DNA of 64,000 bases from Enorma massiliensis phI (lineage in GTDB: Bacteria > Actinomycetota > Coriobacteriia > Coriobacteriales > Coriobacteriaceae). Of this stretch, positions 1-64,000 are shown in pieces. The DNA lies in assembly GCF_000311845.1 (NCBI RefSeq), contig NZ_HE978574.1:300737-364736 (forward strand), given 5' to 3'. The position numbers were made by a program, and so were the translations under genes. The notes beneath the pieces are model-generated. The model saw nothing but the letters and a program-made list of their open reading frames with translations. It was not told where the DNA came from and made no database searches. Every line of letters starts with the position of its first letter. Position 1 is the first letter of the stretch.

Positions 1-51
1 GCGGGAAGCAAGGTCGAGGGGCTGTTTGCCAGCGAGGCCGCGCTTTCGTAG
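1..51 (+). CDS. 3' tail of an unidentified gene entering from the left edge
   Basis: Frame 1 is open from the first base to a TAG at 49-51 and reads as an ordinary C-terminal tail ending EAALS. Only 16 codons are visible, so nothing can be said of function. It would be convergent with dacA. The open frame could be chance. Confidence 0.3.
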   Translation, partial: AGSKVEGLFASEAALS

Positions 52-70
52 CCCGCATCCACGCGCATGT

Positions 71-182
71 TGCGCCTTGGGCGCGGAGCGATTGCCCCGG
101 TTTCTGCTACGCCTTGGGCGCCGGGCGATAATCTCAATCTCCGCTACGCCTTGGGCGTCGTGGCGATGACCTCGGTTTCTGC
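71..182. repeat. Three tandem copies of a 37-38 bp repeat at the dacA 3' end
   Basis: Copies lie at 71-107, 108-144 and 145-182. Each begins with a form of TACGCCTTGGGCG and ends near TTTCTGC or TCTCCGC. The dacA stop codon (144-146) spans the junction between the second and third copies, so one copy encodes the last residues of the protein and two lie beyond the stop. Because the unit is 37-38 bp, gain or loss of copies would shift frame and change the C-terminus. Confidence 0.8.
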
Positions 183-1505
183 TGCGCCCGGCTCTCCCGT
201 GAAGAAACGCGTGAAGCGGTCGAGCTGCACAAGGAGCCATTCAAGCGGCGAAGGGGCCCGGACTTCCTCTGCGGCAACGAGCTCAACGGAGGCGAGCTCC
301 GTTTCTCCCTGACAAAGCGCGAGGGTCCCTGCATGGTCGCCGCGCTGCACATCGCCAGAAAAATCGACGGTATCGACCTTGAGCGAAATATCGCCCTCGA
401 GGTCGAAGTAGCTAGCGGTAGCGTTGGCGTCGGCAACGGTGACATCAACGGTCTTGTCGGTCCAATCCGTATCGGACGCGCGTGCGATGAGCGGGTCGCC
501 GTCGGGCGTGAGCTTGCTGCTCTCAAAGAGCGGAACGGTCTTGAGGTGCTCGTAGTACCAGTTGGCGAGTGTTAGGGTGTTGCTGAAGCGGGAATCGTTG
601 TCGCTGCAACCCAAGACAACGACGTAGACCTCTTTTTCGTCGCGCTGGAACGTTCCCACAAAGCAGGTTCCCGCATCGTAGGTGGTTCCTGTCTTGCCGC
701 CCACGTTGCCCTCTTGTCCGAGGATGTCGTTGCGCACCTTGAAGGTGACCTCGCGCTCGGCGCCGTCAGCACCGGTTACCGTGATAGTGTTGTCGCCGCT
801 GCCATCGATCTCGCGGAACGTGTCGTTTTTCATCGCGTAGCTGAACATCGTCACCACGTCGCGCGCGGAGGCGTGCATATCGCCAACCCAGTCTCCGAAG
901 TCAAGCCCATGGGGGTTGGTGAACGTGGCGTCCATGCCCAGCCCGGCCGCCTTGTCGTTCATCGCCTGGATGAAGGTTGCGTACGGGTCGGTGCTTGCCG
1001 GGTCGATGATTGCTCCCACGGTCGTGGCGATGGCCATGGCGGCGTCGTTGCCCGAGGGGATGAGGAGCGCCCTGAGCGCCGTCTCAAGGGTGAGCGTGTC
1101 GCCTTCTTGCAGGTGGGCGGTCGACTCGCCTACCGTGGCCGCTGCGTGATCGACGGTTATCGTGGTGGAGAGGTCGGCGTTTTCGAGCGCAACGATGGCG
1201 GTCATGACCTTGGTGATCGAGGCGATCTTGGTCTGCGTGTCGGCATCGCGTTCAAAATAAACGGTTCCGTTCGGGTCCATGACGATTGCCTGTGCCGCTT
1301 CGATATCGGGAAGATCGGCGTCGGCGAGCCCGCGCTCTTCCGCCGTGACTCCGCAGACGATGTCCGTCATGCGCGTTTCCGCTCCGGCGAGGGCGGGCGT
1401 GCCAAGCAGCACGCAGCATGCGAGACTCAGGACCGCGAGAAGCCGCGGCATGAGGACGCGGGCGCTATGGGCACGGCGCGCGGGGAGCTGGAATGATTCG
1501 AGCAC
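144..1505 (-). CDS. dacA: D-alanyl-D-alanine carboxypeptidase (PBP5/DacA family)
   Basis: Penicillin-binding D,D-carboxypeptidase that trims the terminal D-Ala from peptidoglycan pentapeptides outside the membrane. Its 453 residues contain the S11 peptidase motifs in order: SITK (about 96-99), SGN (151-153) and KTGTT (271-275). A signal or anchor segment lies at about 20-42 (PRLLAVLSLACCVLLG), and a PBP5-like beta domain plus a C-terminal tail follow. I chose the GTG at 1505 because AAGGAGG lies four bases upstream; the frame stays open further upstream but looks non-coding. The gene is divergent from a VanR/VanS-like pair, which suggests regulation with wall stress (inference). The last codons lie in a tandem repeat. 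Confidence 0.9.
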   Translation of the reverse strand: MLESFQLPARRAHSARVLMPRLLAVLSLACCVLLGTPALAGAETRMTDIVCGVTAEERGLADADLPDIEAAQAIVMDPNGTVYFERDADTQTKIASITKVMTAIVALENADLSTTITVDHAAATVGESTAHLQEGDTLTLETALRALLIPSGNDAAMAIATTVGAIIDPASTDPYATFIQAMNDKAAGLGMDATFTNPHGLDFGDWVGDMHASARDVVTMFSYAMKNDTFREIDGSGDNTITVTGADGAEREVTFKVRNDILGQEGNVGGKTGTTYDAGTCFVGTFQRDEKEVYVVVLGCSDNDSRFSNTLTLANWYYEHLKTVPLFESSKLTPDGDPLIARASDTDWTDKTVDVTVADANATASYFDLEGDISLKVDTVDFSGDVQRGDHAGTLALCQGETELASVELVAAEEVRAPSPLEWLLVQLDRFTRFFTGEPGAAETEVIATTPKA

Positions 1506-1897
1506 GGTTCCTCCTTGTGGCGCGAGGCGGGCGCATCGAGTTGGTGGCTGCGCTCCATTATACGGTTCTGCGGCGAGCGCATCGCGCGTGGCACGACTCG
1601 TTGAGGCAAGGCTCCGTATCGGGCGGTCCGCGCGTGGTCGGAGCTGAGGCAGTCCCACATGCGCTTTGCAGACGGACGGCATCGCGCGTTCCCTGTTATG
1701 GGCGGTTTCGCGTAAGTACGGCACGCGGGCTGTCCTGCACCGCCTCGCGCACCTCCGTTCCACCTTAAGCCCCGTATCATTCCGCCAACGGTATGGGAGA
1801 ATGGTCGGAAAGCCGTTAAGGTTAACTTAAGCTTCGAGGGCTATCTTTGACCCGACTTCCCCGCGGGCATAATGGAAGGGGGGAAAGGAGCCATTTG
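1506..1897. promoter_or_regulatory. Divergent intergenic region between dacA and the VanR-like gene
   Basis: No convincing gene in these 392 bases. Three adjoining hexamers (GTTAAG, GTTAAC, TTAAGC) at 1815-1832 form an A+T-rich patch about 65 bases before the regulator start. OmpR-family regulators often bind short direct repeats, so this is a candidate autoregulatory or promoter site, but that is a guess. Confidence 0.3.
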
Positions 1898-2593
1898 GTG
1901 AAAACGCGTATCCTCGTCGTGGACGACGAGAAGACTATTACCGACCTCGTGGGCATCTATCTGCGCAACGAGGGCTACGAGGTCCAGCTTGCCTATAACG
2001 GCGCCGACGCCGCCCAGGCCATTCTCACACAGGAATTCGACCTTGCGATTCTCGATATCATGCTGCCCGATATCGATGGGTTTGAGCTGCTGCGAACCAT
2101 TCGTACAGACTATACCTATCCGGTTATCATGCTTACCGCGCGCGATTCGCAGACCGACAAAATCGAGGGTCTGTCGCTCGGCGCAGACGATTACGTGGTT
2201 AAACCGTTCCGCCCGCTTGAGCTCGTGGCGCGCGTAAAGGCGCAGCTTCGCCGATGTACGAGCTATGGAAGCCGCGACCAAGCGGAGGAGCAGCAGCTCA
2301 TCTCTATCAACGGGCTGGTGATCAACCCAGATGCGCGGTCTGTTACGGTGGACGAGAAGCCCGTGCGATGCACGCCGATCGAGTATTCGATTCTGCTGTA
2401 TCTGGCGGAGAATCGTGGCCGCGTCGTGCCGGTTGAGGACCTGTTCCGCGCCGTGTGGAACGAAGAGTTCATGGCGAGCTCCAACAATACGGTGATGGTG
2501 CACATCCGCCATCTGCGCGAGAAGATCGGTGACGACGCGCAGAACCCGCGCTTCATTAAGAATATCTGGGGCGTGGGCTACACGATTGAATAG
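1898..2593 (+). CDS. OmpR-family response regulator, VanR-like
   Basis: 231-residue cytoplasmic DNA-binding response regulator. The receiver domain has the acidic pocket DDE (9-11), phospho-acceptor Asp53 in LAILDIMLP and the conserved Lys in VVKPFRPLEL. The C-terminal winged helix ends KNIWGVGYTIE. Wording such as KPFRPLELVARVKAQLRR and SNNTVMVHIRHLREKI closely matches VanR-type regulators known to me. The start is the GTG at 1898, preceded by GAAAGGAG. Its partner is probably the kinase at 3285, although an unusual 691-base gap separates them. No vanHAX genes are nearby, so glycopeptide resistance is not implied; control of the divergent dacA is plausible. Confidence 0.88.
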   Translation: MKTRILVVDDEKTITDLVGIYLRNEGYEVQLAYNGADAAQAILTQEFDLAILDIMLPDIDGFELLRTIRTDYTYPVIMLTARDSQTDKIEGLSLGADDYVVKPFRPLELVARVKAQLRRCTSYGSRDQAEEQQLISINGLVINPDARSVTVDEKPVRCTPIEYSILLYLAENRGRVVPVEDLFRAVWNEEFMASSNNTVMVHIRHLREKIGDDAQNPRFIKNIWGVGYTIE

Positions 2594-2707
2594 GACGTTC
2601 GAGGTAGCAGCCGCAGCGGCGGCTGACGGCCTCGTTTTTCGTTGACTGTGCGCTGGCCGGTCGGCACCCTCATTTTGCGTTGACTACGCGCCGGCGGCTG
2701 ACTGCCC

Positions 2708-2787
2708 CGTTCGATGCCAGCGATGCGCCTGCGGCGGTAGGCTGCTCCGTTCGATGCCAGCGATGCGCCGGCGGCTGTCGGCGGCCC
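2708..2787. repeat. Two tandem 40-bp repeats
   Basis: Units 2708-2747 and 2748-2787 share their first 22 bases and most of the rest. A related fragment (CAGCGATGCGCCTGC) recurs near 3222. Confidence 0.7.
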
Positions 2788-2868
2788 CGCTTGGTGTCGG
2801 GCGTGCCTCAGCGGCGGTCGGCGGGCTCGCACGGCGCCGGAGTGCGTCGAAGGCGCGCCCGCTCAACT

Positions 2869-2940
2869 CATCTTCCATGCCGTTTTACGCAGTAAGAGCG
2901 AATTTCGTGCCTCTTATTGCGTAAATCGGCATGGAAGATG
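2869..2940. repeat. Long inverted repeat, family A copy 1
   Basis: Arms 2869-2898 and 2911-2940 are 30 bases each with two mismatches around a 12-base loop. The outer part reads CATCTTCCATGCCG and the inner part TTACGCAGTAAGAG. A second copy with the same inner sequence lies at 23144-23209. There is no U-tract, so it is not a standard terminator. Confidence 0.85.
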
Positions 2941-3284
2941 CATTTCAGCGAGCATTAATGAGACGGGCGACAATCGGGCCACGTGTTCGATCGTGGTCTC
3001 TCGTCGCAGCACGACCCCGCTCGCCAGCGTTTCCAAGCGCACCGTTCTCAATCGTGTCGTGCGCTCGTAGCGCCCAAGCGAACCGGCCTCATCTGCATCG
3101 CTCACTTGCGGGCGCATGCGGCGCCCAGGCGCATCGAGTTGGAGAGCCAAATTAACTAAGTCTTCAGTATCCAGCGAAAGCGGGCTTTTTATACTGGAAC
3201 AAACAACCCGATGCAAGGTCTCAGCGATGCGCCTGCAATGCTCGATGCAAGGTGTGCGCGCTGGTGTAATTCGAGGAGCACGCA

Positions 3285-5012
3285 ATGAAGCTAAACGATA
3301 TTGCCCAAAGAAGGCCTGCTCATCCCCCTATTAATCCGCTCACGGGGTTGCCGAATGCGCCTGAGGCCGTTTCCGGTACAGCAGCGCCGGGCTCCGCAGG
3401 GGCCGCTGCTTCCGATTCTCCCAAGGCGACCGTTCCACCCGCGGCAGCACCCAACCTTCACAATAAGGAGCGCGACCCCGCTTATATGGGTACGGATGGG
3501 GAACGGAGCTTCTCGTCCGAACAGGAGCCTGCTTCGGTGCCACCCGTTTCGGCATGGGGCTCCGCTCCGGGGGATGCTCCGGTATGGGCATCCGCTTCGG
3601 CTTCGGTGGCGCAGCCTCCCGTTTCCGCCGCCACCGATAACGACGCCCTGTTTGAGCGCTTGCAGGCAGCCGCGGGAAGCCGCGTGGTTGCAACCGCTAT
3701 CCTCTTCGCCCTGTTATTCGCCATCGTAGGGCTCGATGAGCTCATGCTCTTCCTCGTCATGTTCTTCGTTGGATATCTGCTGCTCGACCGGTTTGTCAAC
3801 GTGCGCCAGTGCATCGTCTTGGGCGGTGTGGCGTGGCTTGTGGTTATCTTGCTGGGCAACCTCGTTATCGGCAGCACGTTGGTGCCCATTTTCTTCAGCA
3901 TCGATTATCTGTTTATGTTTTGCGGCTTCCTCTTTGCGCTCGCGGTGTGCATGGCGTTTTTTATCGGGCGTGCAATGTACGAGCATGGCGTGGCGCGTGG
4001 CCAGGAGGAGGCAGATCGCTCCATCGCGATGCATATCGTGGGGCGTCTTATCGACCATCCCGATGATTGGAGCGGCCTCGACGGTGACTATCTTGAATGC
4101 GAGAGCGCTATCAACCGTGTGCGCGAGCGGCAGCGCGCGGTAGAGAGCGCGGGGCGCGATGAGGCCCGCCGCAAGGACGACCTTGTAACCTATCTTGCTC
4201 ACGATCTCAAAACGCCGCTTGCGAGCGTGGTCGGATACCTTTCGCTTCTTGAAGAGGCTCCCGATTTGCCTGCTGAACAGCGCGTGCACTTCACGGGCAT
4301 CGCGCTCGAGAAGGCGCATCGCCTAGATGCGCTTATCGAGGAGTTCTTCGATATCACGCGGTTCGATTTCCATGACATCGTACTCACGCGAGGGTATGTG
4401 GACCTCAATCTCATGTTGGGCCAGGTGGTTGACGAGTTTTACCCAACCCTCACCGAGCAGGGAAAGACCGTTGATCTTGAGGTGCCCCTGGGGCTCACGG
4501 CACTCATCGACGGCGATAAGATGGCGCGCGTGTTCAACAACGTTATGAAAAATGCCATCGCCTATAGCTACGAGGGCTCGGCGATTCGCATCACGGCCGA
4601 GCGGGCAGGCATGGAAGATGACGTGGATGCGAGCGCTGCCGCCGCCCCTGCTGCTGCGAGCGGGGTTGAGGCGAAGGTGGTCGCGGCCGCAGGGCACACG
4701 GACGCACCGAGCGGGGCCGTGGCGGCGAAGCGCGCGGCTGTAGCAAAGGTGGCCGTAGGAGAGTCCGCGCGTGCCAAGGATGCCGGAGAGGTCATCATCC
4801 GATTCGAGAACCAGGGAGACCCCATTCCGGAGCCGAAGCTCAAGGTGATCTTCGAGAAGTTCTATCGTCTCGATGCAGCGCGTGCGACCAATCGTGGCGG
4901 CGCTGGCCTCGGCCTCGCCATCGCCAAGGAGATCGTGACCGCGCACGGCGGCGCCATCTCGTGTGAGTCCACACCGGAGCATACGGTGTTCACGATCGTG
5001 CTCCCTGCGTAG
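3285..5012 (+). CDS. VanS-like sensor histidine kinase with long N-terminal extension
   Basis: 575-residue membrane sensor kinase, presumed partner of the regulator at 1898. Residues 1-133 are a Pro/Ala/Ser-rich extension not usual in the family. Two or three membrane pairs follow at about 134-232 with very little extracellular sequence, which suggests sensing within the membrane. The phospho-acceptor His306 lies in LAHDLKTPLAS. The ATPase domain has an N box (NNVMKNAI) and GAGLGLAI. Between these boxes, at about 441-499, sits an Ala/Val-rich insert with low complexity. The start ATG follows GAGGAG. The kinase core resembles VanS. Confidence 0.85.
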   Translation: MKLNDIAQRRPAHPPINPLTGLPNAPEAVSGTAAPGSAGAAASDSPKATVPPAAAPNLHNKERDPAYMGTDGERSFSSEQEPASVPPVSAWGSAPGDAPVWASASASVAQPPVSAATDNDALFERLQAAAGSRVVATAILFALLFAIVGLDELMLFLVMFFVGYLLLDRFVNVRQCIVLGGVAWLVVILLGNLVIGSTLVPIFFSIDYLFMFCGFLFALAVCMAFFIGRAMYEHGVARGQEEADRSIAMHIVGRLIDHPDDWSGLDGDYLECESAINRVRERQRAVESAGRDEARRKDDLVTYLAHDLKTPLASVVGYLSLLEEAPDLPAEQRVHFTGIALEKAHRLDALIEEFFDITRFDFHDIVLTRGYVDLNLMLGQVVDEFYPTLTEQGKTVDLEVPLGLTALIDGDKMARVFNNVMKNAIAYSYEGSAIRITAERAGMEDDVDASAAAAPAAASGVEAKVVAAAGHTDAPSGAVAAKRAAVAKVAVGESARAKDAGEVIIRFENQGDPIPEPKLKVIFEKFYRLDAARATNRGGAGLGLAIAKEIVTAHGGAISCESTPEHTVFTIVLPA

Positions 5013-5413
5013 GTCCGTCTTTATGTCCAACGAGGGGCTGCGCAAACGGGGGTTGCTCCTCATTTGGCATGAGCGGGGGCGGGCGTGCCGCGCGCAACGC
5101 CCCCGAAGACCGACCGGCGTGGCGGGATTGAGGACGGCCCCTGTGGGGATAGGCGGCCCGCGCGCAACGCCCCCCGCGAGGGTAGGCGGCCCGCGCGCAG
5201 CGCCCCGCAGGGCTCTTTACATTCCCTTGACAATGCCCTTTCAGCAGGATAAACCGCAGCGCGTACCATCTGGTAACCATAGGGACTACCTTCAGCCGGC
5301 GTAATGTAAAGCCGGTGTATGATGGAGCGAGAACATACCGCGAGAACGCGACGCTTCTGCTGGCGATGGGCTCTGGCAAACGGGCGCGCATCTTGTTTGG
5401 AGTGACGGCAGCT
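5013..5413. promoter_or_regulatory. Gap before the second two-component pair: repeats and a candidate promoter
   Basis: Two 33-bp direct repeats lie at 5151-5183 and 5184-5215 (AGGCGGCCCGCGCGCA start). A TTGACA box at 5227-5232 is followed after 17 bases by TAAACC, a candidate sigma-70 promoter. A perfect 9-bp inverted pair, CTTTACATT and AATGTAAAG, brackets 5215-5311 and could be an operator. No gene is seen. Confidence 0.4.
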
Positions 5414-6094
5414 ATGATTTACTACGTCGAGGACGACGACAACATCCGGGGTCTCACGCTCTATGCGCTGCATCAGCAGGGCATAGAGGCCGAGGGCTTT
5501 TCTTGCGACAGCGAGTTCAAGGCCGCCGTGGCGCGCCGCGTGCCCGATGCGGTGCTTCTCGATATCATGCTGCCCGACACCGATGGCCTCGAGATTCTCC
5601 ACCGCCTGCGCGCAGACCAAGAGACCGCCACGGTGCCCATCATGATGCTCACCGCCAAGGACACCGAGCTCGATAAGGTTGTTGCTCTCGATGGCGGCGC
5701 AGACGATTACCTCACCAAGCCCTTTAGCCTCATGGAGCTCACGAGCCGTTGCCGGGCGCTCCTGCGCCGCGGCGGCATGATCAAGAAGACGAGCGACGTT
5801 CTTTCGAGTTCTGGTATCGTGCTTTCCCCAAGCCATCGCGAGGTTACGGTCGACGGCAAGCCCGTCAAGCTCACGCTGCGCGAGTTCGACCTGCTCGAGT
5901 ATCTCATGCGCAAGCCAGGCGTGGTGTTTAGCCGCGAGGCGCTGCTGCAGAGCGTGTGGGGCTGGGACTTTGACGGTGGTTCGCGCACGGTCGATGTGCA
6001 CGTGCAGACGCTCCGCCAAAAGCTCGGCGATCGATCGAGCTGCATCGAGACCGTTCGCGGCGTGGGGTATCGCTTTACCGACCACGTGGCGTAG
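5414..6094 (+). CDS. OmpR/PhoB-family response regulator
   Basis: 226-residue DNA-binding response regulator. The receiver starts MIYYVEDDDN (acidic pocket at 6-8), with phospho-acceptor Asp50 in AVLLDIMLP and Lys in YLTKPFSL. The winged helix ends TVRGVGYRF. The ATG at 5414 sits at the domain boundary; upstream in-frame sequence is not receiver-like. The kinase follows 38 bases later, so the two are a cotranscribed pair. The sequence style is PhoB/WalR-like, but no phosphate genes are nearby, so the signal is unknown. Confidence 0.87.
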   Translation: MIYYVEDDDNIRGLTLYALHQQGIEAEGFSCDSEFKAAVARRVPDAVLLDIMLPDTDGLEILHRLRADQETATVPIMMLTAKDTELDKVVALDGGADDYLTKPFSLMELTSRCRALLRRGGMIKKTSDVLSSSGIVLSPSHREVTVDGKPVKLTLREFDLLEYLMRKPGVVFSREALLQSVWGWDFDGGSRTVDVHVQTLRQKLGDRSSCIETVRGVGYRFTDHVA

Positions 6095-6132
6095 GCGCTC
6101 GGTGTGTGGGGCCGGCGCAGAGGAGTTAGCCC

Positions 6133-7554
6133 ATGAGCCCGATCGGGAGTAAAAAATCACTGTTCAGGCGTGTGTTTGCAACCATCTTTTGCATCGCGCT
6201 CTTGGTGGTCGCGATTTTCACCTTGGCGGGGGCCGGTTACCTCCAGGGCAACGTGGCCCGCGTTACGCGTAGCGAGTTGCGCGACGAGACGCGAATCGTC
6301 GCTGCTTCTCTCAACGAAACGGTCGACGATATCACGGTGCTCGAGCGCCTGTCCCTCGATGGCAAGCGCGTCACGCTTATCAACCCCGACGGCTCGGTCC
6401 TGTACGACAGCGAAGAGCCTGCGGAGGAAATGGAGAACCACGCGAACCGCCCCGAGGTTGCCGATGCGATCGAGGCCGGGAGCGGATCGTCGGAACGCTC
6501 GAGTTCTACGCTGGGCGAGATTATGCTCTACGAGGCAGTTCGCCTCGATAACGGCACCGTGGTTCGCCTTGCGCAGGAGCAGGACGGCATCTTGGCGATT
6601 CTCGCCTCGATGGCGCTTCCTATTGTGCTGCTGGCTGTCGTGTTGCTGCTCGTTTCGTTCGTGGCGGCGCGCCGGTCGGCGAGCTCGATCATCGCTCCGC
6701 TGCTCGAGGTCGATCTGGATCATCCCAAGCGCAACAGCGAGGATGTGTATTCCGAGATGGAACCTATGCTCAATCGTATCGAGAGCCAGCGTCAAGAGCT
6801 CAAGCGCCAGATGCGCGTGCTTGCCGACAACGATCGCATGCGCCGCGAGTTCACGGCAAACATCACGCATGAGCTCAAGACGCCACTCACGACGATTTCC
6901 GGATACGCCGAGCTCATCGCCGGTGGCATGGTGGCCGACGAGGCCGATTTGCGTGACTTTGGCAGCCGCATCCATCGTGAGGCCGGTCGCCTCACGTCGC
7001 TCGTGAACGACATTCTCACGCTCTCGAATCTCGACGAGGCCGAGCGCACGGATTCAGAGAACTCGGCCGACGTGCTCGGCTCCACCGAGCCGGTTGACGT
7101 GCCTCGTATGCTCGAATCTATCTCGCAGCGCTTGGAGCAGGTTGCCAAGAAAGCCGATGTGACGATACTGCTTGAAACCAAGCCGGCGATGGTGGTGGGT
7201 GTGCCCCGTCTGCTCGACGAGCTTGCGTATAACCTGGCGAGCAACGCCATACGCTACAACCTACCGGGCGGTTCGGTCACGCTTTCGTGCGGAATCGACG
7301 AGGGGGGACATCCCTACATTCAAGTCATCGATACGGGCATTGGCATCGCGCCCGAGGAGCAGGACAAGGTCTTCGAGCGCTTCTATCGCGTGGACAAGAG
7401 CCGTTCGAAGGCGCGCGGCGGAACGGGCCTGGGCCTTGCCATCGTGAAGCATGCCGCGGTCTACCACGGCGCGAGCATCGATTTGGCAAGTGAGCTTGGC
7501 ATGGGCACATGCATCACCGTGACCTTCCCCGTGCAGGAGCTGCCTGAGCTATAG
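6133..7554 (+). CDS. PhoR-like sensor histidine kinase
   Basis: 473-residue membrane kinase, partner of the regulator just upstream. The first membrane helix is at about 12-35 and the second at about 155-178 (MALPIVLLAVVLLLVSF); the roughly 120 residues between them form the extracellular sensor. His246 lies in ITHELKTPLTTISGY. The ATPase domain shows NLASNAIRYN, DTGIGIAPE and GTGLGLAIVKH. The start ATG follows GGAG. The architecture resembles PhoR/ResE/WalK kinases without a clear PAS domain. The ligand is not evident. Confidence 0.87.
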   Translation: MSPIGSKKSLFRRVFATIFCIALLVVAIFTLAGAGYLQGNVARVTRSELRDETRIVAASLNETVDDITVLERLSLDGKRVTLINPDGSVLYDSEEPAEEMENHANRPEVADAIEAGSGSSERSSSTLGEIMLYEAVRLDNGTVVRLAQEQDGILAILASMALPIVLLAVVLLLVSFVAARRSASSIIAPLLEVDLDHPKRNSEDVYSEMEPMLNRIESQRQELKRQMRVLADNDRMRREFTANITHELKTPLTTISGYAELIAGGMVADEADLRDFGSRIHREAGRLTSLVNDILTLSNLDEAERTDSENSADVLGSTEPVDVPRMLESISQRLEQVAKKADVTILLETKPAMVVGVPRLLDELAYNLASNAIRYNLPGGSVTLSCGIDEGGHPYIQVIDTGIGIAPEEQDKVFERFYRVDKSRSKARGGTGLGLAIVKHAAVYHGASIDLASELGMGTCITVTFPVQELPEL

Positions 7555-7574
7555 GTACGGCATTGGGCCTGCGC

Positions 7575-7733
7575 CATCGGGCGTTGGGCTGCGGGCCCCG
7601 CTAGCAGACCCTGCTATCAGGCTCCGTCATCGCGCGTTGAGCTATCGTGCCCCGCAAGCAGACCCTGCGCCAGGCCCCGTCATCGGGCGTTGGGCAACGG
7701 GCCTCGCAACCAGGCCTCGCAGACGAGCCCTGC
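7575..7733. repeat. Three tandem 53-bp repeats
   Basis: Units begin at 7575, 7628 and 7681, exactly 53 bases apart, each starting CATCGGGCGTTG or a close variant. A degenerate fourth start is visible near 7735. They fill most of the gap between the kinase stop and the acetyltransferase start. Confidence 0.8.
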
Positions 7734-7789
7734 GCGCGTTGCTCAATTGTCGTATGATGGCGGCACCCATCACAGGCGAAAGGTGTGCC

Positions 7790-8302
7790 GTGGAAACCAC
7801 CGTCAAAATGAGCTGCGGGGCGTGTTCGCCGCAGGTGCACGATGACGCGTTTGCGGTTCGTCGTGCGGTCTTCATGGAAGAGCAGGGTTACGAGAATGAG
7901 TTCGAGCCCATTGATGAGGACCCCTCTTGCATCCATGTGGTTCTTTATGCTGGTAAGGAGCTTGCCGGGTGCGCACGCGTGTTTCCCGAGGAGCTTGAGC
8001 GCACGCTGAATCCCGGCATGCCCCAGTCGCCTGCATGCTCGCTTGATGCGGGCGTGAAGCAAGGCGAGACCTACATCATTGGGCGCGTTGCCGTGATGCC
8101 CGCCATGCGTCGCCGCGGGCTTGCCCGAGAGCTGGTGCGTGCAAGCGAGCGCGCCGCGCGCGAGGCCGGCGCCCGCCTCATCAAGCTCCATGCGCAGGAG
8201 TACATTCGCGACCTCTACGCAGCCGAGGGCTACGAACAGATCAGCGAGGTGGACTACGAAGACGAAGGCCAGCCCCACCTCTGGATGGCCAAGCGGCTGT
8301 AG
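7790..8302 (+). CDS. GNAT-family N-acetyltransferase (ElaA-like)
   Basis: 170-residue GCN5-related acetyltransferase using acetyl-CoA; the acceptor is unknown. The acetyl-CoA motif is clear in IIGRVAVMPAMRRRGLAREL, followed by the helix ASERAAREAGA and the C-terminal AAEGYEQI strand-helix. The early FAVRRAVFMEEQGY segment is typical of ElaA/YybD-type proteins. Start choice is uncertain: the GTG at 7790 has GAAAGGTG upstream, while ATG codons at 7754, 7757 and 7808 are alternatives. It stands alone between a tandem repeat and a convergent gene. Confidence 0.82.
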   Translation: METTVKMSCGACSPQVHDDAFAVRRAVFMEEQGYENEFEPIDEDPSCIHVVLYAGKELAGCARVFPEELERTLNPGMPQSPACSLDAGVKQGETYIIGRVAVMPAMRRRGLARELVRASERAAREAGARLIKLHAQEYIRDLYAAEGYEQISEVDYEDEGQPHLWMAKRL

Positions 8303-8368
8303 AGCTGGTCTGCGCCGCCTTTGCGCCATTATGGGGCTCTAGGCTAGGTTCTCCGAGTTGGCCTTCCC

Positions 8369-9334
8369 CTAACCGCCCAACTGCTCATAGCGTTGTATCG
8401 ATGGCATGAGCGTTGCGTAGAGCACTCGACGTCGAGCCTCGTAGGTAGCGCTGCGTAACCTTATGCGTTTTCCAAGGGAGTGTGCGATGTTGAGCATGAG
8501 CTTCTCGCAAAGATGCTCCTGCGCAAGATCCTCGTACCAGATATTGAGCAGCGTGATGCCCGTGCCGGTGAGGCGATTCTGCCGGCGATCGTCGCGCGCC
8601 GTTCGTTCTATCGAATGTGCGCGCCGCCCCTTGTACTCCAGGCCCACTCTCTCCTTGTAAAAGAAAATGTCCACCCACTTTGGTCCATCGGCGGTCATAA
8701 TTCGCTGGTTCATTTTCACCCTACCGAGGTTCCATCCACCCATGCAGTGCGGAAGGCTTACCAGTAGGGCAGCAACGGTTTCCATGGGGGAGTGTGAACC
8801 GTCAGCGATAAGGCGGGCGAGCCGTCGAGCGCGCTTTGAACCGTTCATACCAGAGCAGCGTTCAAGAAAGGCGGATATCTTTTTCGCGCTCGTTATAGGG
8901 GCATCTGTACTGGTGTAGCTGTCCCAGGAATCTTCCGATACATCGAGAACGTAGGTACCGCAGAGCTCAAATCCGATTCGCAACAGCTCGATGTCGTCGA
9001 TATCGCGGGAAGCCGCAAGCTCAAGGAAGAGCAGCTCCGGGGTGACTACCAGCGTATCTTTGTTGAGAACGATGAGCGATCGTGCTGGAAGAGGATGGCG
9101 GTGCGTATGCCGAGCAACAAAGCGAGGGGCATGTCCGGTTTTGGTTTCACACAATACATGGCAAGGATGAGTCTTGATGCCGTATCGTTTCAGGTCGTCC
9201 TCAAGCATGGGGCGCGGAGGCACCGAGCAATCATTAAGCTTGGCGGTTCGTGGCTTATGCAGGATGTCCGGCGCGAGACGCCCACTTGCGCGGTATAGCT
9301 CAAGGGCCGATATGTTGCAAAAGCACTTCCTCAT
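8369..9334 (-). CDS. AbiEi-like protein with a C-terminal PD-(D/E)XK-type segment
   Basis: 321 residues, cytoplasmic, function unknown. The middle (LIVLNKDTLVVTPELLFLELA) looks like the AbiEi/DUF559 protein group common in gut Actinomycetota. Near the C-terminus, KWVDIFFYKERVGLEYKG fits the D...ExK spacing of the restriction-endonuclease fold, followed by a conserved helix with RRQNRL. A second gene of this general type lies at 28839. AbiEi proteins are antitoxins of type IV toxin-antitoxin pairs, but no AbiEii toxin gene is beside it. It has a weak ribosome binding site. Confidence 0.6.
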   Translation of the reverse strand: MRKCFCNISALELYRASGRLAPDILHKPRTAKLNDCSVPPRPMLEDDLKRYGIKTHPCHVLCETKTGHAPRFVARHTHRHPLPARSLIVLNKDTLVVTPELLFLELAASRDIDDIELLRIGFELCGTYVLDVSEDSWDSYTSTDAPITSAKKISAFLERCSGMNGSKRARRLARLIADGSHSPMETVAALLVSLPHCMGGWNLGRVKMNQRIMTADGPKWVDIFFYKERVGLEYKGRRAHSIERTARDDRRQNRLTGTGITLLNIWYEDLAQEHLCEKLMLNIAHSLGKRIRLRSATYEARRRVLYATLMPSIQRYEQLGG

Positions 9335-9638
9335 AGGCTAAGCATAGACGTGCTGTCAGTCGTTTTACGTGAGCTGGTAAATACGAACCAGTCGAAATCC
9401 TGGTAAAGCTGACAAAGCACTAAACGGGTATGTCGTTCGATGCGTTTTTGTGAGCATGCCCTTCACACATGAGGAAGTGAGGTGAAGAAAGTCATGTGGT
9501 CCGCTGGTAACTACCATTGCGGGATCTTTTCGGGCCATCAGAATGGATCGGCCGGACAGGGGATGCTAAATGAGGGTCGGGGTCCTGACAAGTGAAAACA
9601 GCGCCTTGCTGGTGAGATGGACTATAGATTATGGCGGG

Positions 9639-9837
9639 TTTGGCCAAATAGATACGAATGGTGGTAATTCCAGATAAAGTTTAAGGCGCGGTTGGTTTGG
9701 TGGAGTTGCCGTTGCGCGCAGCCAGCTGATTTTTCCGGGGGTAAGCGGCGAAATATGCTCAATATAAGGAAGCTCGACGCTTCTACAGAACCTTGCAGGA
9801 GGTAGCGAATTCCACCAATCGTATCTAATTGGCCAAA
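9639..9837. repeat. Long inverted repeat K (199 bp)
   Basis: The left arm starts TTTGGCCAAATAGATACGAA at 9639 and the right arm ends TACGATTGG-type sequence's complement at 9837. About 30 bases pair with a few mismatches, leaving roughly 140 bases between. The ends are TTTGGCC and GGCCAAA. No obvious target duplication is seen. It directly precedes a truncated reading frame. Confidence 0.75.
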
Positions 9838-9945
9838 GCAGTTAAAAGATGGCAAAAGTTGGCCAAGTATTATATCCAGGAGGTGCTTGCGGCCGGAATG
9901 TACGGGGAATTGATCGTCGCGGTGCCGAATAGCTCGGGGGTTTAA
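9829..9945 (+). pseudogene. Possible 3' fragment of an interrupted gene
   Basis: A 38-codon frame opens inside the right arm of repeat K and ends at TAA 9943-9945, immediately at a terminator hairpin. Its sequence (KYYIQEVLAAGMYGELIVAV) looks like a genuine protein C-terminus, but there is no good start. It may be the tail of a gene broken by the repeat. I could not recognise a family. Confidence 0.3.
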
Positions 9946-9975
9946 CTACATAACCCCCGTTTCAAATTTTGAAAT
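9935..9975 (+). terminator. Hairpin terminator
   Basis: Perfect stem CGGGGGTT (9935-9942) and AACCCCCG (9952-9959), followed by the T-rich run TTTCAAATTTT. It closes the truncated frame at 9829-9945 and lies about 200 bases before htpG. Confidence 0.7.
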
Positions 9976-10176
9976 GATTGTTAGCTCGATTACTAGATAG
10001 TTCCATCCGGGTTGGAATTATCACGAGGAAATAACGTGAGCAGTGCATATATGAGCACAATAGGGATATAAAATCTAAGTCTCAACATGTTAGGTTTGTT
10101 GAGTGCTGTACGACCTGCTACTTAGTACGTGCCGCGCGCTCAACAAGCATCCACAGGGAGGAAGGGAACGCAGCGC

Positions 10177-12210
10177 ATGCGCAAGTTCAAAACAGAGAGC
10201 AAGAAGCTCCTTGATCTCATGATCAACTCGATTTACACCAACAAGGAGATCTTCCTGCGCGAGCTCATCTCTAACGCGTCGGATGCGGTCGACAAGCTCA
10301 ATTTCAAGAGCCTTACAGACGATAGCATGAAGGTCGACCAGGACGATCTTTCGATCCGTGTGAGTTTTGACCGCGATGCGCGTACCATTACCGTTTCGGA
10401 TAATGGTATCGGTATGACGGCCGATGAGCTTGAGAAGAACCTGGGTACCATCGCCCATTCTGGCAGCCAGGAGTTCAAGACCGAGAACGCCGAGAGCCAG
10501 GGCGACGCGGTCGATATCATCGGTCAGTTTGGTGTCGGTTTTTACTCTGCGTTCATGGTGGCCAAGCGCGTTCAGGTTGTGAGCCGCGCGTATGGCGAGG
10601 ATGCGGCGAACGTATGGGAGTCCGATGGCCTCGAGGGCTATACCATCGAGCCCGGCGAGCGCGCGGGCCACGGCACCGATGTGATTCTTACGCTCCGCGA
10701 CAATGAACCCGGCAAGGACGGCGAACCCGGCGAGAACTATGACCGCTACCTGAGCGAATGGGCCCTCAAGGACCTTATCACGCGCTATAGCAACTACGTG
10801 CGCTATCCGATTCAGATGATGGTAACCAAGAGCCGCCAGAAGCCCAAGCCGGAAGATGCAGGCGACGATTACCAGCCCGAGTACGAGGACTATCAGGAGC
10901 TCGAGACTATCAACTCCATGACGCCGATCTGGAAAAAGCGCGCCTCGGATGTGGAGCAGAGGGATTACAACGAGTTCTACAAGAGCACGTTCCACGACTT
11001 CGAGGACCCGGCGCGCACCATCAGCTTCCATGCCGAGGGCGCGCTCGAGTACGACGCATTGCTGTTTGTTCCCGGCCGCGCGCCGTTCGACCTGTACAGC
11101 AAGGATTACGAGAAGGGCCTGGCGCTTTATAGCTCCAACGTCATGATCATGGAGAAGTGCGCCGACCTGCTGCCGGACTACTACAACTTCGTTCGTGGCG
11201 TTGTGGATTCCGAAGACGTCTCGCTCAACATCAGCCGCGAGACCCTGCAGCATGACCGCCAGCTTCACGCCATCGCGCGGCGCATCGAGAAAAAGATTAC
11301 GGATGACCTCTGCGACATGCGAGACAACGATCGCGAGGCGTATGAGAAGTTCTTTGAGAATTTTGGCCGTGGCCTCAAGTTTGGCATTTACAACACGTAC
11401 GGCGGCAAGGCGGACGAGCTTGGTGATCTGCTGCTCTTCTGGAGCGCTAAAGAGCAGAAGATGGTCACGCTCCGCGAGTACGCCGAGGCCATGCCCGAGG
11501 GGCAGAAGGCCGTCTATTATGCTGCCGGCGACGACCGCGAGCGCCTGAGCAAGATGCCCGTGGTGACGGGCGTGCTCGCGCGCGGCTACGACGTGCTGCT
11601 GTGCACGCAGGGCGTTGACGAGTTTACCTTCCAGGCTATGCGCGAGTACGTGGCGCGCGACATGCCCAAGATCTATGAGGACGACGCTGCGCGTGAGGCG
11701 GCCGAGAAGGCTCAGGCCGACGGCGCGGAGCCCGAGACCGAGGATCGCCACCTGGAGCTCAAGAACGTGGCGACGGGCGACCTCGATTTGGCGAGCGAGG
11801 ACGAGAAGAAGGAGGCCGAGGAGGCTACCAAGGAGCACAGCGACCTCTTCGATGCGATGAAGGAGGCGCTTGGCGACAAGGTGGAGAAGGTTGCGGTCTC
11901 GTCACGTTTGGTGGGAGAGGGCGAAGCTCCCGCGTGCATCACGACCGAAGGCCCGCTTTCGCTCGAGATGGAGAAGGTCCTCAAGCGCGGTCCCGAGGGC
12001 GAGGCCGAGGGCCTGCCCAAGACCCAGCGTGTACTGGAGCTCAATGCAAAGCATCCGGTGTTTACCAAGCTTGCAGCCGCGCAAGATGCGGGCGATTCTG
12101 AGAAGATCGCGCTGTATGCCGGCCTGCTCTACGACCAGGCGTTGCTTGTAGAGGGCATTCTGCCTGAGGATCCGGTGGCGTTCTCGCAGCGCGTATGCGA
12201 GCTGATGTAG
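10177..12210 (+). CDS. htpG: Molecular chaperone HtpG (Hsp90)
   Basis: 677-residue bacterial Hsp90, an ATP-dependent cytosolic chaperone dimer. The N-terminal GHKL ATPase domain shows ELISNASDAVDKL, DNGIGMT and GQFGVGFYSAFMVA; the middle domain shows NISRETLQH and the WSAKEQKMVTLREY region; the C-terminal dimerisation domain follows. Acidic inserts at about 525-560 make it longer than the roughly 625-residue Escherichia coli protein. I start at the ATG at 10177 with AGGGAGGAAGGGA upstream. It is monocistronic and closed by a strong terminator. Confidence 0.96.
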   Translation: MRKFKTESKKLLDLMINSIYTNKEIFLRELISNASDAVDKLNFKSLTDDSMKVDQDDLSIRVSFDRDARTITVSDNGIGMTADELEKNLGTIAHSGSQEFKTENAESQGDAVDIIGQFGVGFYSAFMVAKRVQVVSRAYGEDAANVWESDGLEGYTIEPGERAGHGTDVILTLRDNEPGKDGEPGENYDRYLSEWALKDLITRYSNYVRYPIQMMVTKSRQKPKPEDAGDDYQPEYEDYQELETINSMTPIWKKRASDVEQRDYNEFYKSTFHDFEDPARTISFHAEGALEYDALLFVPGRAPFDLYSKDYEKGLALYSSNVMIMEKCADLLPDYYNFVRGVVDSEDVSLNISRETLQHDRQLHAIARRIEKKITDDLCDMRDNDREAYEKFFENFGRGLKFGIYNTYGGKADELGDLLLFWSAKEQKMVTLREYAEAMPEGQKAVYYAAGDDRERLSKMPVVTGVLARGYDVLLCTQGVDEFTFQAMREYVARDMPKIYEDDAAREAAEKAQADGAEPETEDRHLELKNVATGDLDLASEDEKKEAEEATKEHSDLFDAMKEALGDKVEKVAVSSRLVGEGEAPACITTEGPLSLEMEKVLKRGPEGEAEGLPKTQRVLELNAKHPVFTKLAAAQDAGDSEKIALYAGLLYDQALLVEGILPEDPVAFSQRVCELM

Positions 12211-12306
12211 GCCGCGACTGCTCGGCTTGCGATTGCTCGAAGGTTGCTGAGGCTTGGGCTGCGGAAGCTTGTTACCGTGGTCACCTCCTTGGCACATTCA
12301 GTTTTG

Positions 12307-12334
12307 AAGAAGGCCCCTGCGGGGGCCTTCTTTT
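12307..12334 (+). terminator. Rho-independent terminator after htpG
   Basis: GAAGGCCCC and GGGGCCTTC pair around a short loop and are followed by TTTT. It lies about 100 bases after the htpG stop. Confidence 0.88.
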
Positions 12335-12391
12335 GTGAAGCGGCATCGGGGAAGGGGGCGGTTACTCGCTGTCTTGCGGTGCTAGCCCATT

Positions 12392-12458
12392 AGATATTCC
12401 CAAAAGCGGAGCGAGCGCATAGCTAGGCCGTGCGCTCGCTCCGCTTTTGGGAATATCT
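12392..12458. repeat. Long inverted repeat, family G copy 1
   Basis: Perfect 28-base arms at 12392-12419 and 12431-12458 around an 11-base spacer. The outer end is AGATATTCCCAAAAGCGGAG. It shares the outer TTGGGAATATCTTTT end with the element at 53141. It lies downstream of the htpG terminator. Confidence 0.88.
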
Positions 12459-12918
12459 TTTGCAGCCGCTCGGTGTGTCGAAGGCCATGCGCTACGCGCG
12501 AAGGGTCGCTGCGTGCCCAAGTGGTTCGGTGCTTAGGTTTTGAAGTGCTGCTTGCCAGCTATGGCGCAAATTATCGCATTGGTTGGGAGAGCGCCGAGCA
12601 TCTGACCGAATGGCTGGCATGAAAGAAGGCTTAGGAGCATTCATGCGGGTGGTGGAGCCGAGGAGGCCGGATCCTGGTGTCGGGGGGAAGGAATAGGGGT
12701 TCGCATGTCGGGTTGAGGCCCTGAGTTCCATGCGTGCTGCGTCTTTGGAAGAATGCATGCACGGCCTCCTCGTTCATCCACCGGTACGGGTGCATCCGTG
12801 TGCTGCTCTTGGATGCACAGCCCCATTATGTCCGCAAGGCGCAAGACAGTTACTTATGACATGCCTAAGAATCGCTTACATAAGCGTGGAGGCCCAATGC
12901 ACGGCAGAAACAGACGAA
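12459..12918. other. Gap with no gene recognised
   Basis: 460 bases between the inverted repeat and the 3' end of the Nudix-Vsr gene. Short frames exist on both strands, but none has a ribosome binding site with a protein-like sequence. Confidence 0.5.
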
Positions 12919-13767
12919 TCACCTGCGCGTTTTTGGTGCATGCTCGTTTATAGTCGCGATGACGCGGGCCATGGTTTCGTCAATTTTGTCGCGTTTGAGT
13001 TCGCATTCCCAAATAGTGATGGGCGTCCAGCCGAGTTCTTTCAGCTCGGTGATCGCACGGGCATCGCGCTCGACGTTGCGGCGAAACTTTGCCTCCCAGA
13101 ACTCGGTATTGCGCTTTGGAGTCGAAGGATTGCAGTGCGGGCATCGGTGCCAGAAGCATCCGTTCACAAAGATGGCGATTTTGCGTCCGGGAAACGCGAT
13201 GTCCGGCCTGCCTGGAGCCTTCTTCCACTGAAGGCGATAGCCGGTAAGGCCAGCGGCTCGCAGGCGCTGGCGCACGAGCAGTTCGGGTTTGGTGTTTTGC
13301 CGCTTGTTTCCTTGCATGGAATGGCGGCTGTCGTGGCGGCGCTTGGCGAGGGCAGCAAGGTCTTCGTCGCTTGATGTCCGCGAGAGCGTATTGACGAGCT
13401 CTACATCTGCGGGCATCCACGAGAGGGTGGCGAGAGAGCGGCGCTCGATCCAGCGTATTTCGAGTTGGCGATCGCTCTTCTGGGGTTCGCCCTCTTCGAT
13501 GCGGCACGAATAGCATTCCATCGAGAGGTGAAAATCCGGGTAGTCGTATTCGACGGTGTAGATGTCGCGGAGGCCGGTCACGCGGATGTTGAGCTCCTCG
13601 GCAAGTTCGCGCCGGCATGCGTCTTCGGCCGTCTCTCCGCGTTCCACCTTGCCGCCAGGGAATTCCCAGAGGCCCGACATCTCTCCGTAGCCGCGTCGAA
13701 CGGCGAGCACGCGGTTGCTGTCGCCGTTTTCATGGATGATTCCCGCTGCCACACGGACTGTTTTCAT
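12919..13767 (-). CDS. Fusion of a MutT-like Nudix hydrolase and a Vsr-type mismatch endonuclease
   Basis: 282 residues. Positions 1-130 are a Nudix hydrolase: the box runs from G39 (GGKVERGETAEDACRREL), with E45, R53, E54, E57 and E58 in place and the usual late Gly replaced by Asn60. This family includes enzymes that destroy oxidised dNTPs such as 8-oxo-dGTP. Positions 150-282 match very-short-patch repair endonuclease: NTKPELLVRQ, GRPDIAF (Asp189), NGCFWHRCPHC (Cys204, His207) and TIWECEL (Cys255), the catalytic and zinc sites of Vsr. The ATG at 13767 follows GGGAG. No cytosine methylase gene is in the window. The fusion is read directly from one frame. Confidence 0.88.
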   Translation of the reverse strand: MKTVRVAAGIIHENGDSNRVLAVRRGYGEMSGLWEFPGGKVERGETAEDACRRELAEELNIRVTGLRDIYTVEYDYPDFHLSMECYSCRIEEGEPQKSDRQLEIRWIERRSLATLSWMPADVELVNTLSRTSSDEDLAALAKRRHDSRHSMQGNKRQNTKPELLVRQRLRAAGLTGYRLQWKKAPGRPDIAFPGRKIAIFVNGCFWHRCPHCNPSTPKRNTEFWEAKFRRNVERDARAITELKELGWTPITIWECELKRDKIDETMARVIATINEHAPKTRR

Positions 13768-13854
13768 GCAACGTACTCCCAGCTTGACTTTGGTTCTCAC
13801 CGTATTGTACGCATCTTGGGCGGCCCTCGCCGATTTACCATGACGGTTGTGGGC

Positions 13855-13942
13855 GCGGAAAGCCGGCGGGGGCGAGTCGCCGCGACTGCGAGTGCGGAAA
13901 GCCGGCGGGGGTGCCGAGGCGTTTAAGAAAAGCCGGCGGAGC
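13855..13942. repeat. Direct repeats of GCGGAAAGCCGGCGGGGG
   Basis: Two near-identical copies start at 13855 and 13894, with a weaker third near 13926, upstream of the small membrane-protein gene. Their role is unknown. Confidence 0.6.
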
Positions 13943-14001
13943 GGGGGCCCGCGCGCCTCGAAACCAGGTACAACCTCAGCCTTAAGCCTTCCTTCACCCT
14001 A

Positions 14002-14030
14002 CCTTACAAAACTGCAATCCGCCTGTAAGG
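14002..14030. promoter_or_regulatory. Candidate operator upstream of the small membrane protein and ABC exporter
   Basis: CCTTACA (14002-14008) and TGTAAGG (14024-14030) form a 7-base inverted repeat 58 bases before the start at 14088. BceR-type regulators bind TNACA/TGTAA half-sites, though usually with closer spacing, so this is only a candidate for control of the BceAB-like locus. Confidence 0.35.
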
Positions 14031-14087
14031 CAAATCGATGGCACCTCGAAGGCCATCTTGCGAGGATAGCATCAGGAGGTGGTCCCG

Positions 14088-14282
14088 ATGAAAACCACGA
14101 ACGTAAACGCAACTGATCGCAAGCTTGCCTACGCGAGCCCCTATGATGTCGAGCCTGCGCATGAGGTGCATAACCCCGTGGTCAGGGCGGGCATGTCGGT
14201 GGTTGAGATGGTGGCATGGCTTGTGGTCATGGCGGCGCTCTCCATTGGCATGATCGTGCTCTTGTGGAGCGTCTCCCGCTAG
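14088..14282 (+). CDS. Small single-pass membrane protein
   Basis: 64 residues, with a strong ribosome binding site (AGGAGGTG) and the ATG at 14088. The first 35 residues are polar; a membrane helix runs from about 38 to 60 (SVVEMVAWLVVMAALSIGMI). No family recognised. It lies about 225 bases upstream of a BceAB-like exporter on the same strand and could be an accessory subunit. It is one of three small membrane proteins beside ABC genes in this window. Confidence 0.7.
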   Translation: MKTTNVNATDRKLAYASPYDVEPAHEVHNPVVRAGMSVVEMVAWLVVMAALSIGMIVLLWSVSR

Positions 14283-14284
14283 CA

Positions 14285-14351
14285 GTGGTTCGCGCGCACC
14301 GGGTGTTGGCGTTTCACATGTGGTTCGCAGACACCAGGTGCCAGCGTTTCA
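14285..14351. repeat. Family F repeat, copy 2: two 32-bp units
   Basis: Units 14285-14316 and 14320-14351 both start GTGGTTCGC and end GCGTTTCA, with a central ACACCGGGTGT-like palindrome. They begin two bases after the stop of the small membrane-protein gene. The same units recur at 62054-62162. Confidence 0.75.
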
Positions 14352-14508
14352 CGCGGAGGCGGCCGGAGGAGCTCGGTTGAGTCCTGTGGAGCATCTCCCC
14401 CCCCCTGGCTGGTGACGGTGCTGAAACGACTCGGCGCACCGTCGCCAGCATGGGAGCAAGGTCCGCTGCTAATGCCCCATAATGGAAGAATGACTGAAAG
14501 GAACGAAG

Positions 14509-15330
14509 ATGCCTGTACTTACCCAGCAAGCACGCCATGCGGCGGGCGCCGCCGGAGTCGCCGGCGCCCCCGTGCTCGACGTTCAGCATATTGAAAAGAT
14601 CTATGGTAGCCGCAGCAACGTGACGCATGCGCTGCGCGATGTCTCCTTTACCGTCAACCAGGGCGACTTCGTGGGCATCATGGGTGCATCCGGCTCGGGC
14701 AAGTCGACGTTGCTCAATTGCGTCTCTACCATCGATAAGGTTACGAGCGGCAGCGTGATCGTGAACGGCGAAGACGTCACGAGGCTCAAGAGCCAGCAGC
14801 TCACCAAGTTCCGCCGCGAGCAGCTGGGGTTCATTTTCCAGGATTCCAATCTTCTCGATACGCTTACCGCGCGAGAGAACATTGCCCTGCCGCTCACTAT
14901 CAGCCGCGTGCCTGCCAAAGAGACGCTCGCTCGCGTGACCGAGGTCGCCGGGCGCCTTGGCATCCGTGAGACGCTGGACAAGTACCCCTATCAGCTTTCG
15001 GGCGGCCAGCAGCAGCGCGTTGCCGCGGCACGCGCCCTGGTTACCAACCCGGCCATCATCATGGCCGACGAGCCCACGGGCGCGCTTGATTCCAAGAATG
15101 CGCGGCTTCTGCTCGAGAGCTTCGAGACCATGAACCGCACGTACCGGGCGACGGTGCTCATGGTCACGCACGACAGCTTCGCCGCGAGTTACACGCAGCG
15201 CGTGCTCTTCATTCGCGACGGGCGCATCTTCACCGAGCTTCGGCGCGGCGGGTCCACGCGCCAGGAGTTCTTCGACCGCATCATGGAGGTTGTGGCCATG
15301 ATGGGCGGGGAGGGATCCGATGCTCTGTAA
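14509..15330 (+). CDS. ABC exporter ATP-binding protein (BceA-like)
   Basis: 273-residue ATPase of a MacB/BceA-type exporter. Walker A GASGSGKST (59-67), Q loop FIFQDSNLL, signature LSGGQQQR, Walker [15 protein letters not shown] and the switch His in MVTHD are all present. An Ala-rich N-terminal leader of about 20 residues precedes the domain. The start ATG follows GAAAGGA. Its end overlaps the permease start by 11 bases, so the two are translationally coupled. BceAB systems remove peptide antibiotics such as bacitracin from their lipid targets; the substrate here is not known. Confidence 0.88.
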   Translation: MPVLTQQARHAAGAAGVAGAPVLDVQHIEKIYGSRSNVTHALRDVSFTVNQGDFVGIMGASGSGKSTLLNCVSTIDKVTSGSVIVNGEDVTRLKSQQLTKFRREQLGFIFQDSNLLDTLTARENIALPLTISRVPAKETLARVTEVAGRLGIRETLDKYPYQLSGGQQQRVAAARALVTNPAIIMADEPTGALDSKNARLLLESFETMNRTYRATVLMVTHDSFAASYTQRVLFIRDGRIFTELRRGGSTRQEFFDRIMEVVAMMGGEGSDAL

Positions 15331-17518
15331 AATAGCCTTGGGCAACGTGCGCCGCGTGGGCAAGGACTACCTGGTCTACCTGCTCACGCTTACGCTTGCC
15401 GTAACGGTGTTCTATGCGTTCAACACCATATCCCTCCAGGTGGACATTGCCGGCGTGACCGAGCAGAACTCCGGCATGGGCGATTTGCTCGGCGGAATCA
15501 TCAACGGCCTCACGCTGTTCCTGGCGTTTGTGATGGGCTTTCTCATGGTCTACGCAAACAACTTCATCATGAAGCGCCGCAAAAAGGAATTCGGCCTCTA
15601 CCAGGTGCTCGGCATGAGTCGCGGGCAGGTCGCGCGCATCATGGCGCTCGAGACGTTCTTCGTCTCGCTCGTCTCGCTCGTGCTGGGGCTCGTGCTCGGT
15701 GTAGGGCTCTCGCAGCTCATGGTGTTCTTCACAGCTTCGCTCTTCAAGACGCAGATCGCGAACTTCCATTTCTTCTTCTCGTTCGGCGCGTTCATGATCA
15801 CGGTGGGATGCCTCCTGGCGATCTTCCTCGTGACGCTCGTCTTCAACCTGCGCGTGGTCGCGCGGGCAAAGATCATCGACCTCATGAGCGCGAGCCGTCA
15901 AAACGAGAACATCAAGGTTCGCAACCCCTGGCTCTCGGCCGCGGTCTTCGTGGTGGGCGTGGCGCTCATCGGGGTCTCGTACGCGCGCTTGCTGCAGGAC
16001 GGCCTGCCCTATGACGGCCAGCCGGAGGCCATGACGGCGTTTCTCGTGACGACCATCATGGTTGTGGTGGGCACGATCCTCTTCTTCCTGGGGCTTTCGG
16101 GCTTTTTGCTCAAGGCGCTCCAGGCGGCACGCGGGCTCTACTGGCGCGGGCTCAATATGGTCACGATGCGCCAGCTCGCGGCCAAGGTGAATACCGTGAG
16201 CTTCTCGATGGCCATGATCGCCATGATTCTCTTCCTAGCCATTACCTCGGTGACCGCTGGCATGTCGCTTGCAAGCGTGATGAACGAGAGCGTCGAGCGC
16301 GGCACGCCGTTCGACTACACGCGCGTGCTCGTCTATTTCGGTCCGCAAGCGGTTGCCGAGGAGAACGCCTACGCCGAGGCCAACGGCGACTCGACCCGCT
16401 ACGCGGTGGCGACCGAGCCCATCGACCTCGTCGAGGCAAGCAAGGCCGATACGGTGGGCGAGGGAACGGCCGACGCGCACCCGTTTGACGTGTCGCAGAT
16501 TGCCGGCGGACACGTGCAGGTGGATGTATACGATTCGACGCCGCTCGGTGCCGACGCGCCGCTCGTGACGCTCAACCAGCTGTGCGATGCGACGGACATG
16601 GAGATGCCTTCGGGCGTGGATTCGACGGGCACGGCGGAGCTCGGCCTTGGCGTGGTGAAGGAGAGCGTATACAACGCGTACCTGCGCTATCGAGGCATGG
16701 ACGAGATCGATCTGGGCGCGAACGGCTACACGATCATCTCTGACATGGGAGCTACGCTCAACGATATCTATAACGCGGCGCTCGCGCAGGGTGTGGAGAT
16801 CGATTTCAACGGACACGCGCTGCGTCCGGTAAGCGACCGCGTGAACGAAGAGGCGAGCGCCTTCCAAAACGCGATGTTCGGCATGAACACGGGAACAATC
16901 GTAGTGCCCGATTCCTATGTCGAGGAAGCCAACCTGCCGCTCTATTACGGCTACCTGATGGTCGATTACGCCGATGGCATTTCGACCGAGGAAGGAGACG
17001 CTTTCATCAACGAGCTGCGCACCTATCACCCCATCACCAACGATGCGGGCGAGATCGTGGCGGGATGGGGGTCCGAGGCTACTCGCACCCAGAGCTACGA
17101 GAGCGTGGACTCTATGAACGGCCTGATCTCCTACCTGGCTATCTACATCGGCTTCGTGCTGGTGCTGGCGTGCGCTGCGATTCTGACCATCCAGCAGCTC
17201 TCGGGCGTGGCCGATGCGAGCCCCAACTATCGGATACTTGCCGAGCTGGGTACGCCGACGCGCCAGATCATGCATTCGACGCTCGTGCAGCAGGCGATTT
17301 TCTTCGTGTTCCCGCTCTTCATCGGGGTTGCGCACTCGTGCGTGGCGCTGAGCGTGATCGTCAAGCTCGTGCAGCTGTTCGGCGGCTTCACCATCGGCGG
17401 CGCGGTCGGCCTCACGGCGTTCATCTTCTTGGTGGCATATGGTGGGTACTTCTACGTGACCTACCTCATGAGCAAGGGCATCGTGAGGGATGCGATCAGG
17501 GCGCGGCATAGTTTGTAG
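15320..17518 (+). CDS. ABC exporter permease (BceB/FtsX family)
   Basis: 732-residue integral membrane protein, partner of the ATPase it overlaps. Paired FtsX-type helices occur at about 20-110, then 140-330, then 595-725. A large extracellular domain of about 260 residues lies before the last three helices, the placement used by BceB for peptide sensing. The region KRRKKEFGLYQVLGMSRGQV is the cytoplasmic coupling helix typical of the family. BceB proteins often signal to a dedicated kinase; none is adjacent, but two pairs lie within 12 kb. Confidence 0.87.
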   Translation: MLCKIALGNVRRVGKDYLVYLLTLTLAVTVFYAFNTISLQVDIAGVTEQNSGMGDLLGGIINGLTLFLAFVMGFLMVYANNFIMKRRKKEFGLYQVLGMSRGQVARIMALETFFVSLVSLVLGLVLGVGLSQLMVFFTASLFKTQIANFHFFFSFGAFMITVGCLLAIFLVTLVFNLRVVARAKIIDLMSASRQNENIKVRNPWLSAAVFVVGVALIGVSYARLLQDGLPYDGQPEAMTAFLVTTIMVVVGTILFFLGLSGFLLKALQAARGLYWRGLNMVTMRQLAAKVNTVSFSMAMIAMILFLAITSVTAGMSLASVMNESVERGTPFDYTRVLVYFGPQAVAEENAYAEANGDSTRYAVATEPIDLVEASKADTVGEGTADAHPFDVSQIAGGHVQVDVYDSTPLGADAPLVTLNQLCDATDMEMPSGVDSTGTAELGLGVVKESVYNAYLRYRGMDEIDLGANGYTIISDMGATLNDIYNAALAQGVEIDFNGHALRPVSDRVNEEASAFQNAMFGMNTGTIVVPDSYVEEANLPLYYGYLMVDYADGISTEEGDAFINELRTYHPITNDAGEIVAGWGSEATRTQSYESVDSMNGLISYLAIYIGFVLVLACAAILTIQQLSGVADASPNYRILAELGTPTRQIMHSTLVQQAIFFVFPLFIGVAHSCVALSVIVKLVQLFGGFTIGGAVGLTAFIFLVAYGGYFYVTYLMSKGIVRDAIRARHSL

Positions 17519-17622
17519 CGCGTCGTCCGGATGGCTTCCCGCGCCCGGGCTATGTGAGGGCTTTCGACGGGCCAGGCGGGTATTAGCTTGGCCCCCGTAT
17601 CTATAGTTGAGAGGAGGGCCGG

Positions 17623-17745
17623 ATGATGATTATCGATGCTGTTATGCAAAGCGTAACGAGCGTCTGGCTGCCTATTGCAGGATGGGTGGTAGCTGGGGTT
17701 GCCATGTGGCTGGTTTCCGGCCGCTCGCAAAGGCGCGACGACTAG
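17623..17745 (+). CDS. 40-residue single-pass membrane peptide
   Basis: A short frame with a strong ribosome binding site (GAGGAGGG, four bases before ATG). It encodes an N-terminal amphipathic stretch, a membrane helix (WLPIAGWVVAGVAMWLVSG) and the charged tail SQRRDD. It lies 104 bases after the BceB-like permease on the same strand. No family recognised. The ribosome binding site, hydrophobic core and positively charged cytoplasmic end support a real gene. Confidence 0.6.
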   Translation: MMIIDAVMQSVTSVWLPIAGWVVAGVAMWLVSGRSQRRDD

Positions 17746-17872
17746 GGTCTGCGCTCCAGCCGAGGATTCTGCAGGCTTTGATGTTGGAGCGGGGGCGCGT
17801 GCTTCGTTGTGCGTGCCCTCCGCTTCGTTTCGGCCCGCCTGGGGCCCGTTTTTGGCTCGCCCGGTGGTCCGG

Positions 17873-18005
17873 TTTCAACTTTTGGGCACTTCAATGACGA
17901 TGTGCGAAGTATACGATTACGGCGCTCGTCGCTGACCAGGCAATTTGTTCGCGCTGAGGCAGTCTCTACTTCGTATTCGTTGGATAGACTGCCCAAAAGT
18001 TGAAA
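17873..18005. repeat. Long inverted repeat, family C copy 1 (133 bp)
   Basis: The arms start TTTCAACTTTTGGGCA at 17873 and close with TGCCCAAAAGTTGAAA at 18005. At least 16 bases pair perfectly around about 100 bases. A 134-bp copy with the same ends and a different interior lies at 46724-46857. Confidence 0.85.
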
Positions 18006-18115
18006 AAGCTTTCAGGCGGGGCTCCGAGTGGTCTTCCGAACCTCGGATTTCGGGCGTTTCCCGCGCGTGCTGCGCATAGATTGAACCTCTGTTTGGAGGA
18101 TAAGGGCAACAAGGC

Positions 18116-18143
18116 GGGCGGGGCTGCAACTGCAGCCCCGCCC
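18116..18143. terminator. Perfect 13-bp hairpin between convergent transcripts
   Basis: GGGCGGGGCTGCA and its exact complement are separated by two bases. On the minus strand it is followed by TTGTTGCC. It probably ends transcription from the right-hand genes, possibly the small gene at 18213. Confidence 0.6.
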
Positions 18144-18212
18144 ACTTTGCATGAAAGGGTTTGAAATCAGGGGGAACCCTGCAGACCCATGTGCCGCAGG
18201 AGCAATTTCAGC

Positions 18213-18494
18213 TTACACCGACGCCGCATAGGGGCGCACGGGCCAAGACTGGTGAGTGTTGCTCGCGCCATCGCCCGCCCGCAGCTTGCGCAGGAGCGCT
18301 TCGTAAGAACGGCGCAGGTTTGCGCGCTGGTCCTCGGAGCGGCTGCGCGGTGTGCGCATGCGGATGACGCTTCCGCTCGCGCGCCCTGCTTGCCTGGTTG
18401 CCCCGGTGGTGTCCGGCGCGGCGGCCTTGGCGGCGGGAAGGGGGCCTGCTTGGCGCTTGGTCCCCGTGCGGGAGGATGAATGCTTGCGATGCAT
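18213..18494 (-). CDS. Small basic protein, hypothetical
   Basis: 93 residues, rich in Arg, Ala and Ser, with a predicted helical segment (SEDQRANLRRSYEALLRKLR) at about 50-75. It has a clear ribosome binding site (CAGGAG, eight bases before ATG) and a hairpin beyond its 3' end. No family recognised. It is separated from the ABC genes upstream on the same strand by about 200 bases. Confidence 0.42.
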   Translation of the reverse strand: MHRKHSSSRTGTKRQAGPLPAAKAAAPDTTGATRQAGRASGSVIRMRTPRSRSEDQRANLRRSYEALLRKLRAGDGASNTHQSWPVRPYAASV

Positions 18495-18696
18495 GCGATA
18501 TGCTCCTGTTCAGCGTTGCCGGGCCGTCTGTTTTGCTTTGGCATGTTGGACGCCCGACGGTCGTGTATCGAATGCCATTTGGTTTGTACCACCCGGCGCG
18601 GACAATAAACCTAATCTTTGCTTAATCCCGCGCCCTGCGCTATTTCTACAGGGACGGTTAGCTCCCAGGTACGGTTTTCCTACAGGTACGCTTGGC

Positions 18697-20373
18697 CTAC
18701 CGCGTAAAGAGAACCGTCCGGTGGCAGAGCCTCCTAAAGACGAGATGCCCCGCTGCGGCGCAGGCGACGCCCAGCCCGAGGTTGAGAGCGTCGCCCGCCG
18801 CCGCAGCTCCAAGGGTATCCATGAGCATCCAGCATGCAAAGCCCCCGCCGAAAGCGGCGGCCATGCCGCCAAACACAGTAACCATGATGGGCATACTGCG
18901 CTTCACGACTTCGTTCGGGGTATTCCATACGAAGTTCGGCGAGGTGGCGTCGATGGCCAGGGCGATGTTGACAAGCAGGTAAAAGACGCCGAAGCCCAGC
19001 ACGATAATCTCGAGGGCCTGCAATACGCCTGCCTCGCCCGAGATGAGCAGCACGGCTGCGCTGATTGCAAGGGCGACGGCGACGGGCAGGGCGTTGGTGG
19101 CGAGCTTCGCGCCCAGGATCGTGCGCGGCGGCACGGGCGCGGTCGACATAATCCAGGCCGCGCGTCCCTCGAGCGACACTGAGCATGCGGCACTCGGGCA
19201 CATGCCGGAGCAAAACACGTAGACCCAGGGGATGAGCACCACAAGGCGGCTGGCGTATGCGCGCACGGCTTCATCGGTGATTTCGACGCCGTCCACTACC
19301 CCTGAGGTCAGGAGCTCGCGCATGCCCATGGCCGAAAGCGCAACAGCGACGATGACCATGAGGATGTAGCCGAACAGGCAGTTGAACGCATAGGAGGGGA
19401 TGCCGATGAGCGTTAGGAACTCTTTGTTCATCATGGCGCGGAACGGCGATGCCCCGCTGCGGCGCTCGCGCAGACGCTCCGCGGTATAGCGATCCCGAGC
19501 GCCTCCCTTGCTCGCCAACAGGCCGTTGATAGGAAGGTAGAGGCGCTGCATGATTTCCAGGCATGCAAGTGCAACGCCAAGCGAGAACGCCGCAAAGACA
19601 ACGAACGGCAGCGCACTGCCCGAAATGATGCCCTCGCATGCCCAGGCGGCCGGCGGGTACAGGGCGGTGAGGCCCGCGCCCATGGCAGACGCAACGCTGC
19701 CGAAAGCAGCCAGCTTAGCAGCGGGGTCGCTGGCGGTGCCCGCGCTAAAAGAGAGCGCATAGGCGCCAACGAAGATTAGGGTGAAGAACGCGAGCGCGAG
19801 CACGATGTAGGCGATATTCGCATGGCGGAACCGGACCGTGAGGACCGTAACACCGAACGCGGCGAACACGGAGACGCTTACCGGCGCGAGCGGGGCAAGC
19901 GGGATGCTTAGCACGGCGAGGGCGATCGAGGCGGGGTCTGCGGGAGTATTGAGGAAGTAGACGACGAAAAGCGGCGTCATGAGCACGGCACTCAGCACGA
20001 TGGCGGCAAGAAAGACCGTTCCCAGGCGCGAGGCAACGACTGCGCGCCTCGAGATGGGCAGCGACATCACATGGTCCCAGTCGGCGAGTCCAAAGAGCGT
20101 GCCGCGCGCCTTCATGAAGGCGAACACAATGCCTGCGAGCGAACCGACAACAAGGGCGAATGCCGGGATGACCTCGGTGAGGCCCATGGCGACGAGCCCC
20201 ATGCCCATGAGCGCGACATATGCCGCCATCAAGGCACCGAGCGCGATTGCCACCACGCCGGCCAGGGCGAGGCGTGTGGTGCGCGACCGCCTCTTCGATC
20301 CTTGGCGCTCGGGTGCGAGGGAATTGACGAGTGCGAGGACTTGCACGCGGCAGAGCAGCGCGAAACCATTCAT
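18697..20373 (-). CDS. ABC exporter permease, about 12 membrane helices
   Basis: 558-residue integral membrane protein starting immediately after the ATPase stop (TAG then ATG), so the two are cotranscribed and coupled. Hydrophobic helices cover nearly the whole length, including LALAGVVAIALGALMAAYVA near the N-terminus. The soluble stretch at about 265-300 (RDRYTAERLRERRSG) is cytoplasmic. It resembles ABC-2-type exporter permeases of unknown substrate found in Actinomycetota and Bacillota. Confidence 0.8.
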   Translation of the reverse strand: MNGFALLCRVQVLALVNSLAPERQGSKRRSRTTRLALAGVVAIALGALMAAYVALMGMGLVAMGLTEVIPAFALVVGSLAGIVFAFMKARGTLFGLADWDHVMSLPISRRAVVASRLGTVFLAAIVLSAVLMTPLFVVYFLNTPADPASIALAVLSIPLAPLAPVSVSVFAAFGVTVLTVRFRHANIAYIVLALAFFTLIFVGAYALSFSAGTASDPAAKLAAFGSVASAMGAGLTALYPPAAWACEGIISGSALPFVVFAAFSLGVALACLEIMQRLYLPINGLLASKGGARDRYTAERLRERRSGASPFRAMMNKEFLTLIGIPSYAFNCLFGYILMVIVAVALSAMGMRELLTSGVVDGVEITDEAVRAYASRLVVLIPWVYVFCSGMCPSAACSVSLEGRAAWIMSTAPVPPRTILGAKLATNALPVAVALAISAAVLLISGEAGVLQALEIIVLGFGVFYLLVNIALAIDATSPNFVWNTPNEVVKRSMPIMVTVFGGMAAAFGGGFACWMLMDTLGAAAAGDALNLGLGVACAAAGHLVFRRLCHRTVLFTR

Positions 20374-21201
20374 CTACTTCATCCCCTTGAGGTGGCTGCG
20401 CCCATTGGGGCGAGCGTTGCCGGTTGTTGGCTGGGCAGCCTGTCCGGTGTTGCTCGGATGCTCAGGGTCCTCTACAAGGTCGAGGAATACCGCCTCGAGC
20501 GATTCGTCGCCGCGCACTTGCTCGGTGGGCCCGGCAGCAAGCAGCTCGCCGCCACGGATGATGGCCACCTTGTTGCAAAGCTTCTCAACTACCTCGAGTA
20601 CGTGCGACGAGAAAAAGACCGCGCTGCCGCGGGAAGCGAGCTCGCCGAGCATGAGCTTGAGCTCGTGAGAGGCAACAGGATCGAGGCCTACGAAGGGCTC
20701 ATCGAGCACGAGGAGCCGGGGTTCGTGCAGGAGCGCGCCGATGAGCACGAGTTTTTGACGCATGCCGTGAGAATAGCTTCCCACCGCATCGCCAAGGGCG
20801 CCCATAAGCTCAAGGCGCTCGGCAAGCTCGGTGATGCGCTCGGTGCGTACACCGGCCGGGACCTGGAAGATGTCGGCAAGGTAGGTGAGGTACTGGATTC
20901 CCGTCATGAATTCGTAGACGTCGGGGTTGTCGGGAACATAGGCAATGAGGCGCTTTGCGGCCACGGGGTCGCGCGCAACGTCGATGCCGCACACGCGGAT
21001 GTTGCCCCCGTCGATGCTCTGCACGCCCACGATCGAGCGGATAAGGGTGGTCTTGCCTGCGCCGTTATGGCCGATGAAGCCGTAGATGTCACCCGGCTCT
21101 ACTTCGAGTGAAAGATCGCGCACGGCTACGGCGTCTCCGTAGCGCTTCTGGTAGTGATCGATAGCGAGAATGGGCACCTCGGGGGCGCTTTGCGCGTTCA
21201 T
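20374..21201 (-). CDS. ABC exporter ATP-binding protein (CcmA/DrrA type)
   Basis: 275 residues. Walker A GHNGAGKTT, Q loop YVPDNPDVYE, signature YSHGMRQKL, Walker B LLVLDEPFVGLDP and switch His in FSSHVLEVVE are present. The ATG at 21201 follows AAGGAG. The last 40 residues are a polar tail. It pairs with the permease directly downstream. The substrate is unknown; the nearest functional class is multidrug, antibiotic or lipid export. Confidence 0.87.
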   Translation of the reverse strand: MNAQSAPEVPILAIDHYQKRYGDAVAVRDLSLEVEPGDIYGFIGHNGAGKTTLIRSIVGVQSIDGGNIRVCGIDVARDPVAAKRLIAYVPDNPDVYEFMTGIQYLTYLADIFQVPAGVRTERITELAERLELMGALGDAVGSYSHGMRQKLVLIGALLHEPRLLVLDEPFVGLDPVASHELKLMLGELASRGSAVFFSSHVLEVVEKLCNKVAIIRGGELLAAGPTEQVRGDESLEAVFLDLVEDPEHPSNTGQAAQPTTGNARPNGRSHLKGMK

Positions 21202-21221
21202 GATATCTCCTTGATGGGGGT

Positions 21222-21295
21222 GAGACAGTTGTGCCGGGTACAACTGTCTCTCTGTTGCTATGTATGAGACAGTTTAACCCGGCACAACTGTCTCA
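21222..21295. repeat. Family D palindromes, inverted pair
   Basis: Two 29-base units at 21222-21250 and 21266-21294, in opposite orientation, each begin GAGACAGTT and end AACTGTCTC around a GCCGGGT core. The right end supplies the TGA stop (21293-21295) of the ribbon-helix-helix gene, and the left end lies 21 bases before the ABC ATPase start. Related units form a tandem array at 46935-47031. Confidence 0.85.
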
Positions 21296-21481
21296 TTGTG
21301 CTTTCGGTGGCTTCGGGGTATCGGCGGCACCCTTTTTAGGCAGGCGGCCGACGCGCTTGAGTGCGTCGCGCAAGATCCACTCGACCTGCCCGTTGGCGCT
21401 GCGCATCTCATCGTCGGCCCAGCGCTGGACCGCCTCCCATATGGCGGGGTCAATGCGAAGGGGATATTGTTTGCGCGCCAT
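21293..21481 (-). CDS. Arc-type ribbon-helix-helix protein
   Basis: 62 residues. The strand-forming start ARKQYPLRIDPAIWEAVQRW followed by QVEWILRDALKR is the ribbon-helix-helix fold of Arc/CopG repressors, which bind DNA as dimers. A Lys/Pro tail follows. The ATG at 21481 follows AGGTG; a GTG nine bases earlier is possible. It is downstream of the SPFH gene on the same strand (151-base gap), a pairing I recall from other Actinomycetota. Its stop codon is provided by repeat family D. Confidence 0.8.
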   Translation of the reverse strand: MARKQYPLRIDPAIWEAVQRWADDEMRSANGQVEWILRDALKRVGRLPKKGAADTPKPPKAQ

Positions 21482-21632
21482 GGCGGTCACCTGCTGCTGA
21501 GAGTTAACAATGGAGTCGAGTGGCGGTCAATCTTGGAAGAGCGGGCCGGATGCTGTCTGCCTTGGAAGGCTGGGCCGGAGGCTGCTGTACCGAGACTGCT
21601 TCCCCCGGCCCATCGTTATTCGACCTTGAAGG

Positions 21633-22667
21633 CTAGTAAAGAGATCCTGCGTTCACGATGGGGTGCGCTTCGGATTCGCCGCAGAGCACCACCATGAGAT
21701 TCGATGCCATCTGCGCTTTGCGCTCCTCGTCGAGCTCGATCTTGCCGTGCTGGCCGAGCTCGTCCACAGCCATTTCGACCATGGTGACAGCGCCTTCAAC
21801 GATTTTCTTACGTGCGGCGATGACGGCTTCGGCCTGCTGGCGGCGGAGCATCGCCTGAGCGATCTCGGGCGCATAGGCGAGGTGCGTGAGGCGCGCGTCG
21901 TCGATGGCGACACCAGCCGGCGCCAGGCGCTGCGTGAGCTCGTGCTTGAGGGCGGTCGAGACCTCCTCGATATTGCTGCGCAGCGTGATGGAATCCATGG
22001 AGTCCGAGCTGTCCTCGGCGTGGTCGTAGGCATAGATGCTCGCTACGTGACGGAGCGCCGTTTCGGCCTGCGTTGCCACGAACTGCTCGTAGTTGTCCAC
22101 GTCGAAGAGGGCCTTGGCGGTATCGGCCACGTGCCAAACGACCACGTTGGCGATTTCGATGGGGTTGCCCATCTTGTCGTTGACCTTCAGGATGTCGCCG
22201 TTGAGCGTGCGTGCGCGCACCGAAACCTTGGTGGAAAGGCCGCTCGCTGCTTTGGCCGCCGTCTCGATGCTCTTGCTCAGCGAGAGCCCGCTTTTACCCA
22301 CGGCGCTCGCTACGGCATCTTCGGTGGCAGAGTTGGAGCCCATGCTGCGGCTGTAGAACGGGTTTGCCCAGCGGAAGCCCTCGTCACGCACGGTGCCCTT
22401 GTAGTCACCGAAGAGGATGCACACGCGCGCCTGCCCGGGCTGCAGGGTGAAGAAGCCGGATACGGGAATCCAGATCAGGCAGAAGGCGGTGATGCTGAGC
22501 CCCAGGCCCCAGCCCGAGAGAGGGCTTGCCGCCACACCGGCCTCGTCGGCGTTCACGAGCCCGATGATGCTCAGGACGAACACGGCGACGATGGCGATGA
22601 AGGCGATGAGAACGACGCCAAGCATGCCCCAGCCAGATGCGGCCTTGATCTTCTTTTCCACGCTCAT
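21633..22667 (-). CDS. SPFH/Band 7 domain membrane protein
   Basis: 344 residues. Two N-terminal membrane helices (about 14-38 and 52-75) are followed by the stomatin/prohibitin/flotillin domain ([21 protein letters not shown] onward) and a helical region with [35 protein letters not shown] proteins form oligomeric membrane scaffolds. The ATG follows GAAAGGA. The partner gene is the ribbon-helix-helix protein at 21293. Confidence 0.86.
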
Positions 22668-23143
22668 GGGTGTTCCTTTCGCGAAGCGCCCCGCCGGCGT
22701 GACGGCGAAGCGTTGCCCCTGATATTCCTCGGGGGGGGCGACTCCCCGGCCACGGGCGCCGAAGGGCGCCGAGCGGTCGAGTGCTGCGTGCTCGCGTTGC
22801 TCTGCCAGCGCGTTCGCTGTGCCGGTGGGCGTTTCGCGTCCCGCCGCTTTGCGCTCGCGCCGCTCGGCTGCGGGTGATTGCCGCCTCGCCGCTTTGCGCC
22901 TGCGTTGCGCAGCTGGCAGACACTTCGCAGCTCACAGCCTCGTGCCGCTTCGCCGACAGGCATTCCGTGCTTCCTGTCGACCTCCGTGGTGATGCCATTG
23001 TGATATCACATTGAAACCAAGTCAACTACCGTTCACCGATTGGCGAGCGGCGGTGTGCGGCGGAGAACTGCGGTGGTTGGCGAGTTGCCGGCTGAGGTCT
23101 CATGGGGGCAACTTGCATGCCGGTCTGCGGCCAGTGCGGGCAA
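22668..23143. other. Gap upstream of the SPFH gene, no gene seen
   Basis: G+C-rich sequence with several imperfect direct repeats of CGCTTTGCGC and CGCCGCT-like words. No frame has a ribosome binding site with a recognisable product. Confidence 0.5.
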
Positions 23144-23209
23144 CTTACATGCCGAATTACGCAATAAGGGGCTTAATTCACCTTCTTATTGCGCAAAACG
23201 GCATGTAAG
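23144..23209. repeat. Long inverted repeat, family A copy 2
   Basis: Arms CTTACATGCCG...ACGCAATAAG (23144-23168) and the complement (23185-23209) pair over 25 bases with three mismatches. The inner ACGCAATAAG and the CATGCCG block match copy 1 at 2869-2940, while the loop differs. It lies between the SPFH gene and pflB. Confidence 0.82.
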
Positions 23210-23391
23210 TGTGTTATTGAGGATCGTTGTTGAGGGCAGGCGAGCAGGCGTTTGCGGTGGTCGGCAATGGGGAGGCCCTCGAGCTCTGGCCGGCTGAGGC
23301 ATGGCGCCGTGTCGAGGAAGAAAGCACCTTCGACCTCAACGCGCTCTTTGGTGATTTGTAGCACGCGGGACCCGACGCGCGGCCGTGCATC
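23173..23391 (-). pseudogene. Possible gene remnant upstream of pflB
   Basis: A minus-strand frame reads protein-like sequence (ERVEVEGAFFLDTAPCLSRP) with G/C-rich third positions, but it has no plausible start and ends inside inverted repeat A2. It may be a remnant of a gene cut by rearrangement. No family recognised. It could also be chance. Confidence 0.25.
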
Positions 23392-23421
23392 ACCCGTTCG
23401 CAAAAAACCTTGCGAACGGGT
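23392..23421. terminator. Perfect 12-bp hairpin upstream of pflB
   Basis: ACCCGTTCGCAA (23392-23403) and TTGCGAACGGGT (23410-23421) pair around AAAACC. It may act as a terminator for leftward transcripts or a structured site before the pfl promoter. It lies 213 bases before the pflB start. Confidence 0.55.
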
Positions 23422-23634
23422 CTATCTCATCCCAAATCGCTGCCCTTAACAGCAGGTGCCTATGGTATTCTTCACATCAGATAAGTTCTCGGTAAACGGT
23501 CAAAAATGCGGCGCGAGCGTCAAATTGCACCGGCCCGTACCACAGTCGGTGTGCACGGTTGCTTCGTCGTGTGCGCCGGGTCCCGAGTAAGCAAGCCGGC
23601 GTCTGCCGGCGCGAACAAGGAGCGTGGTTACACG

Positions 23635-25731
23635 ATGCAGGAAGCATGGGAAGGCTTCGAGGGCGGCACCTGGACCGACGAGGTTGACGTCCGCGACTTT
23701 ATCCAGCGCAACTACACCCCCTATGAAGGCGATGAGTCGTTCCTCGCTGGTCCCACCCAGCGCACCAAGGACCTCTGGGACTACGTCATGGGTCTTCTTA
23801 CCAAGGAGCGCGAGAAGGGCGGCTGCCTCGACATGGACACCAAGGTGGTCACGGGCATCGTGAGCCACCCGGCCGGCTACATCGACAACGAGCACCCCGA
23901 GCGCGAGACCATCGTCGGTCTGCAGACCGATAAGCCGCTCAAGCGCGCTCTGCACGTCAACGGCGGTATCCGCATCTCTATGCAGGCGGCCCAGCAGCAC
24001 GGCTACAAGATCGACGACGACGTGGTGGAGAACTACACCTTCCGTCGCAAGACCCACAACCAGGGCGTCTTTGACGTCTACACTCCCGAGATGCGCGCCT
24101 GCCGTTCGTCGCACATCATCACGGGTCTGCCCGACGGCTACGGCCGCGGCCGCATCATCGGCGACTACCGTCGCGTGGCCCTCTACGGCGTGGACTACCT
24201 CATCAAGGACAAGGAGGCCCAGAAGGCCTCCACGCCCAAGGTCATGACCGAGGAGAACATCCGCGACCGCGAGGAGCTGCAGGAGCAGATCCGCGCCCTC
24301 GGCGAGCTCAAGATGATGGCCGATTTCTACGGCTACGACATCTCCGGCCCGGCCAAGAACACGCAGGAGGCCATCCAGTGGATGTACTTCGCGTACCTCG
24401 CTGCGGTGAAGGAGCAGAACGGCGCCGCCATGTCCATGGGCCGCACCTCGACCTTCATCGACATCTACGCTGAGCGCGACCTCGCCCGCGGCACCTTCAC
24501 CGAGGAGCAGATCCAGGAGTTCGTGGATCACTTCATCATGAAGCTCCGCATGGTCAAGTTTGCTCGTACCCCCGAGTACCAGAACCTCTTCTCCGGCGAT
24601 CCGCAGTGGGTCACCGAGTCCATCGGCGGCATGGGCGTGGACGGCCGCACCCTCGTCACCAAGACGGCGTTCCGCTACCTCCACACGCTCGAGAACATGG
24701 GCACCTCGCCGGAGCCCAACCTGACGGTGCTGTGGTCGAAGAACCTGCCGCAGGCCTTCAAGGAGTTCTGCGCCAAGACCTCCATCGCCTCGAGCTCCAT
24801 CCAGTACGAGAACGACGACCTCATGCGCGTGTACCATGGCGACGACTACGCCATCGCCTGCTGCGTGAGCTCCATGCGCATCGGCAAGGAGATGCAGTTC
24901 TTCGGTGCCCGCGCGAACTTGGCCAAGTGCCTGCTCTACGCGCTCAACGGCGGCGTGGACGAGATCTCCAAGAAGCAGATCGGCCCGAAGTATCGCGCCG
25001 TCGAGGGCGACACGCTCGACTACGACGACGTCGTGAGCAAGTTCAACGACATGATGCAGTGGCTTGCCGGCGTGTACGTGAACGCGCTGAACATCATCCA
25101 CTACATGCATGACAAGTATTGCTACGAGCGCATCCAGATGGCGCTGCACGACAAGCACGTGCACCGCTGGTTCGCCACGGGCATCGCCGGTCTTTCCGTC
25201 GTGGCCGACTCGCTTTCCGCGATCAAGTACGCCAAGGTTCACCCCGTTCGCGACGAGCAGGGCGTGATCGTGGACTTCGAGGTCGAGGGCGAGTTCCCCA
25301 AGTACGGCAACGACGACGACCGCGTGGACAAGATCGCCCACGACGTGGTGCACCAGTTCATGGAGTACATCCGCATGAACGACACCTATCGCAACTCCGT
25401 GCCCACCACCTCGGTGCTCACCATCACCTCCAACGTGGTGTACGGCAAGAACACCGGCGCCACGCCGGACGGCCGCAAGAAGGGCGTGCCGTTCGCCCCG
25501 GGCGCGAACCCCATGCACCGTCGCGATACGCACGGTGCCATCGCGAGCCTGAGCTCCGTGTCCAAGCTTCCGTTCCGCGATGCCCAGGACGGCATCTCCA
25601 ACACCTTCTCCATCATCCCGGGCGCGCTCGGCAAGGAGGACCAGGTGTTCTTCGGCGATATCGATCTGGACAGCCTCGACTTTTCCACGGCCGAGATCTC
25701 TGTGGAGAACCCGGACTGCGCCGAGTGCTAA
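23635..25731 (+). CDS. pflB: Pyruvate formate-lyase catalytic core, lacking its own glycyl-radical domain
   Basis: 698 residues. Converts pyruvate and CoA to acetyl-CoA and formate in anaerobic fermentation. The catalytic Cys pair is Cys409-Cys410 in [21 protein letters not shown], equivalent to Cys418-419 in Escherichia coli. The protein ends after [20 protein letters not shown] and a short tail ending PDCAEC, without the RVSGYAV glycyl-radical segment that closes a normal PFL (about 760 residues). That segment is encoded by the next gene. The ATG at 23635 follows AAGGAG. A hairpin separates the two genes. Codon choice is strongly biased to C/G endings, as in a highly expressed gene. Confidence 0.93.
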
Positions 25732-25744
25732 CAACGCCGGCAAC

Positions 25745-25784
25745 GTTGGCAATGGGGCGGGAAATTTCCAGTCCCATTGCCAAC
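25745..25784. terminator. Hairpin between pflB and the glycyl-radical gene
   Basis: Perfect 12-bp arms GTTGGCAATGGG (25745-25756) and CCCATTGCCAAC (25773-25784). No clear U-tract follows, so partial termination or an RNA-processing or stability role is possible. A TATACT box follows near 25812 and could give the downstream gene its own promoter. Confidence 0.6.
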
Positions 25785-25880
25785 TGCTAGTGTACTAGAA
25801 GCAATTTGGCGTTATACTAGTAACGATTCCTAATGTGGCGGCGCGACGGGTTGCCGCGCCCCTTCGAAAAGGAGAAGCAC

Positions 25881-26132
25881 ATGAACGTCACCGACGTCCC
25901 CCAGGCGCAGGCCGACAACCTCGTTAACATGATCGATGCGTATGCCGAGAAGGGTGGCCACCACCTGAACGTTAACGTGTTCAACCGTGACACGCTGCTC
26001 GATGCGCAGCAGCATCCCGAGAAGTACCCGCAGCTCACCATCCGCGTGTCTGGCTATGCGGTGAACTTTCACAACCTCACCAAGGAGCAGCAGGACGAGG
26101 TCATCTCCCGTACCTTCCACCAGGGGATGTAA
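25881..26132 (+). CDS. grcA: Free-standing glycyl-radical domain of pyruvate formate-lyase (GrcA-like)
   Basis: 83 residues matching the last part of [23 protein letters not shown], then [15 protein letters not shown] with the radical glycine at Gly58, then [18 protein letters not shown]. In most bacteria this is the C-terminus of PFL. Escherichia coli GrcA (YfiD) is a separate copy that rescues oxygen-damaged PFL, but there PflB keeps its own domain. Here the upstream core has none, so this small protein is probably an obligate subunit carrying the radical made by the activase at 27787. ATG at 25881 after AAGGAG. Confidence 0.92.
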
Positions 26133-26195
26133 CTCACGCGTTCTGCCTGCTAGAATGCGGCAACGCTCCTGAGATTCCAACAGAGCTGAGCTTAA

Positions 26196-26235
26196 GGGCC
26201 GGCTGCGAGATGCGCCTCGCAGCCGGCCCTTTGCG
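26196..26235 (+). terminator. Terminator after the glycyl-radical gene
   Basis: GGGCCGGCTGCGAG (26196-26209) pairs perfectly with CTCGCAGCCGGCCC (26216-26229), followed by TTT. It ends the pfl transcript. Confidence 0.85.
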
Positions 26236-26266
26236 TGCGGGGCGCAGAAATTTGAATGTGAACAGC

Positions 26267-26438
26267 AAAAATGGATAACTTTGTCGATTTTCTGCTCTCC
26301 GATGACGCGCAGGCCGGCTCATTTCCGCGCGAAACGCCTTGTTATAAAGAAAAGCGAGCCACACAGGAGCTGTTTTGGCCTCTGTAAGAACGTTGACCGC
26401 CATCCGAGTGCAGAAAATCGACAAAGTTAGCCATTTTT
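26267..26438. repeat. Long inverted repeat I (172 bp)
   Basis: 29-base arms at 26267-26295 and 26410-26438 have a single mismatch. They begin AAAAATGGATAACTTTGTCG and enclose about 114 bases. It lies between the convergent grcA and panE genes, beyond the grcA terminator. Confidence 0.88.
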
Positions 26439-26568
26439 CGCGAAATACGTTGAGAAACGCCCTTTGTGGCACGGTGGTTTCCGCGGCGGGGGGGGTGGTT
26501 CTCGACTCGCTCCCCGATGCGCGATTGATAGGTTTGTGTCTGCAGTTAAATTTTCCCTGCTGCGCTGG

Positions 26569-27489
26569 CTACCAGCTTGTCTCGATCTCGCGAATGCGGT
26601 CGTAGAGCCATCGATTCTGCGGGACGAGGATACCGTGCTGCTCGGCAAGGCGAATGACGGTCCCAGCGAATTCCTCGACCTCGGTTCGGCGGTGCGCGAC
26701 ACGGTCCTGCTCCATCGAGGGCATGCCTGCCGGGTCAATCGAGGCGATGAGGTCTACCATGTCGCCCAGATCCTGCTCGGTGAGCTCGATTCCTTCCGCC
26801 TGTGCGACGGCCATGGCCTCGCGCATAGCGGCGATGAAGCAGCGATTCTGTTCGCCAGGCGCGGTCGCAGTACCATAGGTGCCTCCATATGCCATGCAGG
26901 TTTGGTTTATCCCTACGTTGAGCATGAATTTCGTCCATAGACGATGTTCGACGTTCGCCTCGACCGTATGGGGGATGCCTGCTCGACGGAAGAAGGCGGC
27001 AATGCTGTCGACGACGTCTGGATTGGTTTCCTCTGCCGCGCCGAACCGGATCTCGCCCGGATGCGTATAGGTGAGCTCGCCATTTAGAAACACGGCGTCC
27101 ATGCCCTGCGCAACGCTGAGCACCGTATGTTGCCAGCCAAATCGCTCGGCTATGATGCGCTCACTTCGAATGCCGTTAAGAAGCGAAATGATGCATGTGT
27201 TCGGGCCTACCAGGGCTTCCATGGTGCTGAGCGCTTGGTCGAGACCCGTTGCCTTAGTGGCGAGCACGACCAAGTCGAACGGACGCTCGCTTGCCAAGTC
27301 GCTTACGGGCAAAGTTTCGATATCGCATTGCACGCCATTGATGAGCGTCCGGTCGTGTCGATGCCGTTCGAACCGTGCATCATCCATTACATAGGTAACC
27401 GCTCCGGCATCGAGATGTGCTGCGGCAATGCTGCCGTAGAGCAGCCCTACCGCGCCCTTGCCTACTATTGCCATGCGTTCGATTGCCAT
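26569..27489 (-). CDS. panE: 2-dehydropantoate 2-reductase (ketopantoate reductase)
   Basis: 306-residue NADPH-dependent reductase of pantothenate and CoA synthesis (PanE/ApbA family). The Rossmann start MAIVGKGAVGLLYG, the strand FDLVVLATKA, LLNGIRSERII and the helical domain with KFMLNVGINQTCMAYGGTYG carry the family signature, including the conserved Lys and Asn. The ATG follows GGAG. It is convergent with the pfl genes and divergent from pflA. Some members of this family reduce other 2-oxo acids, so the substrate is inferred. Confidence 0.88.
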   Translation of the reverse strand: MAIERMAIVGKGAVGLLYGSIAAAHLDAGAVTYVMDDARFERHRHDRTLINGVQCDIETLPVSDLASERPFDLVVLATKATGLDQALSTMEALVGPNTCIISLLNGIRSERIIAERFGWQHTVLSVAQGMDAVFLNGELTYTHPGEIRFGAAEETNPDVVDSIAAFFRRAGIPHTVEANVEHRLWTKFMLNVGINQTCMAYGGTYGTATAPGEQNRCFIAAMREAMAVAQAEGIELTEQDLGDMVDLIASIDPAGMPSMEQDRVAHRRTEVEEFAGTVIRLAEQHGILVPQNRWLYDRIREIETSW

Positions 27490-27609
27490 GCCTGCTCCCT
27501 ATGCTCGTTTGGTTCCGTGGTCGCGCCTGCCAGTATAGCCCTGCCGCTGTGGGGTTCATGCGTTTACTCATTTCGTTACATCACGGCTGCCAGATTGGCC
27601 ATTTTGGGC

Positions 27610-27638
27610 CATTTTGGGACGGGGTCGTTTTGACTCAT
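27610..27638. repeat. Family E repeat, single copy
   Basis: CATTTTGGGACGGGGTCG followed by TTTTGACTCAT. It matches the units in the larger elements at 54613 and 58851. It lies between panE and pflA and is preceded by a partial duplicate (CATTTTGGGC). Confidence 0.75.
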
Positions 27639-27786
27639 CGAGCCCGCGTGCCCGCATCGATTGCAGCGCGCGGGCGCTTTTTGTTTGTGCGGCGCCGCCC
27701 CTTCCTTGGGAAGTCATTTCTCTTCTGTATCGACTTCCCCCATTGTTCTGTGCGCGCCGGACGCAGATGGAGGACGTACAATAGCG

Positions 27787-28623
27787 ATGGCGGACAAGCA
27801 ACGTGAGGCAAGGAGCGTGGGCGCGGTGGCAAAGGTTGAGCTCGAGGCGCAGGTAGAAGACCAATCGCAGTTCCCGTTGGGGCGCGTTCATTCCATCGAG
27901 ACCATGGGCACGGTCGATGGGCCGGGCACGCGGCTCGTGGTGTTCGTCCAGGGCTGCCCCATGCGTTGCGCCTACTGCCACAACCCCGATACCTGGGCGC
28001 TTCAGGCGGGCACGCCCGTCTCCGTCGAGCACATCATGGGCACGTTCGAGAGCAATTGGCAGTTTTATCGCAACGGCGGCATCACGGTTTCTGGCGGAGA
28101 GCCGCTGCTCCAGCCCGAGTTCGTGGCCGCCCTCTTTGGCCAGGCCCACGCCCGTCCGGCCGGGAGGGTACACACCTGTCTCGATACCTGCGGCTACGCG
28201 TACACGCCCGATTCCCCTGAGCGTTTTGACGCGTTGCTTCGCGCAGCCGACCTCGTGCTGCTCGACATCAAGCACGCGGATTCCGAGGGCCATCGTGCGC
28301 TTACGGAACGTAGCATGGACCGAATCCTCGCCTTTGGCGACGAGCTTGCTCGCCGAAACATTAAGACGGTGATCCGGCATGTTGTGGTGCCGGGCTATAC
28401 CGATTCGGTTGAGGAGTGCGAAAAGCTCGGTCGGCTGATCGCTCCCTGGCATAACGTCGTCGGCCTCGAGATGCTGCCATACCACACCATGGGGGTGGTG
28501 AAGTACGAGCAGCTCGGCATCCCCTACAAGCTCGAGGGCGTTCCGCAAATGGACAAGGGCCGCATCCCCGAGCTGCGTGCTGCTGTGCTTCGCGCCATGA
28601 AGGGGGCCCGCGCAAGCGAGTAG
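27787..28623 (+). CDS. pflA: Pyruvate formate-lyase activating enzyme (radical SAM)
   Basis: 278-residue radical SAM activase that installs the glycyl radical on PFL using S-adenosylmethionine and a 4Fe-4S cluster. The cluster motif is CPMRCAYC (Cys57, Cys61, Cys64). Nearby DGPGTRLVVFVQG and GGITVSGGEPLLQPEF are the family substrate and SAM motifs. An N-terminal extension of about 25 residues is unusual. The ATG at 27787 has GGAGG 13 bases upstream, so the start is moderately certain. Its expected target is Gly58 of the small protein at 25881. Confidence 0.92.
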   Translation: MADKQREARSVGAVAKVELEAQVEDQSQFPLGRVHSIETMGTVDGPGTRLVVFVQGCPMRCAYCHNPDTWALQAGTPVSVEHIMGTFESNWQFYRNGGITVSGGEPLLQPEFVAALFGQAHARPAGRVHTCLDTCGYAYTPDSPERFDALLRAADLVLLDIKHADSEGHRALTERSMDRILAFGDELARRNIKTVIRHVVVPGYTDSVEECEKLGRLIAPWHNVVGLEMLPYHTMGVVKYEQLGIPYKLEGVPQMDKGRIPELRAAVLRAMKGARASE

Positions 28624-28664
28624 GCGATCATCGGCCGTACGCCGGACGGCCTGACCGCGCCCGT

Positions 28665-28738
28665 TCATTCTTGGGCAAAAATGTGTCGTTAACGGCTTCT
28701 ACAGAGGCCCGTAACGGTACAATCTTGCCCAAGAATGA
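28665..28738. repeat. Long inverted repeat, family B copy 1 (74 bp)
   Basis: The arms begin TCATTCTTGGGCAA and end TTGCCCAAGAATGA. Pairing extends about 32 bases each side with scattered mismatches (TGTGTCG / TAACGGTACA). It lies 42 bases after the pflA stop. Copies in the same orientation are at 29890 and 36979. Confidence 0.88.
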
Positions 28739-28838
28739 GAGAGGGGCTACGCTTCAGAGAGGGTCTACGTTTTAGCAACGAACCGTGTCGTCCGCACGCC
28801 TGTGCGTGCGGGCTACGCTTACCTAGGGGGCAAGGGCC

Positions 28839-29828
28839 GTGCGCTCAAGCGTTTCGGAGCGAATCGCCCGTCACGTCGCACAGGCGGAGCAGGACGGGAT
28901 TCTATTTCGTCCGCCGCGAAAAGAAATCCGTGCGTTTCGCCGGCGTGTGGATACGGGCGAGCTGGTCGAGCCATTTCCTCAGCTGTTTGGGCACTGTACA
29001 TTTTGGGCAGGGCTGGAATTGTGGCGCAAGCCGTATGTCATCATCCAATCCCTTGCGCGCTACGATGAACAATTGATTTTCTCCTCGTTTTCCGCGGCGT
29101 GCGTGTTTGGCCTTCCTGTGTCGCTTGAGCTGCTGGAAGATGTGTACCTCGCGGTGTCGCCCGGGTCCCATACTGGGAAGACGGGCCGATTTGTGCGCTG
29201 CGGTGTGCGCGCTACACCAGGAATACCAACGTTTGCGCGTGGCGTCGTAAGCGGGATCCACGTGACCTCACCTGAGCAAACGGTTGTCGACTGCCTATGT
29301 GCAGCGCCGTTTCCCCAGGCACTGGCCATTGCGGACGCTGCGTTGCGCCTTCTCGACATATCGAGCGAAGAGCTTGTGCAGCTTGTGAGGCGATATGGCG
29401 GCCGCAAGCGAGGTGTCAGGAGCGCGTTGCGCGTGGCATCGTATGCGGACGCGCGCAGCCAAAGCGGGGGAGAGTCCATCGCGCGCGGCGTTATGATCCA
29501 AGAGGGCTTCGTCGTCCCCGAGCTTCAGGTGGCGTTCCCGGATGTTCTGGAGCCGTGGAGAACGTTCTACGTTGACGGTGCGTGGATTTTGGAAGACGGG
29601 ACAAAGCTGGTATGGGAGTTTGACGGCAAAGACAAATATACGCGGTTCGCAGGAGAGCACGGCGACACTGTGGCGCGCATGATGCATGAGCGCCAGCGCG
29701 AATCTCGTCTGACGGCGGTCTGTGATGCCGTGATTCGTTTTGATTACCGTACCGTGATGACGCCCGGAGCGCTAGCGCGGCTCTTGGATGCGTACGGTGT
29801 ACCGCGCGTCGCGTCTCGTGGAATTTGA
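28839..29828 (+). CDS. AbiEi-like protein, second copy of the type
   Basis: 329 residues, function unknown. A central region (TSPEQTVVDCLCAAPFPQALAIAD) resembles AbiEi-type proteins. The C-terminal part (FYVDGAWILEDGTKLVWEFDGKDKY) resembles the DUF559/Vsr-like nuclease fold with D...E.DGK. The GTG start at 28839 has only a poor ribosome binding site. It sits between two copies of inverted repeat B. There is no toxin gene beside it. It shares layout, though not close sequence, with the gene at 8369. Confidence 0.6.
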   Translation: MRSSVSERIARHVAQAEQDGILFRPPRKEIRAFRRRVDTGELVEPFPQLFGHCTFWAGLELWRKPYVIIQSLARYDEQLIFSSFSAACVFGLPVSLELLEDVYLAVSPGSHTGKTGRFVRCGVRATPGIPTFARGVVSGIHVTSPEQTVVDCLCAAPFPQALAIADAALRLLDISSEELVQLVRRYGGRKRGVRSALRVASYADARSQSGGESIARGVMIQEGFVVPELQVAFPDVLEPWRTFYVDGAWILEDGTKLVWEFDGKDKYTRFAGEHGDTVARMMHERQRESRLTAVCDAVIRFDYRTVMTPGALARLLDAYGVPRVASRGI

Positions 29829-29889
29829 TTGTAGGGCCCGCGTGGGTGCACAGGTACGGACACGCGGCCGTACGCTGTTTGATTGTCTT

Positions 29890-29963
29890 TCATTCTCGGG
29901 CAAGAATGTGTCGAACTTGGCCGAAATAAGTGGCTGTAACGGCACAATCTTGCCCAAGAATGA
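29890..29963. repeat. Long inverted repeat, family B copy 2 (74 bp)
   Basis: Same ends, length and orientation as copy 1 (TCATTCTCGGGCAAGAATG ... TTGCCCAAGAATGA). It lies between the convergent AbiEi-like gene and the ROK kinase gene. Confidence 0.88.
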
Positions 29964-30020
29964 ATAGGGAGAGAGCGGGAAGGCGGCGTCACGTTGCGGC
30001 GCGATACCGCCCCGGCGGCG

Positions 30021-30911
30021 TTATCCCTCTAGCGCCTGGCGGGCCAGCTCGAGGCAGCCCATAACGCCCTGCTTACCCTCAAGACTGTTGTTCACAATGT
30101 AGGTGTCGAGGTCTGCCACCTCGGGCGTGACGATGTAGTTGTTGAGCACCTCGGCCGTCTTGGCGCGCGCGAGCTGCACGATGGGGGTGTGGTCGCCCAC
30201 GCCGCCGCCAATGATGATGCGCTGCGGCGAGTAGCAGAGGATGTACGTGGCGAGCGCCTGCCCCAGGTACCCGGCGAGAAGGTCCATGGCTTCCGGATCG
30301 TCCGCCATCTGGCTGCCCTTCTTGCCATTCCAGCGCTTGGCGATTGCCGGACCGGCGATGAGGCCTTCAAGGCAGTTCTTGTGGTACGGGCACGCACCAT
30401 CGCCCGCGATGGGGTCATCCGGATTAGGAACCAGCGGGATATGGCCTGCCTCAGGGTGCATCATGCCATGGAGGAGCTTCCCGCCCGAGAGAACGCCGGC
30501 GCCCACGCCCGTACCGATGGTGAGGTACACCACATCGGTAAGCCCCTGCGCGCAGCCGAAGGTGACCTCGCCCAGGCACGCGACGTTCACATCGGTGTCG
30601 TATCCGCACGGAATGCCGAGGGGTCCCTGCAGATTGCCCAGCAGGTCAAAATAGCGCCACGCGGTCTTGGGCGTTTCGAGAATCTGGCCGTAACGAGGCG
30701 AAGAGGGATTCACCGCGGTGGGGCCGAACGCGCCAATGCCCAGCGCAGCGATGCCCTTGTCCTTGAACCAAGCAGCGCACATCGCGGTTGTTTCCTCCGG
30801 GGTGGTGGTGGGGAACGACTCGGACTCGACGACGGTGCCGTCGGCATAGCCCGTGGCGCATACCATCTTGGTGCCGCCGGCTTCCAGCGCGCCGAGCAAG
30901 ACCTTATCCAT
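30021..30911 (-). CDS. ROK-family sugar kinase, probable fructokinase
   Basis: 296-residue cytosolic ATP-dependent hexose kinase. The phosphate-binding start LLGALEAGGTKMVCATG, the ROK signature region TIGTGVGAGVLSGGKLLHG and the zinc-site region HPEAGHIPL...CPYHKNCLEGL are clear. The PNPDDP and CPYH pattern is typical of ROK fructokinases, which make fructose 6-phosphate. ATG at 30911 after AAGGAG. It is divergent from a fructose-type PTS, and a TATAAT box at 30953-30958 lies inside an operator-like palindrome, suggesting shared control by the RpiR regulator at 35989. Confidence 0.86.
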   Translation of the reverse strand: MDKVLLGALEAGGTKMVCATGYADGTVVESESFPTTTPEETTAMCAAWFKDKGIAALGIGAFGPTAVNPSSPRYGQILETPKTAWRYFDLLGNLQGPLGIPCGYDTDVNVACLGEVTFGCAQGLTDVVYLTIGTGVGAGVLSGGKLLHGMMHPEAGHIPLVPNPDDPIAGDGACPYHKNCLEGLIAGPAIAKRWNGKKGSQMADDPEAMDLLAGYLGQALATYILCYSPQRIIIGGGVGDHTPIVQLARAKTAEVLNNYIVTPEVADLDTYIVNNSLEGKQGVMGCLELARQALEG

Positions 30912-30943
30912 CATAGGGCTCCTTTCAGCCAGATAACCTTGCC

Positions 30944-30970
30944 GTTTCAACTATTATAGTTTGATGAAAC
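30944..30970. promoter_or_regulatory. Operator-like palindrome 1 over the ROK kinase promoter
   Basis: GTTTCA (30944-30949) and TGAAAC (30965-30970) bracket 15 bases. The minus strand has TATAAT at 30958-30953 inside the site, 33 bases or more upstream of the kinase start. Binding here would block the promoter. The same ends recur at 31144 and 31227. Confidence 0.6.
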
Positions 30971-31143
30971 GCAGAAGGGCATGATATTGGGCGAGCGGGG
31001 CCCTGTTCGGTGTGAACGGGATGAAACAGAGGTCTTGTTTACATAAAGTCCCTTGCATGCGGCAAGCGCACATTATGCAGATACGTGCAGGTCGAAGCAG
31101 AGAATAATAACGGCTGTCAATAAAATGCTGCTGAATCAATTCT

Positions 31144-31170
31144 GTTTCATCAAATGAGAAATGCTGAAAC
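31144..31170. promoter_or_regulatory. Operator-like palindrome 2 in the PTS upstream region
   Basis: GTTTCA (31144-31149) and TGAAAC (31165-31170) at the same 27-base overall length as site 1. It lies about 120 bases before the IIA start. Confidence 0.55.
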
Positions 31171-31226
31171 CGTTCACCTGAAAATACCTACCGTTCACCC
31201 TAAAACGCCCCATGAATCACAAATAT

Positions 31227-31254
31227 GTTTCACAAGATTGTATAGTTGTGAAAC
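31227..31254. promoter_or_regulatory. Operator-like palindrome 3 over the PTS promoter
   Basis: GTTTCAC and GTGAAAC ends enclose a TATAGT box (31241-31246) on the plus strand, 44 bases before the IIA start. It is 28 bases long, one more than sites 1 and 2. The layout mirrors site 1 on the opposite strand. Confidence 0.6.
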
Positions 31255-31289
31255 AACGAGGGAGAAAGACATTTGGGAGGAGGAATGTC

Positions 31290-31781
31290 ATGGCAGAGGG
31301 AACCCAGGGGTTCAACATCTCCAACGTGATCGACGAGAAGCTCATCGCGCTTGACCTCGACGTGAACACCAAGGAGGAGATGCTCAACGCTCTGACCGAC
31401 CTGTTCGAGGAGCAGGGAAAGCTCAACGATCGTGAGGGCTTCTTCAAGGATGTCATGTGGCGCGAGGGCGAGGGCCAGACCGGCATCGGTATGGGTGTCG
31501 CCATCCCGCACGGCAAGTCCGCGGGTGTGAACGAGACCGCGCTCGCTATCGGCACGTCGAAGAACCCGCTTGCGTGGGAGTCGCTCGACGACGAGCCGGT
31601 TACGGTTGTCATCCTGTTCGCCGTTACCGAGGGCGATTCCGACGTTGTGCATCTTAAGCTGCTCCAGCATGTGGCCATGCTGCTCGCGCATGAGAGCTTC
31701 GTTGAGAAGCTGCATGCGGTCACGAGCCCGCAGGAGATGCTGGCGCTGCTCGAGTCAAGCCCGGACGACTACGACGACTAG
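31290..31781 (+). CDS. PTS fructose-type EIIA component
   Basis: 163-residue cytoplasmic PTS IIA of the fructose/mannitol family. The phospho-accepting histidine is His74 in GVAIPHGKSAGV. The protein passes phosphate from HPr to the IIB encoded next. ATG at 31290 after GGAGGAGGAA. First gene of the cluster IIA-IIB-IIC-aldolase-aldolase, with 202 bases before IIB. Transcription is probably controlled from the palindromes upstream. Confidence 0.92.
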   Translation: MAEGTQGFNISNVIDEKLIALDLDVNTKEEMLNALTDLFEEQGKLNDREGFFKDVMWREGEGQTGIGMGVAIPHGKSAGVNETALAIGTSKNPLAWESLDDEPVTVVILFAVTEGDSDVVHLKLLQHVAMLLAHESFVEKLHAVTSPQEMLALLESSPDDYDD

Positions 31782-31983
31782 GGGCCGAGCTGGCAGGTGC
31801 GGCCATTCGTCAGCTGAGGCAGCTGCCCTGCGGATGGTCCCGCGCATTCACTGCAGGCAATGAGCGCGCGCAGCCTGATCGCCGGCTGGCAGCGCGTGTG
31901 GCTTTGCAACATCCACGGCGCGACGCTATCGCCCGCACGCCGTGGTTGGTAATTGGGGAGAGGCGATAGAGAAGGAGGAGCTC

Positions 31984-32292
31984 ATGAAGCTCGTCGGCGT
32001 TTGCGCGTGTACCTCTGGTATCGCGCACACCTACATGGCAAAGGAGAAGCTCGTCAAAGCCGCCCAGGCACTCGGCCACGAGATCCACGTGGAGACGCAG
32101 GGCACCATCGGCGTTGAGGACCCGCTCACCCCGGAGGAAATCGCCGAGGCCGATGCCGTCATCCTGGCTGTCGACATCAAGGTCGAGAAGGGCCGCTTCG
32201 AGGGCAAGCCCACGCTCGAGATCCCGACCTCGCTCGTGGTGAAGGCCCCCAAGCAGGTCATCCAGAAGGTTGCCGAGTCCATCGGCAAGTAG
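31984..32292 (+). CDS. PTS fructose-type EIIB component
   Basis: 102-residue cytoplasmic IIB. The active-site cysteine is Cys9 in VCACTSGIAHTYMA, where most fructose IIBs have ACPTGIAHT. It transfers phosphate from IIA to the incoming sugar. ATG at 31984 after AAGGAGGA. It is a free-standing polypeptide, as are IIA and IIC. Confidence 0.92.
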   Translation: MKLVGVCACTSGIAHTYMAKEKLVKAAQALGHEIHVETQGTIGVEDPLTPEEIAEADAVILAVDIKVEKGRFEGKPTLEIPTSLVVKAPKQVIQKVAESIGK

Positions 32293-32330
32293 TCAACCGG
32301 CTATATCCCGTGTGAAAGGGGGATTTCCTC

Positions 32331-33458
32331 ATGGCAGGAAAACTGAAGGGAAAGTTCGCTCCCTCCGAGATTAAGAAGCACGTGCTTACCGCCATTAGCT
32401 ACCTGCTTCCGCTCATCGTGGCCTCCGGCCTGCTCATCGCTATCGGTAACCTTACCGGTGGCGTTACCGTCGCTTCGATCGACGAACTCGACGCGATGAC
32501 GGTGCCCTCGGCGCTCACCACGCTCGGCGGCATGGGCATGGGCCTCATCCCGGCATTCATCGGCGGCTACATCGCCTACTCCGTTGCCGACCGTCCCGGC
32601 ATCGCGCCCGGCTTCCTCATGGGCATGATCGCCTCGTTCCTGAACTCCGGCTTCCTCGGCGGCCTCATCGGCGGCCTGCTCGTGGGCTACATCGCGCTCG
32701 TCATCGAGACCTATCTCAAGGTTCCCAAGTGGGCGCAGGCGCTCATGCCCATGATGATCGTCCCGCTGCTGTCCTCTGCGCTCGGCGGCCTCATCATGTT
32801 CTTCGTGCTCGGCACCCCGATCACGATGCTCACCGGTGCGCTGACCAACTTCATCACCGGTCTTGACCAGAGCCAGAAGGCTCTCTACGGCTTCATCATC
32901 GGCTGGATCGGCTGCCTGGATTACGGTGGAGCCATCTCCAAGGTCCCGAACCTGATCTGCGACGGCCTCATGGCCGACGGCATCTATGGCCCCGAGGGTA
33001 TCAAGGTGCTCGCCGCGATGGTCCCGCCCATCGGCGTGACGCTCGGCTGGCTGCTTTCCAAGGCCATCAATAAGCCGATCTTCAAGTACTCCGAGGAGGA
33101 GAACATCAAGGTCGCCTTCCCCATGGGCATCTGCATGATCTCCGAGGGCGTCATTCCCATCGCCATGAACGACCTCATCCGTACCGTGATCTGCACCTCC
33201 ATCGGCTGCGGCGTGTGCGGCGCGATCAGCTTCTCCGCTGGTGTTGAGTCCATGGTTCCCTCCGGCGGCGTCTTCGTGATCCCCGCTATGACCAACCCGC
33301 TCATGGCCGTTGTCGCGCTCCTCGTGGGTTCCTGCGTCACCGCCGTGCTCCTGGTGCTCATCAAGAAGCGCCTCACCCCCGAGCAGGTTGACGATCTTGG
33401 CATGGCCGAGGACGACACCGAGGAAGAGATTGACCTCTCCGGCTTCAGCCTCTCCTAA
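32331..33458 (+). CDS. PTS fructose-type EIIC membrane permease
   Basis: 375-residue integral membrane transporter with 8-10 helices. Family features include PGIAPGFLMGMIASFLNSGFLGG and FPMGICMISEGVIPIAM. The start ATG follows AAAGGGGG, 38 bases after IIB. Most transporters of this family import fructose or a related ketose as the 1-phosphate; the substrate is not certain. The acidic C-terminal tail is cytoplasmic. Confidence 0.92.
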   Translation: MAGKLKGKFAPSEIKKHVLTAISYLLPLIVASGLLIAIGNLTGGVTVASIDELDAMTVPSALTTLGGMGMGLIPAFIGGYIAYSVADRPGIAPGFLMGMIASFLNSGFLGGLIGGLLVGYIALVIETYLKVPKWAQALMPMMIVPLLSSALGGLIMFFVLGTPITMLTGALTNFITGLDQSQKALYGFIIGWIGCLDYGGAISKVPNLICDGLMADGIYGPEGIKVLAAMVPPIGVTLGWLLSKAINKPIFKYSEEENIKVAFPMGICMISEGVIPIAMNDLIRTVICTSIGCGVCGAISFSAGVESMVPSGGVFVIPAMTNPLMAVVALLVGSCVTAVLLVLIKKRLTPEQVDDLGMAEDDTEEEIDLSGFSLS

Positions 33459-33467
33459 GGTTTGCAT

Positions 33468-33491
33468 GCGGCGGGGCTTCGGCTCCGCCGC
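33468..33491 (+). terminator. Hairpin between the PTS and aldolase genes
   Basis: GCGGCGGGGC, loop TTCG, GCTCCGCCGC; a 10-bp stem with one weak pair and a UUCG-type tetraloop. There is no long U-tract. It probably lowers aldolase expression relative to the PTS or protects the upstream mRNA. Confidence 0.55.
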
Positions 33492-33600
33492 CATTCTCCC
33501 GGCGTCGCACGGAAGCGCTTGAGTCACCTTGGAAGCTCGCTTCGCATTCGTCGTAACGCGCTTGGCATGATGTACGTACGGTCAAGGAAGGACCCATTCC

Positions 33601-34464
33601 ATGTATGAATCGATGAAGGGCATGCTCGCTAAGGCCAATGCCGAGGGCTATGCCGTCATGGCAATCAACGCCTTCAACCTCGAGACGGCGCGTGGCGTCA
33701 TCACGGCGGCCGAAGAGATGAACGCCCCCATCATCATCGACCTGCTTCAGGATCATGTGAAATCGTTCTTCGATTGCGATATCCTCACCCAGCCCATCAT
33801 CAAGATGGCGCAGGCGGCGAGTGTGCCTGTGGCAATCAACCTCGATCATGGCCACGATATCGCGCACCTCAAGCGCTGCCTGCATGAGGGGTTCTCAAGC
33901 GTCATGTGCGACGCGAGCGCGCTTTCGCCCGAGGAGAACGCTCGCGTGACGCGCGGCATCGTCGAGCTCGCCCAGACCTACGGCGCCTCTGTTGAGGCCG
34001 AGGTGGGCAACATGGGCCGCATCGACGAGAGCGGGGCGGTGCTAACCGATGACGAGATGTACACGAACCCCGATGTGGCAATCAAGTTCATCCAGGAGAC
34101 CGGCGTGGATGCGCTTGCTATTTCGTACGGTTCCACGCATGGCGACTATCCCGAGGGGTACGTTCCCACGTTCCACTTCGACATCGTGGAGAAGATTAAG
34201 GCGGCTACGGGCGCTCCGCTCGTGCTTCACGGCGGCTCCGGCGCTGGCGAGGAGAACATGCGTCGCTCCGTCGAGGCCGGTATCAACAAGATCAACGTGG
34301 GCACGGACTACATGATTGCCCAGCGCGAGTTCGTCGCGAAGGCGCTTGCCGAGAACCCCGGCTACGATTACCCGACGCTCGTCGAGGACAGCTGGAAGGC
34401 CGGTATCGAGGTTATCAAGCGCTACATCGAGATTTCCGGTTCTGCCGGAAAGGCTCGCTCGTAA
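33601..34464 (+). CDS. Class II ketose-bisphosphate aldolase 1
   Basis: 287-residue zinc-dependent aldolase of the FbaA/KbaY/GatY family. Zinc and catalytic regions are NLDHGHDIAHLKRC, YGSTHGDYPEG and VLHGGSGAGEENM, with the phosphate-binding NVGTDYM. It cleaves a ketose bisphosphate (fructose or tagatose 1,6-) to dihydroxyacetone phosphate and an aldehyde; the natural substrate is not determined. ATG after GGAAGGA. It is followed by a second paralogous aldolase of only moderate similarity. Confidence 0.9.
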   Translation: MYESMKGMLAKANAEGYAVMAINAFNLETARGVITAAEEMNAPIIIDLLQDHVKSFFDCDILTQPIIKMAQAASVPVAINLDHGHDIAHLKRCLHEGFSSVMCDASALSPEENARVTRGIVELAQTYGASVEAEVGNMGRIDESGAVLTDDEMYTNPDVAIKFIQETGVDALAISYGSTHGDYPEGYVPTFHFDIVEKIKAATGAPLVLHGGSGAGEENMRRSVEAGINKINVGTDYMIAQREFVAKALAENPGYDYPTLVEDSWKAGIEVIKRYIEISGSAGKARS

Positions 34465-34593
34465 GCAGTGGTGTTACGTTTGCCGCGTGAGGCAGAGGCT
34501 GAGATAAAGGACATGTGCCTCATCTCGTATACGGTGAACAGCACATATGGTTGGTAGTCAACGAGTACGACAAGTAAAAGGAGACATGAGACT

Positions 34594-35496
34594 ATGCTCA
34601 TCAACATGAACCAGATGCTCAGCGTCGCGAAGGAGAAGCACTTCGCAGTGGGCGCCTACAACGTGTCCGAGAGCAATCTGTTCCGCACCGTGGTCGAGGC
34701 CGCTGAGGCCAACGACGCCCCCGCGATCATCGCGGTGCACCCCACCGAGCTCGCCTACTGCAAGGACGATTTCGTCAAGTACATGATCGCCCGCGCTGGC
34801 AACAGCCCGGTTCCGTTCGTCATCCACATGGACCATGGCGACAGCATCGAGAGCATCATGCGCGCCGTGCACGTGGGCTTCACCTCCGTCATGATCGACG
34901 GCTCTGCTCTTCCGTTCGAGGAGAACATCGCCAAGACCGCCGAGGTCGTGAACTACTGCCACATGGTCGGCGTCTCGGTCGAGGGCGAGCTGGGCACCAT
35001 CGGTGACACCGGCACCTCCATCGAGGGCGGCATGACCGAGGTCATCTACACCAACCCCGAGGATGCCAAGAAGTTCGTCGAGCAGACCGGCGTCGATACG
35101 CTCGCCGTCGCCATCGGCACCTGCCACGGCCTGTATCCCAAGGGCGTCACCCCGAAGCTGCGCATGGACGTGCTCGAGGAGATCACCAAGGTCGTTGACA
35201 TCCCGCTCGTGCTCCACGGTGGTTCGGGCAACCCCGACAGCGAGATCGCCGAGGCCGTGCGTCTGGGCATCCAGAAGGTGAACATCTCCTCCGACTACAA
35301 GAGCGCGTTCTTCACCAAGGCTCGCGAGATCCTCTCCCAGGAGGGCTCCGGCTGGGATCCGAACAACCTCTTCCCCGAGTGCATCGAGGCCGGCAAGGCA
35401 GTCATCAAGCAGAAGATGGAGCTCTTCAACTGCGTCGGCGCCGCGAAGTACTATCGCGATCCCGTCATGCCCCAGTGGCGTCAGGAGCTCAACTAG
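34594..35496 (+). CDS. Class II ketose-bisphosphate aldolase 2
   Basis: 300-residue paralogue of the preceding gene with IHMDHGDSIESIMR, IGTCHGLYPKG and VLHGGSGNPDSE, and the phosphate-binding NISSDYK. The sequence differs enough from aldolase 1 to suggest a different substrate. ATG at 34594 after AAGGAGACATGAGACT. Last structural gene before the terminator at 35581. Confidence 0.9.
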   Translation: MLINMNQMLSVAKEKHFAVGAYNVSESNLFRTVVEAAEANDAPAIIAVHPTELAYCKDDFVKYMIARAGNSPVPFVIHMDHGDSIESIMRAVHVGFTSVMIDGSALPFEENIAKTAEVVNYCHMVGVSVEGELGTIGDTGTSIEGGMTEVIYTNPEDAKKFVEQTGVDTLAVAIGTCHGLYPKGVTPKLRMDVLEEITKVVDIPLVLHGGSGNPDSEIAEAVRLGIQKVNISSDYKSAFFTKAREILSQEGSGWDPNNLFPECIEAGKAVIKQKMELFNCVGAAKYYRDPVMPQWRQELN

Positions 35497-35580
35497 CTCA
35501 TACGTGCAGCGCGCACTCCCCTGGGGTTGCGTAGGCCGAGCACTTCGCGTCCTCGCTCCCTAGCCGCTGCATCATCTATG

Positions 35581-35608
35581 GAGAGGGTCCCATATGGGGC
35601 CCTCTTCT
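35581..35608 (+). terminator. Terminator after the aldolase genes
   Basis: GAGAGGGTCCC and GGGGCCCTCTTC pair around ATAT, followed by TTCTTG. It lies 85 bases after the aldolase 2 stop. Confidence 0.75.
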
Positions 35609-35988
35609 TGTCACGCGGGTAGTTGTATCTTGGCAGGGCTTGGGGCGGCTTCGCGGTGTGCGGTGGTCTGCCGGGGTGGGGCGGTCCGTTCAGCTTGGAG
35701 CGGGCTTGTGGCCTGCGATATCCTGCTGGGGCGGGCGACCTGCCGGGGTGGGGGCTCGCCCGGCTTGGAACGGGCATGTGGCCCGCAATGGCCTGCCGGG
35801 CTGGCGGAGGCCTGCCGGGCTGGCGGAGGCCTGCCGGGCTGGCGGCTGCCCAGCGGCTCTGCAGCGGCTTCAAGCATGGAGCAGATTCGTGCGGCAAGGA
35901 CCGTTCGGCGGGGAGTCGTAAGGAATGCCGCACTATGGCAGCGTAGATTGCTATCATGGGAGCAGAGGACAAAGTTCCGGGAGTTATC
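35609..35988. repeat. Gap before the RpiR gene with a 19-bp tandem repeat
   Basis: Three 19-bp units of GGCCTGCCGGGCTGGCGGA lie at 35790-35808, 35809-35827 and 35828-35846. Looser copies of GCCTGC(C/T)GGG precede them. No gene is seen in the rest of this G+C-rich gap. Confidence 0.7.
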
Positions 35989-36879
35989 ATGCAGCGTAAG
36001 GGAAGCGTCATCAACGAGATTTGTTTGCTGTACGACCGGCTGAGCGACACCGAGAAGCTCATCGCCGATTTTGTCATGGCGTACCAAGGAGAAATGCCCT
36101 CGCTGACCACGCGTGAGATTGCTGCACGAAGCCAGACGTCGGCAGCCACGGTGTCCCGCTTTGTGCGTCATTTGGGATACGAGAGCTTTTCCGAGCTGCG
36201 AAGCGCGATGCAGCGCGATAACGGCACGCACGACCCCGATGAGGTTCCGCGCAACGTCATTTCGCTCGATGCTCCGCGAGCTGCTATGGAGACGGTGCTC
36301 CTAGCAAAGAATCGCGAACTGCTCGATACGCTCAATCTCATTAGCGATCAAGATCTTACCTATGCGGTGCGCCTTATTGAGGAAGCCGATTCGGTGGTGT
36401 TCGGAGCGGTGGGTAACACCATTCCGGCGGCTTTATCGGCTTCGTTCCTTATCGCTCAGCTTGGCATTCGCTCGCATTGTGCCCCTACAACCGAGGCCAT
36501 GGTGCTTTCGTCCATGTCGCTCACCAAACGAGACGTGCTTGTTTTCATGTCTAAATCCGGTCACTCTAAGCGGCTAAACCATATGATGGACAATGCCATC
36601 GATTCGCAGACGCCTACGATTGTGATCACCAATGTGCCGGACTCGCCGCTTGCGCGCCGTGCGGCCTGCGTTCTGCAGACCGCGACGCGCGATAAGATGC
36701 TTAACAGCGACCTTCCGTTCTCGCATAACTCCATGAACTTCGTTATCGAGGTCGTGTTCCTGCTGCTTTGTTCTGATATGCCTAACTTCCAAGCGCACGC
36801 GGGCCTGCTGTGGAAATCCCTCGGCGACGACAAGGGTGTTTCCGGCGAGGTCTTCGGAGCCACCGGCGGTATGCGGTAG
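35989..36879 (+). CDS. RpiR/MurR-family transcriptional regulator
   Basis: 296 residues. The N-terminal helix-turn-helix (LTTREIAARSQTSAATVSRF) is followed by a SIS sugar-phosphate isomerase domain (VVFGAVGNTIPAALSASF, FMSKSGHSKRLNHMM, PTIVITNV). RpiR regulators sense phosphosugars. The ATG at 35989 follows GGGAG. It is the only sugar regulator near the cluster and the natural candidate to bind the GTTTCA/TGAAAC palindromes at 30944-31254 (inference). Confidence 0.88.
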   Translation: MQRKGSVINEICLLYDRLSDTEKLIADFVMAYQGEMPSLTTREIAARSQTSAATVSRFVRHLGYESFSELRSAMQRDNGTHDPDEVPRNVISLDAPRAAMETVLLAKNRELLDTLNLISDQDLTYAVRLIEEADSVVFGAVGNTIPAALSASFLIAQLGIRSHCAPTTEAMVLSSMSLTKRDVLVFMSKSGHSKRLNHMMDNAIDSQTPTIVITNVPDSPLARRAACVLQTATRDKMLNSDLPFSHNSMNFVIEVVFLLLCSDMPNFQAHAGLLWKSLGDDKGVSGEVFGATGGMR

Positions 36880-36978
36880 CACATGGGGGTCCTGCCATGG
36901 CAGAGCCCCTCGCCTCATGCAGAACGAATTAGTTGATGTCTGCGTTGCGGCTAATCTCAAGAGCTTTCTGCTGTGTCA

Positions 36979-37053
36979 ATATTCTTGGGCAAGAATGTGT
37001 CGAAAAGTGGGGGTATTAAAGGCGATTAACGGCACAATTTTGCCCAAGAATGA
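36979..37053. repeat. Long inverted repeat, family B copy 3 (75 bp)
   Basis: Same layout as copies 1 and 2: ATTCTTGGGCAAGAATGTGTCG (split here as ATTCTTGGGCAAG at the left) ... TAACGGCACAATTTTGCCC and AAGAATGA at the right end. It lies about 100 bases after the RpiR stop and before mtnN. Confidence 0.85.
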
Positions 37054-37314
37054 ACAATGAGAAGATGCAGGGATTCACGTACGCATAGGCATGGCGGCTC
37101 ATGGTGCTCGCAAAGGCGCCAGCGATAAGCAGCGAGGCGCTGCCTGGCGAAGGTGTCAAGGTTCGGCGGATTAATTGCCGTTCAGCGATGAATTTCGACC
37201 GTTTGCCAGGTGTGTGTAACATTCTGCCTGCTATCATGGGCTGCTGAATATCGAACGGGTGCGGCTCGGTTCGCGCGGGAAAGGCGCGGCACCCACCGCG
37301 CGGGACGGAGCACT

Positions 37315-38046
37315 ATGGCAGGAACGATCGCAATTATCGGCGCGCTCGAGAAAGAGGTATCGCAGATCTACGATGCACTTTCCGAGCGTTCAATGGTTGA
37401 AGAGGCGGGTCTCACCGTTGCGCGCGGCACCTTCGAAGGCGTTCAGGTGGTGGCTTGCACGGCGGGCATGGGCACCGTGAATGCCGCTGCAGCGACGCAG
37501 CACCTGCTGAGCCGTTACGGGGCGGGTACGGTGATCTTCTCTGGCATTGCGGGAGGGCTTAACCCAGCGCTTCATATCAACGATGTGGTGATCGGCGAGC
37601 GCCTCCGCTATCTCGACACCGACACCTCGCTCATTGCCGAGTCGGCTCCCGGTTTGGAGGAATTCGCCTCGAACCCCGCGCTGGTCGATGCTGCCGAGGC
37701 CGTGTTGCGTGACAAGGGGTTTGTCGATGCTGCCGTGAACCCCGCTGCGCCTGGCGACGATGCCCCTCGGTACCTGCGTGGAACGATCGCTACGGGCGAT
37801 CGGTTCATTACGGGCGACCTGCGCGACTCCGTGGTGGCTCAGACCAGCGCGGATTGCGCCGAGATGGAGGGCGCCGCGGTCGCGCACATCGCAGCCAAGA
37901 ATGGCGCCGCGTGCTTGGTACTGCGCGCAATCTCAGATAACTGCGACGAGTCGTACGACGCGCTTTGCGAGCGCGCGTTCGAACTCGAAGACTACGCGCG
38001 GACTGCAAGCAGCGTCGTTCTTGAAATCGTTCGTCGCATCGCATAG
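37315..38046 (+). CDS. mtnN: 5'-methylthioadenosine/S-adenosylhomocysteine nucleosidase
   Basis: 243-residue nucleosidase that hydrolyses MTA and SAH to adenine and a thioribose, recycling by-products of SAM use. Family features are IAIIGALEKEV at the start, TAGMGTVNAAAATQHLL, FSGIAGGLNPAL and the catalytic region ADCAEMEGAAVAHIA...LRAISD. The ATG at 37315 follows GGAG. Radical SAM enzymes and 5'-deoxyadenosine producers such as PflA create substrates for this enzyme, but no operon link exists. Confidence 0.92.
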   Translation: MAGTIAIIGALEKEVSQIYDALSERSMVEEAGLTVARGTFEGVQVVACTAGMGTVNAAAATQHLLSRYGAGTVIFSGIAGGLNPALHINDVVIGERLRYLDTDTSLIAESAPGLEEFASNPALVDAAEAVLRDKGFVDAAVNPAAPGDDAPRYLRGTIATGDRFITGDLRDSVVAQTSADCAEMEGAAVAHIAAKNGAACLVLRAISDNCDESYDALCERAFELEDYARTASSVVLEIVRRIA

Positions 38047-38096
38047 CCGAATTGCTCGTAAGCAATGAGGACGCTTTCACCACGATAGGAGTTCCC

Positions 38097-38687
38097 ATGG
38101 CCGATTCCATTAACTACCAGCTTGCCCATTTTGTGGCGAGCTACGGCAAGGCATCTCAGATTCCGCCGTCGACCTGCCCAGAGGTGAGCTTCGTGGGGCG
38201 CTCGAACGTGGGCAAGTCGTCAATTATGAACAAGCTGTTTGGCCGAAAGGGCCTGGTCAAGGTGTCGAGCACGCCAGGAAAGACAAGCAATGTAAACTTC
38301 TTTGAGGCTGACGGCGTGCATTTCGTTGACCTCCCCGGATATGGTTTTGCGCGTCGCTCCAAGGCGGAGCGCGAGCGCTGGGCGCGTTTGATCGGCGACT
38401 TCTTTGACCTTGATCGCAGCTTCAACCTGGTGGTCTCGCTCGTGGACATCCGTCATGACCCGAGTGCCCTCGACCATCAGATGATTGAGTTTTTGCAGGC
38501 AGGCGAGTTCCCCTTCGTGGTGGCGCTCACCAAGGCTGATAAGCTCAGCCGTGGCAAGCAGAACCAGCAGCTTGCCGCCATCCGCAAACAGCTCAATGTG
38601 CCTGCGGAAGACATCATCGTGACGAGTTCCGAGACGGGCCTGGGCATAGACAAGCTTAAGGAGCGCATCGCTGCGGCGTGTTTGTAA
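38097..38687 (+). CDS. engB: Ribosome biogenesis GTPase EngB (YihA/YsxC)
   Basis: 196-residue GTPase for large ribosomal subunit assembly. G1 GRSNVGKS (34-41), G2 region SSTPGKTSNVNFF, G3 DLPGYGFA, G4 TKADKL and G5 TSSETGLG are all present. The ATG at 38097 follows TAGGAG. It is 50 bases after mtnN and probably cotranscribed with it. Confidence 0.94.
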   Translation: MADSINYQLAHFVASYGKASQIPPSTCPEVSFVGRSNVGKSSIMNKLFGRKGLVKVSSTPGKTSNVNFFEADGVHFVDLPGYGFARRSKAERERWARLIGDFFDLDRSFNLVVSLVDIRHDPSALDHQMIEFLQAGEFPFVVALTKADKLSRGKQNQQLAAIRKQLNVPAEDIIVTSSETGLGIDKLKERIAAACL

Positions 38688-38750
38688 GCGCAAAGGCTGC
38701 GCAGTTTGCGCTGAGAAGCCGTTTTGGCCCCCGTTTGGCGGCAGAAATAT

Positions 38751-38891
38751 GTTCGAGGCTCGAATCGGAAGGTTTTTTAGCAGTCTTCGAGTAACACCCG
38801 CTTTTTCGTACGCATTTCCTGCGGCTTTATTGCCCGTAGAGGCTGGTCTACTTGGCGGTTCGCGAAAAACCTTCCGACTCGAGCCTTGAAC
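38751..38891. repeat. Long inverted repeat J (141 bp)
   Basis: 28-base arms at 38751-38778 and 38864-38891 (left begins GTTCGAGGCTCGAATCGGAA) with about three mismatches and an 85-base interior. It lies between the convergent engB and ygiQ genes. Its arms end in T- and A-runs, so it could act as a bidirectional terminator. Confidence 0.87.
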
Positions 38892-38991
38892 TTTTTCATG
38901 AGAACAATTCCGTACCGTGGAGGGGCCGAGGTCCGTGCCATAAGAGGCTTAGGAGGCGCCGCTTTGGCGAGCGAGCATAGCTCAGCACCAC

Positions 38992-41178
38992 CTACCCGCG
39001 GTGCCCGCCACGGTTAGCCTCGCGTCCCTGGCCTGCACGGTTGCGGCCCACAGCATTTGAACCGCGCTTGCCCCGTTGAGCGAATGGGGATTGCTTGCTG
39101 GAACCGCGCCGCTCGCTTCGAGTGCGCGTATCGTGTCCGCCCTGCTTGGATGAGCCTTGTGCCTGCCCGCTCGTTCCGGAGCCGCGCTTGCTTCCCCCTC
39201 GCTTTCCCGGCCCATGCGGCCGCTGTCCCTTGACGGGCGCGATCAAGCATTTCGGCCCGTAACCGATGAGGTCGGTTCGTCCAGCCTTCTGCAGGGCCTC
39301 GCGCACAAGCTCGTAGTTCTCGGGCTTGCGGTATTGGATGAGCGCCCGCTGCAGGGCTTTCTCGTGCGCAGTTTTCGGTACATAGACCGGTTTCATGGTG
39401 CGCGGGTCCACGCCGGTGTAGTACATGCAGGTAGACATGGTCGACGGCGTGGGATAGAAGTCTTGCACCTGTTCGGGCATGTAGCCCATGTCGCGCACGT
39501 ATTCAGCGAGCTCGACAGCCTCGCGAAGCGTGCTGCCCGGATGGCTGCTCATGAGGTAGGGAACCAAGTACTGGTCGCGCCCAAGCTCACGGTTCATGGC
39601 GCGGTACTCGCCCACGAAGCGGTCGTAGACGTCACGGCTCGGCTTGCCCATCACCGAAAGCACGGCGTCGCTCACGTGCTCGGGTGCCACCTTGAGCTGG
39701 CCTGACACGTGGTGCTCGCAGAGCTCACGCAGGAAGGTCTGGTTGGGATCGGGGTCCGCGAGAACGTAGTCGAAACGGATGCCGCTTCTCACGAAGACCT
39801 TCTTCACGCCCGGCAACGCGCGAAGCTCGCGCAGGAGCTGCACGTAGTCGCTGTGGTCGACCTTCATGCTGCGACACACTTTGGGCCAGAGACAGCGCTT
39901 GTGCACGCAGGCGCCGCGCGTGAGCTGTTTTGCGCAGGCGGGCTGGCGGAAGTTCGCCGTCGGGCCGCCCACGTCGTTGATGTATCCCTTGAAATCCGGA
40001 TCCTGCGTGATGCGCCGCGCCTCGGCTAAGAGCGAGCGGTGGCTGCGTGCCTGTACGATACGCCCCTGGTGAAAGGTGAGCGCGCAGAAGCTGCATTCGC
40101 CGAAACAGCCGCGGTTGGAGATGAGCGACATCTTTACCTCGGCGAGCGCGGGAACGCCGCCGGCCGCCTCGCAATCCGGATGGTACGTTCGCGTATAGGG
40201 GAGGTCGTAAGCCTCGTCGAACGCTTCGGTGGCGAGCGGCTTCGCAGGTGGGTTCTGCACCACGAAGACGTTGTGCGGGTAGGGCTCAACGAGCCGGTTC
40301 CCGCTGAACGGGTCCATGTTCTCATATTGCGTGTTAAAGCTGCGGGCGTAGGTGAGGGGGTCTGCTTCGAGCTCGTCCCAAGAGGGCAACACCACGGCGT
40401 CATAGACCTCGTCGAGCGAGCGGGTGCGGTACACGGTTCCGTCGATGTAGGTGATCTGCTCGATCGGCAGCCCTGCGTCAAGTGCTTCGGCGAGCTCGAT
40501 GATGGGGCGTTCCCCCATGCCGTAGATGATAAGGTCCGCGCCAGAATCGAGCAGGACGGAGCGCTTCAGGCGATCCTGCCAGTAGTCGTAGTGGGCGAGG
40601 CGGCGCAGGCTCGCCTCAATGCCGCCCAAGATGATGGGCGTGTTCTTGAAGGTGCGGCGGATGAGGTTGCCGTACACGATGGTCGCATGGTCGGGGCGCG
40701 CGCCCATGCGGCCGCCGGGTGTGTAAGCGTCGGTGCGGCGGCGGTGCTTGCTCACGCTGTAGTGGTTGACCATGGAGTCCATGTTGCCCGCCGAGACGAG
40801 GAAGGCAAGCCGCGGCTCGCCGAGCGCCGCGATGCTTGCGGGGTCGCGCCAGTCGGGCTGGGCGATGAAGCCCACCTTGTACCCGTGCGCCTCGAGCAGT
40901 CGGCAGATGATGGCCGCCCCGAAGCTGGGATGATCCACGTAGGCGTCGCCGCAGATGTAGACGAAGTCGCATTGGTCCCAGCCGCGGGCCTTCATGTCGG
41001 CGCGCGTGGTGGGGAGGAAGTCTGCTCGTGTGAGGCCGAGCGCCGTGGGGCCCGTGGGGTCGATGTTGGGGGTGTGCGCCGTACCGTGCTTACCCGGCCG
41101 CGACGCGCCCTGCGCCGCGCTACCCGCGCGCTTCTGCGGTCGCGATGGCTTCTTTTGCTTGGACGAGGCGTTCTGCAT
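38992..41178 (-). CDS. YgiQ-family radical SAM protein
   Basis: 728 residues. The N-terminal YgiQ domain (PTTRADMKARGWDQCDFVYI, GDAYVDHPSFG) is followed by the radical SAM motif GCFGECSFC at about residue 356 and the YgiQ C-terminal region (LVPYLMSSHPGSTL, QVQDFYPTPSTMSTCMYYTG). The last 80 residues are a Gly/Ser/Arg/Lys-rich tail, and the first 35 are Lys/Pro-rich. The enzymatic role of YgiQ is not established. ATG after ACAGGAG. Convergent with engB. Confidence 0.92.
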   Translation of the reverse strand: MQNASSKQKKPSRPQKRAGSAAQGASRPGKHGTAHTPNIDPTGPTALGLTRADFLPTTRADMKARGWDQCDFVYICGDAYVDHPSFGAAIICRLLEAHGYKVGFIAQPDWRDPASIAALGEPRLAFLVSAGNMDSMVNHYSVSKHRRRTDAYTPGGRMGARPDHATIVYGNLIRRTFKNTPIILGGIEASLRRLAHYDYWQDRLKRSVLLDSGADLIIYGMGERPIIELAEALDAGLPIEQITYIDGTVYRTRSLDEVYDAVVLPSWDELEADPLTYARSFNTQYENMDPFSGNRLVEPYPHNVFVVQNPPAKPLATEAFDEAYDLPYTRTYHPDCEAAGGVPALAEVKMSLISNRGCFGECSFCALTFHQGRIVQARSHRSLLAEARRITQDPDFKGYINDVGGPTANFRQPACAKQLTRGACVHKRCLWPKVCRSMKVDHSDYVQLLRELRALPGVKKVFVRSGIRFDYVLADPDPNQTFLRELCEHHVSGQLKVAPEHVSDAVLSVMGKPSRDVYDRFVGEYRAMNRELGRDQYLVPYLMSSHPGSTLREAVELAEYVRDMGYMPEQVQDFYPTPSTMSTCMYYTGVDPRTMKPVYVPKTAHEKALQRALIQYRKPENYELVREALQKAGRTDLIGYGPKCLIAPVKGQRPHGPGKRGGSKRGSGTSGQAQGSSKQGGHDTRTRSERRGSSKQSPFAQRGKRGSNAVGRNRAGQGREANRGGHRG

Positions 41179-41295
41179 GGTGCTCCTGTTCAGATGTAAT
41201 GCTCACATCCTAGCAGAGGCGGCATGCAGGCAATGTGTTGAAGCGCTTGGCCGCGAGCCCACGTTTGTCACCGGAGGGCATGCCGCTCACGCTCG

Positions 41296-42177
41296 CTACA
41301 GGTACTCAATCTGCGCGCCCTGGGTGTCGCAGGTGAGGATGTGCGTCTCGCACGTGGGGAACTGCTCGCGCAGGCGCACCTGCAAAAACTTCGCCACAAT
41401 GGTGTCGTCGGTCACTGCCATGAGCGTGGAGCCCGAACCACTGATCCAGATGGTCTTCGCCCCGCCCTCAAGGCAGGTGGCGCGGATCGCATCGTAGTCG
41501 GGAATGAGCTTGCGGCGGTACGGCTCCTGCAGGCGGTCGTCGTTGGCGGCGGCGATAAGCTCGGTGTCGCCGGTTTCGAGCCCCCGCGTGAGTCCCGCGA
41601 TGCGGCCCATCTGCCACACGGCCGTGCTGAGCGGCACCTCCTGCGGAACAACCTTGCGCGCCTCGCTTGTATGCACCTCGTAAGGCGGGATGATGGTGAT
41701 GAACCGCAGCCGTTCGCTCACGTTGTAACGAAGGCAGCGCGGCAGCTCGCCCTCGGGGGTGAACGAGCACACGGCGGCGCCAAGGAGCGCAGGCGCAACG
41801 TTATCGGGGTGCCCTTCGAGCGCGGTCGCCATGGCGACGAGCTCCTCGCGCGTCACGGTGCGGCGCGTGAGCGCAGCCGCGCCCATGATGCCCGCGACCA
41901 CGCACGTCGAGCTGGAACCAAGGCCGCGGGCAACGGGAATCTCGGTCTGGATGTCAATAGAGATGGGGAAGGGCTCCATACCCCACTGCTCAAGTGCCTG
42001 TTCAAAGGCCACGTAGACCATGTTGTCGCGGTTTTGGAACTCTTCCGGGCAGCCGGTGATCGTGAGCGTATCGGCATGGTCGAAGGTGAAGTGGGAATAG
42101 AGCGAGACCGCCATGCCGAGCGTGTCGTAGCCAATACCGAGGTTTGCGCTCGTTGCGGGAACGGTAACTTTGATCAT
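41296..42177 (-). CDS. thrB: Homoserine kinase
   Basis: 293-residue GHMP-family kinase, ATP-dependent phosphorylation of homoserine in threonine synthesis. Motif 1 PATSANLGIGYDTLG, motif 2 PVARGLGSSSTCVV (about 81-94) and motif 3 ISGSGSTLMAV are in place. Its ribosome binding site (AGAGGT) lies in the end of thrC, 6 bases upstream, so the two genes are coupled. Confidence 0.94.
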   Translation of the reverse strand: MIKVTVPATSANLGIGYDTLGMAVSLYSHFTFDHADTLTITGCPEEFQNRDNMVYVAFEQALEQWGMEPFPISIDIQTEIPVARGLGSSSTCVVAGIMGAAALTRRTVTREELVAMATALEGHPDNVAPALLGAAVCSFTPEGELPRCLRYNVSERLRFITIIPPYEVHTSEARKVVPQEVPLSTAVWQMGRIAGLTRGLETGDTELIAAANDDRLQEPYRRKLIPDYDAIRATCLEGGAKTIWISGSGSTLMAVTDDTIVAKFLQVRLREQFPTCETHILTCDTQGAQIEYL

Positions 42178-42183
42178 GCGAAA

Positions 42184-43707
42184 TTACCTCTGTCCTAATT
42201 TTGCATGGCAGGCGTGCTCGACATAGGAGGCCATGCCGTCCACATCCACCACGTCGTCGTGCAGCACGGCGGCTTGTTGCAGGGTGGCGAGCTGCATAGG
42301 CGGGGTGGTGCCGGTCGCCTTAGCCAGGACCTCCATGCAGGCGAAATCGTCCGCGGGCACGTCGAGCCCGAGCGATTCGGCCACGGCGCGCGGGAACTTG
42401 TACGGGCTCGCGGTCGAAAGCAGCACGCGGGCGCGGGCCGCGGACGCGGCGGGAACCTGCTCCAAGACGTGGTAGCCGCACGCGGTGTGCGGGTCGATCA
42501 CGTAGCGGTGGTCGCGCCAGCAGGAGCCGATGGCCGCGCGGACCTTGTCCTCATCTGCCCAGCCGCAGGCGAACACCTCTTGGATGCGGGCGAGGAGCTC
42601 GGCGGGCACCTCGTAGCGGCCCTCATGGGCAAGCTGCTCCATGAGCGAGGCCACGAGCTCGCAGTCGCCGTCGCTCAGGTAGTAGAGCATGCGCTCGAGG
42701 TTGCTGGAGATGAGGATGTCCATGCTCGGCGAGATGGTGGTGAAGAACGGGCGCTTGCGGTCGTAGACGCCGGTGGTGAGGAAGTCGTAGAGCACGTTGT
42801 TCTTATCGCTCGCCACGATGAGCTTGGCAACGGGCAGGCCCAGGAGCTTGGCGTAGTAGCCGGCGAGCACGTCGCCGAAGTTGCCCGTGGGCACGCAGAA
42901 CTCGACCTCGTCGCCCGCCTCGATGGCACCGGCGCGCAGAAGCTGCGCGTATGCGGCGAAGTAGTAGACAACCTGCGGCACTAGGCGCCCAACGTTGATG
43001 GAGTTAGCGCTGCTGAGCACCACGCCGCGCTCGGCCAGGCGCTCTGCAAGCTCGCGGTCGGCGAAGATACGCTTGACGGCGCTCTGGGCGTCGTCGAAGT
43101 TGCCGCGCACGCCGCACACCGAGACGTTATCGCCCGTTTGGGTGGTCATCTGGAGCTCCTGAACGCGGCTCACCTTGCCCTCGGGGTAGAAGACGGTGAT
43201 GCCTGTGCCGGGAGCGTCCGCAAAACCGGCGAGCGCGGCCTTGCCCGTGTCGCCCGAGGTGGCGGTTACGATCATGATGCTCTCTGCCGGAGTATCCGAG
43301 GCACTTCCCGTCCGCGCCATGAGGCGCGGCAGCATCTGCAAGGCCACGTCCTTGAAGGCGCTCGTGGGGCCGTGGAAGAGCTCAAGCACGAAGGGCTGGC
43401 CGTCCTCTTCGGCCTCATGGCCAACAAGGGGCACGAGGGGGGTGACTTCGGCCGAGGCGAAGGTGCCATCGTACGCTTCATGCACGCACGCGGCGATTTC
43501 ATCCGCTGTGTAATCAGGTAGTAACAATTGGAGCACCGAGTTCGCAATGTCTGCATAGGACTGCTCGGTAAGGCCTGTTACGTCGAGTTTTTCCGAACCG
43601 AGCGCGTCCGAGACGAAAAGCCCGCCGTCTGGTGCGATTCCTGTGCGAATCGCTTCCTTAGCTGTGCACGACACCGCACGTGAACGTGTACTATGATACG
43701 AATTCAT
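42184..43707 (-). CDS. thrC: Threonine synthase
   Basis: 507-residue PLP enzyme that converts O-phosphohomoserine to threonine. The PLP lysine is Lys119 in FHGPTSAFKDVALQ. The N-terminal SRAVSCTAKEAIRTGIAPDG and VPTGNFGDVLAGYYAK are typical of the long threonine synthase type. ATG after GGAG. Divergent from lysC across a 96-base shared promoter region, so the aspartate-family genes are probably regulated together. Confidence 0.94.
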   Translation of the reverse strand: MNSYHSTRSRAVSCTAKEAIRTGIAPDGGLFVSDALGSEKLDVTGLTEQSYADIANSVLQLLLPDYTADEIAACVHEAYDGTFASAEVTPLVPLVGHEAEEDGQPFVLELFHGPTSAFKDVALQMLPRLMARTGSASDTPAESIMIVTATSGDTGKAALAGFADAPGTGITVFYPEGKVSRVQELQMTTQTGDNVSVCGVRGNFDDAQSAVKRIFADRELAERLAERGVVLSSANSINVGRLVPQVVYYFAAYAQLLRAGAIEAGDEVEFCVPTGNFGDVLAGYYAKLLGLPVAKLIVASDKNNVLYDFLTTGVYDRKRPFFTTISPSMDILISSNLERMLYYLSDGDCELVASLMEQLAHEGRYEVPAELLARIQEVFACGWADEDKVRAAIGSCWRDHRYVIDPHTACGYHVLEQVPAASAARARVLLSTASPYKFPRAVAESLGLDVPADDFACMEVLAKATGTTPPMQLATLQQAAVLHDDVVDVDGMASYVEHACHAKLGQR

Positions 43708-43803
43708 GTGAAGCTCCTCGTAGGCCCCGGTGTTAGCAATACGCTCATGGTATCAGAGCGCATATGCGTCCGGTGGCTGGGTCAGAAAGGTAACCTCTTC
43801 GTT

Positions 43804-45198
43804 ATGATTAAGATTGCCAAGTTCGGAGGCTCGTCGGTAGCCGACGCCAAGCATTTCCGCCAGATCAAGAAGATCGTCGACGCCGATCCTTCCCGCCGTT
43901 TCGTGGTGGTTTCCGCTTGCGGGCGCCGCTACAAGTCCGATGCCAAGGTCACCGACCTGCTGTATCTTGTGGCCGCGCACGTGCGCTACCACGTGTCGTG
44001 CGACGATCTGCTCGAAGACATCGGCAAGCGCTATTTCGATATCGCCGAAGAGCTGGGGCTCAACTATCCCATTCACGAGGAATTTGCGGCCTTTGCCGAG
44101 CGGGCTCGTGCCGGGGAGCTTACGACTGAGGAGCTCGTGAGCCGCGGCGAGTACTTTACCGCCCAGCTGATGGCCGAATACCTGGGCCTGCCGTTCCTCG
44201 ACGCCGCCGACGTCGTTGCCTTCCACCACGACGGCTCGCTTTCCATGACCCGCACGCACGCGCTCATCCAGGAACGGGGCATTCCGGGCGGCTTCGTGAT
44301 GCCGGGCTTCTACGGCGCCACGCGTGAGGGGCAGATCAAGCTGCTCGATCGCGGTGGCGGCGATATCTCGGGCTCGATTCTTGCCAAGTGCCTGGATGCC
44401 GATCTGTATGAGAACTGGACCGATGTCTCCGGCTTTCTCTCCGCCGACCCGCGCATCGTCGAGCATCCCCAGCCCATCGGCCGCATCACGTACCAGGAGA
44501 TGCGCGAGCTTTCGTACATGGGTGCGAGCGTCCTGCACGAGGAGGCCGTATTCCCCGTCATGGAGGCGGGCATTCCCATCGCGGTGAAGAACACCAACCG
44601 CCCGCTCGACCCCGGAACGATCATCTCCGACCGCGAGGACTTCGTTTCCGACGAGCCCATCATCACGGGTGTAACGGGCAAGCGGAACTTTGTAGCGGTG
44701 CACATCTTCAAGGACCACATGTCCAACGAGGTCGGCTATCTGCGCCGCGTGCTCTCGATCTTCGAGCGCTATCGCGTGTCGATCGAGCACATTCCCTCGG
44801 GCATCGATTCGTTTGCCGTGGTGGTGCAGGGCTCGGATGTGAAGGACTCGCTCTGGTCGATCGTGGCCGACATCAAGACCGAGGCCACGCCCGATAGCAT
44901 CAAGGTCGTGGACAACCTCGCACTCATCTCCACGGTGGGCCGCAACATGATTGGCCGTCCGGGTGTGTCGGGCAGCCTGTTTGCGGCGCTTGGCCAGGAG
45001 GGAATCTCCATCCGCATGATCGCGCAGGGCTCCGACGAGATCAACATCATCGTGGGCGTGCGCGACGACGATTTCGAGCGGGCCATTCGCGCTATTTACC
45101 GGGCGTTTTCCGATGGCGACCACCTGCTGGAGCTCTCGGACCTCAAGCGGGCCGAGGAAGAGGCCCGCGCCGAGGCGGCGGTGCTCGCGAATCGCTAG
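43804..45198 (+). CDS. lysC: Aspartate kinase
   Basis: 464-residue first enzyme of the lysine/threonine/methionine pathway. N-terminal kinase signature IAKFGGSSVAD, the region GRGGSD-equivalent LLDRGGGDISGSI, and two C-terminal ACT domains (from about 320 and 395: VGYLRRVLSIFERYRVSIEH, GRPGVSGSLFAALGQEGISI). The ATG at 43804 has AAAGG upstream at a longer-than-usual distance. ACT domains suggest feedback inhibition. Monofunctional: no homoserine dehydrogenase domain is attached. Confidence 0.93.
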   Translation: MIKIAKFGGSSVADAKHFRQIKKIVDADPSRRFVVVSACGRRYKSDAKVTDLLYLVAAHVRYHVSCDDLLEDIGKRYFDIAEELGLNYPIHEEFAAFAERARAGELTTEELVSRGEYFTAQLMAEYLGLPFLDAADVVAFHHDGSLSMTRTHALIQERGIPGGFVMPGFYGATREGQIKLLDRGGGDISGSILAKCLDADLYENWTDVSGFLSADPRIVEHPQPIGRITYQEMRELSYMGASVLHEEAVFPVMEAGIPIAVKNTNRPLDPGTIISDREDFVSDEPIITGVTGKRNFVAVHIFKDHMSNEVGYLRRVLSIFERYRVSIEHIPSGIDSFAVVVQGSDVKDSLWSIVADIKTEATPDSIKVVDNLALISTVGRNMIGRPGVSGSLFAALGQEGISIRMIAQGSDEINIIVGVRDDDFERAIRAIYRAFSDGDHLLELSDLKRAEEEARAEAAVLANR

Positions 45199-45627
45199 GC
45201 CCGGGCGCTGCATGGGGCGCGGGCGTTTGCGACCCACCTGTTCCGGAATCCTCACGAGTTGGTGCTACCCAGCCGGGCTGGATGTTCTCGAAGCGGAGAG
45301 CCCGGCCCGGCTGGATGCTTTTTTTGGCAGGCAACGCGCAGAATCGTTCACAAACGTGCCGAATATCGTTCGCAAACGTGACGAGTGTGGTCGACTCGCC
45401 ACACTCAGCACGTTTGTGAACGGTTTATGGACAGAGAGCAGGCTGCCGCGCTCGTTCTCTGGATTTTTCTCTCGCGAGTACCTGTGCTTGTTTTCTAAAT
45501 GGAAACATGGGCACGGTACACTCGCTTAACTGGACAAACGCAGCGGCGAAACATAGCGGCAAAACATGGCACCGCGAGCCTGCGCAGGGCGCGCGAGCTG
45601 CTGGCGCGGGCACAACGGGAGGAACTC
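45199..45627. other. Gap between lysC and asd with a terminator-like run and inverted repeat H
   Basis: Near 45270-45327 two copies of a (G)CCGGGCTGGATG word occur, the second followed by CTTTTTTT, which may terminate lysC. Repeat H follows at 45345-45422. No gene is seen. asd therefore seems to have its own promoter. Confidence 0.5.
45345..45422. repeat. Nested inverted repeat H (78 bp)
   Basis: Outer arms CGTTCACAAACGTGC (45345-45359) and GCACGTTTGTGAACG (45408-45422) are perfect. Inside, GAGTGTGG and CCACACTC form a second hairpin, and a variant CGTTCGCAAACGTG is repeated directly. It lies between lysC and asd. Confidence 0.85.
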
Positions 45628-46653
45628 ATGAAGCAGTACACGATCGCCATCTTGGGTGCGACGGGCGCGGTGGGCACGCAGATGCTCCAGTGCCTCGACG
45701 AGCAGGAGATTCCTGTTGGCGAGTTGCGTCTGCTGGCAAGTGCGCGCAGCGCGGGCAAGACGGTGGAGTTCCGTGGGGCAACCGTCACCATCCAAGAGGC
45801 GTGCCCCGAGGCGTTCGAGGGCTGCGACTTCGTGCTCGGCGCGGCGGACGACGCCATTGCCAAAGAGCTGCTGCCCGAGGCCGTGAAGGCCGGTGCTGTG
45901 GTGGTGGATAACAGCCATGCCTTCCGCATGGACCCCGAGGTGCCGCTCGTGGTGCCCGAGATCAACGGCGCCGATGTTGCCTGGCACAAGGGCATCATCG
46001 CAAATCCCAACTGCGCGACCATCATCGGGCTCGTGCCCACGTGGCCGCTTCACCAGCTCGCGGGCGTGACGCGCATGGTCGTGTCGACGTACCAGGCTGC
46101 GAGCGGCGCCGGTGCTCCCGGCATGGCGGAGCTCGAGGCGCAGATGGCGGCGCTTGGCCGCGGGGAAGAGCTGCCCGAGCCCCGCGCGTTCGCGGCGCAG
46201 CTGGTGAGCAACCTCATTCCGCAGATTGGCGGTTTCAAGGAAGAAGGCTACACCTCGGAGGAGATGAAGCTCCAGAACGAGGGTCGAAAGATCATGCACC
46301 TGCCGGAGCTCCGCGTGAACTGCACCTGCGTTCGCGTGCCGGTGCTGCGCTCGCATTCCGAGAGCATCACGCTTGAATTCGAGCGCGATATCACGCTCGA
46401 GGAGGCGCGCGAGGCGCTTGCCGCCGCACCGGGTGTGAAGCTCGTGGACGACCGCGAGGCCGAGAACGCGCACGACCGCTTCCCCATGCCCATCGATACC
46501 TCTGACCAGGACCTTATCTGGGTGGGCCGTGTGCGCCGCGATATCTCGAACCCCGAGCCCAACCGCGGTATCACCTTCTGGTGCTGCGGCGATCAGATTC
46601 GCAAGGGCGCCGCGACCAACGCCGTGCAGATCCTGAGGCTCCTGATCGGCTAG
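45628..46653 (+). CDS. asd: Aspartate-semialdehyde dehydrogenase
   Basis: 341-residue NADPH-dependent enzyme following aspartate kinase. N-terminal Rossmann motif AILGATGAVGTQML, active-site Cys129 in ANPNCATIIGL, and the substrate region STYQAASGAGAPGMAEL. ATG after GGGAGG. Supplies aspartate semialdehyde for homoserine/threonine (thrB, thrC nearby) and for lysine and diaminopimelate. Confidence 0.94.
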   Translation: MKQYTIAILGATGAVGTQMLQCLDEQEIPVGELRLLASARSAGKTVEFRGATVTIQEACPEAFEGCDFVLGAADDAIAKELLPEAVKAGAVVVDNSHAFRMDPEVPLVVPEINGADVAWHKGIIANPNCATIIGLVPTWPLHQLAGVTRMVVSTYQAASGAGAPGMAELEAQMAALGRGEELPEPRAFAAQLVSNLIPQIGGFKEEGYTSEEMKLQNEGRKIMHLPELRVNCTCVRVPVLRSHSESITLEFERDITLEEAREALAAAPGVKLVDDREAENAHDRFPMPIDTSDQDLIWVGRVRRDISNPEPNRGITFWCCGDQIRKGAATNAVQILRLLIG

Positions 46654-46723
46654 CTGCATGAAGGCCGTCCGAACGCCTGCTGGGACGTCGGTATGCCCCC
46701 GCGCTCGGTGTAGGGCGAATGCC

Positions 46724-46857
46724 TTTTCAACTTTTGGGCACTTCAACGAGGGCGGGCCGAGTATCCGCGATAGATGGTGCCCGTCTACCTGCGGAAACGA
46801 TATCGCCATATGCTCCTATATACGGGAGGCCGCGCTGGAAGTGCCCAAAAGTTGAAA
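46724..46857. repeat. Long inverted repeat, family C copy 2 (134 bp)
   Basis: The arms begin TTTTCAACTTTTGGGCACTTC (outer CAACTTTTGGGCACTTC) and close with GTGCCCAAAAGTTGAAA; at least 20 bases pair. The ends match copy 1 at 17873-18005 but the interior is unrelated. It lies after asd, convergent with the large exporter permease. Confidence 0.85.
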
Positions 46858-46934
46858 GGCTCCGCGGGGCGCCCCTTTCCTGCGGCGCGATGAGCTGCTA
46901 TCCCGGTGCCCCGCAGCCGCTCTGAGGCAGCTGT

Positions 46935-47031
46935 GAGACAACTGTGCCGGGTCAAACTGTCTCAGAGTGAGACGACTGTGCCGGGTCAAACTGTCTCAGA
47001 GTGAGACAACTGTGCCAGGTCAAACTGTCTC
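46935..47031. repeat. Family D tandem array: three 29-bp units at a 34-bp period
   Basis: Units start at 46935, 46969 and 47003. Each begins GAGACAACTGTGCC (or GAGACGAC) and ends AAACTGTCTC, separated by AGAGT. Outer GAGACA/TGTCTC halves are inverted repeats. It matches the inverted pair at 21222-21295. It is located 83 bases from the permease stop. Confidence 0.88.
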
Positions 47032-47113
47032 AGAGGCTATCGTGTGTTGTATGAAGGAGCGGCCCGTATGCCGGCTCGTACCCCGCGCCGTTGCCCAGCA
47101 CACCTTACTCCGC

Positions 47114-50100
47114 TTACTCCGGGCTCTTGAGCGCCTCGACCATATCGATGCGGGCGAGCATGCGGTTGGTGATGAGGCTTACGGCGAGCGCGAACACGAT
47201 GGAGAACGCCGCTGCGAGCGCGTAGCACCACGGGTCCACCACCACGTCAAAGAAGATCGACGGCATCTTGAGGATGTACGTGAAGCTCTCGGAAAGCGCC
47301 CAACCGGCGGGCAGGCCAACCAGGATGCCGAGGCTTGTGAGCACAAGCGTCTCTTTGTTGATGTACGTGCGCACCTCGCCCGCCCGGAAGCCGAGCACCT
47401 TGATGGTGGCAATCTCACGCTCGCGCTCGCCGATGTTCACCGTGGAGAGGGTGAACAGAACTACGAAGGCGAGACCGGCTGCCAGACCGATGACAACGTA
47501 AACGACCACGTTGATCAGCGTGAAGCTCTGCTCGAATTGCTCGCGCATCTTGGCCACGCTCGTGATGCTCAGGAAGATGTCATCACCCTCGAGTTCGTCG
47601 GCGAACGCGCGCTGCTCGGTGTCGCCGCCGGTAAGGTGCGCGAAGAAACCGTTGAACTCGAGCGTACCGAAGAGCTCCTCATAGGCGTCTTCGGTCATAT
47701 AGATGGCATTACCCAGGTAATTGCGGGTGATGGACTCGACCGTTACCTCGGCCTTGTTGAGGGCGCTCGTGGTGATGCTCGCTGTGTCGCCCGCGCTTAG
47801 GCCGAGCACCGTCGCAGCGTTGTTGGTTATAACAACGCCAGTGTCGTCGAGGCTGATGGGGCCGCCCTCAAGCGTTTGCAGCGACACGTAATCGCTGATT
47901 TGCATGCCGCTTGGGATGATGTAGAGCTGCATGCTCTCCTTGCCGCCTTCGTACTCGACGGTGATGGTGTCTACGCCAATGGCTTCGAGGTCCGTGACCT
48001 CATCCGCGCCTTCGAGCACGTTGCGCGCCGCCTCGAAGTCGTCGGCCGAGGTGACCGCCATGAGGTCGTAGCGGTAGATTTGCTCGTACTGGCGCGGTGC
48101 AAGCGACTCGACGGTGTTCTTAATCGAGAAGCCGCAGATGAGGAGCGCCGTACAGCCCATGATGCCGAAGATGGTCATGGCGAGGCGCTTCTTATAGCGG
48201 AAGAGGTTGCGCGCGGTCACTTTGTTGAGGAACCCGAGGCGCCGCCAAAGCGGGCGGATATGCTCGAGGAAAATGCGCGATCCCGCTCGCGGCGCGCGTG
48301 GGCGCATGAGCGACGCGGGCGATTCGGTGAGGTCCTTGCGGCAGGTGATGAACGTCGCCCCCGCGATGCCTGCCACGAACGCCACGATGCCAAGGACGGC
48401 GTAGAACAGGTCGAAGTGCAGGCTGAAGAGGGGCAGCAGGTACATGGCCTGGAAGATATAGAACAGCACGTAGGGGATGACCACAAACCCAGCGATATCG
48501 CCGATGATGCCGCCGATGAGCGCCGCGGAACCCGTATAGATGAGGTACTTGGAGAGGATGCGCGCGTTCGAGTAGCCGAGCGCCTTGTAGAGGCCAACGA
48601 GCCCGCGCTCCTCTTCTACCATGCGCGTCGCCGTGGTGAGGCTCACAAGAATGGCTACAACGAAGAAGATGACCGGGATGATGCGGGCAATGGCCTCGAT
48701 GGATGATGCATCGGAATCGACGCTCGAGAAGCTGCCGAGGGCGCTGCGGTCCTGCACGTACCAGGTGGCGCTCTCGACCTCATCTACTTGCGCGCGGGCG
48801 TCGGCGATCTGCTGCAGGGCATCGGCGCGCTCTGTCTCAAAGGTGGCACGGCCCTCGTCAAGCTCGGCTTGGGCGTCGGCAAGCTGGGACAGGCCTTCGT
48901 CGATGGTCTGCTGAGCGTCGGCAAGCTGGGCGAGTGCTGAGGCACGTTGTGTGGCGAGCTCCGATTGCGCAGCATCGAGGAGCCCGAGACCGCTTTGCGC
49001 GGTGGCGAGGCCGGCGCGGGCGTCGCGCTCGGCTGCATCGAGCGCTTTGAGCCCGGCATTGATCTGGGCTCGGGCCCCCTCGAGGCCTCCGTCGATTTGT
49101 GCGATCGCCGCGTTGACTTGGGCGAGGCCGGAGGCAGCTTGGCCCATGCCCTGAGCGAGCTGGGCGACTGTGCTCTCTTCGCCCCCGGCGGTGAGTTGCT
49201 GCAGTTGCTCTTGCGCCTGCTCAAGCTGCGCAATCACGCTCGGTAGGTCGTCGTAGTGAATGGTTATGTCGCCATAGGAAAGCACGAGCGCTTCGGTGAT
49301 CGCCACGCGTTCCTGCGTGATCGTAGTTTGTTCGTTGGCGAGTGTCTCCTGCTCGGCGCTGAGCGTTTGCTGCTCTTCTTGCAGGGTAGTCTGCTCGTCG
49401 AGTAGCTCGGTGCGCTGGGCGTCGCCATCGGGGGGTGATGCTAGTTCGGCTTCAATTTGGGCGAGGCGCTCATCGATAGCCGCTTGGCGGTCGGAGATCT
49501 CGCCGGCGCGTGCCGCAATCTCTTGTAGGCGCTCATCGATCTCGGTGCGGCGTACAAGCTCGGGCGCGTACTGGGCCTCCATAATTTGCTGGCCGAGTCG
49601 TGCAAGACTGAGCAGTTGCGAGACCTCGCTAGCGTAGGCGTCGACGGCATTGATGAAGGCCTGCTCCTCGGCAACGGGCTCTTCCGTTCCTGTCCAGGAG
49701 GAGAGCGTGTTCCAGGTCGCGGCCAGCTCGGCGCTGGCGGCGATTTGGTCGTTGCTGAGCCTGCTCACGAGCTCGTCGCCTCGCTGCTTGGCTTCGGCCG
49801 CGCCTGCTTCTGCTTGATATTTCGTGTCTGCAAGCGCATCGAGGCTGTCGAGCTGCCCGTTCAACTCGCTGCGCGTCTGGTCGATCGTCGCCAAGCCTTC
49901 GCGTGCTTGCTCGATGCCGTCAAGCGCTGCTGCGCGCTGCTCATCGATGGTTGCCTGGGCGTCGTTCAGCTCGCTAAGGGCGTTGGCACGCTGCGTGTCG
50001 AGTTCCTGTTGCCCGGCGAGCGCATCGGCGAGGCTCTCGTCAATCGTTGCCTGCCCATCGATGAGCTCCCGCTCGGCATCGGCAAGCTGCTGGCGAGCGT

Positions 50101-50998
50101 CGGCTTCGCTTACAGCGATCTCGTCAAGGGCATCCGACTTGATCTCTTCGGTGCGTGCGCGCTCGCGCTGGGGTGCCAGGTCTTCAACACGGCTCTGGAC
50201 CTCGTCCACGCGTGCCTCATATTCACTCGAATACGAGGAGAGCCCTTCGGTTCCCGAAACGGTGAGGTAGACAACGGTATAGGAGCTTGTATCGGCCACG
50301 GCGCTTTCGTCTACGAAGAACGTGTAATCGCTCGAGGTGCTCGCGCGAAACGCGATGGGGCCTTCAGGCTGCGTGATATTGGTTGGGTCGATGACCGCGC
50401 CAACGATGGTATACGTGCCGCCGGGAATGAGCGGGTCGTCGGCGGAGCCCTGCTCGTCGTCCGATTCGCCTGGATCCGCTTCGCTTCCGGTGTCTGCGCT
50501 CGTGTTGAGGTCGGAAAGTCCTGTGGGGTCTTCTGCAACGGCATCCTCGAAGGTCACGGTGTCACCGATCGATTTGTTCGCCGCGTGCAGGTAGTTTTCC
50601 GTGACCGCGATTTCGTTCGGCGCGTCGGGAAGCGAGCCCTCCACCACATACGGTTCGTTGATGCCAGAGCTGAGCAGCGTCTTGAGCATTACGGTCGAGC
50701 GGATGCCATCGACGTCGGTGTAGGTTTCGATCTCGTAGCCGCCCTCCGCCACGGCGACGCCTTCGATGCCGGCGAGTTCATCGACGTCGTCCTGGGTGAG
50801 ACCGAGCGTCGATTGCACCGAGATATCGTAGAGATGCTGGCGTTCGTAGAGCGCCTCGGCCGATTCGCGCAGGTCGAGGCAGGCGATGGAGAGCCCGGTG
50901 AGCATCGTGGCGCCAAGCGCGCAAATCGCTACGATGGAAAGATAGCGTTTCTTGCTGCCGCCGATCGTGCGCAGGATGTCCTTGGAAAACGCCCTCAT
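47114..50998 (-). CDS. FtsX/MacB-type ABC exporter permease with long extracellular coiled coil
   Basis: 1294-residue membrane protein. Helix 1 is at about 19-40, followed by a MacB-like periplasmic-type domain (about 45-270) and a long Ala/Gln/Glu-rich coiled coil (about 275-740) with recurring blocks such as LADAQQTIDEG and LNDAQATIDEQ. Three FtsX helices lie at about 768-925, then a second helix plus extracellular domain (about 985-1160) and three C-terminal helices. The ATPase is encoded 9 bases upstream. Similar large permeases occur in Bacillota and Actinomycetota; the substrate is unknown. The coil is predicted to project outside the cell. Confidence 0.83.
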   Translation of the reverse strand: MRAFSKDILRTIGGSKKRYLSIVAICALGATMLTGLSIACLDLRESAEALYERQHLYDISVQSTLGLTQDDVDELAGIEGVAVAEGGYEIETYTDVDGIRSTVMLKTLLSSGINEPYVVEGSLPDAPNEIAVTENYLHAANKSIGDTVTFEDAVAEDPTGLSDLNTSADTGSEADPGESDDEQGSADDPLIPGGTYTIVGAVIDPTNITQPEGPIAFRASTSSDYTFFVDESAVADTSSYTVVYLTVSGTEGLSSYSSEYEARVDEVQSRVEDLAPQRERARTEEIKSDALDEIAVSEADARQQLADAERELIDGQATIDESLADALAGQQELDTQRANALSELNDAQATIDEQRAAALDGIEQAREGLATIDQTRSELNGQLDSLDALADTKYQAEAGAAEAKQRGDELVSRLSNDQIAASAELAATWNTLSSWTGTEEPVAEEQAFINAVDAYASEVSQLLSLARLGQQIMEAQYAPELVRRTEIDERLQEIAARAGEISDRQAAIDERLAQIEAELASPPDGDAQRTELLDEQTTLQEEQQTLSAEQETLANEQTTITQERVAITEALVLSYGDITIHYDDLPSVIAQLEQAQEQLQQLTAGGEESTVAQLAQGMGQAASGLAQVNAAIAQIDGGLEGARAQINAGLKALDAAERDARAGLATAQSGLGLLDAAQSELATQRASALAQLADAQQTIDEGLSQLADAQAELDEGRATFETERADALQQIADARAQVDEVESATWYVQDRSALGSFSSVDSDASSIEAIARIIPVIFFVVAILVSLTTATRMVEEERGLVGLYKALGYSNARILSKYLIYTGSAALIGGIIGDIAGFVVIPYVLFYIFQAMYLLPLFSLHFDLFYAVLGIVAFVAGIAGATFITCRKDLTESPASLMRPRAPRAGSRIFLEHIRPLWRRLGFLNKVTARNLFRYKKRLAMTIFGIMGCTALLICGFSIKNTVESLAPRQYEQIYRYDLMAVTSADDFEAARNVLEGADEVTDLEAIGVDTITVEYEGGKESMQLYIIPSGMQISDYVSLQTLEGGPISLDDTGVVITNNAATVLGLSAGDTASITTSALNKAEVTVESITRNYLGNAIYMTEDAYEELFGTLEFNGFFAHLTGGDTEQRAFADELEGDDIFLSITSVAKMREQFEQSFTLINVVVYVVIGLAAGLAFVVLFTLSTVNIGEREREIATIKVLGFRAGEVRTYINKETLVLTSLGILVGLPAGWALSESFTYILKMPSIFFDVVVDPWCYALAAAFSIVFALAVSLITNRMLARIDMVEALKSPE

Positions 50999-51007
50999 CG
51001 CTCGCCC

Positions 51008-51709
51008 CTACCACTCGATGCGCTCGATGGGCGTTGGGTTCGGATTGAGCTTCATGTCGGTCACGCGGCCACTCTTGAAGCGAATGAGGCGGTCGGCCAT
51101 GGGGGCGAGGGCAGAGTTGTGCGTGATGATGATGACGGTGATGCCATCGCGCCGACAGGTATCTTGGAGGAGCTGCAAGATCTGCTTGCCTGTTTGGTAG
51201 TCGAGGGCGCCCGTGGGCTCGTCGCAGAGCAGGAGCTTGGGGGCCTTGGCGATAGCGCGAGCGATGGAGACGCGCTGCTGCTCGCCGCCCGAAAGCTGGG
51301 CGGGGAAGTTGCCCAGGCGCTTGGCGAGGCCCACCTTGCAGAGGGATTCCTCGGCATCGAGGGCGTTGGCGCACACCTGTGCCGCGAGCTCGACGTTTTC
51401 GAGCGCGGTGAGGTTGGGGACAAGGTTGTAGAACTGGAACACGAAGCCCACGTCGGTGCGGCGGTACTCCACGAGCTCGCGTTCGGTTGCATGGGTGATG
51501 TTGCGCCCGTCGACCATGACCGTTCCCGACGTGGCTGTGTCCATACCGCCCAAGATGTTGAGCGCCGTGGTTTTGCCAGCGCCGGATGCGCCGAGAATGA
51601 CGGCAAGCTCGCCGCGCTCGACGGTGAAGTTCGCGCCATCAAGCGCGTTGATCTGCGACTCGCCTGCGCCGTATGTTTTAACGACGTCGTTGAACTCGAT
51701 GTATGCCAT
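51008..51709 (-). CDS. ABC exporter ATP-binding protein (MacB/LolD type)
   Basis: 233 residues. Walker [11 protein letters not shown] loop [20 protein letters not shown], signature LSGGEQQR, Walker [15 protein letters not shown] and switch His in IIITHN. Cotranscribed with the coiled-coil permease. The ribosome binding site is weak (GGCGGACCC). The divergent TetR gene probably represses this operon. Confidence 0.88.
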
Positions 51710-51744
51710 GGGTCCGCCTAGCTATGTCGTGCTGCGATATTACT

Positions 51745-51828
51745 CGACAGCATGTTGTCTAAATGTAGTATAGTGGCGGCGTAGGGGGAAGGCGAGGAAT
51801 GTTCGACACATGGAAACGAATTGTCGAG
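51745..51828. promoter_or_regulatory. Candidate TetR operators in the divergent region
   Basis: CGACA...TGTTGTC words occur at 51745-51760 and an inverted TCGACA/TTGTCGA pair at about 51803-51826, on either side of TAGTATAGT near 51766. This fits autoregulation plus repression of the exporter, but binding is inferred only from symmetry. Confidence 0.4.
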
Positions 51829-51842
51829 CGATGGGGGCCGCC

Positions 51843-52391
51843 ATGAGAAAGCAGCCGCAGGTGACCGAACAGACGCGGGCGAATCTTATGCAGGCGTTCT
51901 GGGATCTTTACCTCGAAAAACCAATTGAGAAGATCACCATACGGGAGATTACGGATCGCGCGGGCTACAACCGTGCGACGTTCTACCTGTATTATCGCGA
52001 CGTGTACGATTTGTTCGACCAGCTTGAAGAGAGCATTTTGGGCCAGGTCCGGCAGCTGGTCAACGATCGCCTCCTAGGGGAGGAGACGCTGGACTTTACG
52101 CACCATATGGGGTTCATCCTTGAGCTTGCCCAGCGATTTGCGACCTACATGCCGAAACTGCTTACGAGCGATCCGTCGTTTTCGGCGCGGCTTAAGGTCA
52201 TCATCGCCCCGCTGCTCGACCGGTTCATCCTGCCGGCGCGTAACCTTTCCGAGGAGGAGCGCTACCTTGTACGTGAGTTCTACACGAGCGGCGTGCTGAG
52301 CGCCATTATCGCTTGGATGATGACCGATCCAGCCGAGCGCATGCCCATCGACCGGCTTATTGCGCTTATCGTGAAGGCGGTTGGGCTCTAG
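51843..52391 (+). CDS. TetR-family transcriptional regulator
   Basis: 182 residues from the ATG at 51843. The DNA-binding region IEKITIREITDRAGYNRATFYLYY is the classic TetR helix-turn-helix. The ligand domain is helical and unremarkable. An upstream in-frame ATG at 51810 is possible, but 51843 has GGGGG in position and matches where the family begins. Divergent from the coiled-coil ABC exporter. Confidence 0.86.
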   Translation: MRKQPQVTEQTRANLMQAFWDLYLEKPIEKITIREITDRAGYNRATFYLYYRDVYDLFDQLEESILGQVRQLVNDRLLGEETLDFTHHMGFILELAQRFATYMPKLLTSDPSFSARLKVIIAPLLDRFILPARNLSEEERYLVREFYTSGVLSAIIAWMMTDPAERMPIDRLIALIVKAVGL

Positions 52392-52611
52392 CCGGCTTTG
52401 GCTGTTCTGGCATGCGGGCGGTGCTGGCCGGGACTGCGCAGCCCTGGTCATTCTGGTGCTGGGGCGATGCGGCTGGGAGACGTCGCCGGCCTGCGGAACT
52501 GCCCGGCTGGTTCGGCCTGCGGAGCTGCCCGACCGGCTTTCCGTGCCGGGATGAGCTTCGACGTCGGATCGCGAAGCTGCCTAGCTGGCTCGCCGTGCCG
52601 GGATGAGCTTT

Positions 52612-52989
52612 CTAGTTCTCGAGCCCTTGCTCCGCCTTGCGAATGATGCTGTCGTAGTTCTCAATCTTATAGTTGAGGCGATCGAGGCCCGCTTGCATCT
52701 CGTTGATGCGTTCCTGCACGAGATCGCGCTGCTCTTCAAGGAGCGCCTTGCGTGCGGCGACGGTGGAGTCGCCCTCGGCAAAGAGCTGCATGTACTCGAT
52801 GAGCGCCTCGATGGATACGTTGGCGCCGCGCATGCACTTGATGAACTGGATGCGCGCGCAATCCGCCTCGCTGTAATCGCGGATGCCGCTCTCGTTGCGT
52901 CGTACGTGCTCAAGGAGCCCGATGCGCTCGTAATAGCGCAGGGTGTCCGCGCTGATGTCGTACTTTTTGGAAACTTCCGCAATGCGCAT
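52612..52989 (-). CDS. MerR-family transcriptional regulator
   Basis: 125 residues. N-terminal winged helix MRIAEVSKKYDISADTLRYY with the ERIGLL and ESGIRDY segments, then the dimerisation helix RKALLEEQRDLVQERINEMQ. No metal-binding cysteines, so it belongs to the effector-varied AdhR/NmlR-like group. ATG after AAGGAG. No obvious target gene beside it. Confidence 0.87.
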   Translation of the reverse strand: MRIAEVSKKYDISADTLRYYERIGLLEHVRRNESGIRDYSEADCARIQFIKCMRGANVSIEALIEYMQLFAEGDSTVAARKALLEEQRDLVQERINEMQAGLDRLNYKIENYDSIIRKAEQGLEN

Positions 52990-53140
52990 GGTGGTTCTCC
53001 TTCTGTTCGCTCACTGTACACCATAGTGCTTGAAGCGAACTCCAAGTCAAGAGACGCGTTAGGTTGGTCCTCGCGAGGGTTGCGCCGGGCTATTCGGGCG
53101 CTTTCGAACTTGAAATGTGGCGGTTGGAGGTGCTCTTGCA

Positions 53141-53284
53141 GAGTTCGTTCCACTATTGGGAATATCTTTTTCAAATGCCTGGAGTATTCGTTTACCACGT
53201 GAAACGAATCCTGCGGTTTTGTTAGTACGAACGAGCTGTGGCCACGGTTTGTAGAAAAGAAGTTCCCAAAAGTGGAACGAACCT
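53141..53284. repeat. Long inverted repeat, family G copy 2 (about 144 bp)
   Basis: The left arm GTTCGTTCCACTATTGGGAA (from 53143) pairs with the right arm ending TTCCCAAAAGTGGAACGAAC (to 53282), with a few mismatches. Inside, ATTCGTTT and AAACGAAT form a perfect nested hairpin near 53187-53210. The outer TTGGGAATATCTTTT matches element G1 at 12392. Confidence 0.82.
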
Positions 53285-53305
53285 TGTTTGGAGGGCTCGT
53301 TCAGC

Positions 53306-53366
53306 AAAAATGCCCTGTCGCAGAGTGAAATTTGGCGAATGCCTACTCTGTGACAGGGCGATTTTT
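53306..53366. terminator. Bidirectional terminator-like hairpin
   Basis: AAAAATGCCCTGTCGCAGAG pairs with CTCTGTGACAGGGCGATTTTT minus one base; an A-run on the left and a T-run on the right flank the stem. It sits between the merR 5' side and the pfkA 3' end. Confidence 0.7.
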
Positions 53367-53432
53367 AGACGCAGGGCGTGGCGGGCGCGTAGCGTCGGCG
53401 CGGTGTGCGGCGCGCGCTGCAAAGCAGAGCGG

Positions 53433-53469
53433 GCGTACTGCGGCCGCGCGAGACGAGGTCGCAGTACGC
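53433..53469 (-). terminator. Hairpin immediately after pfkA
   Basis: GCGTACTGCG and CGCAGTACGC (10 bp, perfect) begin 12 bases after the pfkA stop on the minus strand. There is no strong U-tract; the hairpin at 53306-53366 lies further on. Confidence 0.6.
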
Positions 53470-53481
53470 GATGTGCGTCGC

Positions 53482-54564
53482 TTACTCGTCGCCGAAGCTG
53501 ATGCCGAGCGCTTTTGCCTCGCGCACGAGATCGCTTTCGGGGTCGACGTACTTAAGCTTGCCGGCAACATCTTCAAGGGGCACGCGGCACATGTGGCGAT
53601 CGCGCTGCGCGACCATGAAGCCGAACTCGCCTTCGAGGCAGCCGAGCGCCGCCTCCACGCCGCACTGCGTGGCGAAGATGCGGTCCTGAGCATCGGGGAT
53701 GCCGCCGCGCTGGGTATGGCCGGGGATGGCAACGCGGGTCTCGCGTCCGGTCTTCGACTCAATCTCCTTAGCGATGTCGTACACGATCGACGGGCTCGTG
53801 CGAGCCGCTACCTTCTTCTTATATTCCTTCTTGGACAGCGCGGCGTCCTCTTTGGAGATGGCGCCCTCCGCCACCGCGATGATGGTGAAACGGCTGCCCG
53901 TTTCCATGCGCTTTTCGATGGTCTTGATCACGTTGTCCATGCTGTACGGAATCTCGGGAATCAAGATTACGTCTGCACCGCCGGCAACGCCCGCGTACAG
54001 CGGGATCCAGCCAACCTTGTGGCCCATGATCTCGATCACGAATACGCGGCCATGTGAGCTCGCGGTGGTGTGAATGTCGTCGATGCACTTGGTGGCGATC
54101 TCCACGGCGCTCGTGAAACCGAACGTCATCTCGGTTCCCCAGGTGTCGTTGTCGATGGTCTTGGGCAGTGCGATAACGTTGAGGCCCTCCTGCGATAGGC
54201 GGTTTGCCGTCTTGGTGGAGCCGTTGCCGCCCAGCATGAAGAGGCAATCGAGGTTGAGGTCGTGATAGGTCTGCTTCATGGCGGGAACCTTCTCCACGCC
54301 GTCGGCCTCGGGCGTGTCGATGCGCTTGAACGGCGTGCGGCTCGTTCCCAGGATGGTGCCGCCGCGCGTGAGGATGCCGCTGAAGTCGTGGGCATCCATC
54401 TTGCGATAGCGCCGATAGATCATGCCCTGGTAGCCGTCCTCAAAACCGTAGATCTCGACGGGCTCAGAGCTCTTGTTGATGAGCGTCTTGACGATGCCGC
54501 GCATGGTGGCGTTGAGAGCCTGGCAATCGCCGCCACTGGTGAGCAAGCCAATTCGAAGTGTCAT
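53482..54564 (-). CDS. pfkA: 6-phosphofructokinase (PfkA family)
   Basis: 360-residue glycolytic enzyme that phosphorylates fructose 6-phosphate to fructose 1,6-bisphosphate. The N-terminal GLLTSGGDCQALNATMRG, the substrate region PKTIDNDTWGTEMTFGF and VIEIMGHKVGW are in place. The nucleotide motif reads GGNGSTKTA where ATP enzymes have GGDGS, and PKTIDND carries the lysine typical of pyrophosphate-using enzymes while the Gly after Asn is ATP-type. Phosphoryl donor preference is therefore uncertain. ATG after GGGGA. Confidence 0.92.
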   Translation of the reverse strand: MTLRIGLLTSGGDCQALNATMRGIVKTLINKSSEPVEIYGFEDGYQGMIYRRYRKMDAHDFSGILTRGGTILGTSRTPFKRIDTPEADGVEKVPAMKQTYHDLNLDCLFMLGGNGSTKTANRLSQEGLNVIALPKTIDNDTWGTEMTFGFTSAVEIATKCIDDIHTTASSHGRVFVIEIMGHKVGWIPLYAGVAGGADVILIPEIPYSMDNVIKTIEKRMETGSRFTIIAVAEGAISKEDAALSKKEYKKKVAARTSPSIVYDIAKEIESKTGRETRVAIPGHTQRGGIPDAQDRIFATQCGVEAALGCLEGEFGFMVAQRDRHMCRVPLEDVAGKLKYVDPESDLVREAKALGISFGDE

Positions 54565-54612
54565 GATGATCCCCTTCCCCGGAGTGATGCATGCGTTAAG
54601 TGTACTCCGAGT

Positions 54613-54797
54613 GAGTCATATTGGGACGGGGTTGTTTTGACGCAGCCATATTGGAATGTGGGCGGCGCGCCTTATAGGGGAGGTGCAGTGCAATGAGCCA
54701 AGGTTGCCCTGTCCTGAGTCAAAACGGACCCGTCCCAATATGACCGGCGGGGGTGCGGATGAGTCAAAACGGACCCGTCCCAAAATGACTCAAAATG
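54613..54797. repeat. Family E element 2 (185 bp)
   Basis: The left unit at 54613-54644 (GTCATATTGGGACGGGGTTG) is inverted relative to two right units at 54716-54744 and 54761-54789 (GAGTCAAAACGGACCCGTCC). Between the two right units is CGGCGGGGGTGCGGAT. The right end lies two bases from the stop codon of the LuxR-type gene (54800). Confidence 0.85.
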
Positions 54798-54799
54798 GT

Positions 54800-55768
54800 T
54801 TACGCATCTGTCCAATAGTCCTGCCGAAGCTCTTGCCGATCGCGGCATCCGGTTTTGCGCAGGATGTTGTGAATGTGCACCTTAACCGTGCTGAGCGAAA
54901 GCGAGAGGGCCGAAGCGATGTTCTGGTTGTCCATGCCGCCCAATACCATGCGCAGTACTTCTTGCTCGCGCGGAGAAAGCTTGTGGCGCTTGGCGTAAAG
55001 CGGCAGATGCGCCTCTACAAAGTCTTCCTGTTGCTCCGTTTGTCGCTGCGGAGGGTTTTCGAACCTCAGCGAAAGGCTTATGAGCGCGCTGCGGCACGCA
55101 ACGAGCATGCAGCAGAGCATGAGAGCGTTCTCCGAGTAATTGCGCTCGGGCGCGACGGCGCGCAAATCCATGATGAAGCCCGTGGGATTCGGGCCCAGGA
55201 AAAACGCGGCGTCTTCGATGACCATGCCGGCTCCGAGCGCCCAGAGCACGAGATAGATCCATTTGGCGCGCGCGATGCGCTTTCGCTCGAAATCGTCGCG
55301 AGTAAAGACGTAGCGTGCTCCTGTATACAACAGCATCCAAGCAAGGAAAACCGCACGCGGCGTATAGAAGATGAACCGCGCCAGGTTGTCGTCTTCCGGC
55401 AACGGAACGATGAGGGCGATGATGCTCACCGCGGTGAACACCAGGCACGGGATGACTCGCATCTTCAAGCTGCTATGCCCGAGGTATTCGCAGATAACGA
55501 GCCAGAACGTTGACATGAAGCCGACGCCGGAGACGATGGTGGCGATCGAGCGCACCGCGATATAGAGCTGGTCGTGCCACATATGTCCGAAGCCGACGAT
55601 GTTGTCTTGGAAAACCCAGGCAACGTCGAAGAAGTAGAAAAAGAATCCCACGGCGCCCAGCAGGAAGAGCTGTCGGCGTGATACCAAGTACGCCGAGAGG
55701 CACACGGCAGACGTCAGGATGGAGGCGAGCAGCACGAAGAGCGTGAAATGGAGAACGACGAAGTCCAT
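54800..55768 (-). CDS. Membrane-bound LuxR-family transcriptional regulator
   Basis: 322 residues. The first about 230 residues hold seven hydrophobic helices (starting DFVVLHFTLFVLLASILTSA). The C-terminal 65 residues are a LuxR helix-turn-helix (LSPREQEVLRMVLGGMDNQNIASALSLSLSTVKVH, given here only as the region of residues 259-315). Integral membrane LuxR proteins are abundant in Eggerthella, Slackia and relatives, often beside transporters. Here it is divergent from a permease and aminotransferase, so it probably senses and controls that pathway. ATG after GGGGGGT. Confidence 0.84.
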   Translation of the reverse strand: MDFVVLHFTLFVLLASILTSAVCLSAYLVSRRQLFLLGAVGFFFYFFDVAWVFQDNIVGFGHMWHDQLYIAVRSIATIVSGVGFMSTFWLVICEYLGHSSLKMRVIPCLVFTAVSIIALIVPLPEDDNLARFIFYTPRAVFLAWMLLYTGARYVFTRDDFERKRIARAKWIYLVLWALGAGMVIEDAAFFLGPNPTGFIMDLRAVAPERNYSENALMLCCMLVACRSALISLSLRFENPPQRQTEQQEDFVEAHLPLYAKRHKLSPREQEVLRMVLGGMDNQNIASALSLSLSTVKVHIHNILRKTGCRDRQELRQDYWTDA

Positions 55769-56234
55769 AGCTGCACCCCCCCTAGATGCTTTGAAGCGCG
55801 ATGCCTGCCGGCACGTCAACGCCACGCGTGGCTATGCCGCTCAGGTTATTCATCATAGAGAACTTTTCATGCAAGATGGCCGTGTTCTCTGCGAGCGGTC
55901 GGGCGTGGAGGCTGGGCGGAGATAATGAGTCTTTGCCGATATACCTGCGGTTTATTGCGGGTTTAGGGCCCTTCTGCGCAAAGCTAGAACTCAATTACGT
56001 CCCTTGCTACATCTTGCTTAGCCCTTTCCGCATGCATCCATCTCGCCGTAGATTCGTGCTGAGGCGGAAGGCGCGGTGCCGTGCCGGCTGTATGGGGTTA
56101 GCGCTTCCTCATTGCCTTCTCGCCTCGTTGGCTGTAAGGGCTGTTCTGCAAAACCTGATCTGTGGGCCGTGCCGAGCAGCTTGGTCGATAGGGGCGCATG
56201 AAGCGCGCCGGAAGTCCAGGGAGGGGCGATATCT
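55769..56234. promoter_or_regulatory. Divergent region between the LuxR regulator and the permease
   Basis: 466 bases with no convincing gene. It is the expected place for control sites of both genes; no clear palindrome stands out. It is less G+C-rich in the middle (around 55830-55990). Confidence 0.4.
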
Positions 56235-57692
56235 ATGGAAGAAGCTACTGTTAAACAGGAAGTCGGGCGCAAGGGCATTGGGCTTTTCGGCCTTATCGGT
56301 ATGGTGGTGAGCTCGTGTATCGGATCGGGCGCGTTCGCCATCACCGGCCAGTTGTCGCAGGTCGCTTCGCCCGGAGCGGCGCTCATCGCATGGCTCATCG
56401 TAGGCGTGGGCTTTTTGGCTCTGGCGCTCTCGCTCAATAACCTTGGGGCTCGTCGTCCCGATCTTCCGGGTATTTTCTCGTATGCGCAAGAGGGTTTCGG
56501 ACCTTTTGCCGGTTTCATCTCCGGCTGGGGCTACTGGCTTTCCGCATGGCTCGGCAACGTTGCCTTCGCAACGATGATGATGTCCACGCTCGGTTACTTC
56601 TTCCCAGCGTTCCTTCCGGGAAATACGGTGCCCTGCATCGCCATCGCGTCGGTGGTCATGTGGCTGCTCACCTATTTCGTCATTCGCGGTGTAGAGAGCG
56701 CCTCGGTGCTCAACGCGGTCGTGATGGTGTGCAAGGTGGCTTCGCTTGCCGTGTTCATCATCTTCTCGGTGTTCATGTTCAACGCGGGGGTGTTTACTGC
56801 TGATTTCTGGGGAACGGTCTATAACAACGCGGTCGCTGCGGGTTCGGCCGGCGCAGATGCGGTTGCGCTGGGGGATGTGCCCCAGCAGATCATCAACTGC
56901 CTCATCATCATGATGTGGGTGTTCGTGGGCGTCGAAGGCGCTTCGGTTATGTCGTCGCGCGCCGCGCGCAAGAGCGATGTGGGCAAGGCGACGGTCATCG
57001 GCCTCGTTTGCCTGCTTGCCGTCTACATCGGTTGCTCCGTGCTGCCGTATGGCTACATGCCGTATAGCGAGATTGCCATGCTCGATTACCCTGCAATGCT
57101 CTATGTCTTCGAGGACATGGCGCCGGGCTGGGGTGGCGCGTTCATCTCGATTGCCATCATCATCTCGATCCTTGGCTCCTGGCTTTCCTTCACGATGCTT
57201 CCGGCCGAGACGACGTCCGAGATGGCGGAGGCGAAGCTGCTCCCCGCTTCGTGGGGTGCCCTGAACAAGAAGGGCGCTCCGCAGATGAGCCTTGTTGTGG
57301 TGGGAGGCTGCACCCAGGCGTTCATGCTGCTGTTGCTGCTTTCGGCCGATGCCTACGACTTCGCCTATTCCATGTGCACGGTCTCGATCGTCATCACCTG
57401 GGCGCTCGCGGCGATGTACCAGGTCAAGCTTTCTGGCGAACGTCATGAGGCGGGCCAGCTTGCCATAGGTTTGGTGGCGTCGGTGTTCCTGGTGGTCGGC
57501 GTGCTCTTTAACGGCTGGTCGTTCCTGTTGCTCACCTGCGTGGGCTACATCCCCGGGTTCGTGGTTTACGCTAAGGCGCGTAAGGACCAGGGAGAGGGCC
57601 TGGGCCGCATCGATAAGGTGGGCATCGTGGTGGTCACCGCTTTGGGCGTGCTCTCGCTCGTGCTGCTCGGCATGGGAATCATCAGCTTGTAA
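56235..57692 (+). CDS. APC-family amino-acid permease or antiporter (ArcD-like)
   Basis: 485-residue integral membrane transporter with about 12-13 helices. The start GLFGLIGMVVSSCIGSGAFA carries the APC GSGIF-like motif. GVEGASVMSSRAARKSDVGKAT is the conserved loop seen in arginine/ornithine and related basic amino-acid antiporters. ATG after GGGAGGGG. It is followed after 42 bases by an aminotransferase. The substrate is not known; basic amino acids are most likely. Confidence 0.86.
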   Translation: MEEATVKQEVGRKGIGLFGLIGMVVSSCIGSGAFAITGQLSQVASPGAALIAWLIVGVGFLALALSLNNLGARRPDLPGIFSYAQEGFGPFAGFISGWGYWLSAWLGNVAFATMMMSTLGYFFPAFLPGNTVPCIAIASVVMWLLTYFVIRGVESASVLNAVVMVCKVASLAVFIIFSVFMFNAGVFTADFWGTVYNNAVAAGSAGADAVALGDVPQQIINCLIIMMWVFVGVEGASVMSSRAARKSDVGKATVIGLVCLLAVYIGCSVLPYGYMPYSEIAMLDYPAMLYVFEDMAPGWGGAFISIAIIISILGSWLSFTMLPAETTSEMAEAKLLPASWGALNKKGAPQMSLVVVGGCTQAFMLLLLLSADAYDFAYSMCTVSIVITWALAAMYQVKLSGERHEAGQLAIGLVASVFLVVGVLFNGWSFLLLTCVGYIPGFVVYAKARKDQGEGLGRIDKVGIVVVTALGVLSLVLLGMGIISL

Positions 57693-57734
57693 CCACTGCA
57701 ATCAACGCAATTGGGCTGCTAGAAAGGATTGAAG

Positions 57735-58853
57735 ATGAAGATTGCAACCATCGGCGTGGAGGACTGGCTCAACGTTTACGAGAAGAACGCGACGGTGGAT
57801 ATTGCCCAGTCGACCATCGCGTCGCTCACCATGGACGAGATCTTGCGACTCGACGGCACGGATGGCGCCGGTTTTTACGAGCAGCTTGGCCGGGAAAAGA
57901 TGAACTACGGCTGGATCGAGGGCTCGCCCGACTTCAAAGCGGAGGTGGCGAAGCTTTACGAAAACGTCGAGCCTGAGAACATCTTGCAGACGAATGGCGC
58001 TACCGGCGCGAACCTTCTCGCCCTTATGACGCTCGTGGAACCGGGCGACCACGTGATCGCGGAGTATCCAACCTACCAGCCGCTGTACGAGATTCCCCGC
58101 ACGCTCGGGGCGGATGTGGAGTACTGGCATATTCAGGAGGAGCTTGGCTGGCAGCCGGATATTGCCGAGCTCGAGCGGCTCGTGAGGCCGAATACCAAGC
58201 TCATCTGCATTAACAACGCGTCAAATCCGCTCGGCACCGTGCTCTCGCGCGAGACGCTTGAGCGAATTGTCGAGATTGCGCGTTCGGTGGGCGCTTATGT
58301 GCTTTCGGACGAGGTGTATCTGCCGCTGGAGGATACGGATTCATTTGTTTCCATGGCCGATCTGTACGACCGCGCCGTGGTGACGAACAGTATTTCCAAG
58401 ACGTACTCGGTGCCGGCCGCGCGCATTGGCTGGACGGTGTCGAATGCCGAGGTGGCGGACCGGATTCGCACGTACCGCGACTACACGCTCATTTGCGGAG
58501 GTGTGTTCAACGACGCTTTGGCGGTCCATGTGCTGCGTAATCGCGAGCGGATTATGGAGCGTAACCGCGCTATCGTTTTAGGCAACCGAGACATTGCGCA
58601 GGCTTGGGTGGATGAGGAGCCGCGCGTGCGCTGGGTTTCGCCCAAGGGGGTGTCTACGTCGTACATCCAGTTCGATATCCCTATGGACGACGAGGAGTTC
58701 TGCCTGAAGCTCCTGCGCGAGCGCGGCGTGCTGTTGGTGCCGGGTAGCCGGTTCGAGCTGCCCTGCGGCGCGCGTTTGGGCTACTGCGCATCTGAGGAGA
58801 CGCTTCGTCGTGGCTTGGCGCTGCTTTCGGAGGCGCTGCGCGAATTCGACTGA
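57735..58853 (+). CDS. PLP-dependent aminotransferase, class I/II fold
   Basis: 372 residues. PLP-fold landmarks are NGATGANLLALMTLVEPGD, the NNASNPLG loop, SDEVYLPLE and the PLP lysine in NSISKTYSVPAARIGW, followed by the phosphate-binding Arg. The ATG at 57735 follows GAAAGGA; a TTG six bases earlier is less likely. The pairing with an ArcD-like permease suggests a role in basic amino-acid use. Some relatives act on arginine derivatives (for example capreomycidine synthase), so a reaction other than transamination is possible. The TGA stop is part of repeat family E. Confidence 0.84.
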   Translation: MKIATIGVEDWLNVYEKNATVDIAQSTIASLTMDEILRLDGTDGAGFYEQLGREKMNYGWIEGSPDFKAEVAKLYENVEPENILQTNGATGANLLALMTLVEPGDHVIAEYPTYQPLYEIPRTLGADVEYWHIQEELGWQPDIAELERLVRPNTKLICINNASNPLGTVLSRETLERIVEIARSVGAYVLSDEVYLPLEDTDSFVSMADLYDRAVVTNSISKTYSVPAARIGWTVSNAEVADRIRTYRDYTLICGGVFNDALAVHVLRNRERIMERNRAIVLGNRDIAQAWVDEEPRVRWVSPKGVSTSYIQFDIPMDDEEFCLKLLRERGVLLVPGSRFELPCGARLGYCASEETLRRGLALLSEALREFD

Positions 58854-59164
58854 GTCATTTTGGGACGGGTCCGTTTGGCCATTTTGGGACGGGTCCGTTT
58901 TGACTCATTCTGTCGCTATCTGAAAACCGCCGTCGGGATCAAACGTCCTGGCGGCGGTTTCTTGTTCGCGTTATGGGGCGGGGGCGTCACGCGTGCGGCG
59001 GAAGTTTCTGTGATGGGCCGGGGCAAGCACGGGCGACCAGAACAGCCGCGATGAGCCGGGGCCTCCGCGATGAGTCAAAACGGACCCGTCCCAAAATGAC
59101 CGGCGGGGTGCGGATGAGTCAAAACGGACCCGTCCCAAAATGACCAAAATGACTCAAAATGACC
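58851..59164. repeat. Family E element 3, flanking a terminator
   Basis: The left part (58851-58908) has two units containing CATTTTGGGACGGGTCCGTTT. The right part (59071-59164) has two inverted units (GAGTCAAAACGGACCCGTCC) and short CAAAATGAC repeats. The aminotransferase stop codon is the first TGA of the left unit, and the dxs-like stop is one base past the right end. The element therefore fills the space exactly between two convergent genes. Confidence 0.87.
58922..58966 (+). terminator. Terminator between convergent genes
   Basis: AAACCGCCG and CGGCGGTTT pair around 19 bases, followed by TCTTG. It sits inside repeat element E3 and closes the aminotransferase transcript. Confidence 0.7.
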
Positions 59165-60940
59165 TTACAGCAAGCTGGTGATGTCGCGGACGATTCCCTC
59201 GACGGTGACGCCGTTCTGCTCAAGCAGCTTGCGAGGGTCGAAGCGGTCGTGGAAGTGGTTATCGATGCCGTAGCAGCGAACGCGCACGTCACGGTCGCTC
59301 AGGCGTCGGGCGATCTTTTCGCCCCATCCGCCGGCGAGGACGCCGTCTTCCAGCGTGACAACAACGCGGTGCCGATCGGGCAGGGAAGAAATGAGCTCCT
59401 CGTCAAATTCCGAGGCGAAGCGCGGGTTGACGAGTGTGGCTTGGATCCCATGCTCAGCAAGGGCAGCTACGACCCGTTCGCCAAGCTCGAAGAAATCGCC
59501 CAAGGCGAGTACGGCAACATCCTGGCCATGCTTCACGACACGGTATGTCGGCTTGGAGAAATCGGGCGCATCGTCAAGATCGGCCACAAGGTCGGGGCGC
59601 GAAACGGGTTTGGTCCCCGGCACGCGAATCACGACGGGCAGCTCGCGCTGGCCAAGCGACCAGTCGAGCATAAGCAGGTATTCCTCGACGCAGGTTGGGG
59701 CGAACACGCGCAGGTTGGGCAAGCTCCCCAGCATGGCGAGGTCAAAATAGTTGAGATGCGTTTCGGCTGAAGCGCCGAAGACCGACGCGCCGATGTCGAG
59801 AATGGTAGCCGGAGCACAGTTGAGGCAGAGATCGTGCCAGAGCTCGTCATAAGAGCGCTGCAGGAATGCGCCATACACGCCGAACACCGGCGAGGCGCCC
59901 GCCGCGGCGAGCGACGTGATGAACGTAACCGCATGCTCCTCGGCGATGCCGACGTCCACGAACTGCTGCCCGGCTTGGGCGCGGCGCTCCTGGGTGAAGC
60001 CCATGACATAGGGCATGCCCGCCGTCACGCCAACAACGCGCGGGTTGCGCTTCATGGCCTCGAGCAGGTGTGCGCCGGTGATATCGGCATAGGTGCCCTC
60101 CGGGACATCGCCCGAGATGAGCGTATGCTTGCGGCCCGATTCGATGTCGAAGGAGCCAACATGGTGCCAAACCTCGGGCGCACGCTCCGCGGGATCATAG
60201 CCGGCACCTTTGGTGGTGTGGACGTGCAGTACCACGGGATGGTCGATGCCGCGAAGCGCTTCGAGCGCCTCGACCAGGGAACCAACATCGTTGCCCTCTT
60301 CGAGGTAGCGATAATCGAACCCCATCGCGCGGAAGATGTTGTTCGAGGCAGTTCCGCCCGAGGTGCGCAGGCGCGCCAGGCAGCCGTAGATTCCGCCATG
60401 GTTTTCGGCGATCGACTGGTCGTTATCATTAACCACGATAACGATGCCGCTGTTCAAAACGGCGGCGTTGTCGAGCCCCTCAAATGCGAGCCCGCCCGAG
60501 AGCGAGCCGTCGCCAATTACGGCAACGACATCGTAGCGCTCGCCGGCAAGGTCGCGCGCCTTGGCCAAGCCGCACGCCAAGCTGATGGAGGTCGAGGTGT
60601 GGCCCATCGAGAAGAAATCGTGCTCTGACTCGTGCGGATTGGAGAACCCGGAGACCTCGCCGTAATGCGCGGGGTCGGTGAACGCCGCAGCACGCCCGGT
60701 AAGCACCTTGTGGGCATAGCTCTGATGCGAAACGTCAAAGATGATCTTGTCGCGCGGCGAATCGAAGACGCGGTGCAGCGCGACGGTGAGCTCAACGACT
60801 CCGAGATTGGGGGCGAGGTGGCCGCCAACAGCAGCTGCGTTTTCGAGGATGGCGCGGCGAACTTCGTCGCATAGCTGGGGGAGCGCCGTGGCATCGAGTG
60901 CCTTCACGTCCCGTGGTGATGCGATGTGTTCGAGAAGCAT
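59165..60940 (-). CDS. Divergent 1-deoxy-D-xylulose-5-phosphate synthase-like enzyme
   Basis: 591-residue thiamine diphosphate enzyme with DXS domain order. The N-terminal AAAVGGHLAPNLGVVELTVA, DVSHQSYAHKVLTGR and MGHTSTSISLACGLAKA are DXS-like; the TPP motif is GDGSLSGG followed by NDNDQSI. The pyrimidine domain retains GIAEEHAVTF and YGAFLQRSYDEL. The usual DRAGxxGxDGxTHxGxFD segment reads DIGASVFGASAETHLNYFD, so the normally conserved Arg and Asp are missing and only the His is kept. It is about 30 residues shorter than standard DXS. It is either a DXS variant or a paralogue with another acceptor. No other MEP gene is nearby. Confidence 0.8.
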   Translation of the reverse strand: MLLEHIASPRDVKALDATALPQLCDEVRRAILENAAAVGGHLAPNLGVVELTVALHRVFDSPRDKIIFDVSHQSYAHKVLTGRAAAFTDPAHYGEVSGFSNPHESEHDFFSMGHTSTSISLACGLAKARDLAGERYDVVAVIGDGSLSGGLAFEGLDNAAVLNSGIVIVVNDNDQSIAENHGGIYGCLARLRTSGGTASNNIFRAMGFDYRYLEEGNDVGSLVEALEALRGIDHPVVLHVHTTKGAGYDPAERAPEVWHHVGSFDIESGRKHTLISGDVPEGTYADITGAHLLEAMKRNPRVVGVTAGMPYVMGFTQERRAQAGQQFVDVGIAEEHAVTFITSLAAAGASPVFGVYGAFLQRSYDELWHDLCLNCAPATILDIGASVFGASAETHLNYFDLAMLGSLPNLRVFAPTCVEEYLLMLDWSLGQRELPVVIRVPGTKPVSRPDLVADLDDAPDFSKPTYRVVKHGQDVAVLALGDFFELGERVVAALAEHGIQATLVNPRFASEFDEELISSLPDRHRVVVTLEDGVLAGGWGEKIARRLSDRDVRVRCYGIDNHFHDRFDPRKLLEQNGVTVEGIVRDITSLL

Positions 60941-61075
60941 GACGCGCGCGCTCCGTACCGTCCGATGCGAAACGCCCCCTCTGGTCGTTTCGAGAACATT
61001 TAGTTTCTCACATTCCGCTGAGGGATGTGTGAACGCTCTGCGAACGGCGCGGGCGAAAAATGTGGAGGGCCGATG

Positions 61076-61990
61076 CTACCTGGGGCAAGTGAGGGTGATG
61101 GACAGCGAGCGTGCCGCGGCATCGCTCAGGTGCGCAGTGAGCTCCATGCCCATGGCATGGGCAAGGTTGGCCGAGACGGCGAGCCCAAGGCCGCTTCCGG
61201 CGGCGTGACGGGCGGAGTCGGCCTGGTAGAAGCGGTCGAAGAGCCGCGCAGTATCGATGTTGGCCGTGCTCGCTACCGGGTTCTCGACCGTGACGGCGGT
61301 CTCTTTCTGGTCCGTGAGCTGCACGAGGACTCTCGGCGCGCCCGAGCCGTGGCGCACGGCGTTGGTAACGAGATTCTCCAGGATACGGGCGAGGGCATCG
61401 GGATCGGCCAGGACGACGAGGTCTCGCCCCGGGGCTTCGTCCGGCATGCAGAGCTCCGGTTCCCAACCTCGCTTCTCGAATTCGGGATAATGGCCTACCA
61501 GCACGCGTTCGATAAGCGGGCGAAGCGCAACGGGCTGCATGTTGAGCGTGAGGTCGGGGTCGGTGGACTTGGTATAGGCGAAGAGCTCGTCGAGCAAAGC
61601 CGTCGTGCTATCGATGCGGGAGGTCGCGGCCGCAAGGTGGAGCTGGCGAGTGCTGGCATCGGTCTCGTCGTAGGCAAGCTGGAGATACCCTTTGGCGCCG
61701 GTGAGCGGCGTGCGAATGTCATGCGAGAGGGCCGAGAGGTCGCGCTGGAACTCATCTTGGTGACGCTGCGCGTCGACTCGCTCCCGTGAGGAGCGGTCGA
61801 GCTCGGTGTTCACGGCGTCGGCGAGGTCGCGGATGCCGGGCACGCCCACCGCGGTGGTGGCACGGGCGTTGCTGCGCGGTTCGCGCGTTTGCAGGAACCG
61901 GGCGATGCGTCGGAGCTCGGTGGCGTAGGTCGCCATGGTGATGAGGGCACCTAGAGCGATGCCGAGCACGAGCAGGGCGGCGGCGAGCAT
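61076..61990 (-). CDS. Sensor histidine kinase with a single membrane helix
   Basis: 304 residues. One N-terminal membrane helix (about 3-25), no sensor domain, then His90 in LSALSHDIRTPLTGAKGYLQ and an ATPase domain with NLVTNAVRHGS and GSGLGLAVSANLA. Such short kinases usually respond to a partner ABC transporter. It is downstream of an ABC permease and ATPase on the same strand; its response regulator is not in the window and probably lies beyond 64000. ATG after AAAGGAG. Confidence 0.84.
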   Translation of the reverse strand: MLAAALLVLGIALGALITMATYATELRRIARFLQTREPRSNARATTAVGVPGIRDLADAVNTELDRSSRERVDAQRHQDEFQRDLSALSHDIRTPLTGAKGYLQLAYDETDASTRQLHLAAATSRIDSTTALLDELFAYTKSTDPDLTLNMQPVALRPLIERVLVGHYPEFEKRGWEPELCMPDEAPGRDLVVLADPDALARILENLVTNAVRHGSGAPRVLVQLTDQKETAVTVENPVASTANIDTARLFDRFYQADSARHAAGSGLGLAVSANLAHAMGMELTAHLSDAAARSLSITLTCPR

Positions 61991-62053
61991 GGCACTCCTT
62001 TCCTACGTTGGACGTCTGATACCTCGTTCACGATTGTAGCGTGGCGCCCGGAA

Positions 62054-62162
62054 TGGTTCGCCAACACCCGGTGTCTACGCGTCAGATGAAACGCCAACAC
62101 CCGGTGTCCACGAACCACCCACGGGGCAAGTGGTTCGCCAACACCCGGTGCCGGCGAACCAC
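62054..62162. repeat. Family F repeat, copy 1: three units
   Basis: Three versions of GGTTCGCCAACACCCGGTG or its complement-flanked form, ending in GAACCAC or bordering TGAAACG. Central ACACCCGGTGT is palindromic. The units match the pair at 14285-14351. They lie between the kinase start and the permease stop, 19 bases from the latter. Confidence 0.78.
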
Positions 62163-62181
62163 GGGCGAATCATGTTGCAGG

Positions 62182-63030
62182 TTAGATGTCGCGCTTGCGG
62201 CCGATGGCGAGGATGAGGGCACTGGCAGCGGCGATCCACAGCACGGGTGCGACGATCGCTTGCGTGAGGCCCGTGCCCGGCAGCGCGGCGCCGAGTGCGC
62301 CCCAGCCCGCGGCCATCGACGATGCGCCACCAGCGAAAAGCCAGTTGGTCAAGTTGGAGGGTATCCAGCACACAAGCTCGCTGAGCACATCGGCAACGCC
62401 CATGAGTCCGGGCGCATACGCCTGGATGAGGCCGGATGCAAGCGAAAGCGTCTCGGGAACGATCGCGCTGCAGAGCATGAACGAGCCGATGTAGCTCATG
62501 GGGACGATACGCGTAGCGTAGACGAGGATGAGCGAGAGCACGGCAAGCGCCCAGACGTTCATGCACGATGCGGCCGTCCACGCGATGAAGGCCAGCGGGT
62601 CATCCATCGTCTCGAAGCGCATGCCGAATACGGCTCCCAGCGCAAGGGTGATGAGGCTCAGCGAGGCGAACACGATGGCCGTTACGACGCCGGCGAACAC
62701 GATGCGCTCCGCAAAATAGGAGAGGCGCCCGGTGCGGGCAGGCAGGAGGCTGCGCACGAAGCCCTCCTTGAAGTCGGCGAGGCAGTGTTCAACCACGAAA
62801 AAGCAGACGAACAGCGGTATGAGGCTGCCGAGCATGGAGCCAAGCATAGTGCTTGGGGCAGAGAATACCGTGAAGCTGCGAATCATATCGCCGGATGGAT
62901 CGAACATGAGGAACGAACCGAACAGCAAGGCATATACTGCCAGGCAGAATCCGAGGTACTGCCAGAGGGCTCCGCGCAGGCCGTGGACGCGGGTGATGCG
63001 GTAGAGGTCGGCTTTGAGCAGGTTCAGCAT
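62182..63030 (-). CDS. ABC-2-type permease
   Basis: 282-residue membrane protein with six predicted helices, starting MLNLLKADLYRITRVHGLRG. Layout and size match the permeases of lantibiotic-immunity (LanE/G) and related ABC-2 exporters. The ATG at 63030 follows AAAGGA. It belongs with the ATPase at 63255 and the 24-residue peptide between them. Confidence 0.8.
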   Translation of the reverse strand: MLNLLKADLYRITRVHGLRGALWQYLGFCLAVYALLFGSFLMFDPSGDMIRSFTVFSAPSTMLGSMLGSLIPLFVCFFVVEHCLADFKEGFVRSLLPARTGRLSYFAERIVFAGVVTAIVFASLSLITLALGAVFGMRFETMDDPLAFIAWTAASCMNVWALAVLSLILVYATRIVPMSYIGSFMLCSAIVPETLSLASGLIQAYAPGLMGVADVLSELVCWIPSNLTNWLFAGGASSMAAGWGALGAALPGTGLTQAIVAPVLWIAAASALILAIGRKRDI

Positions 63031-63137
63031 GGGAGTTCCTTTCAAGAGTTCTTGCGAGAGGGGTGTCTGTGGCGGTGTTCTTGCCTCGGATACGTTCGGG
63101 GCCGTAAGCGGCGGCACCCTAACGTTTCGGAGGAGCC

Positions 63138-63190
63138 TTGCCTGCTAGCGGCGGCGTTTCGAGCACGTCTTGCCTGCTAGCGCCGGCGCC
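63138..63190. repeat. Two direct copies of TTGCCTGCTAGCG-CGGCG
   Basis: Copies at about 63138-63155 and 63170-63187 lie at and just beyond the stop of the 24-residue peptide gene, so the end of that gene is partly duplicated downstream. Confidence 0.55.
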
Positions 63191-63251
63191 CCGAGGAAAG
63201 CAGATACGCGATGGCGCCGATGAGGATGGTGTCGAGGATGAGGCCTCCCAT
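63177..63251 (-). CDS. 24-residue membrane peptide between ABC ATPase and permease
   Basis: A frame too short for normal gene calls: ATG at 63251, TAG at 63177-63179. The product is MGGLILDTILIGAIAYLLSS plus GRRR, one hydrophobic helix with a basic end. Its ribosome binding site (GGAGGT) is inside the last codons of the ATPase gene, whose stop is 3 bases before this ATG, so translation is probably coupled. No family recognised. It may be a small subunit or regulator of the transporter. Confidence 0.65.
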   Translation of the reverse strand: MGGLILDTILIGAIAYLLSSGRRR

Positions 63252-63254
63252 GGC

Positions 63255-64000
63255 CTACCTCCGTGGTTCGATGGTGGGGAGGGCGGCGTTGTCTGTTCCT
63301 CCCATGAGTTCCACAAAATACTCTTCGATGTCGCGTTCGAGCACGCTGAGCTCGACAATCGTTTGATTGGCGGCGGAGAGCACGCGGGAAATCTCCTCTG
63401 CCCGGGGCGCACCGCTCGCCGACGCGTCGCCCGCTGCGCCGCCAAACGCCGCGGCCGCGTGGCGCGTCCCACCCGCTCCGGCGACCACGATGCCCTGGTC
63501 CGGCTCAACGCGGAACGTCGCTCCCGCCAGATGCTCCTCGAGGATGGCGAGGCTGCGCGCGGGGTCGGTGGTCTTCACGCGCACCGAGCTCCCGCAGGCG
63601 GCATGCAGCTCTTCCTCGGTAAACTCGCGCACCATGCTGCCTTCTCGGATGACGCCGAAGCGCGTTGCCATGCGGTTGAGCTGGTCGAGCACGTGGCTCG
63701 AGATGACCATGGTCACGCCGCGTTCGTGGTTGAGGCGCATGAGCACGCTGCGCAGCGCGCGGGTTTCTTCCGGATCGATGCCGTTAAACGGCTCGTCGAG
63801 GAGTAGCAGGTCGGGCGAGCCCACGAGCGCGAGAGCGAGGCCCAGGCGCTGCTTCATGCCAAGGGAGAACTTCTTCGTCTTGCGCGCGCCGGCGTCTTCA
63901 AGTCCCACGAGCTTCAGCAGTTCGGCGCATTGTTCGCGCGGCCTGACAACGCCGATGGAGAGTGCCTTCATCATGAGGTTCTCGAATGCCGAGAAATTCG
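63255..64000 (-). CDS. ABC transporter ATP-binding protein, 5' end outside the window
   Basis: At least 248 residues are visible, missing the N-terminus with Walker A. Signature FSLGMKQRLGLALAL, Walker B LLLLDEPFNGIDP and switch His in VISSHVLDQL are present. This is the form seen in ABC-2 exporters and lantibiotic-immunity systems. The last 100 residues form an extra C-terminal domain with an Ala/Gly-rich insert (TRHAAAAFGGAAGDASASGA). The frame runs on through the right edge (SAFENLMMK precedes the first visible ATG). Confidence 0.83.
   Translation of the reverse strand, partial: NFSAFENLMMKALSIGVVRPREQCAELLKLVGLEDAGARKTKKFSLGMKQRLGLALALVGSPDLLLLDEPFNGIDPEETRALRSVLMRLNHERGVTMVISSHVLDQLNRMATRFGVIREGSMVREFTEEELHAACGSSVRVKTTDPARSLAILEEHLAGATFRVEPDQGIVVAGAGGTRHAAAAFGGAAGDASASGAPRAEEISRVLSAANQTIVELSVLERDIEEYFVELMGGTDNAALPTIEPRR

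Follow-up and report, generated by a model that had tools for sequence, protein, structure and literature searches.

The window, by which we mean the whole 64,000-nucleotide stretch of the Enorma massiliensis phI genome that was analyzed, carries a gene in which a Nudix hydrolase domain is joined to a Vsr-type endonuclease domain (Table 1). The reading frame runs on the minus strand from an ATG at 13767 down to a stop codon at 12919-12921 and contains no internal stop or frameshift. An in-frame GTG at 13800 provides an alternative start, yet we take the ATG as the start because it fits a MutT-like N terminus and is preceded by GGGAG at 13780-13776. A promoter scan at the start of the gene returned nothing convincing and did not pick up the TACAAT motif that is listed in Table 1.

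Table 1. The Nudix-Vsr gene, its parts, and its conserved neighbors, in coordinates of the window
Feature	Position	Strand	Evidence or remark
htpG (Hsp90), conserved neighbor	10129..12210	plus	Pfam HSP90; near the fusion in many relatives
Nudix-Vsr fusion gene	12919..13767	minus	282 aa + stop; P0001
Vsr endonuclease domain, residues 148-275	12943..13326	minus	PF03852, TIGR00632; E. coli Vsr alignment; 1cw0/1vsr/1odg
Catalytic His207 (= E. coli Vsr His69)	13147..13149	minus	Invariant, 38/38
Catalytic Asp189 (= E. coli Vsr Asp51)	13201..13203	minus	Invariant, 38/38
Linker, residues 131-147	13327..13377	minus	13-121 residues in relatives; weakly constrained
Nudix domain, residues 1-130	13378..13767	minus	PF00293/PF14815; AlphaFold; Foldseek
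Asp121, aligned with MutT Asn119 and NudG Asp118	13405..13407	minus	Asp in 36 of 38 fusions, Asn in 2
Nudix box, residues 39-61	13585..13653	minus	Sequence; G39, E54, E57, E58 invariant in 38 homologues
Possible -10 element TACAAT	13804..13809	minus	Upstream of ATG 13767; read from sequence only
ABC transporter ATPase, conserved divergent neighbor	14509..15330	plus	Pfam ABC_tran; synteny
FtsX-type ABC permease, conserved neighbor	15320..17518	plus	Pfam FtsX; synteny

Both domains are recognized well above threshold. Pfam NUDIX (PF00293) matches residues 5-118 at 68.9 bits (cut-off, 21.1), Pfam Vsr (PF03852) matches residues 148-208 at 69.3 bits (cut-off, 27), and the NCBIfam vsr model TIGR00632 scores 111.6 bits, above its cut-off of 97.85. 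Sequence searches of the PDB matched the C-terminal half to the Vsr structures 1cw0, 1vsr, and 1odg and the N-terminal half to MutT-like structures. The Nudix box, GX5EX7REUXEEXGU, is represented by G39, E45, R53, E54, E57, and E58, with N60 at the position of the late glycine. In the other half, D189, H207, F205/W206/W224, and C204/C209/C212/C255 align with the active-site and zinc region of E. coli Vsr, where the counterparts are D51, H69, F67/W68/W86, C66, C73, and C117; T63/H64 of that enzyme are replaced by V201/N202. These scores and alignments agree with a sequence-only reading of the same DNA, which had joined a Nudix box at residues 39-61 to a Vsr domain with Asp189, His207, and zinc cysteines in one frame, and had proposed the Pfam searches that bear it out. 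Judged from its sequence, the protein is a true fusion of two domains with complete sets of catalytic residues. An AlphaFold model (mean pLDDT, 89.9) shows two domains with confidence, most of the Nudix domain scoring above 90, but leaves their mutual orientation uncertain (pTM, 0.57).

Conservation and genomic setting

The host (G000) is a member of the Coriobacteriaceae with a genome of 2.28 Mb, whose nearest named relatives are Collinsella. A taxonomic survey, also suggested by the sequence-only reading, found both halves in one open frame in 62 of 67 Coriobacteriaceae species genomes and in five of the six genera, which rules out a chance or artefactual fusion and an assembly error. The NCBI name for the Collinsella aerofaciens protein is simply "DNA mismatch endonuclease Vsr." In genus g2, four genomes carry a stand-alone Vsr with no fused Nudix domain. 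A single genome among the fusion-bearing genera is without the Vsr half: in G035 (1.7 Mb), the Nudix half is kept (L194:6818-8602), and both htpG and the ABC pair remain nearby.

We read 38 fusion copies in full, the window's own included. Catalytic residues are retained in every copy: G39, E54, E57, and E58 of the Nudix half are invariant, as are D189, N202, C204, W206, H207, C209, C212, and W224 of the Vsr half, and residue 205 is F or Y. A stop or frameshift between the domains, or lost catalytic residues, had been named as what would count against the fusion; neither was found, with the frame open across the family and the residues intact. The linker varies from 13 to 121 residues. Pairwise dN/dS values, which are rough because dS is high, are about 0.12-0.23 for the Nudix domain, about 0.04-0.10 for the Vsr domain, and mostly about 0.4-1.0 for the linker. 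Purifying selection acts on both domains.

The surroundings of the gene are conserved as well: in 30 of the 38 loci, the FtsX permease lies upstream of the fusion and divergent from it. Flanked by htpG and an ABC exporter, the fusion is a core gene with conserved synteny. A recent phage or plasmid origin can be dismissed, since among records that cover at least 80% of the query none is from a phage and just one is a plasmid, a 900-kb replicon of C. aerofaciens with the same ABC neighbors. Elsewhere in the window, a gene at 8369-9334 (minus strand) encodes a 321-aa protein with a weak C-terminal match to a PD-(D/E)XK model (MTES_1575; 16.7 bits, below the cut-off); Vsr also belongs to this fold superfamily.

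Substrate type of the Nudix half

Among specific models of nucleotide-sanitizing enzymes, the Nudix half scores best with MutT, at 90.6 bits against an equivalog cut-off of 97.9 (TIGR00586). It reaches 84.8 bits with a second MutT model (PRK10776; cut-off, 148) and 66.7 bits with the NudG model (cut-off, 156), so that by score it belongs to neither equivalog. A control segment from MutT2 gave the reverse order, with the NudG model above the MutT model. Individual residues point in another direction. R78 and N119 of MutT, which we take to be its base-contact residues, align with F79 and D121 in the fusion. An aspartate at the position of N119 is the state of NudG and MutT2, as expected of a pyrimidine-type enzyme, and unfused Nudix relatives have it too. 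A Foldseek search with the Nudix half matched 3r03, MutT2 (including its complex with 5mdCTP, 5zro), and MutT, and the best 50 matches listed were all Nudix structures.

The Nudix half is thus like E. coli MutT, an 8-oxo-dGTP diphosphatase, in its fold, its Nudix box, and its best score among specific models, but differs from it at two base-contact positions and falls short of its equivalog cut-off. It is like NudG (Orf135) and mycobacterial MutT2, which are associated with (d)CTP and 5-methyl-dCTP, in its xPAD segment, its aspartate at the base-contact position, and its Foldseek match to the 5mdCTP complex of MutT2, but unlike them in its low score on the NudG model. The evidence on substrate conflicts, with whole-domain scores favoring MutT and Asp121 favoring NudG and MutT2.

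One reading of these data, to which we give appreciable but less than even weight, is that the Nudix half is the MutT of this lineage and was fused to Vsr by chance, leaving two independent enzymes under one promoter. The top score with MutT fits this reading, as does the lack of any other homologue in the host genome at E ≤ 1e-3, and the flexible linker with low interdomain confidence would suit two enzymes that work separately. It has to contend, however, with a score under the MutT cut-off, with the replacement of R78 and N119, and with the recurrent pairing of Nudix and Vsr in Bacteroidales described below, which argues against chance.

Cytosine methylation and the Bacteroidales pairs

The Vsr half resembles Vsr/V.EcoKDcm (PF03852, TIGR00632) in its domain, its Asp/His catalytic pair, its intercalating aromatics, and its zinc-site cysteines. 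Unlike that enzyme, it has a Nudix half, V/N in place of T63/H64, and no adjoining dcm, and it persists where the genome has no m5C methylase and in a class that lacks MutS and MutL. Only 1 of the 38 fusion loci has an m5C methylase within about 7 kb, versus 53 of 58 Vsr loci on virus contigs that have one within 5 kb (both counted with a home-made profile, the 58 being 60 viral loci minus two with Nudix only). Across whole genomes, a PF00145 methylase is present in 44 of the 62 genomes that carry the fusion and absent from 18, of which 17 are at least 90% complete. The fusion is uncoupled from m5C methylases.

Outside the family, where a best E value below 1e-40 served as the proxy for Vsr, the picture depends on depth. 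Outside the order Coriobacteriales, a methylase occurs in all 20 genomes with Vsr versus 14 of 54 without it; in the order beyond the family, the corresponding counts are 76 of 118 versus 15 of 43 (p = 0.001). By these counts, the coupling of Vsr to methylases is tight in deeper lineages and loosened in Coriobacteriales. Within the order, several lineages with small genomes seem to lack this Vsr. Yet Vsr still correlates with methylases within the order, and so a role connected with m5C has not vanished. The link is a usual association and not a strict requirement, and for the fusion itself we found no genetic tie to a methylase.

The sequence-only reading had remarked that no Dcm-like methylase is present and that Vsr may have another target. 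The first remark holds for the window but not for the genome: the genome search that it recommended located one m5C methylase on contig 2, which rules out the absence of a cytosine methylase from the genome as a whole, although the gene is apparently frameshifted in the assembly. The second remark gains from the counts above, in which the fusion is not tied to a neighboring Dcm. The contig 2 methylase has a MutH/Sau3AI-type nuclease domain at its N-terminal end, and downstream of a G9 tract its last segment is no longer in frame. Nuclease-methylase chains of this kind, 860-950 aa long, were seen at about 505030-507700 of contig 2 (L203) and in relatives (L209-L217, L219, and L220). In most genomes, a poly-G tract of 7-13 bases at one conserved place throws the last methylase segment out of frame, whereas in G030 and G057 the segment is in frame. 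The protein has the look of a phase-variable restriction-modification system in a single chain, and it appears to be OFF in this assembly.

A second Nudix-Vsr fusion occurs in Prevotella (L012). In a quick Nudix tree with mostly modest support, the Coriobacteriaceae fusions form one set and the Prevotella fusion groups with Prevotella Nudix genes that adjoin separate vsr genes, a placement that implies at least two fusion events. Unfused Nudix and Vsr genes are neighbors in Bacteroidales in both gene orders. At two of these loci, L016 and L050, they belong to operon-like arrays with an m5C methylase and an EcoRII endonuclease (L016:4362-9038 and L050:5457-8778, with the order of vsr and Nudix reversed between the two). 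At L077, two m5C methylases and an AAA_5 gene precede vsr and Nudix, and the genome of L054 has three methylases nearby, apparently on the same contig. No methylase was found in the genomes of the fused Prevotella locus (G311) and of L075, the latter a small MAG. The Bacteroidales loci are a selected set, drawn from a search for both domains, and therefore show recurrence and not frequency.

Two further observations concern these neighborhoods. Large proteins that begin alike (M-I-L-EE-Y) adjoin vsr or Nudix genes at L077:5162-7294, L054:2981-5326, L076:446-2818, and L079:1782-3926, and had no Pfam match where scanned. The one at L077 adjoins the AAA_5 (McrB-like) gene and the two m5C methylases, and these proteins are possibly the nuclease subunit of a LlaJI/McrBC-like system. 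On plasmid pTS1 of Treponema saccharophilum (L205:3598-5420), the gene for a Nudix relative overlaps that for an AAA ATPase; two m5C methylases lie within a few kilobases, as does an Eco47II-family endonuclease.

Such arrays invite the view that Nudix and Vsr form a hygiene module for 5-methylcytosine, which we consider less likely than not but worth retaining as a tentative alternative. The Nudix domain would destroy 5-methyl-dCTP released from degraded methylated DNA, keeping m5C from being scattered into DNA, and Vsr would repair the T:G mismatches that arise from m5C deamination; the work of the module would track resident, mobile, or phase-variable methylases along with imported methylated DNA. 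Published work can be cited in favor (PMC5389931). The NudG- and MutT2-like aspartate is consistent with this role, and so are the Bacteroidales genes directly behind EcoRII m5C restriction-modification genes, those near the two methylases and AAA_5 gene of L077, and the invariable company of Vsr and methylases outside Coriobacteriales. The 18 fusion genomes without a PF00145 methylase point the other way, as does the fused Prevotella genome, which also has none. Furthermore, the Nudix half scores better on MutT than on NudG, the opposite of MutT2, and the aspartate is shared with unfused relatives.

The sequence-only reading had also raised the idea of a defense system, which fares poorly. 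PADLOC matches the protein to PDC-S07 and Vsr, and its relatives lie in restriction-modification islands of Bacteroidales. However, E. coli MutT and NudG, run as controls, match PDC-S07 equally well, making the match of the Nudix half nonspecific and uninformative. In addition, the gene is nearly universal in the family, sits in the conserved chromosomal order of htpG and the ABC exporter and not in a defense island, and seldom has a methylase nearby. We therefore reject this reading, and an anti-phage function seems highly improbable.

Mismatch repair and mutation avoidance

MutS_V was over its cut-off in none of the 67 family genomes and none of 298 genomes of the class, with controls detected. 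NucS_C gave only weak matches of 40-70 residues in the family, none of them in the host genome, and no clear NucS; these matches are probably other PD-(D/E)XK proteins. With neither a MutS nor a NucS homologue in the host genome, the fusion cannot be placed in canonical or NucS-type mismatch repair. Uracil-DNA glycosylase is present in 67 of 67 family genomes. Coriobacteriia have been described as lacking both NucS and MutS-MutL, with the comment that further pathways may exist (Castaneda-Garcia 2017; PMC5290159). The role of the fusion in removing mismatches may overlap with that of NucS/EndoMS and MutS-MutL, but it has no sequence relation to them and is not expected to discriminate between strands.

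A Vsr that acts without a fixed context has a precedent. V.NgoAXIII of Neisseria gonorrhoeae is a natural Vsr that cuts T:G in all contexts (PMC6116569), and context-free action by a Vsr is therefore biochemically possible. The comparison is one of reported activity and not of sequence; unlike the protein studied here, V.NgoAXIII is not known as a fusion, and it comes from a host with MutS, MutL, and several m5C methylases.

The reading that we prefer, with slightly better than even confidence, is that Nudix-Vsr is a bifunctional housekeeping anti-mutator that combines nucleotide-pool cleaning with T:G repair. We infer that both domains are active. The Nudix domain, of MutT, MutT2, or NudG type, would hydrolyze aberrant (d)NTPs before they enter DNA, with modified or oxidized nucleotides such as 5-methyl-dCTP, 5-hydroxy-dCTP, or 8-oxo-dGTP as its likeliest substrates. 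The Vsr domain would nick 5' of the T in T:G, after which polymerase and ligase would restore C:G, and a relaxed sequence context would allow it to act in genomes without a methylase. Mutation would thus be lowered on both sides of replication. Because Vsr always removes the T, repair would be biased toward G:C and not toward the parental strand, which suggests an anti-deamination or GC-restoring activity; an enzyme that does not discriminate the template strand cannot provide full mismatch repair. With a flexible linker between them, the domains have the appearance of separate modules, so that joining them probably brings co-expression or co-localization and not new chemistry.

Some points weigh against this reading. 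Vsr is dispensable, as seen in G035, which has the Nudix half only, and in the small-genome lineages that apparently do without it; its correlation with methylases persists within the order; it does not discriminate the template strand; and the domains may be fused for co-expression only. Nevertheless, the proposal of the sequence-only reading that prevention and repair of mutation are coupled in one polypeptide is reasonable, and it is strengthened by the Prevotella fusion and by the neighboring Nudix and Vsr genes of Bacteroidales.

We found no description of a Nudix-Vsr fusion in a literature search that was thin on subscription journals. Both domain families are already known; what is new is the domain architecture and its core, methylase-independent distribution. 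With at least two origins, the fusion links two enzyme families that are usually studied apart. More speculatively, Nudix-Vsr could be all or part of a mutation-avoidance pathway of Coriobacteriia, in which a context-relaxed T:G nickase would serve as a general anti-mutator with its own nucleotide-pool cleaner. We regard this stronger proposal as a long shot. Even so, a near-universal, methylase-independent Vsr that is fused to a pool cleaner offers a concrete candidate for the further pathway that Coriobacteriia may possess.

Follow-up and report, generated by a model that had tools for sequence, protein, structure and literature searches.

The window analysed here is a 64,000-nucleotide stretch of the Enorma massiliensis phI genome. 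Near its right end, an aminotransferase-like gene and a dxs-like gene converge on a gap of 311 bp that is occupied in part by two arrays of a small repeat (Table 1). The repeat unit, TGAGTCATTTTGGGACGGGTCCGTTTTGACTCA, is an imperfect palindrome of 31-33 bp with arms TGAGTCA and TGACTCA. In the left array, CATTTTGGGACGGGTCCGTTT is present twice in direct orientation, the copies being 24 bp apart; the right array contains GATGAGTCAAAACGGACCCGTCCCAAAATGACC twice, again as direct copies. The two arrays are inverted relative to each other (arms, 40 nt at 93% and 32 nt at 97%), and each is sense-oriented behind its own gene. Gene calls came from a home-made codon-usage finder whose stop positions are reliable for strong calls and whose start positions are not. 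For comparison, we used the five genomes of the genus, namely the window genome (G000, 2.28 Mb) and its relatives G001 to G004, G002 being [Collinsella] massiliensis.

Table 1. Genes and repeat arrays of the window (positions are those of the window).
Feature	Position	Strand	Remarks
Single unit between two divergent genes	27602..27641	+	common to relative G001, same place
Sister array: one + unit, two - units (><<), between LuxR-type and phosphofructokinase-like genes	54613..54798		absent from the same gap of G002
Aminotransferase-like gene	57735..58853	+	left array opens with its stop codon, TGA (58851-58853)
Left array: two direct-repeat units	58851..58908	+	GGGACGGG strand runs with the coding strand of the aminotransferase gene
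Separate GC-rich terminator-like hairpin, outside unit sequence	58924..58960		15-nt arms, 87% complementary
Right array: two units of 33 bp, 44 bp apart, and partial ends of units	59069..59164	-	GGGACGGG strand runs with the coding strand of dxs
dxs-like gene	59165..60940	-	stop 59165-59167 (TTA on +)

The preliminary description of this region had taken the repeats for one element that exactly fills the space between the two genes. This view had to be abandoned, since the arrays are separated by approximately 160 bp of unrelated, non-unit DNA (58909-59068), which rules out a single element sized to the gap. The remaining structural claims held up well: the left array does open with the aminotransferase stop codon, the right array directly adjoins the dxs stop, the single unit near 27610 exists, and the sister element does lie beside the stop of the LuxR-type gene (54800-54802, minus strand), finishing just short of it. 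The suggestion that the arrays enclose a normal terminator was borne out in part, in that a separate terminator-like hairpin is found in the intervening DNA; a strict terminator scan returned 0 sites. The DNA fold of this hairpin has a z score of -4.9, versus about -2 for a single unit, which is only moderately better than shuffled sequences. The linker CGGCGGGG(G)TGCGGAT, said to join paired units in both large elements, was indeed present in both, and a genome-wide search recovered it at the aminotransferase/dxs and sister arrays only. Confinement of the linker to these two sites suggests that a paired composite was copied between them. The aminotransferase/dxs gap would then have acquired arrays behind both of its genes, the composite with its linker having been copied between sites 4 kb apart.

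The existence of a paired and inverted repeat family was confirmed by pattern searches of the whole genome. The sequence TTTGGGACGGGTCCGTTTTGA, allowed up to 3 mismatches in 21 positions, gave 33 matches against 0 for the reversed pattern, and a relaxed pattern gave 48 against 0. These counts are pattern-based, without a full model, and the invariance of GGGACG and TTT among the units is partly imposed by the way they were collected; the 52 units of the window genome considered below are the places pooled from the pattern searches. The relaxed pattern is present in 18 of 65 genomes of the family, those of the 18 other than the window genome having 1 to 9 copies. A pattern built on the G002 version of the unit matched 93 times in G002 itself, 4 times each in G000 and G003, and 0 times in G001 and G004 (reversed pattern, 0). 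Such genome-specific populations are the picture expected if the units follow each genome's own transposase. No unit was found in G004 with any of the unit patterns tried, and this genome has no Y1_Tnp match either. At gathering score, no Rfam family matched between positions 54000 and 60000 of the window.

Three Y1_Tnp genes are present in the window genome. One of them (C1:1557955) is bracketed by inverted units, three upstream and three downstream, one of the latter partial. A second (C1:948944) has units on its downstream side only, at a distance of 500-600 bp, and the third (C1:1419510) has no GGGAC unit nearby. Having two of the three genes within 1.5 kb of a unit cluster was matched in 86 of 20,000 random placements. 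The subtype found in the window, with an ATTTT arm, does not lie 3' of C1:1557955, where the arm reads AAAAT; an ATTCT form occurs on the 5' side. The gpmI-transposase neighbourhood is kept in G000, G001, G002 and G003, with 58-63% identity at the protein level and changed repeat arms, and its transposase gene is missing in G004.

The transposase scores 50 bits with the Pfam Y1_Tnp model (cut-off 23) and carries the motifs DNHVHLL and YIHENP. In an alignment of 46 sequences, N59, H60, H62 and N123 are invariant, and Y119 and P124 are conserved at 90% or above. The NCBIfam model REP_Tyr_transpos matches with an E value of 4e-20 and 72 bits, below its curated cut-off of 80. A profile of the 46 relatives found a sole sequence match in the PDB, 4er8 (TnpA-REP; E = 4.8e-5), and the same entry, which shows a RAYT in complex with a REP hairpin, was the best fold match of the predicted model (pLDDT 91; E = 1.7e-7). 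Towards the C-terminus, where TIRYT or subclass 2.1 enzymes have a helix-turn-helix extension and where the model predicts helices at residues 203-246, helix-turn-helix Pfam models score below cut-off, the best being HTH_7 with 21.1 against 23.8.

The flanks of related genes were analysed at 103 transposase loci with enough flanking sequence, drawn from the best 80 of 221 relatives together with the family loci and the gene itself. Terminal inverted repeats lay above the 99% level set by 515 shuffled controls at 91 of the 103 loci, and the GGGAC motif lies inside 72 of these 91 repeats (it is missing from the other 19), the relatives again being the best 80 of 221. When the null was made from flanks swapped among real loci, only 20 of 75 terminal repeats rose above its 99% level; the sharing of repeats among related loci makes this null too conservative, and shuffles were used instead. 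The arms differ from lineage to lineage yet stay complementary, as in the pairs GTCAAAA/TTTTGAC, TGAGACAAA/TTTGTCTCA and GTGAACAG/CTGTTCAC. Across 45 clusters, from the same best 80 of 221 relatives, the longest perfect arm pairing averages 6.0 bp in native combinations versus 4.1 bp in swapped ones, and 0 of 2000 permutations reach the native value.

In our view, the units very probably represent the terminal-inverted-repeat hairpins of TIRYT/RAYT-type REP-associated tyrosine transposases (HUH-Y1) and have spread in trans as short, non-autonomous REP-like repeats. Their arms would pair around the conserved GGGACGGG core, perhaps presenting the core for recognition by the HUH-Y1 enzyme. We infer that the resident transposase moves or copies the units; no target-site duplication or excision footprint was defined and no movement was observed.

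The insertional origin of the arrays was examined at orthologous sites, a comparison already proposed in the preliminary description. All three relatives that keep both genes (G002, G003 and G004) lack the unit in the aminotransferase-dxs gap, which measures approximately 170 bp and contains a plain hairpin in G002, approximately 10 bp in G003 and approximately 290 bp in G004; in G001 the neighbour of dxs is another gene. Since these orthologous gaps are free of units, the array is, as judged by sequence comparison, an insertion in this lineage rather than the product of terminator evolution in place. No unit is present in the LuxR-phosphofructokinase gap of G002 either. Some copies are old, as indicated by the unit near 27610, which is common to G000 and G001 and lies between genes whose products are 96-98% identical. 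The 3' end of leuC has a shared unit in G000 and G001, a version of its own in G002 and none in G004. As a separate observation, an inverted repeat of another type, CAGTTTTTCAAGTAGTAGGTACC ... GGTACCGACTACTTGAAAAACTG, fills the aminotransferase-dxs gap of G004 (locus L140, 1180-1530); as stated above, G004 has no Y1_Tnp match.

The 29 unit clusters of the window genome comprise 19 in co-directional gaps, 6 in divergent and 2 in convergent ones, with a further 2 inside called genes. A stop codon is found no more than 25 bp away from 17 of the 27 intergenic clusters, versus a mean of 6.3 for random placement (0 of 5000 placements). Where a unit lies no more than 40 bp behind a stop, its orientation is sense in all 19 cases of G000, 25 of 26 cases of G002 and 6 of 7 cases from other genomes. 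These counts include mixed clusters, whose outer unit points outward by construction; when only single-orientation clusters are considered, the proportions are 12/12 in G000 and 13/14 in G002. Near start codons, units point away from the gene (3 of 3 in G000, 6 of 8 in G002). As regards a possible replication-strand bias, sense units behind plus-strand and minus-strand genes are interspersed on contig C1.

In many instances the repeat also provides the stop codon. In G002, 19 of the 26 stop-adjacent cases use the TGA of the unit as the stop, and TGA terminates 17 of 24 genes with a unit versus 9 of 88 genes without (Fisher p = 1e-8). The corresponding figures for G000 are 6 of 20 and 17 of 113, an insignificant difference (p = 0.12). 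At three sites, the unit's TGA stands against TAG or TAA in orthologs without a GGGAC unit: the aminotransferase gene, whose orthologs in G002, G003 and G004 stop with TAG, leuC (relative to G004) and cstA. Most likely, the unit brings the stop codon along. A palindromic supply of TGA was considered as the cause of the fixed orientation and rejected: both ends of the unit read TGAGTCA, hence TGA supply alone fails to explain the sense bias. The orientation could instead stem from a directional single-strand target or from an effect at the RNA level; in 44 of 49 distinct units, folding is better for the sense RNA than for the antisense RNA.

The same positional bias would be seen if the units were functional 3'-end elements, terminators or mRNA stabilisers, kept by selection in numbers that reflect their function. 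The almost uniform orientation behind stops in G000 and G002, the crowding of clusters within 25 bp of stop codons and the better folding of the sense RNA all favour this explanation, as does the transposase-flanking unit behind gpmI in G002, which consists of a hairpin followed by TTTTTT. However, the units of the window have no T-run, a scan of positions 58700-59300 returned 0 terminator-like sites, and the gap already holds a separate hairpin. Moreover, orthologous genes manage without units, and the unit sequence is genome-specific and found flanking transposase genes. With the T-run missing, the scan empty and orthologous genes lacking units, termination was discarded as the main role and a terminator function is not supported. 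Selection for a 3'-end function, as terminator or as stabiliser, appears quite unlikely as an explanation for the family.

The G002 unit behind gpmI, GGGGTTGGTTGG...CCAACCAACCCC followed by TTTTTT, reads as an intrinsic terminator, making co-option of individual units possible.

Descent from an unrelated DDE transposon, as its MITE-like ends, or from a phage or plasmid element is highly improbable. Inverted units with TG...CA ends do resemble the ends of many transposons, but the same ends are carried by HUH-Y1 genes, the class of transposase that the search covered. The units had no match among 50,697 phage and 72,556 plasmid records, and a phage or plasmid source was set aside on these grounds. 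Evolution of a terminator in place within the convergent gap is extremely improbable: gap sequences do differ in all three relatives that keep both genes, and a gap of similar length but unrelated sequence, named in the preliminary description as an argument for simple terminator evolution, was found, and only in part, in G004 alone, whose gap carries an inverted repeat of its own, but this explanation is at odds with some 48 dispersed, near-identical copies and with a sister composite sharing the same linker.

Returning to hairpins probably mobilised by a Y1 transposase, insertion at the last codon of a gene would be tolerated because the unit starts with TGA. More generally, units may be tolerated at gene ends since a stop is supplied and the coding sequence stays intact, a suggestion that is documented in part. 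Once transcribed, they would add a small hairpin to the 3' ends of mRNAs without being terminators. A more specific proposal, which we put forward tentatively and regard as doubtful, is that an HUH-Y1 system inserts hairpin repeats directionally at stop codons, the orientation being set by a single-strand target or by the transcribed state of the 3' ends of genes, and the unit's TGA becoming the stop of the gene. If this were true, targeting would follow the ends of transcription or translation, whereas the targeting described for IS200/IS605 elements is to the replication fork. In any event, sense-only placement, together with the replacement of TAG or TAA by the TGA of the repeat, constitutes a natural experiment on repeat insertion or survival in what are common gut bacteria. 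Covariation of the arms around a constant GGGAC core likewise offers a testable recognition model for TIRYT or subclass 2.1 enzymes.

Elements of this kind are already known. TIRYT genes, their GGGGWSAS terminal repeats and the dispersal of the latter as TIRtrons are described in Di Nocera et al. 2013 (PMC3733652). The matching class in Quentin et al. 2018 (PMC6006769) is subclass 2.1, or RAYT group 1, and these authors found no REP-like sequences near subclass 2.1 genes. Two features of this group are present here, namely a Y1_Tnp domain with HUH and Y---NP motifs and terminal inverted repeats flanking the gene. As in the TIRtron account, inverted repeats containing a G-rich, GGGGWSAS-like motif lie on either side of an HUH-Y1 gene, and the repeats, some of them self-complementary, are dispersed as singles, dimers and clusters. 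The core differs from the one given there, being GGGAC(G/A)(G/T)G, close to GGGGWSAS and not identical with it: GGGGACAG forms conform to that consensus, whereas the GGGACGGG of the window deviates. Relative to subclass 2.1, to which our enzymes are likened by its published description (PMC6006769), the difference is that arms covary around the core over 45 clusters. The known kind is thus extended by the family itself, by arms that covary around GGGAC and by a placement that is sense-only and supplies the stop. In searches of the open-licence literature, nothing was found for Coriobacteriia on the family, GGGAC arm covariation or sense-only placement.

As summarised in three reports (PMC2817692, PMC3733652, PMC3116915), GTAG REPs, REPINs and BIMEs are, like our units, paired, inverted, extragenic, near 3' ends and linked to a Y1 transposase. 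GTAG REPs are also noted in PMC3733652 as often providing the stop TAG to flanking ORFs. The present units differ in having no GTAG or GTGG foot, in having their conserved motif between the arms and in supplying TGA as the stop; in all 52 aligned units the foot is absent, the units beginning with G[AG]GTCA-like sequences. CGTC REPs, too, are small palindromic extragenic repeats, and CGTC occurs here on the lower strand of the core. In PMC3733652, however, they are described as having an unpaired tag at the terminus and no linked transposase, whereas here CGTC is internal and units flank a Y1 gene. The ends of IS200/IS605 elements such as IS608 and ISDra2 share the enzyme fold and the hairpin ends; in contrast to them, a brief inspection revealed no compact insertion sequence in identical copies here.

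Palindromes of other types were noticed at two of the gene ends mentioned above. At the 3' end of leuC in G003, a different GGGAC palindrome, TGACATTGGGGACAGCCCCCAATGTCA, sits on the stop codon used by other unit types in G000 to G002. In the window genome, the 3' end of cstA has another palindrome, AAATGATAAAACGAACCCGGTTCGTTTTATCATTT, directly behind a TAA stop, and its arms resemble the terminal repeats of other transposase loci (TGATAAAA).
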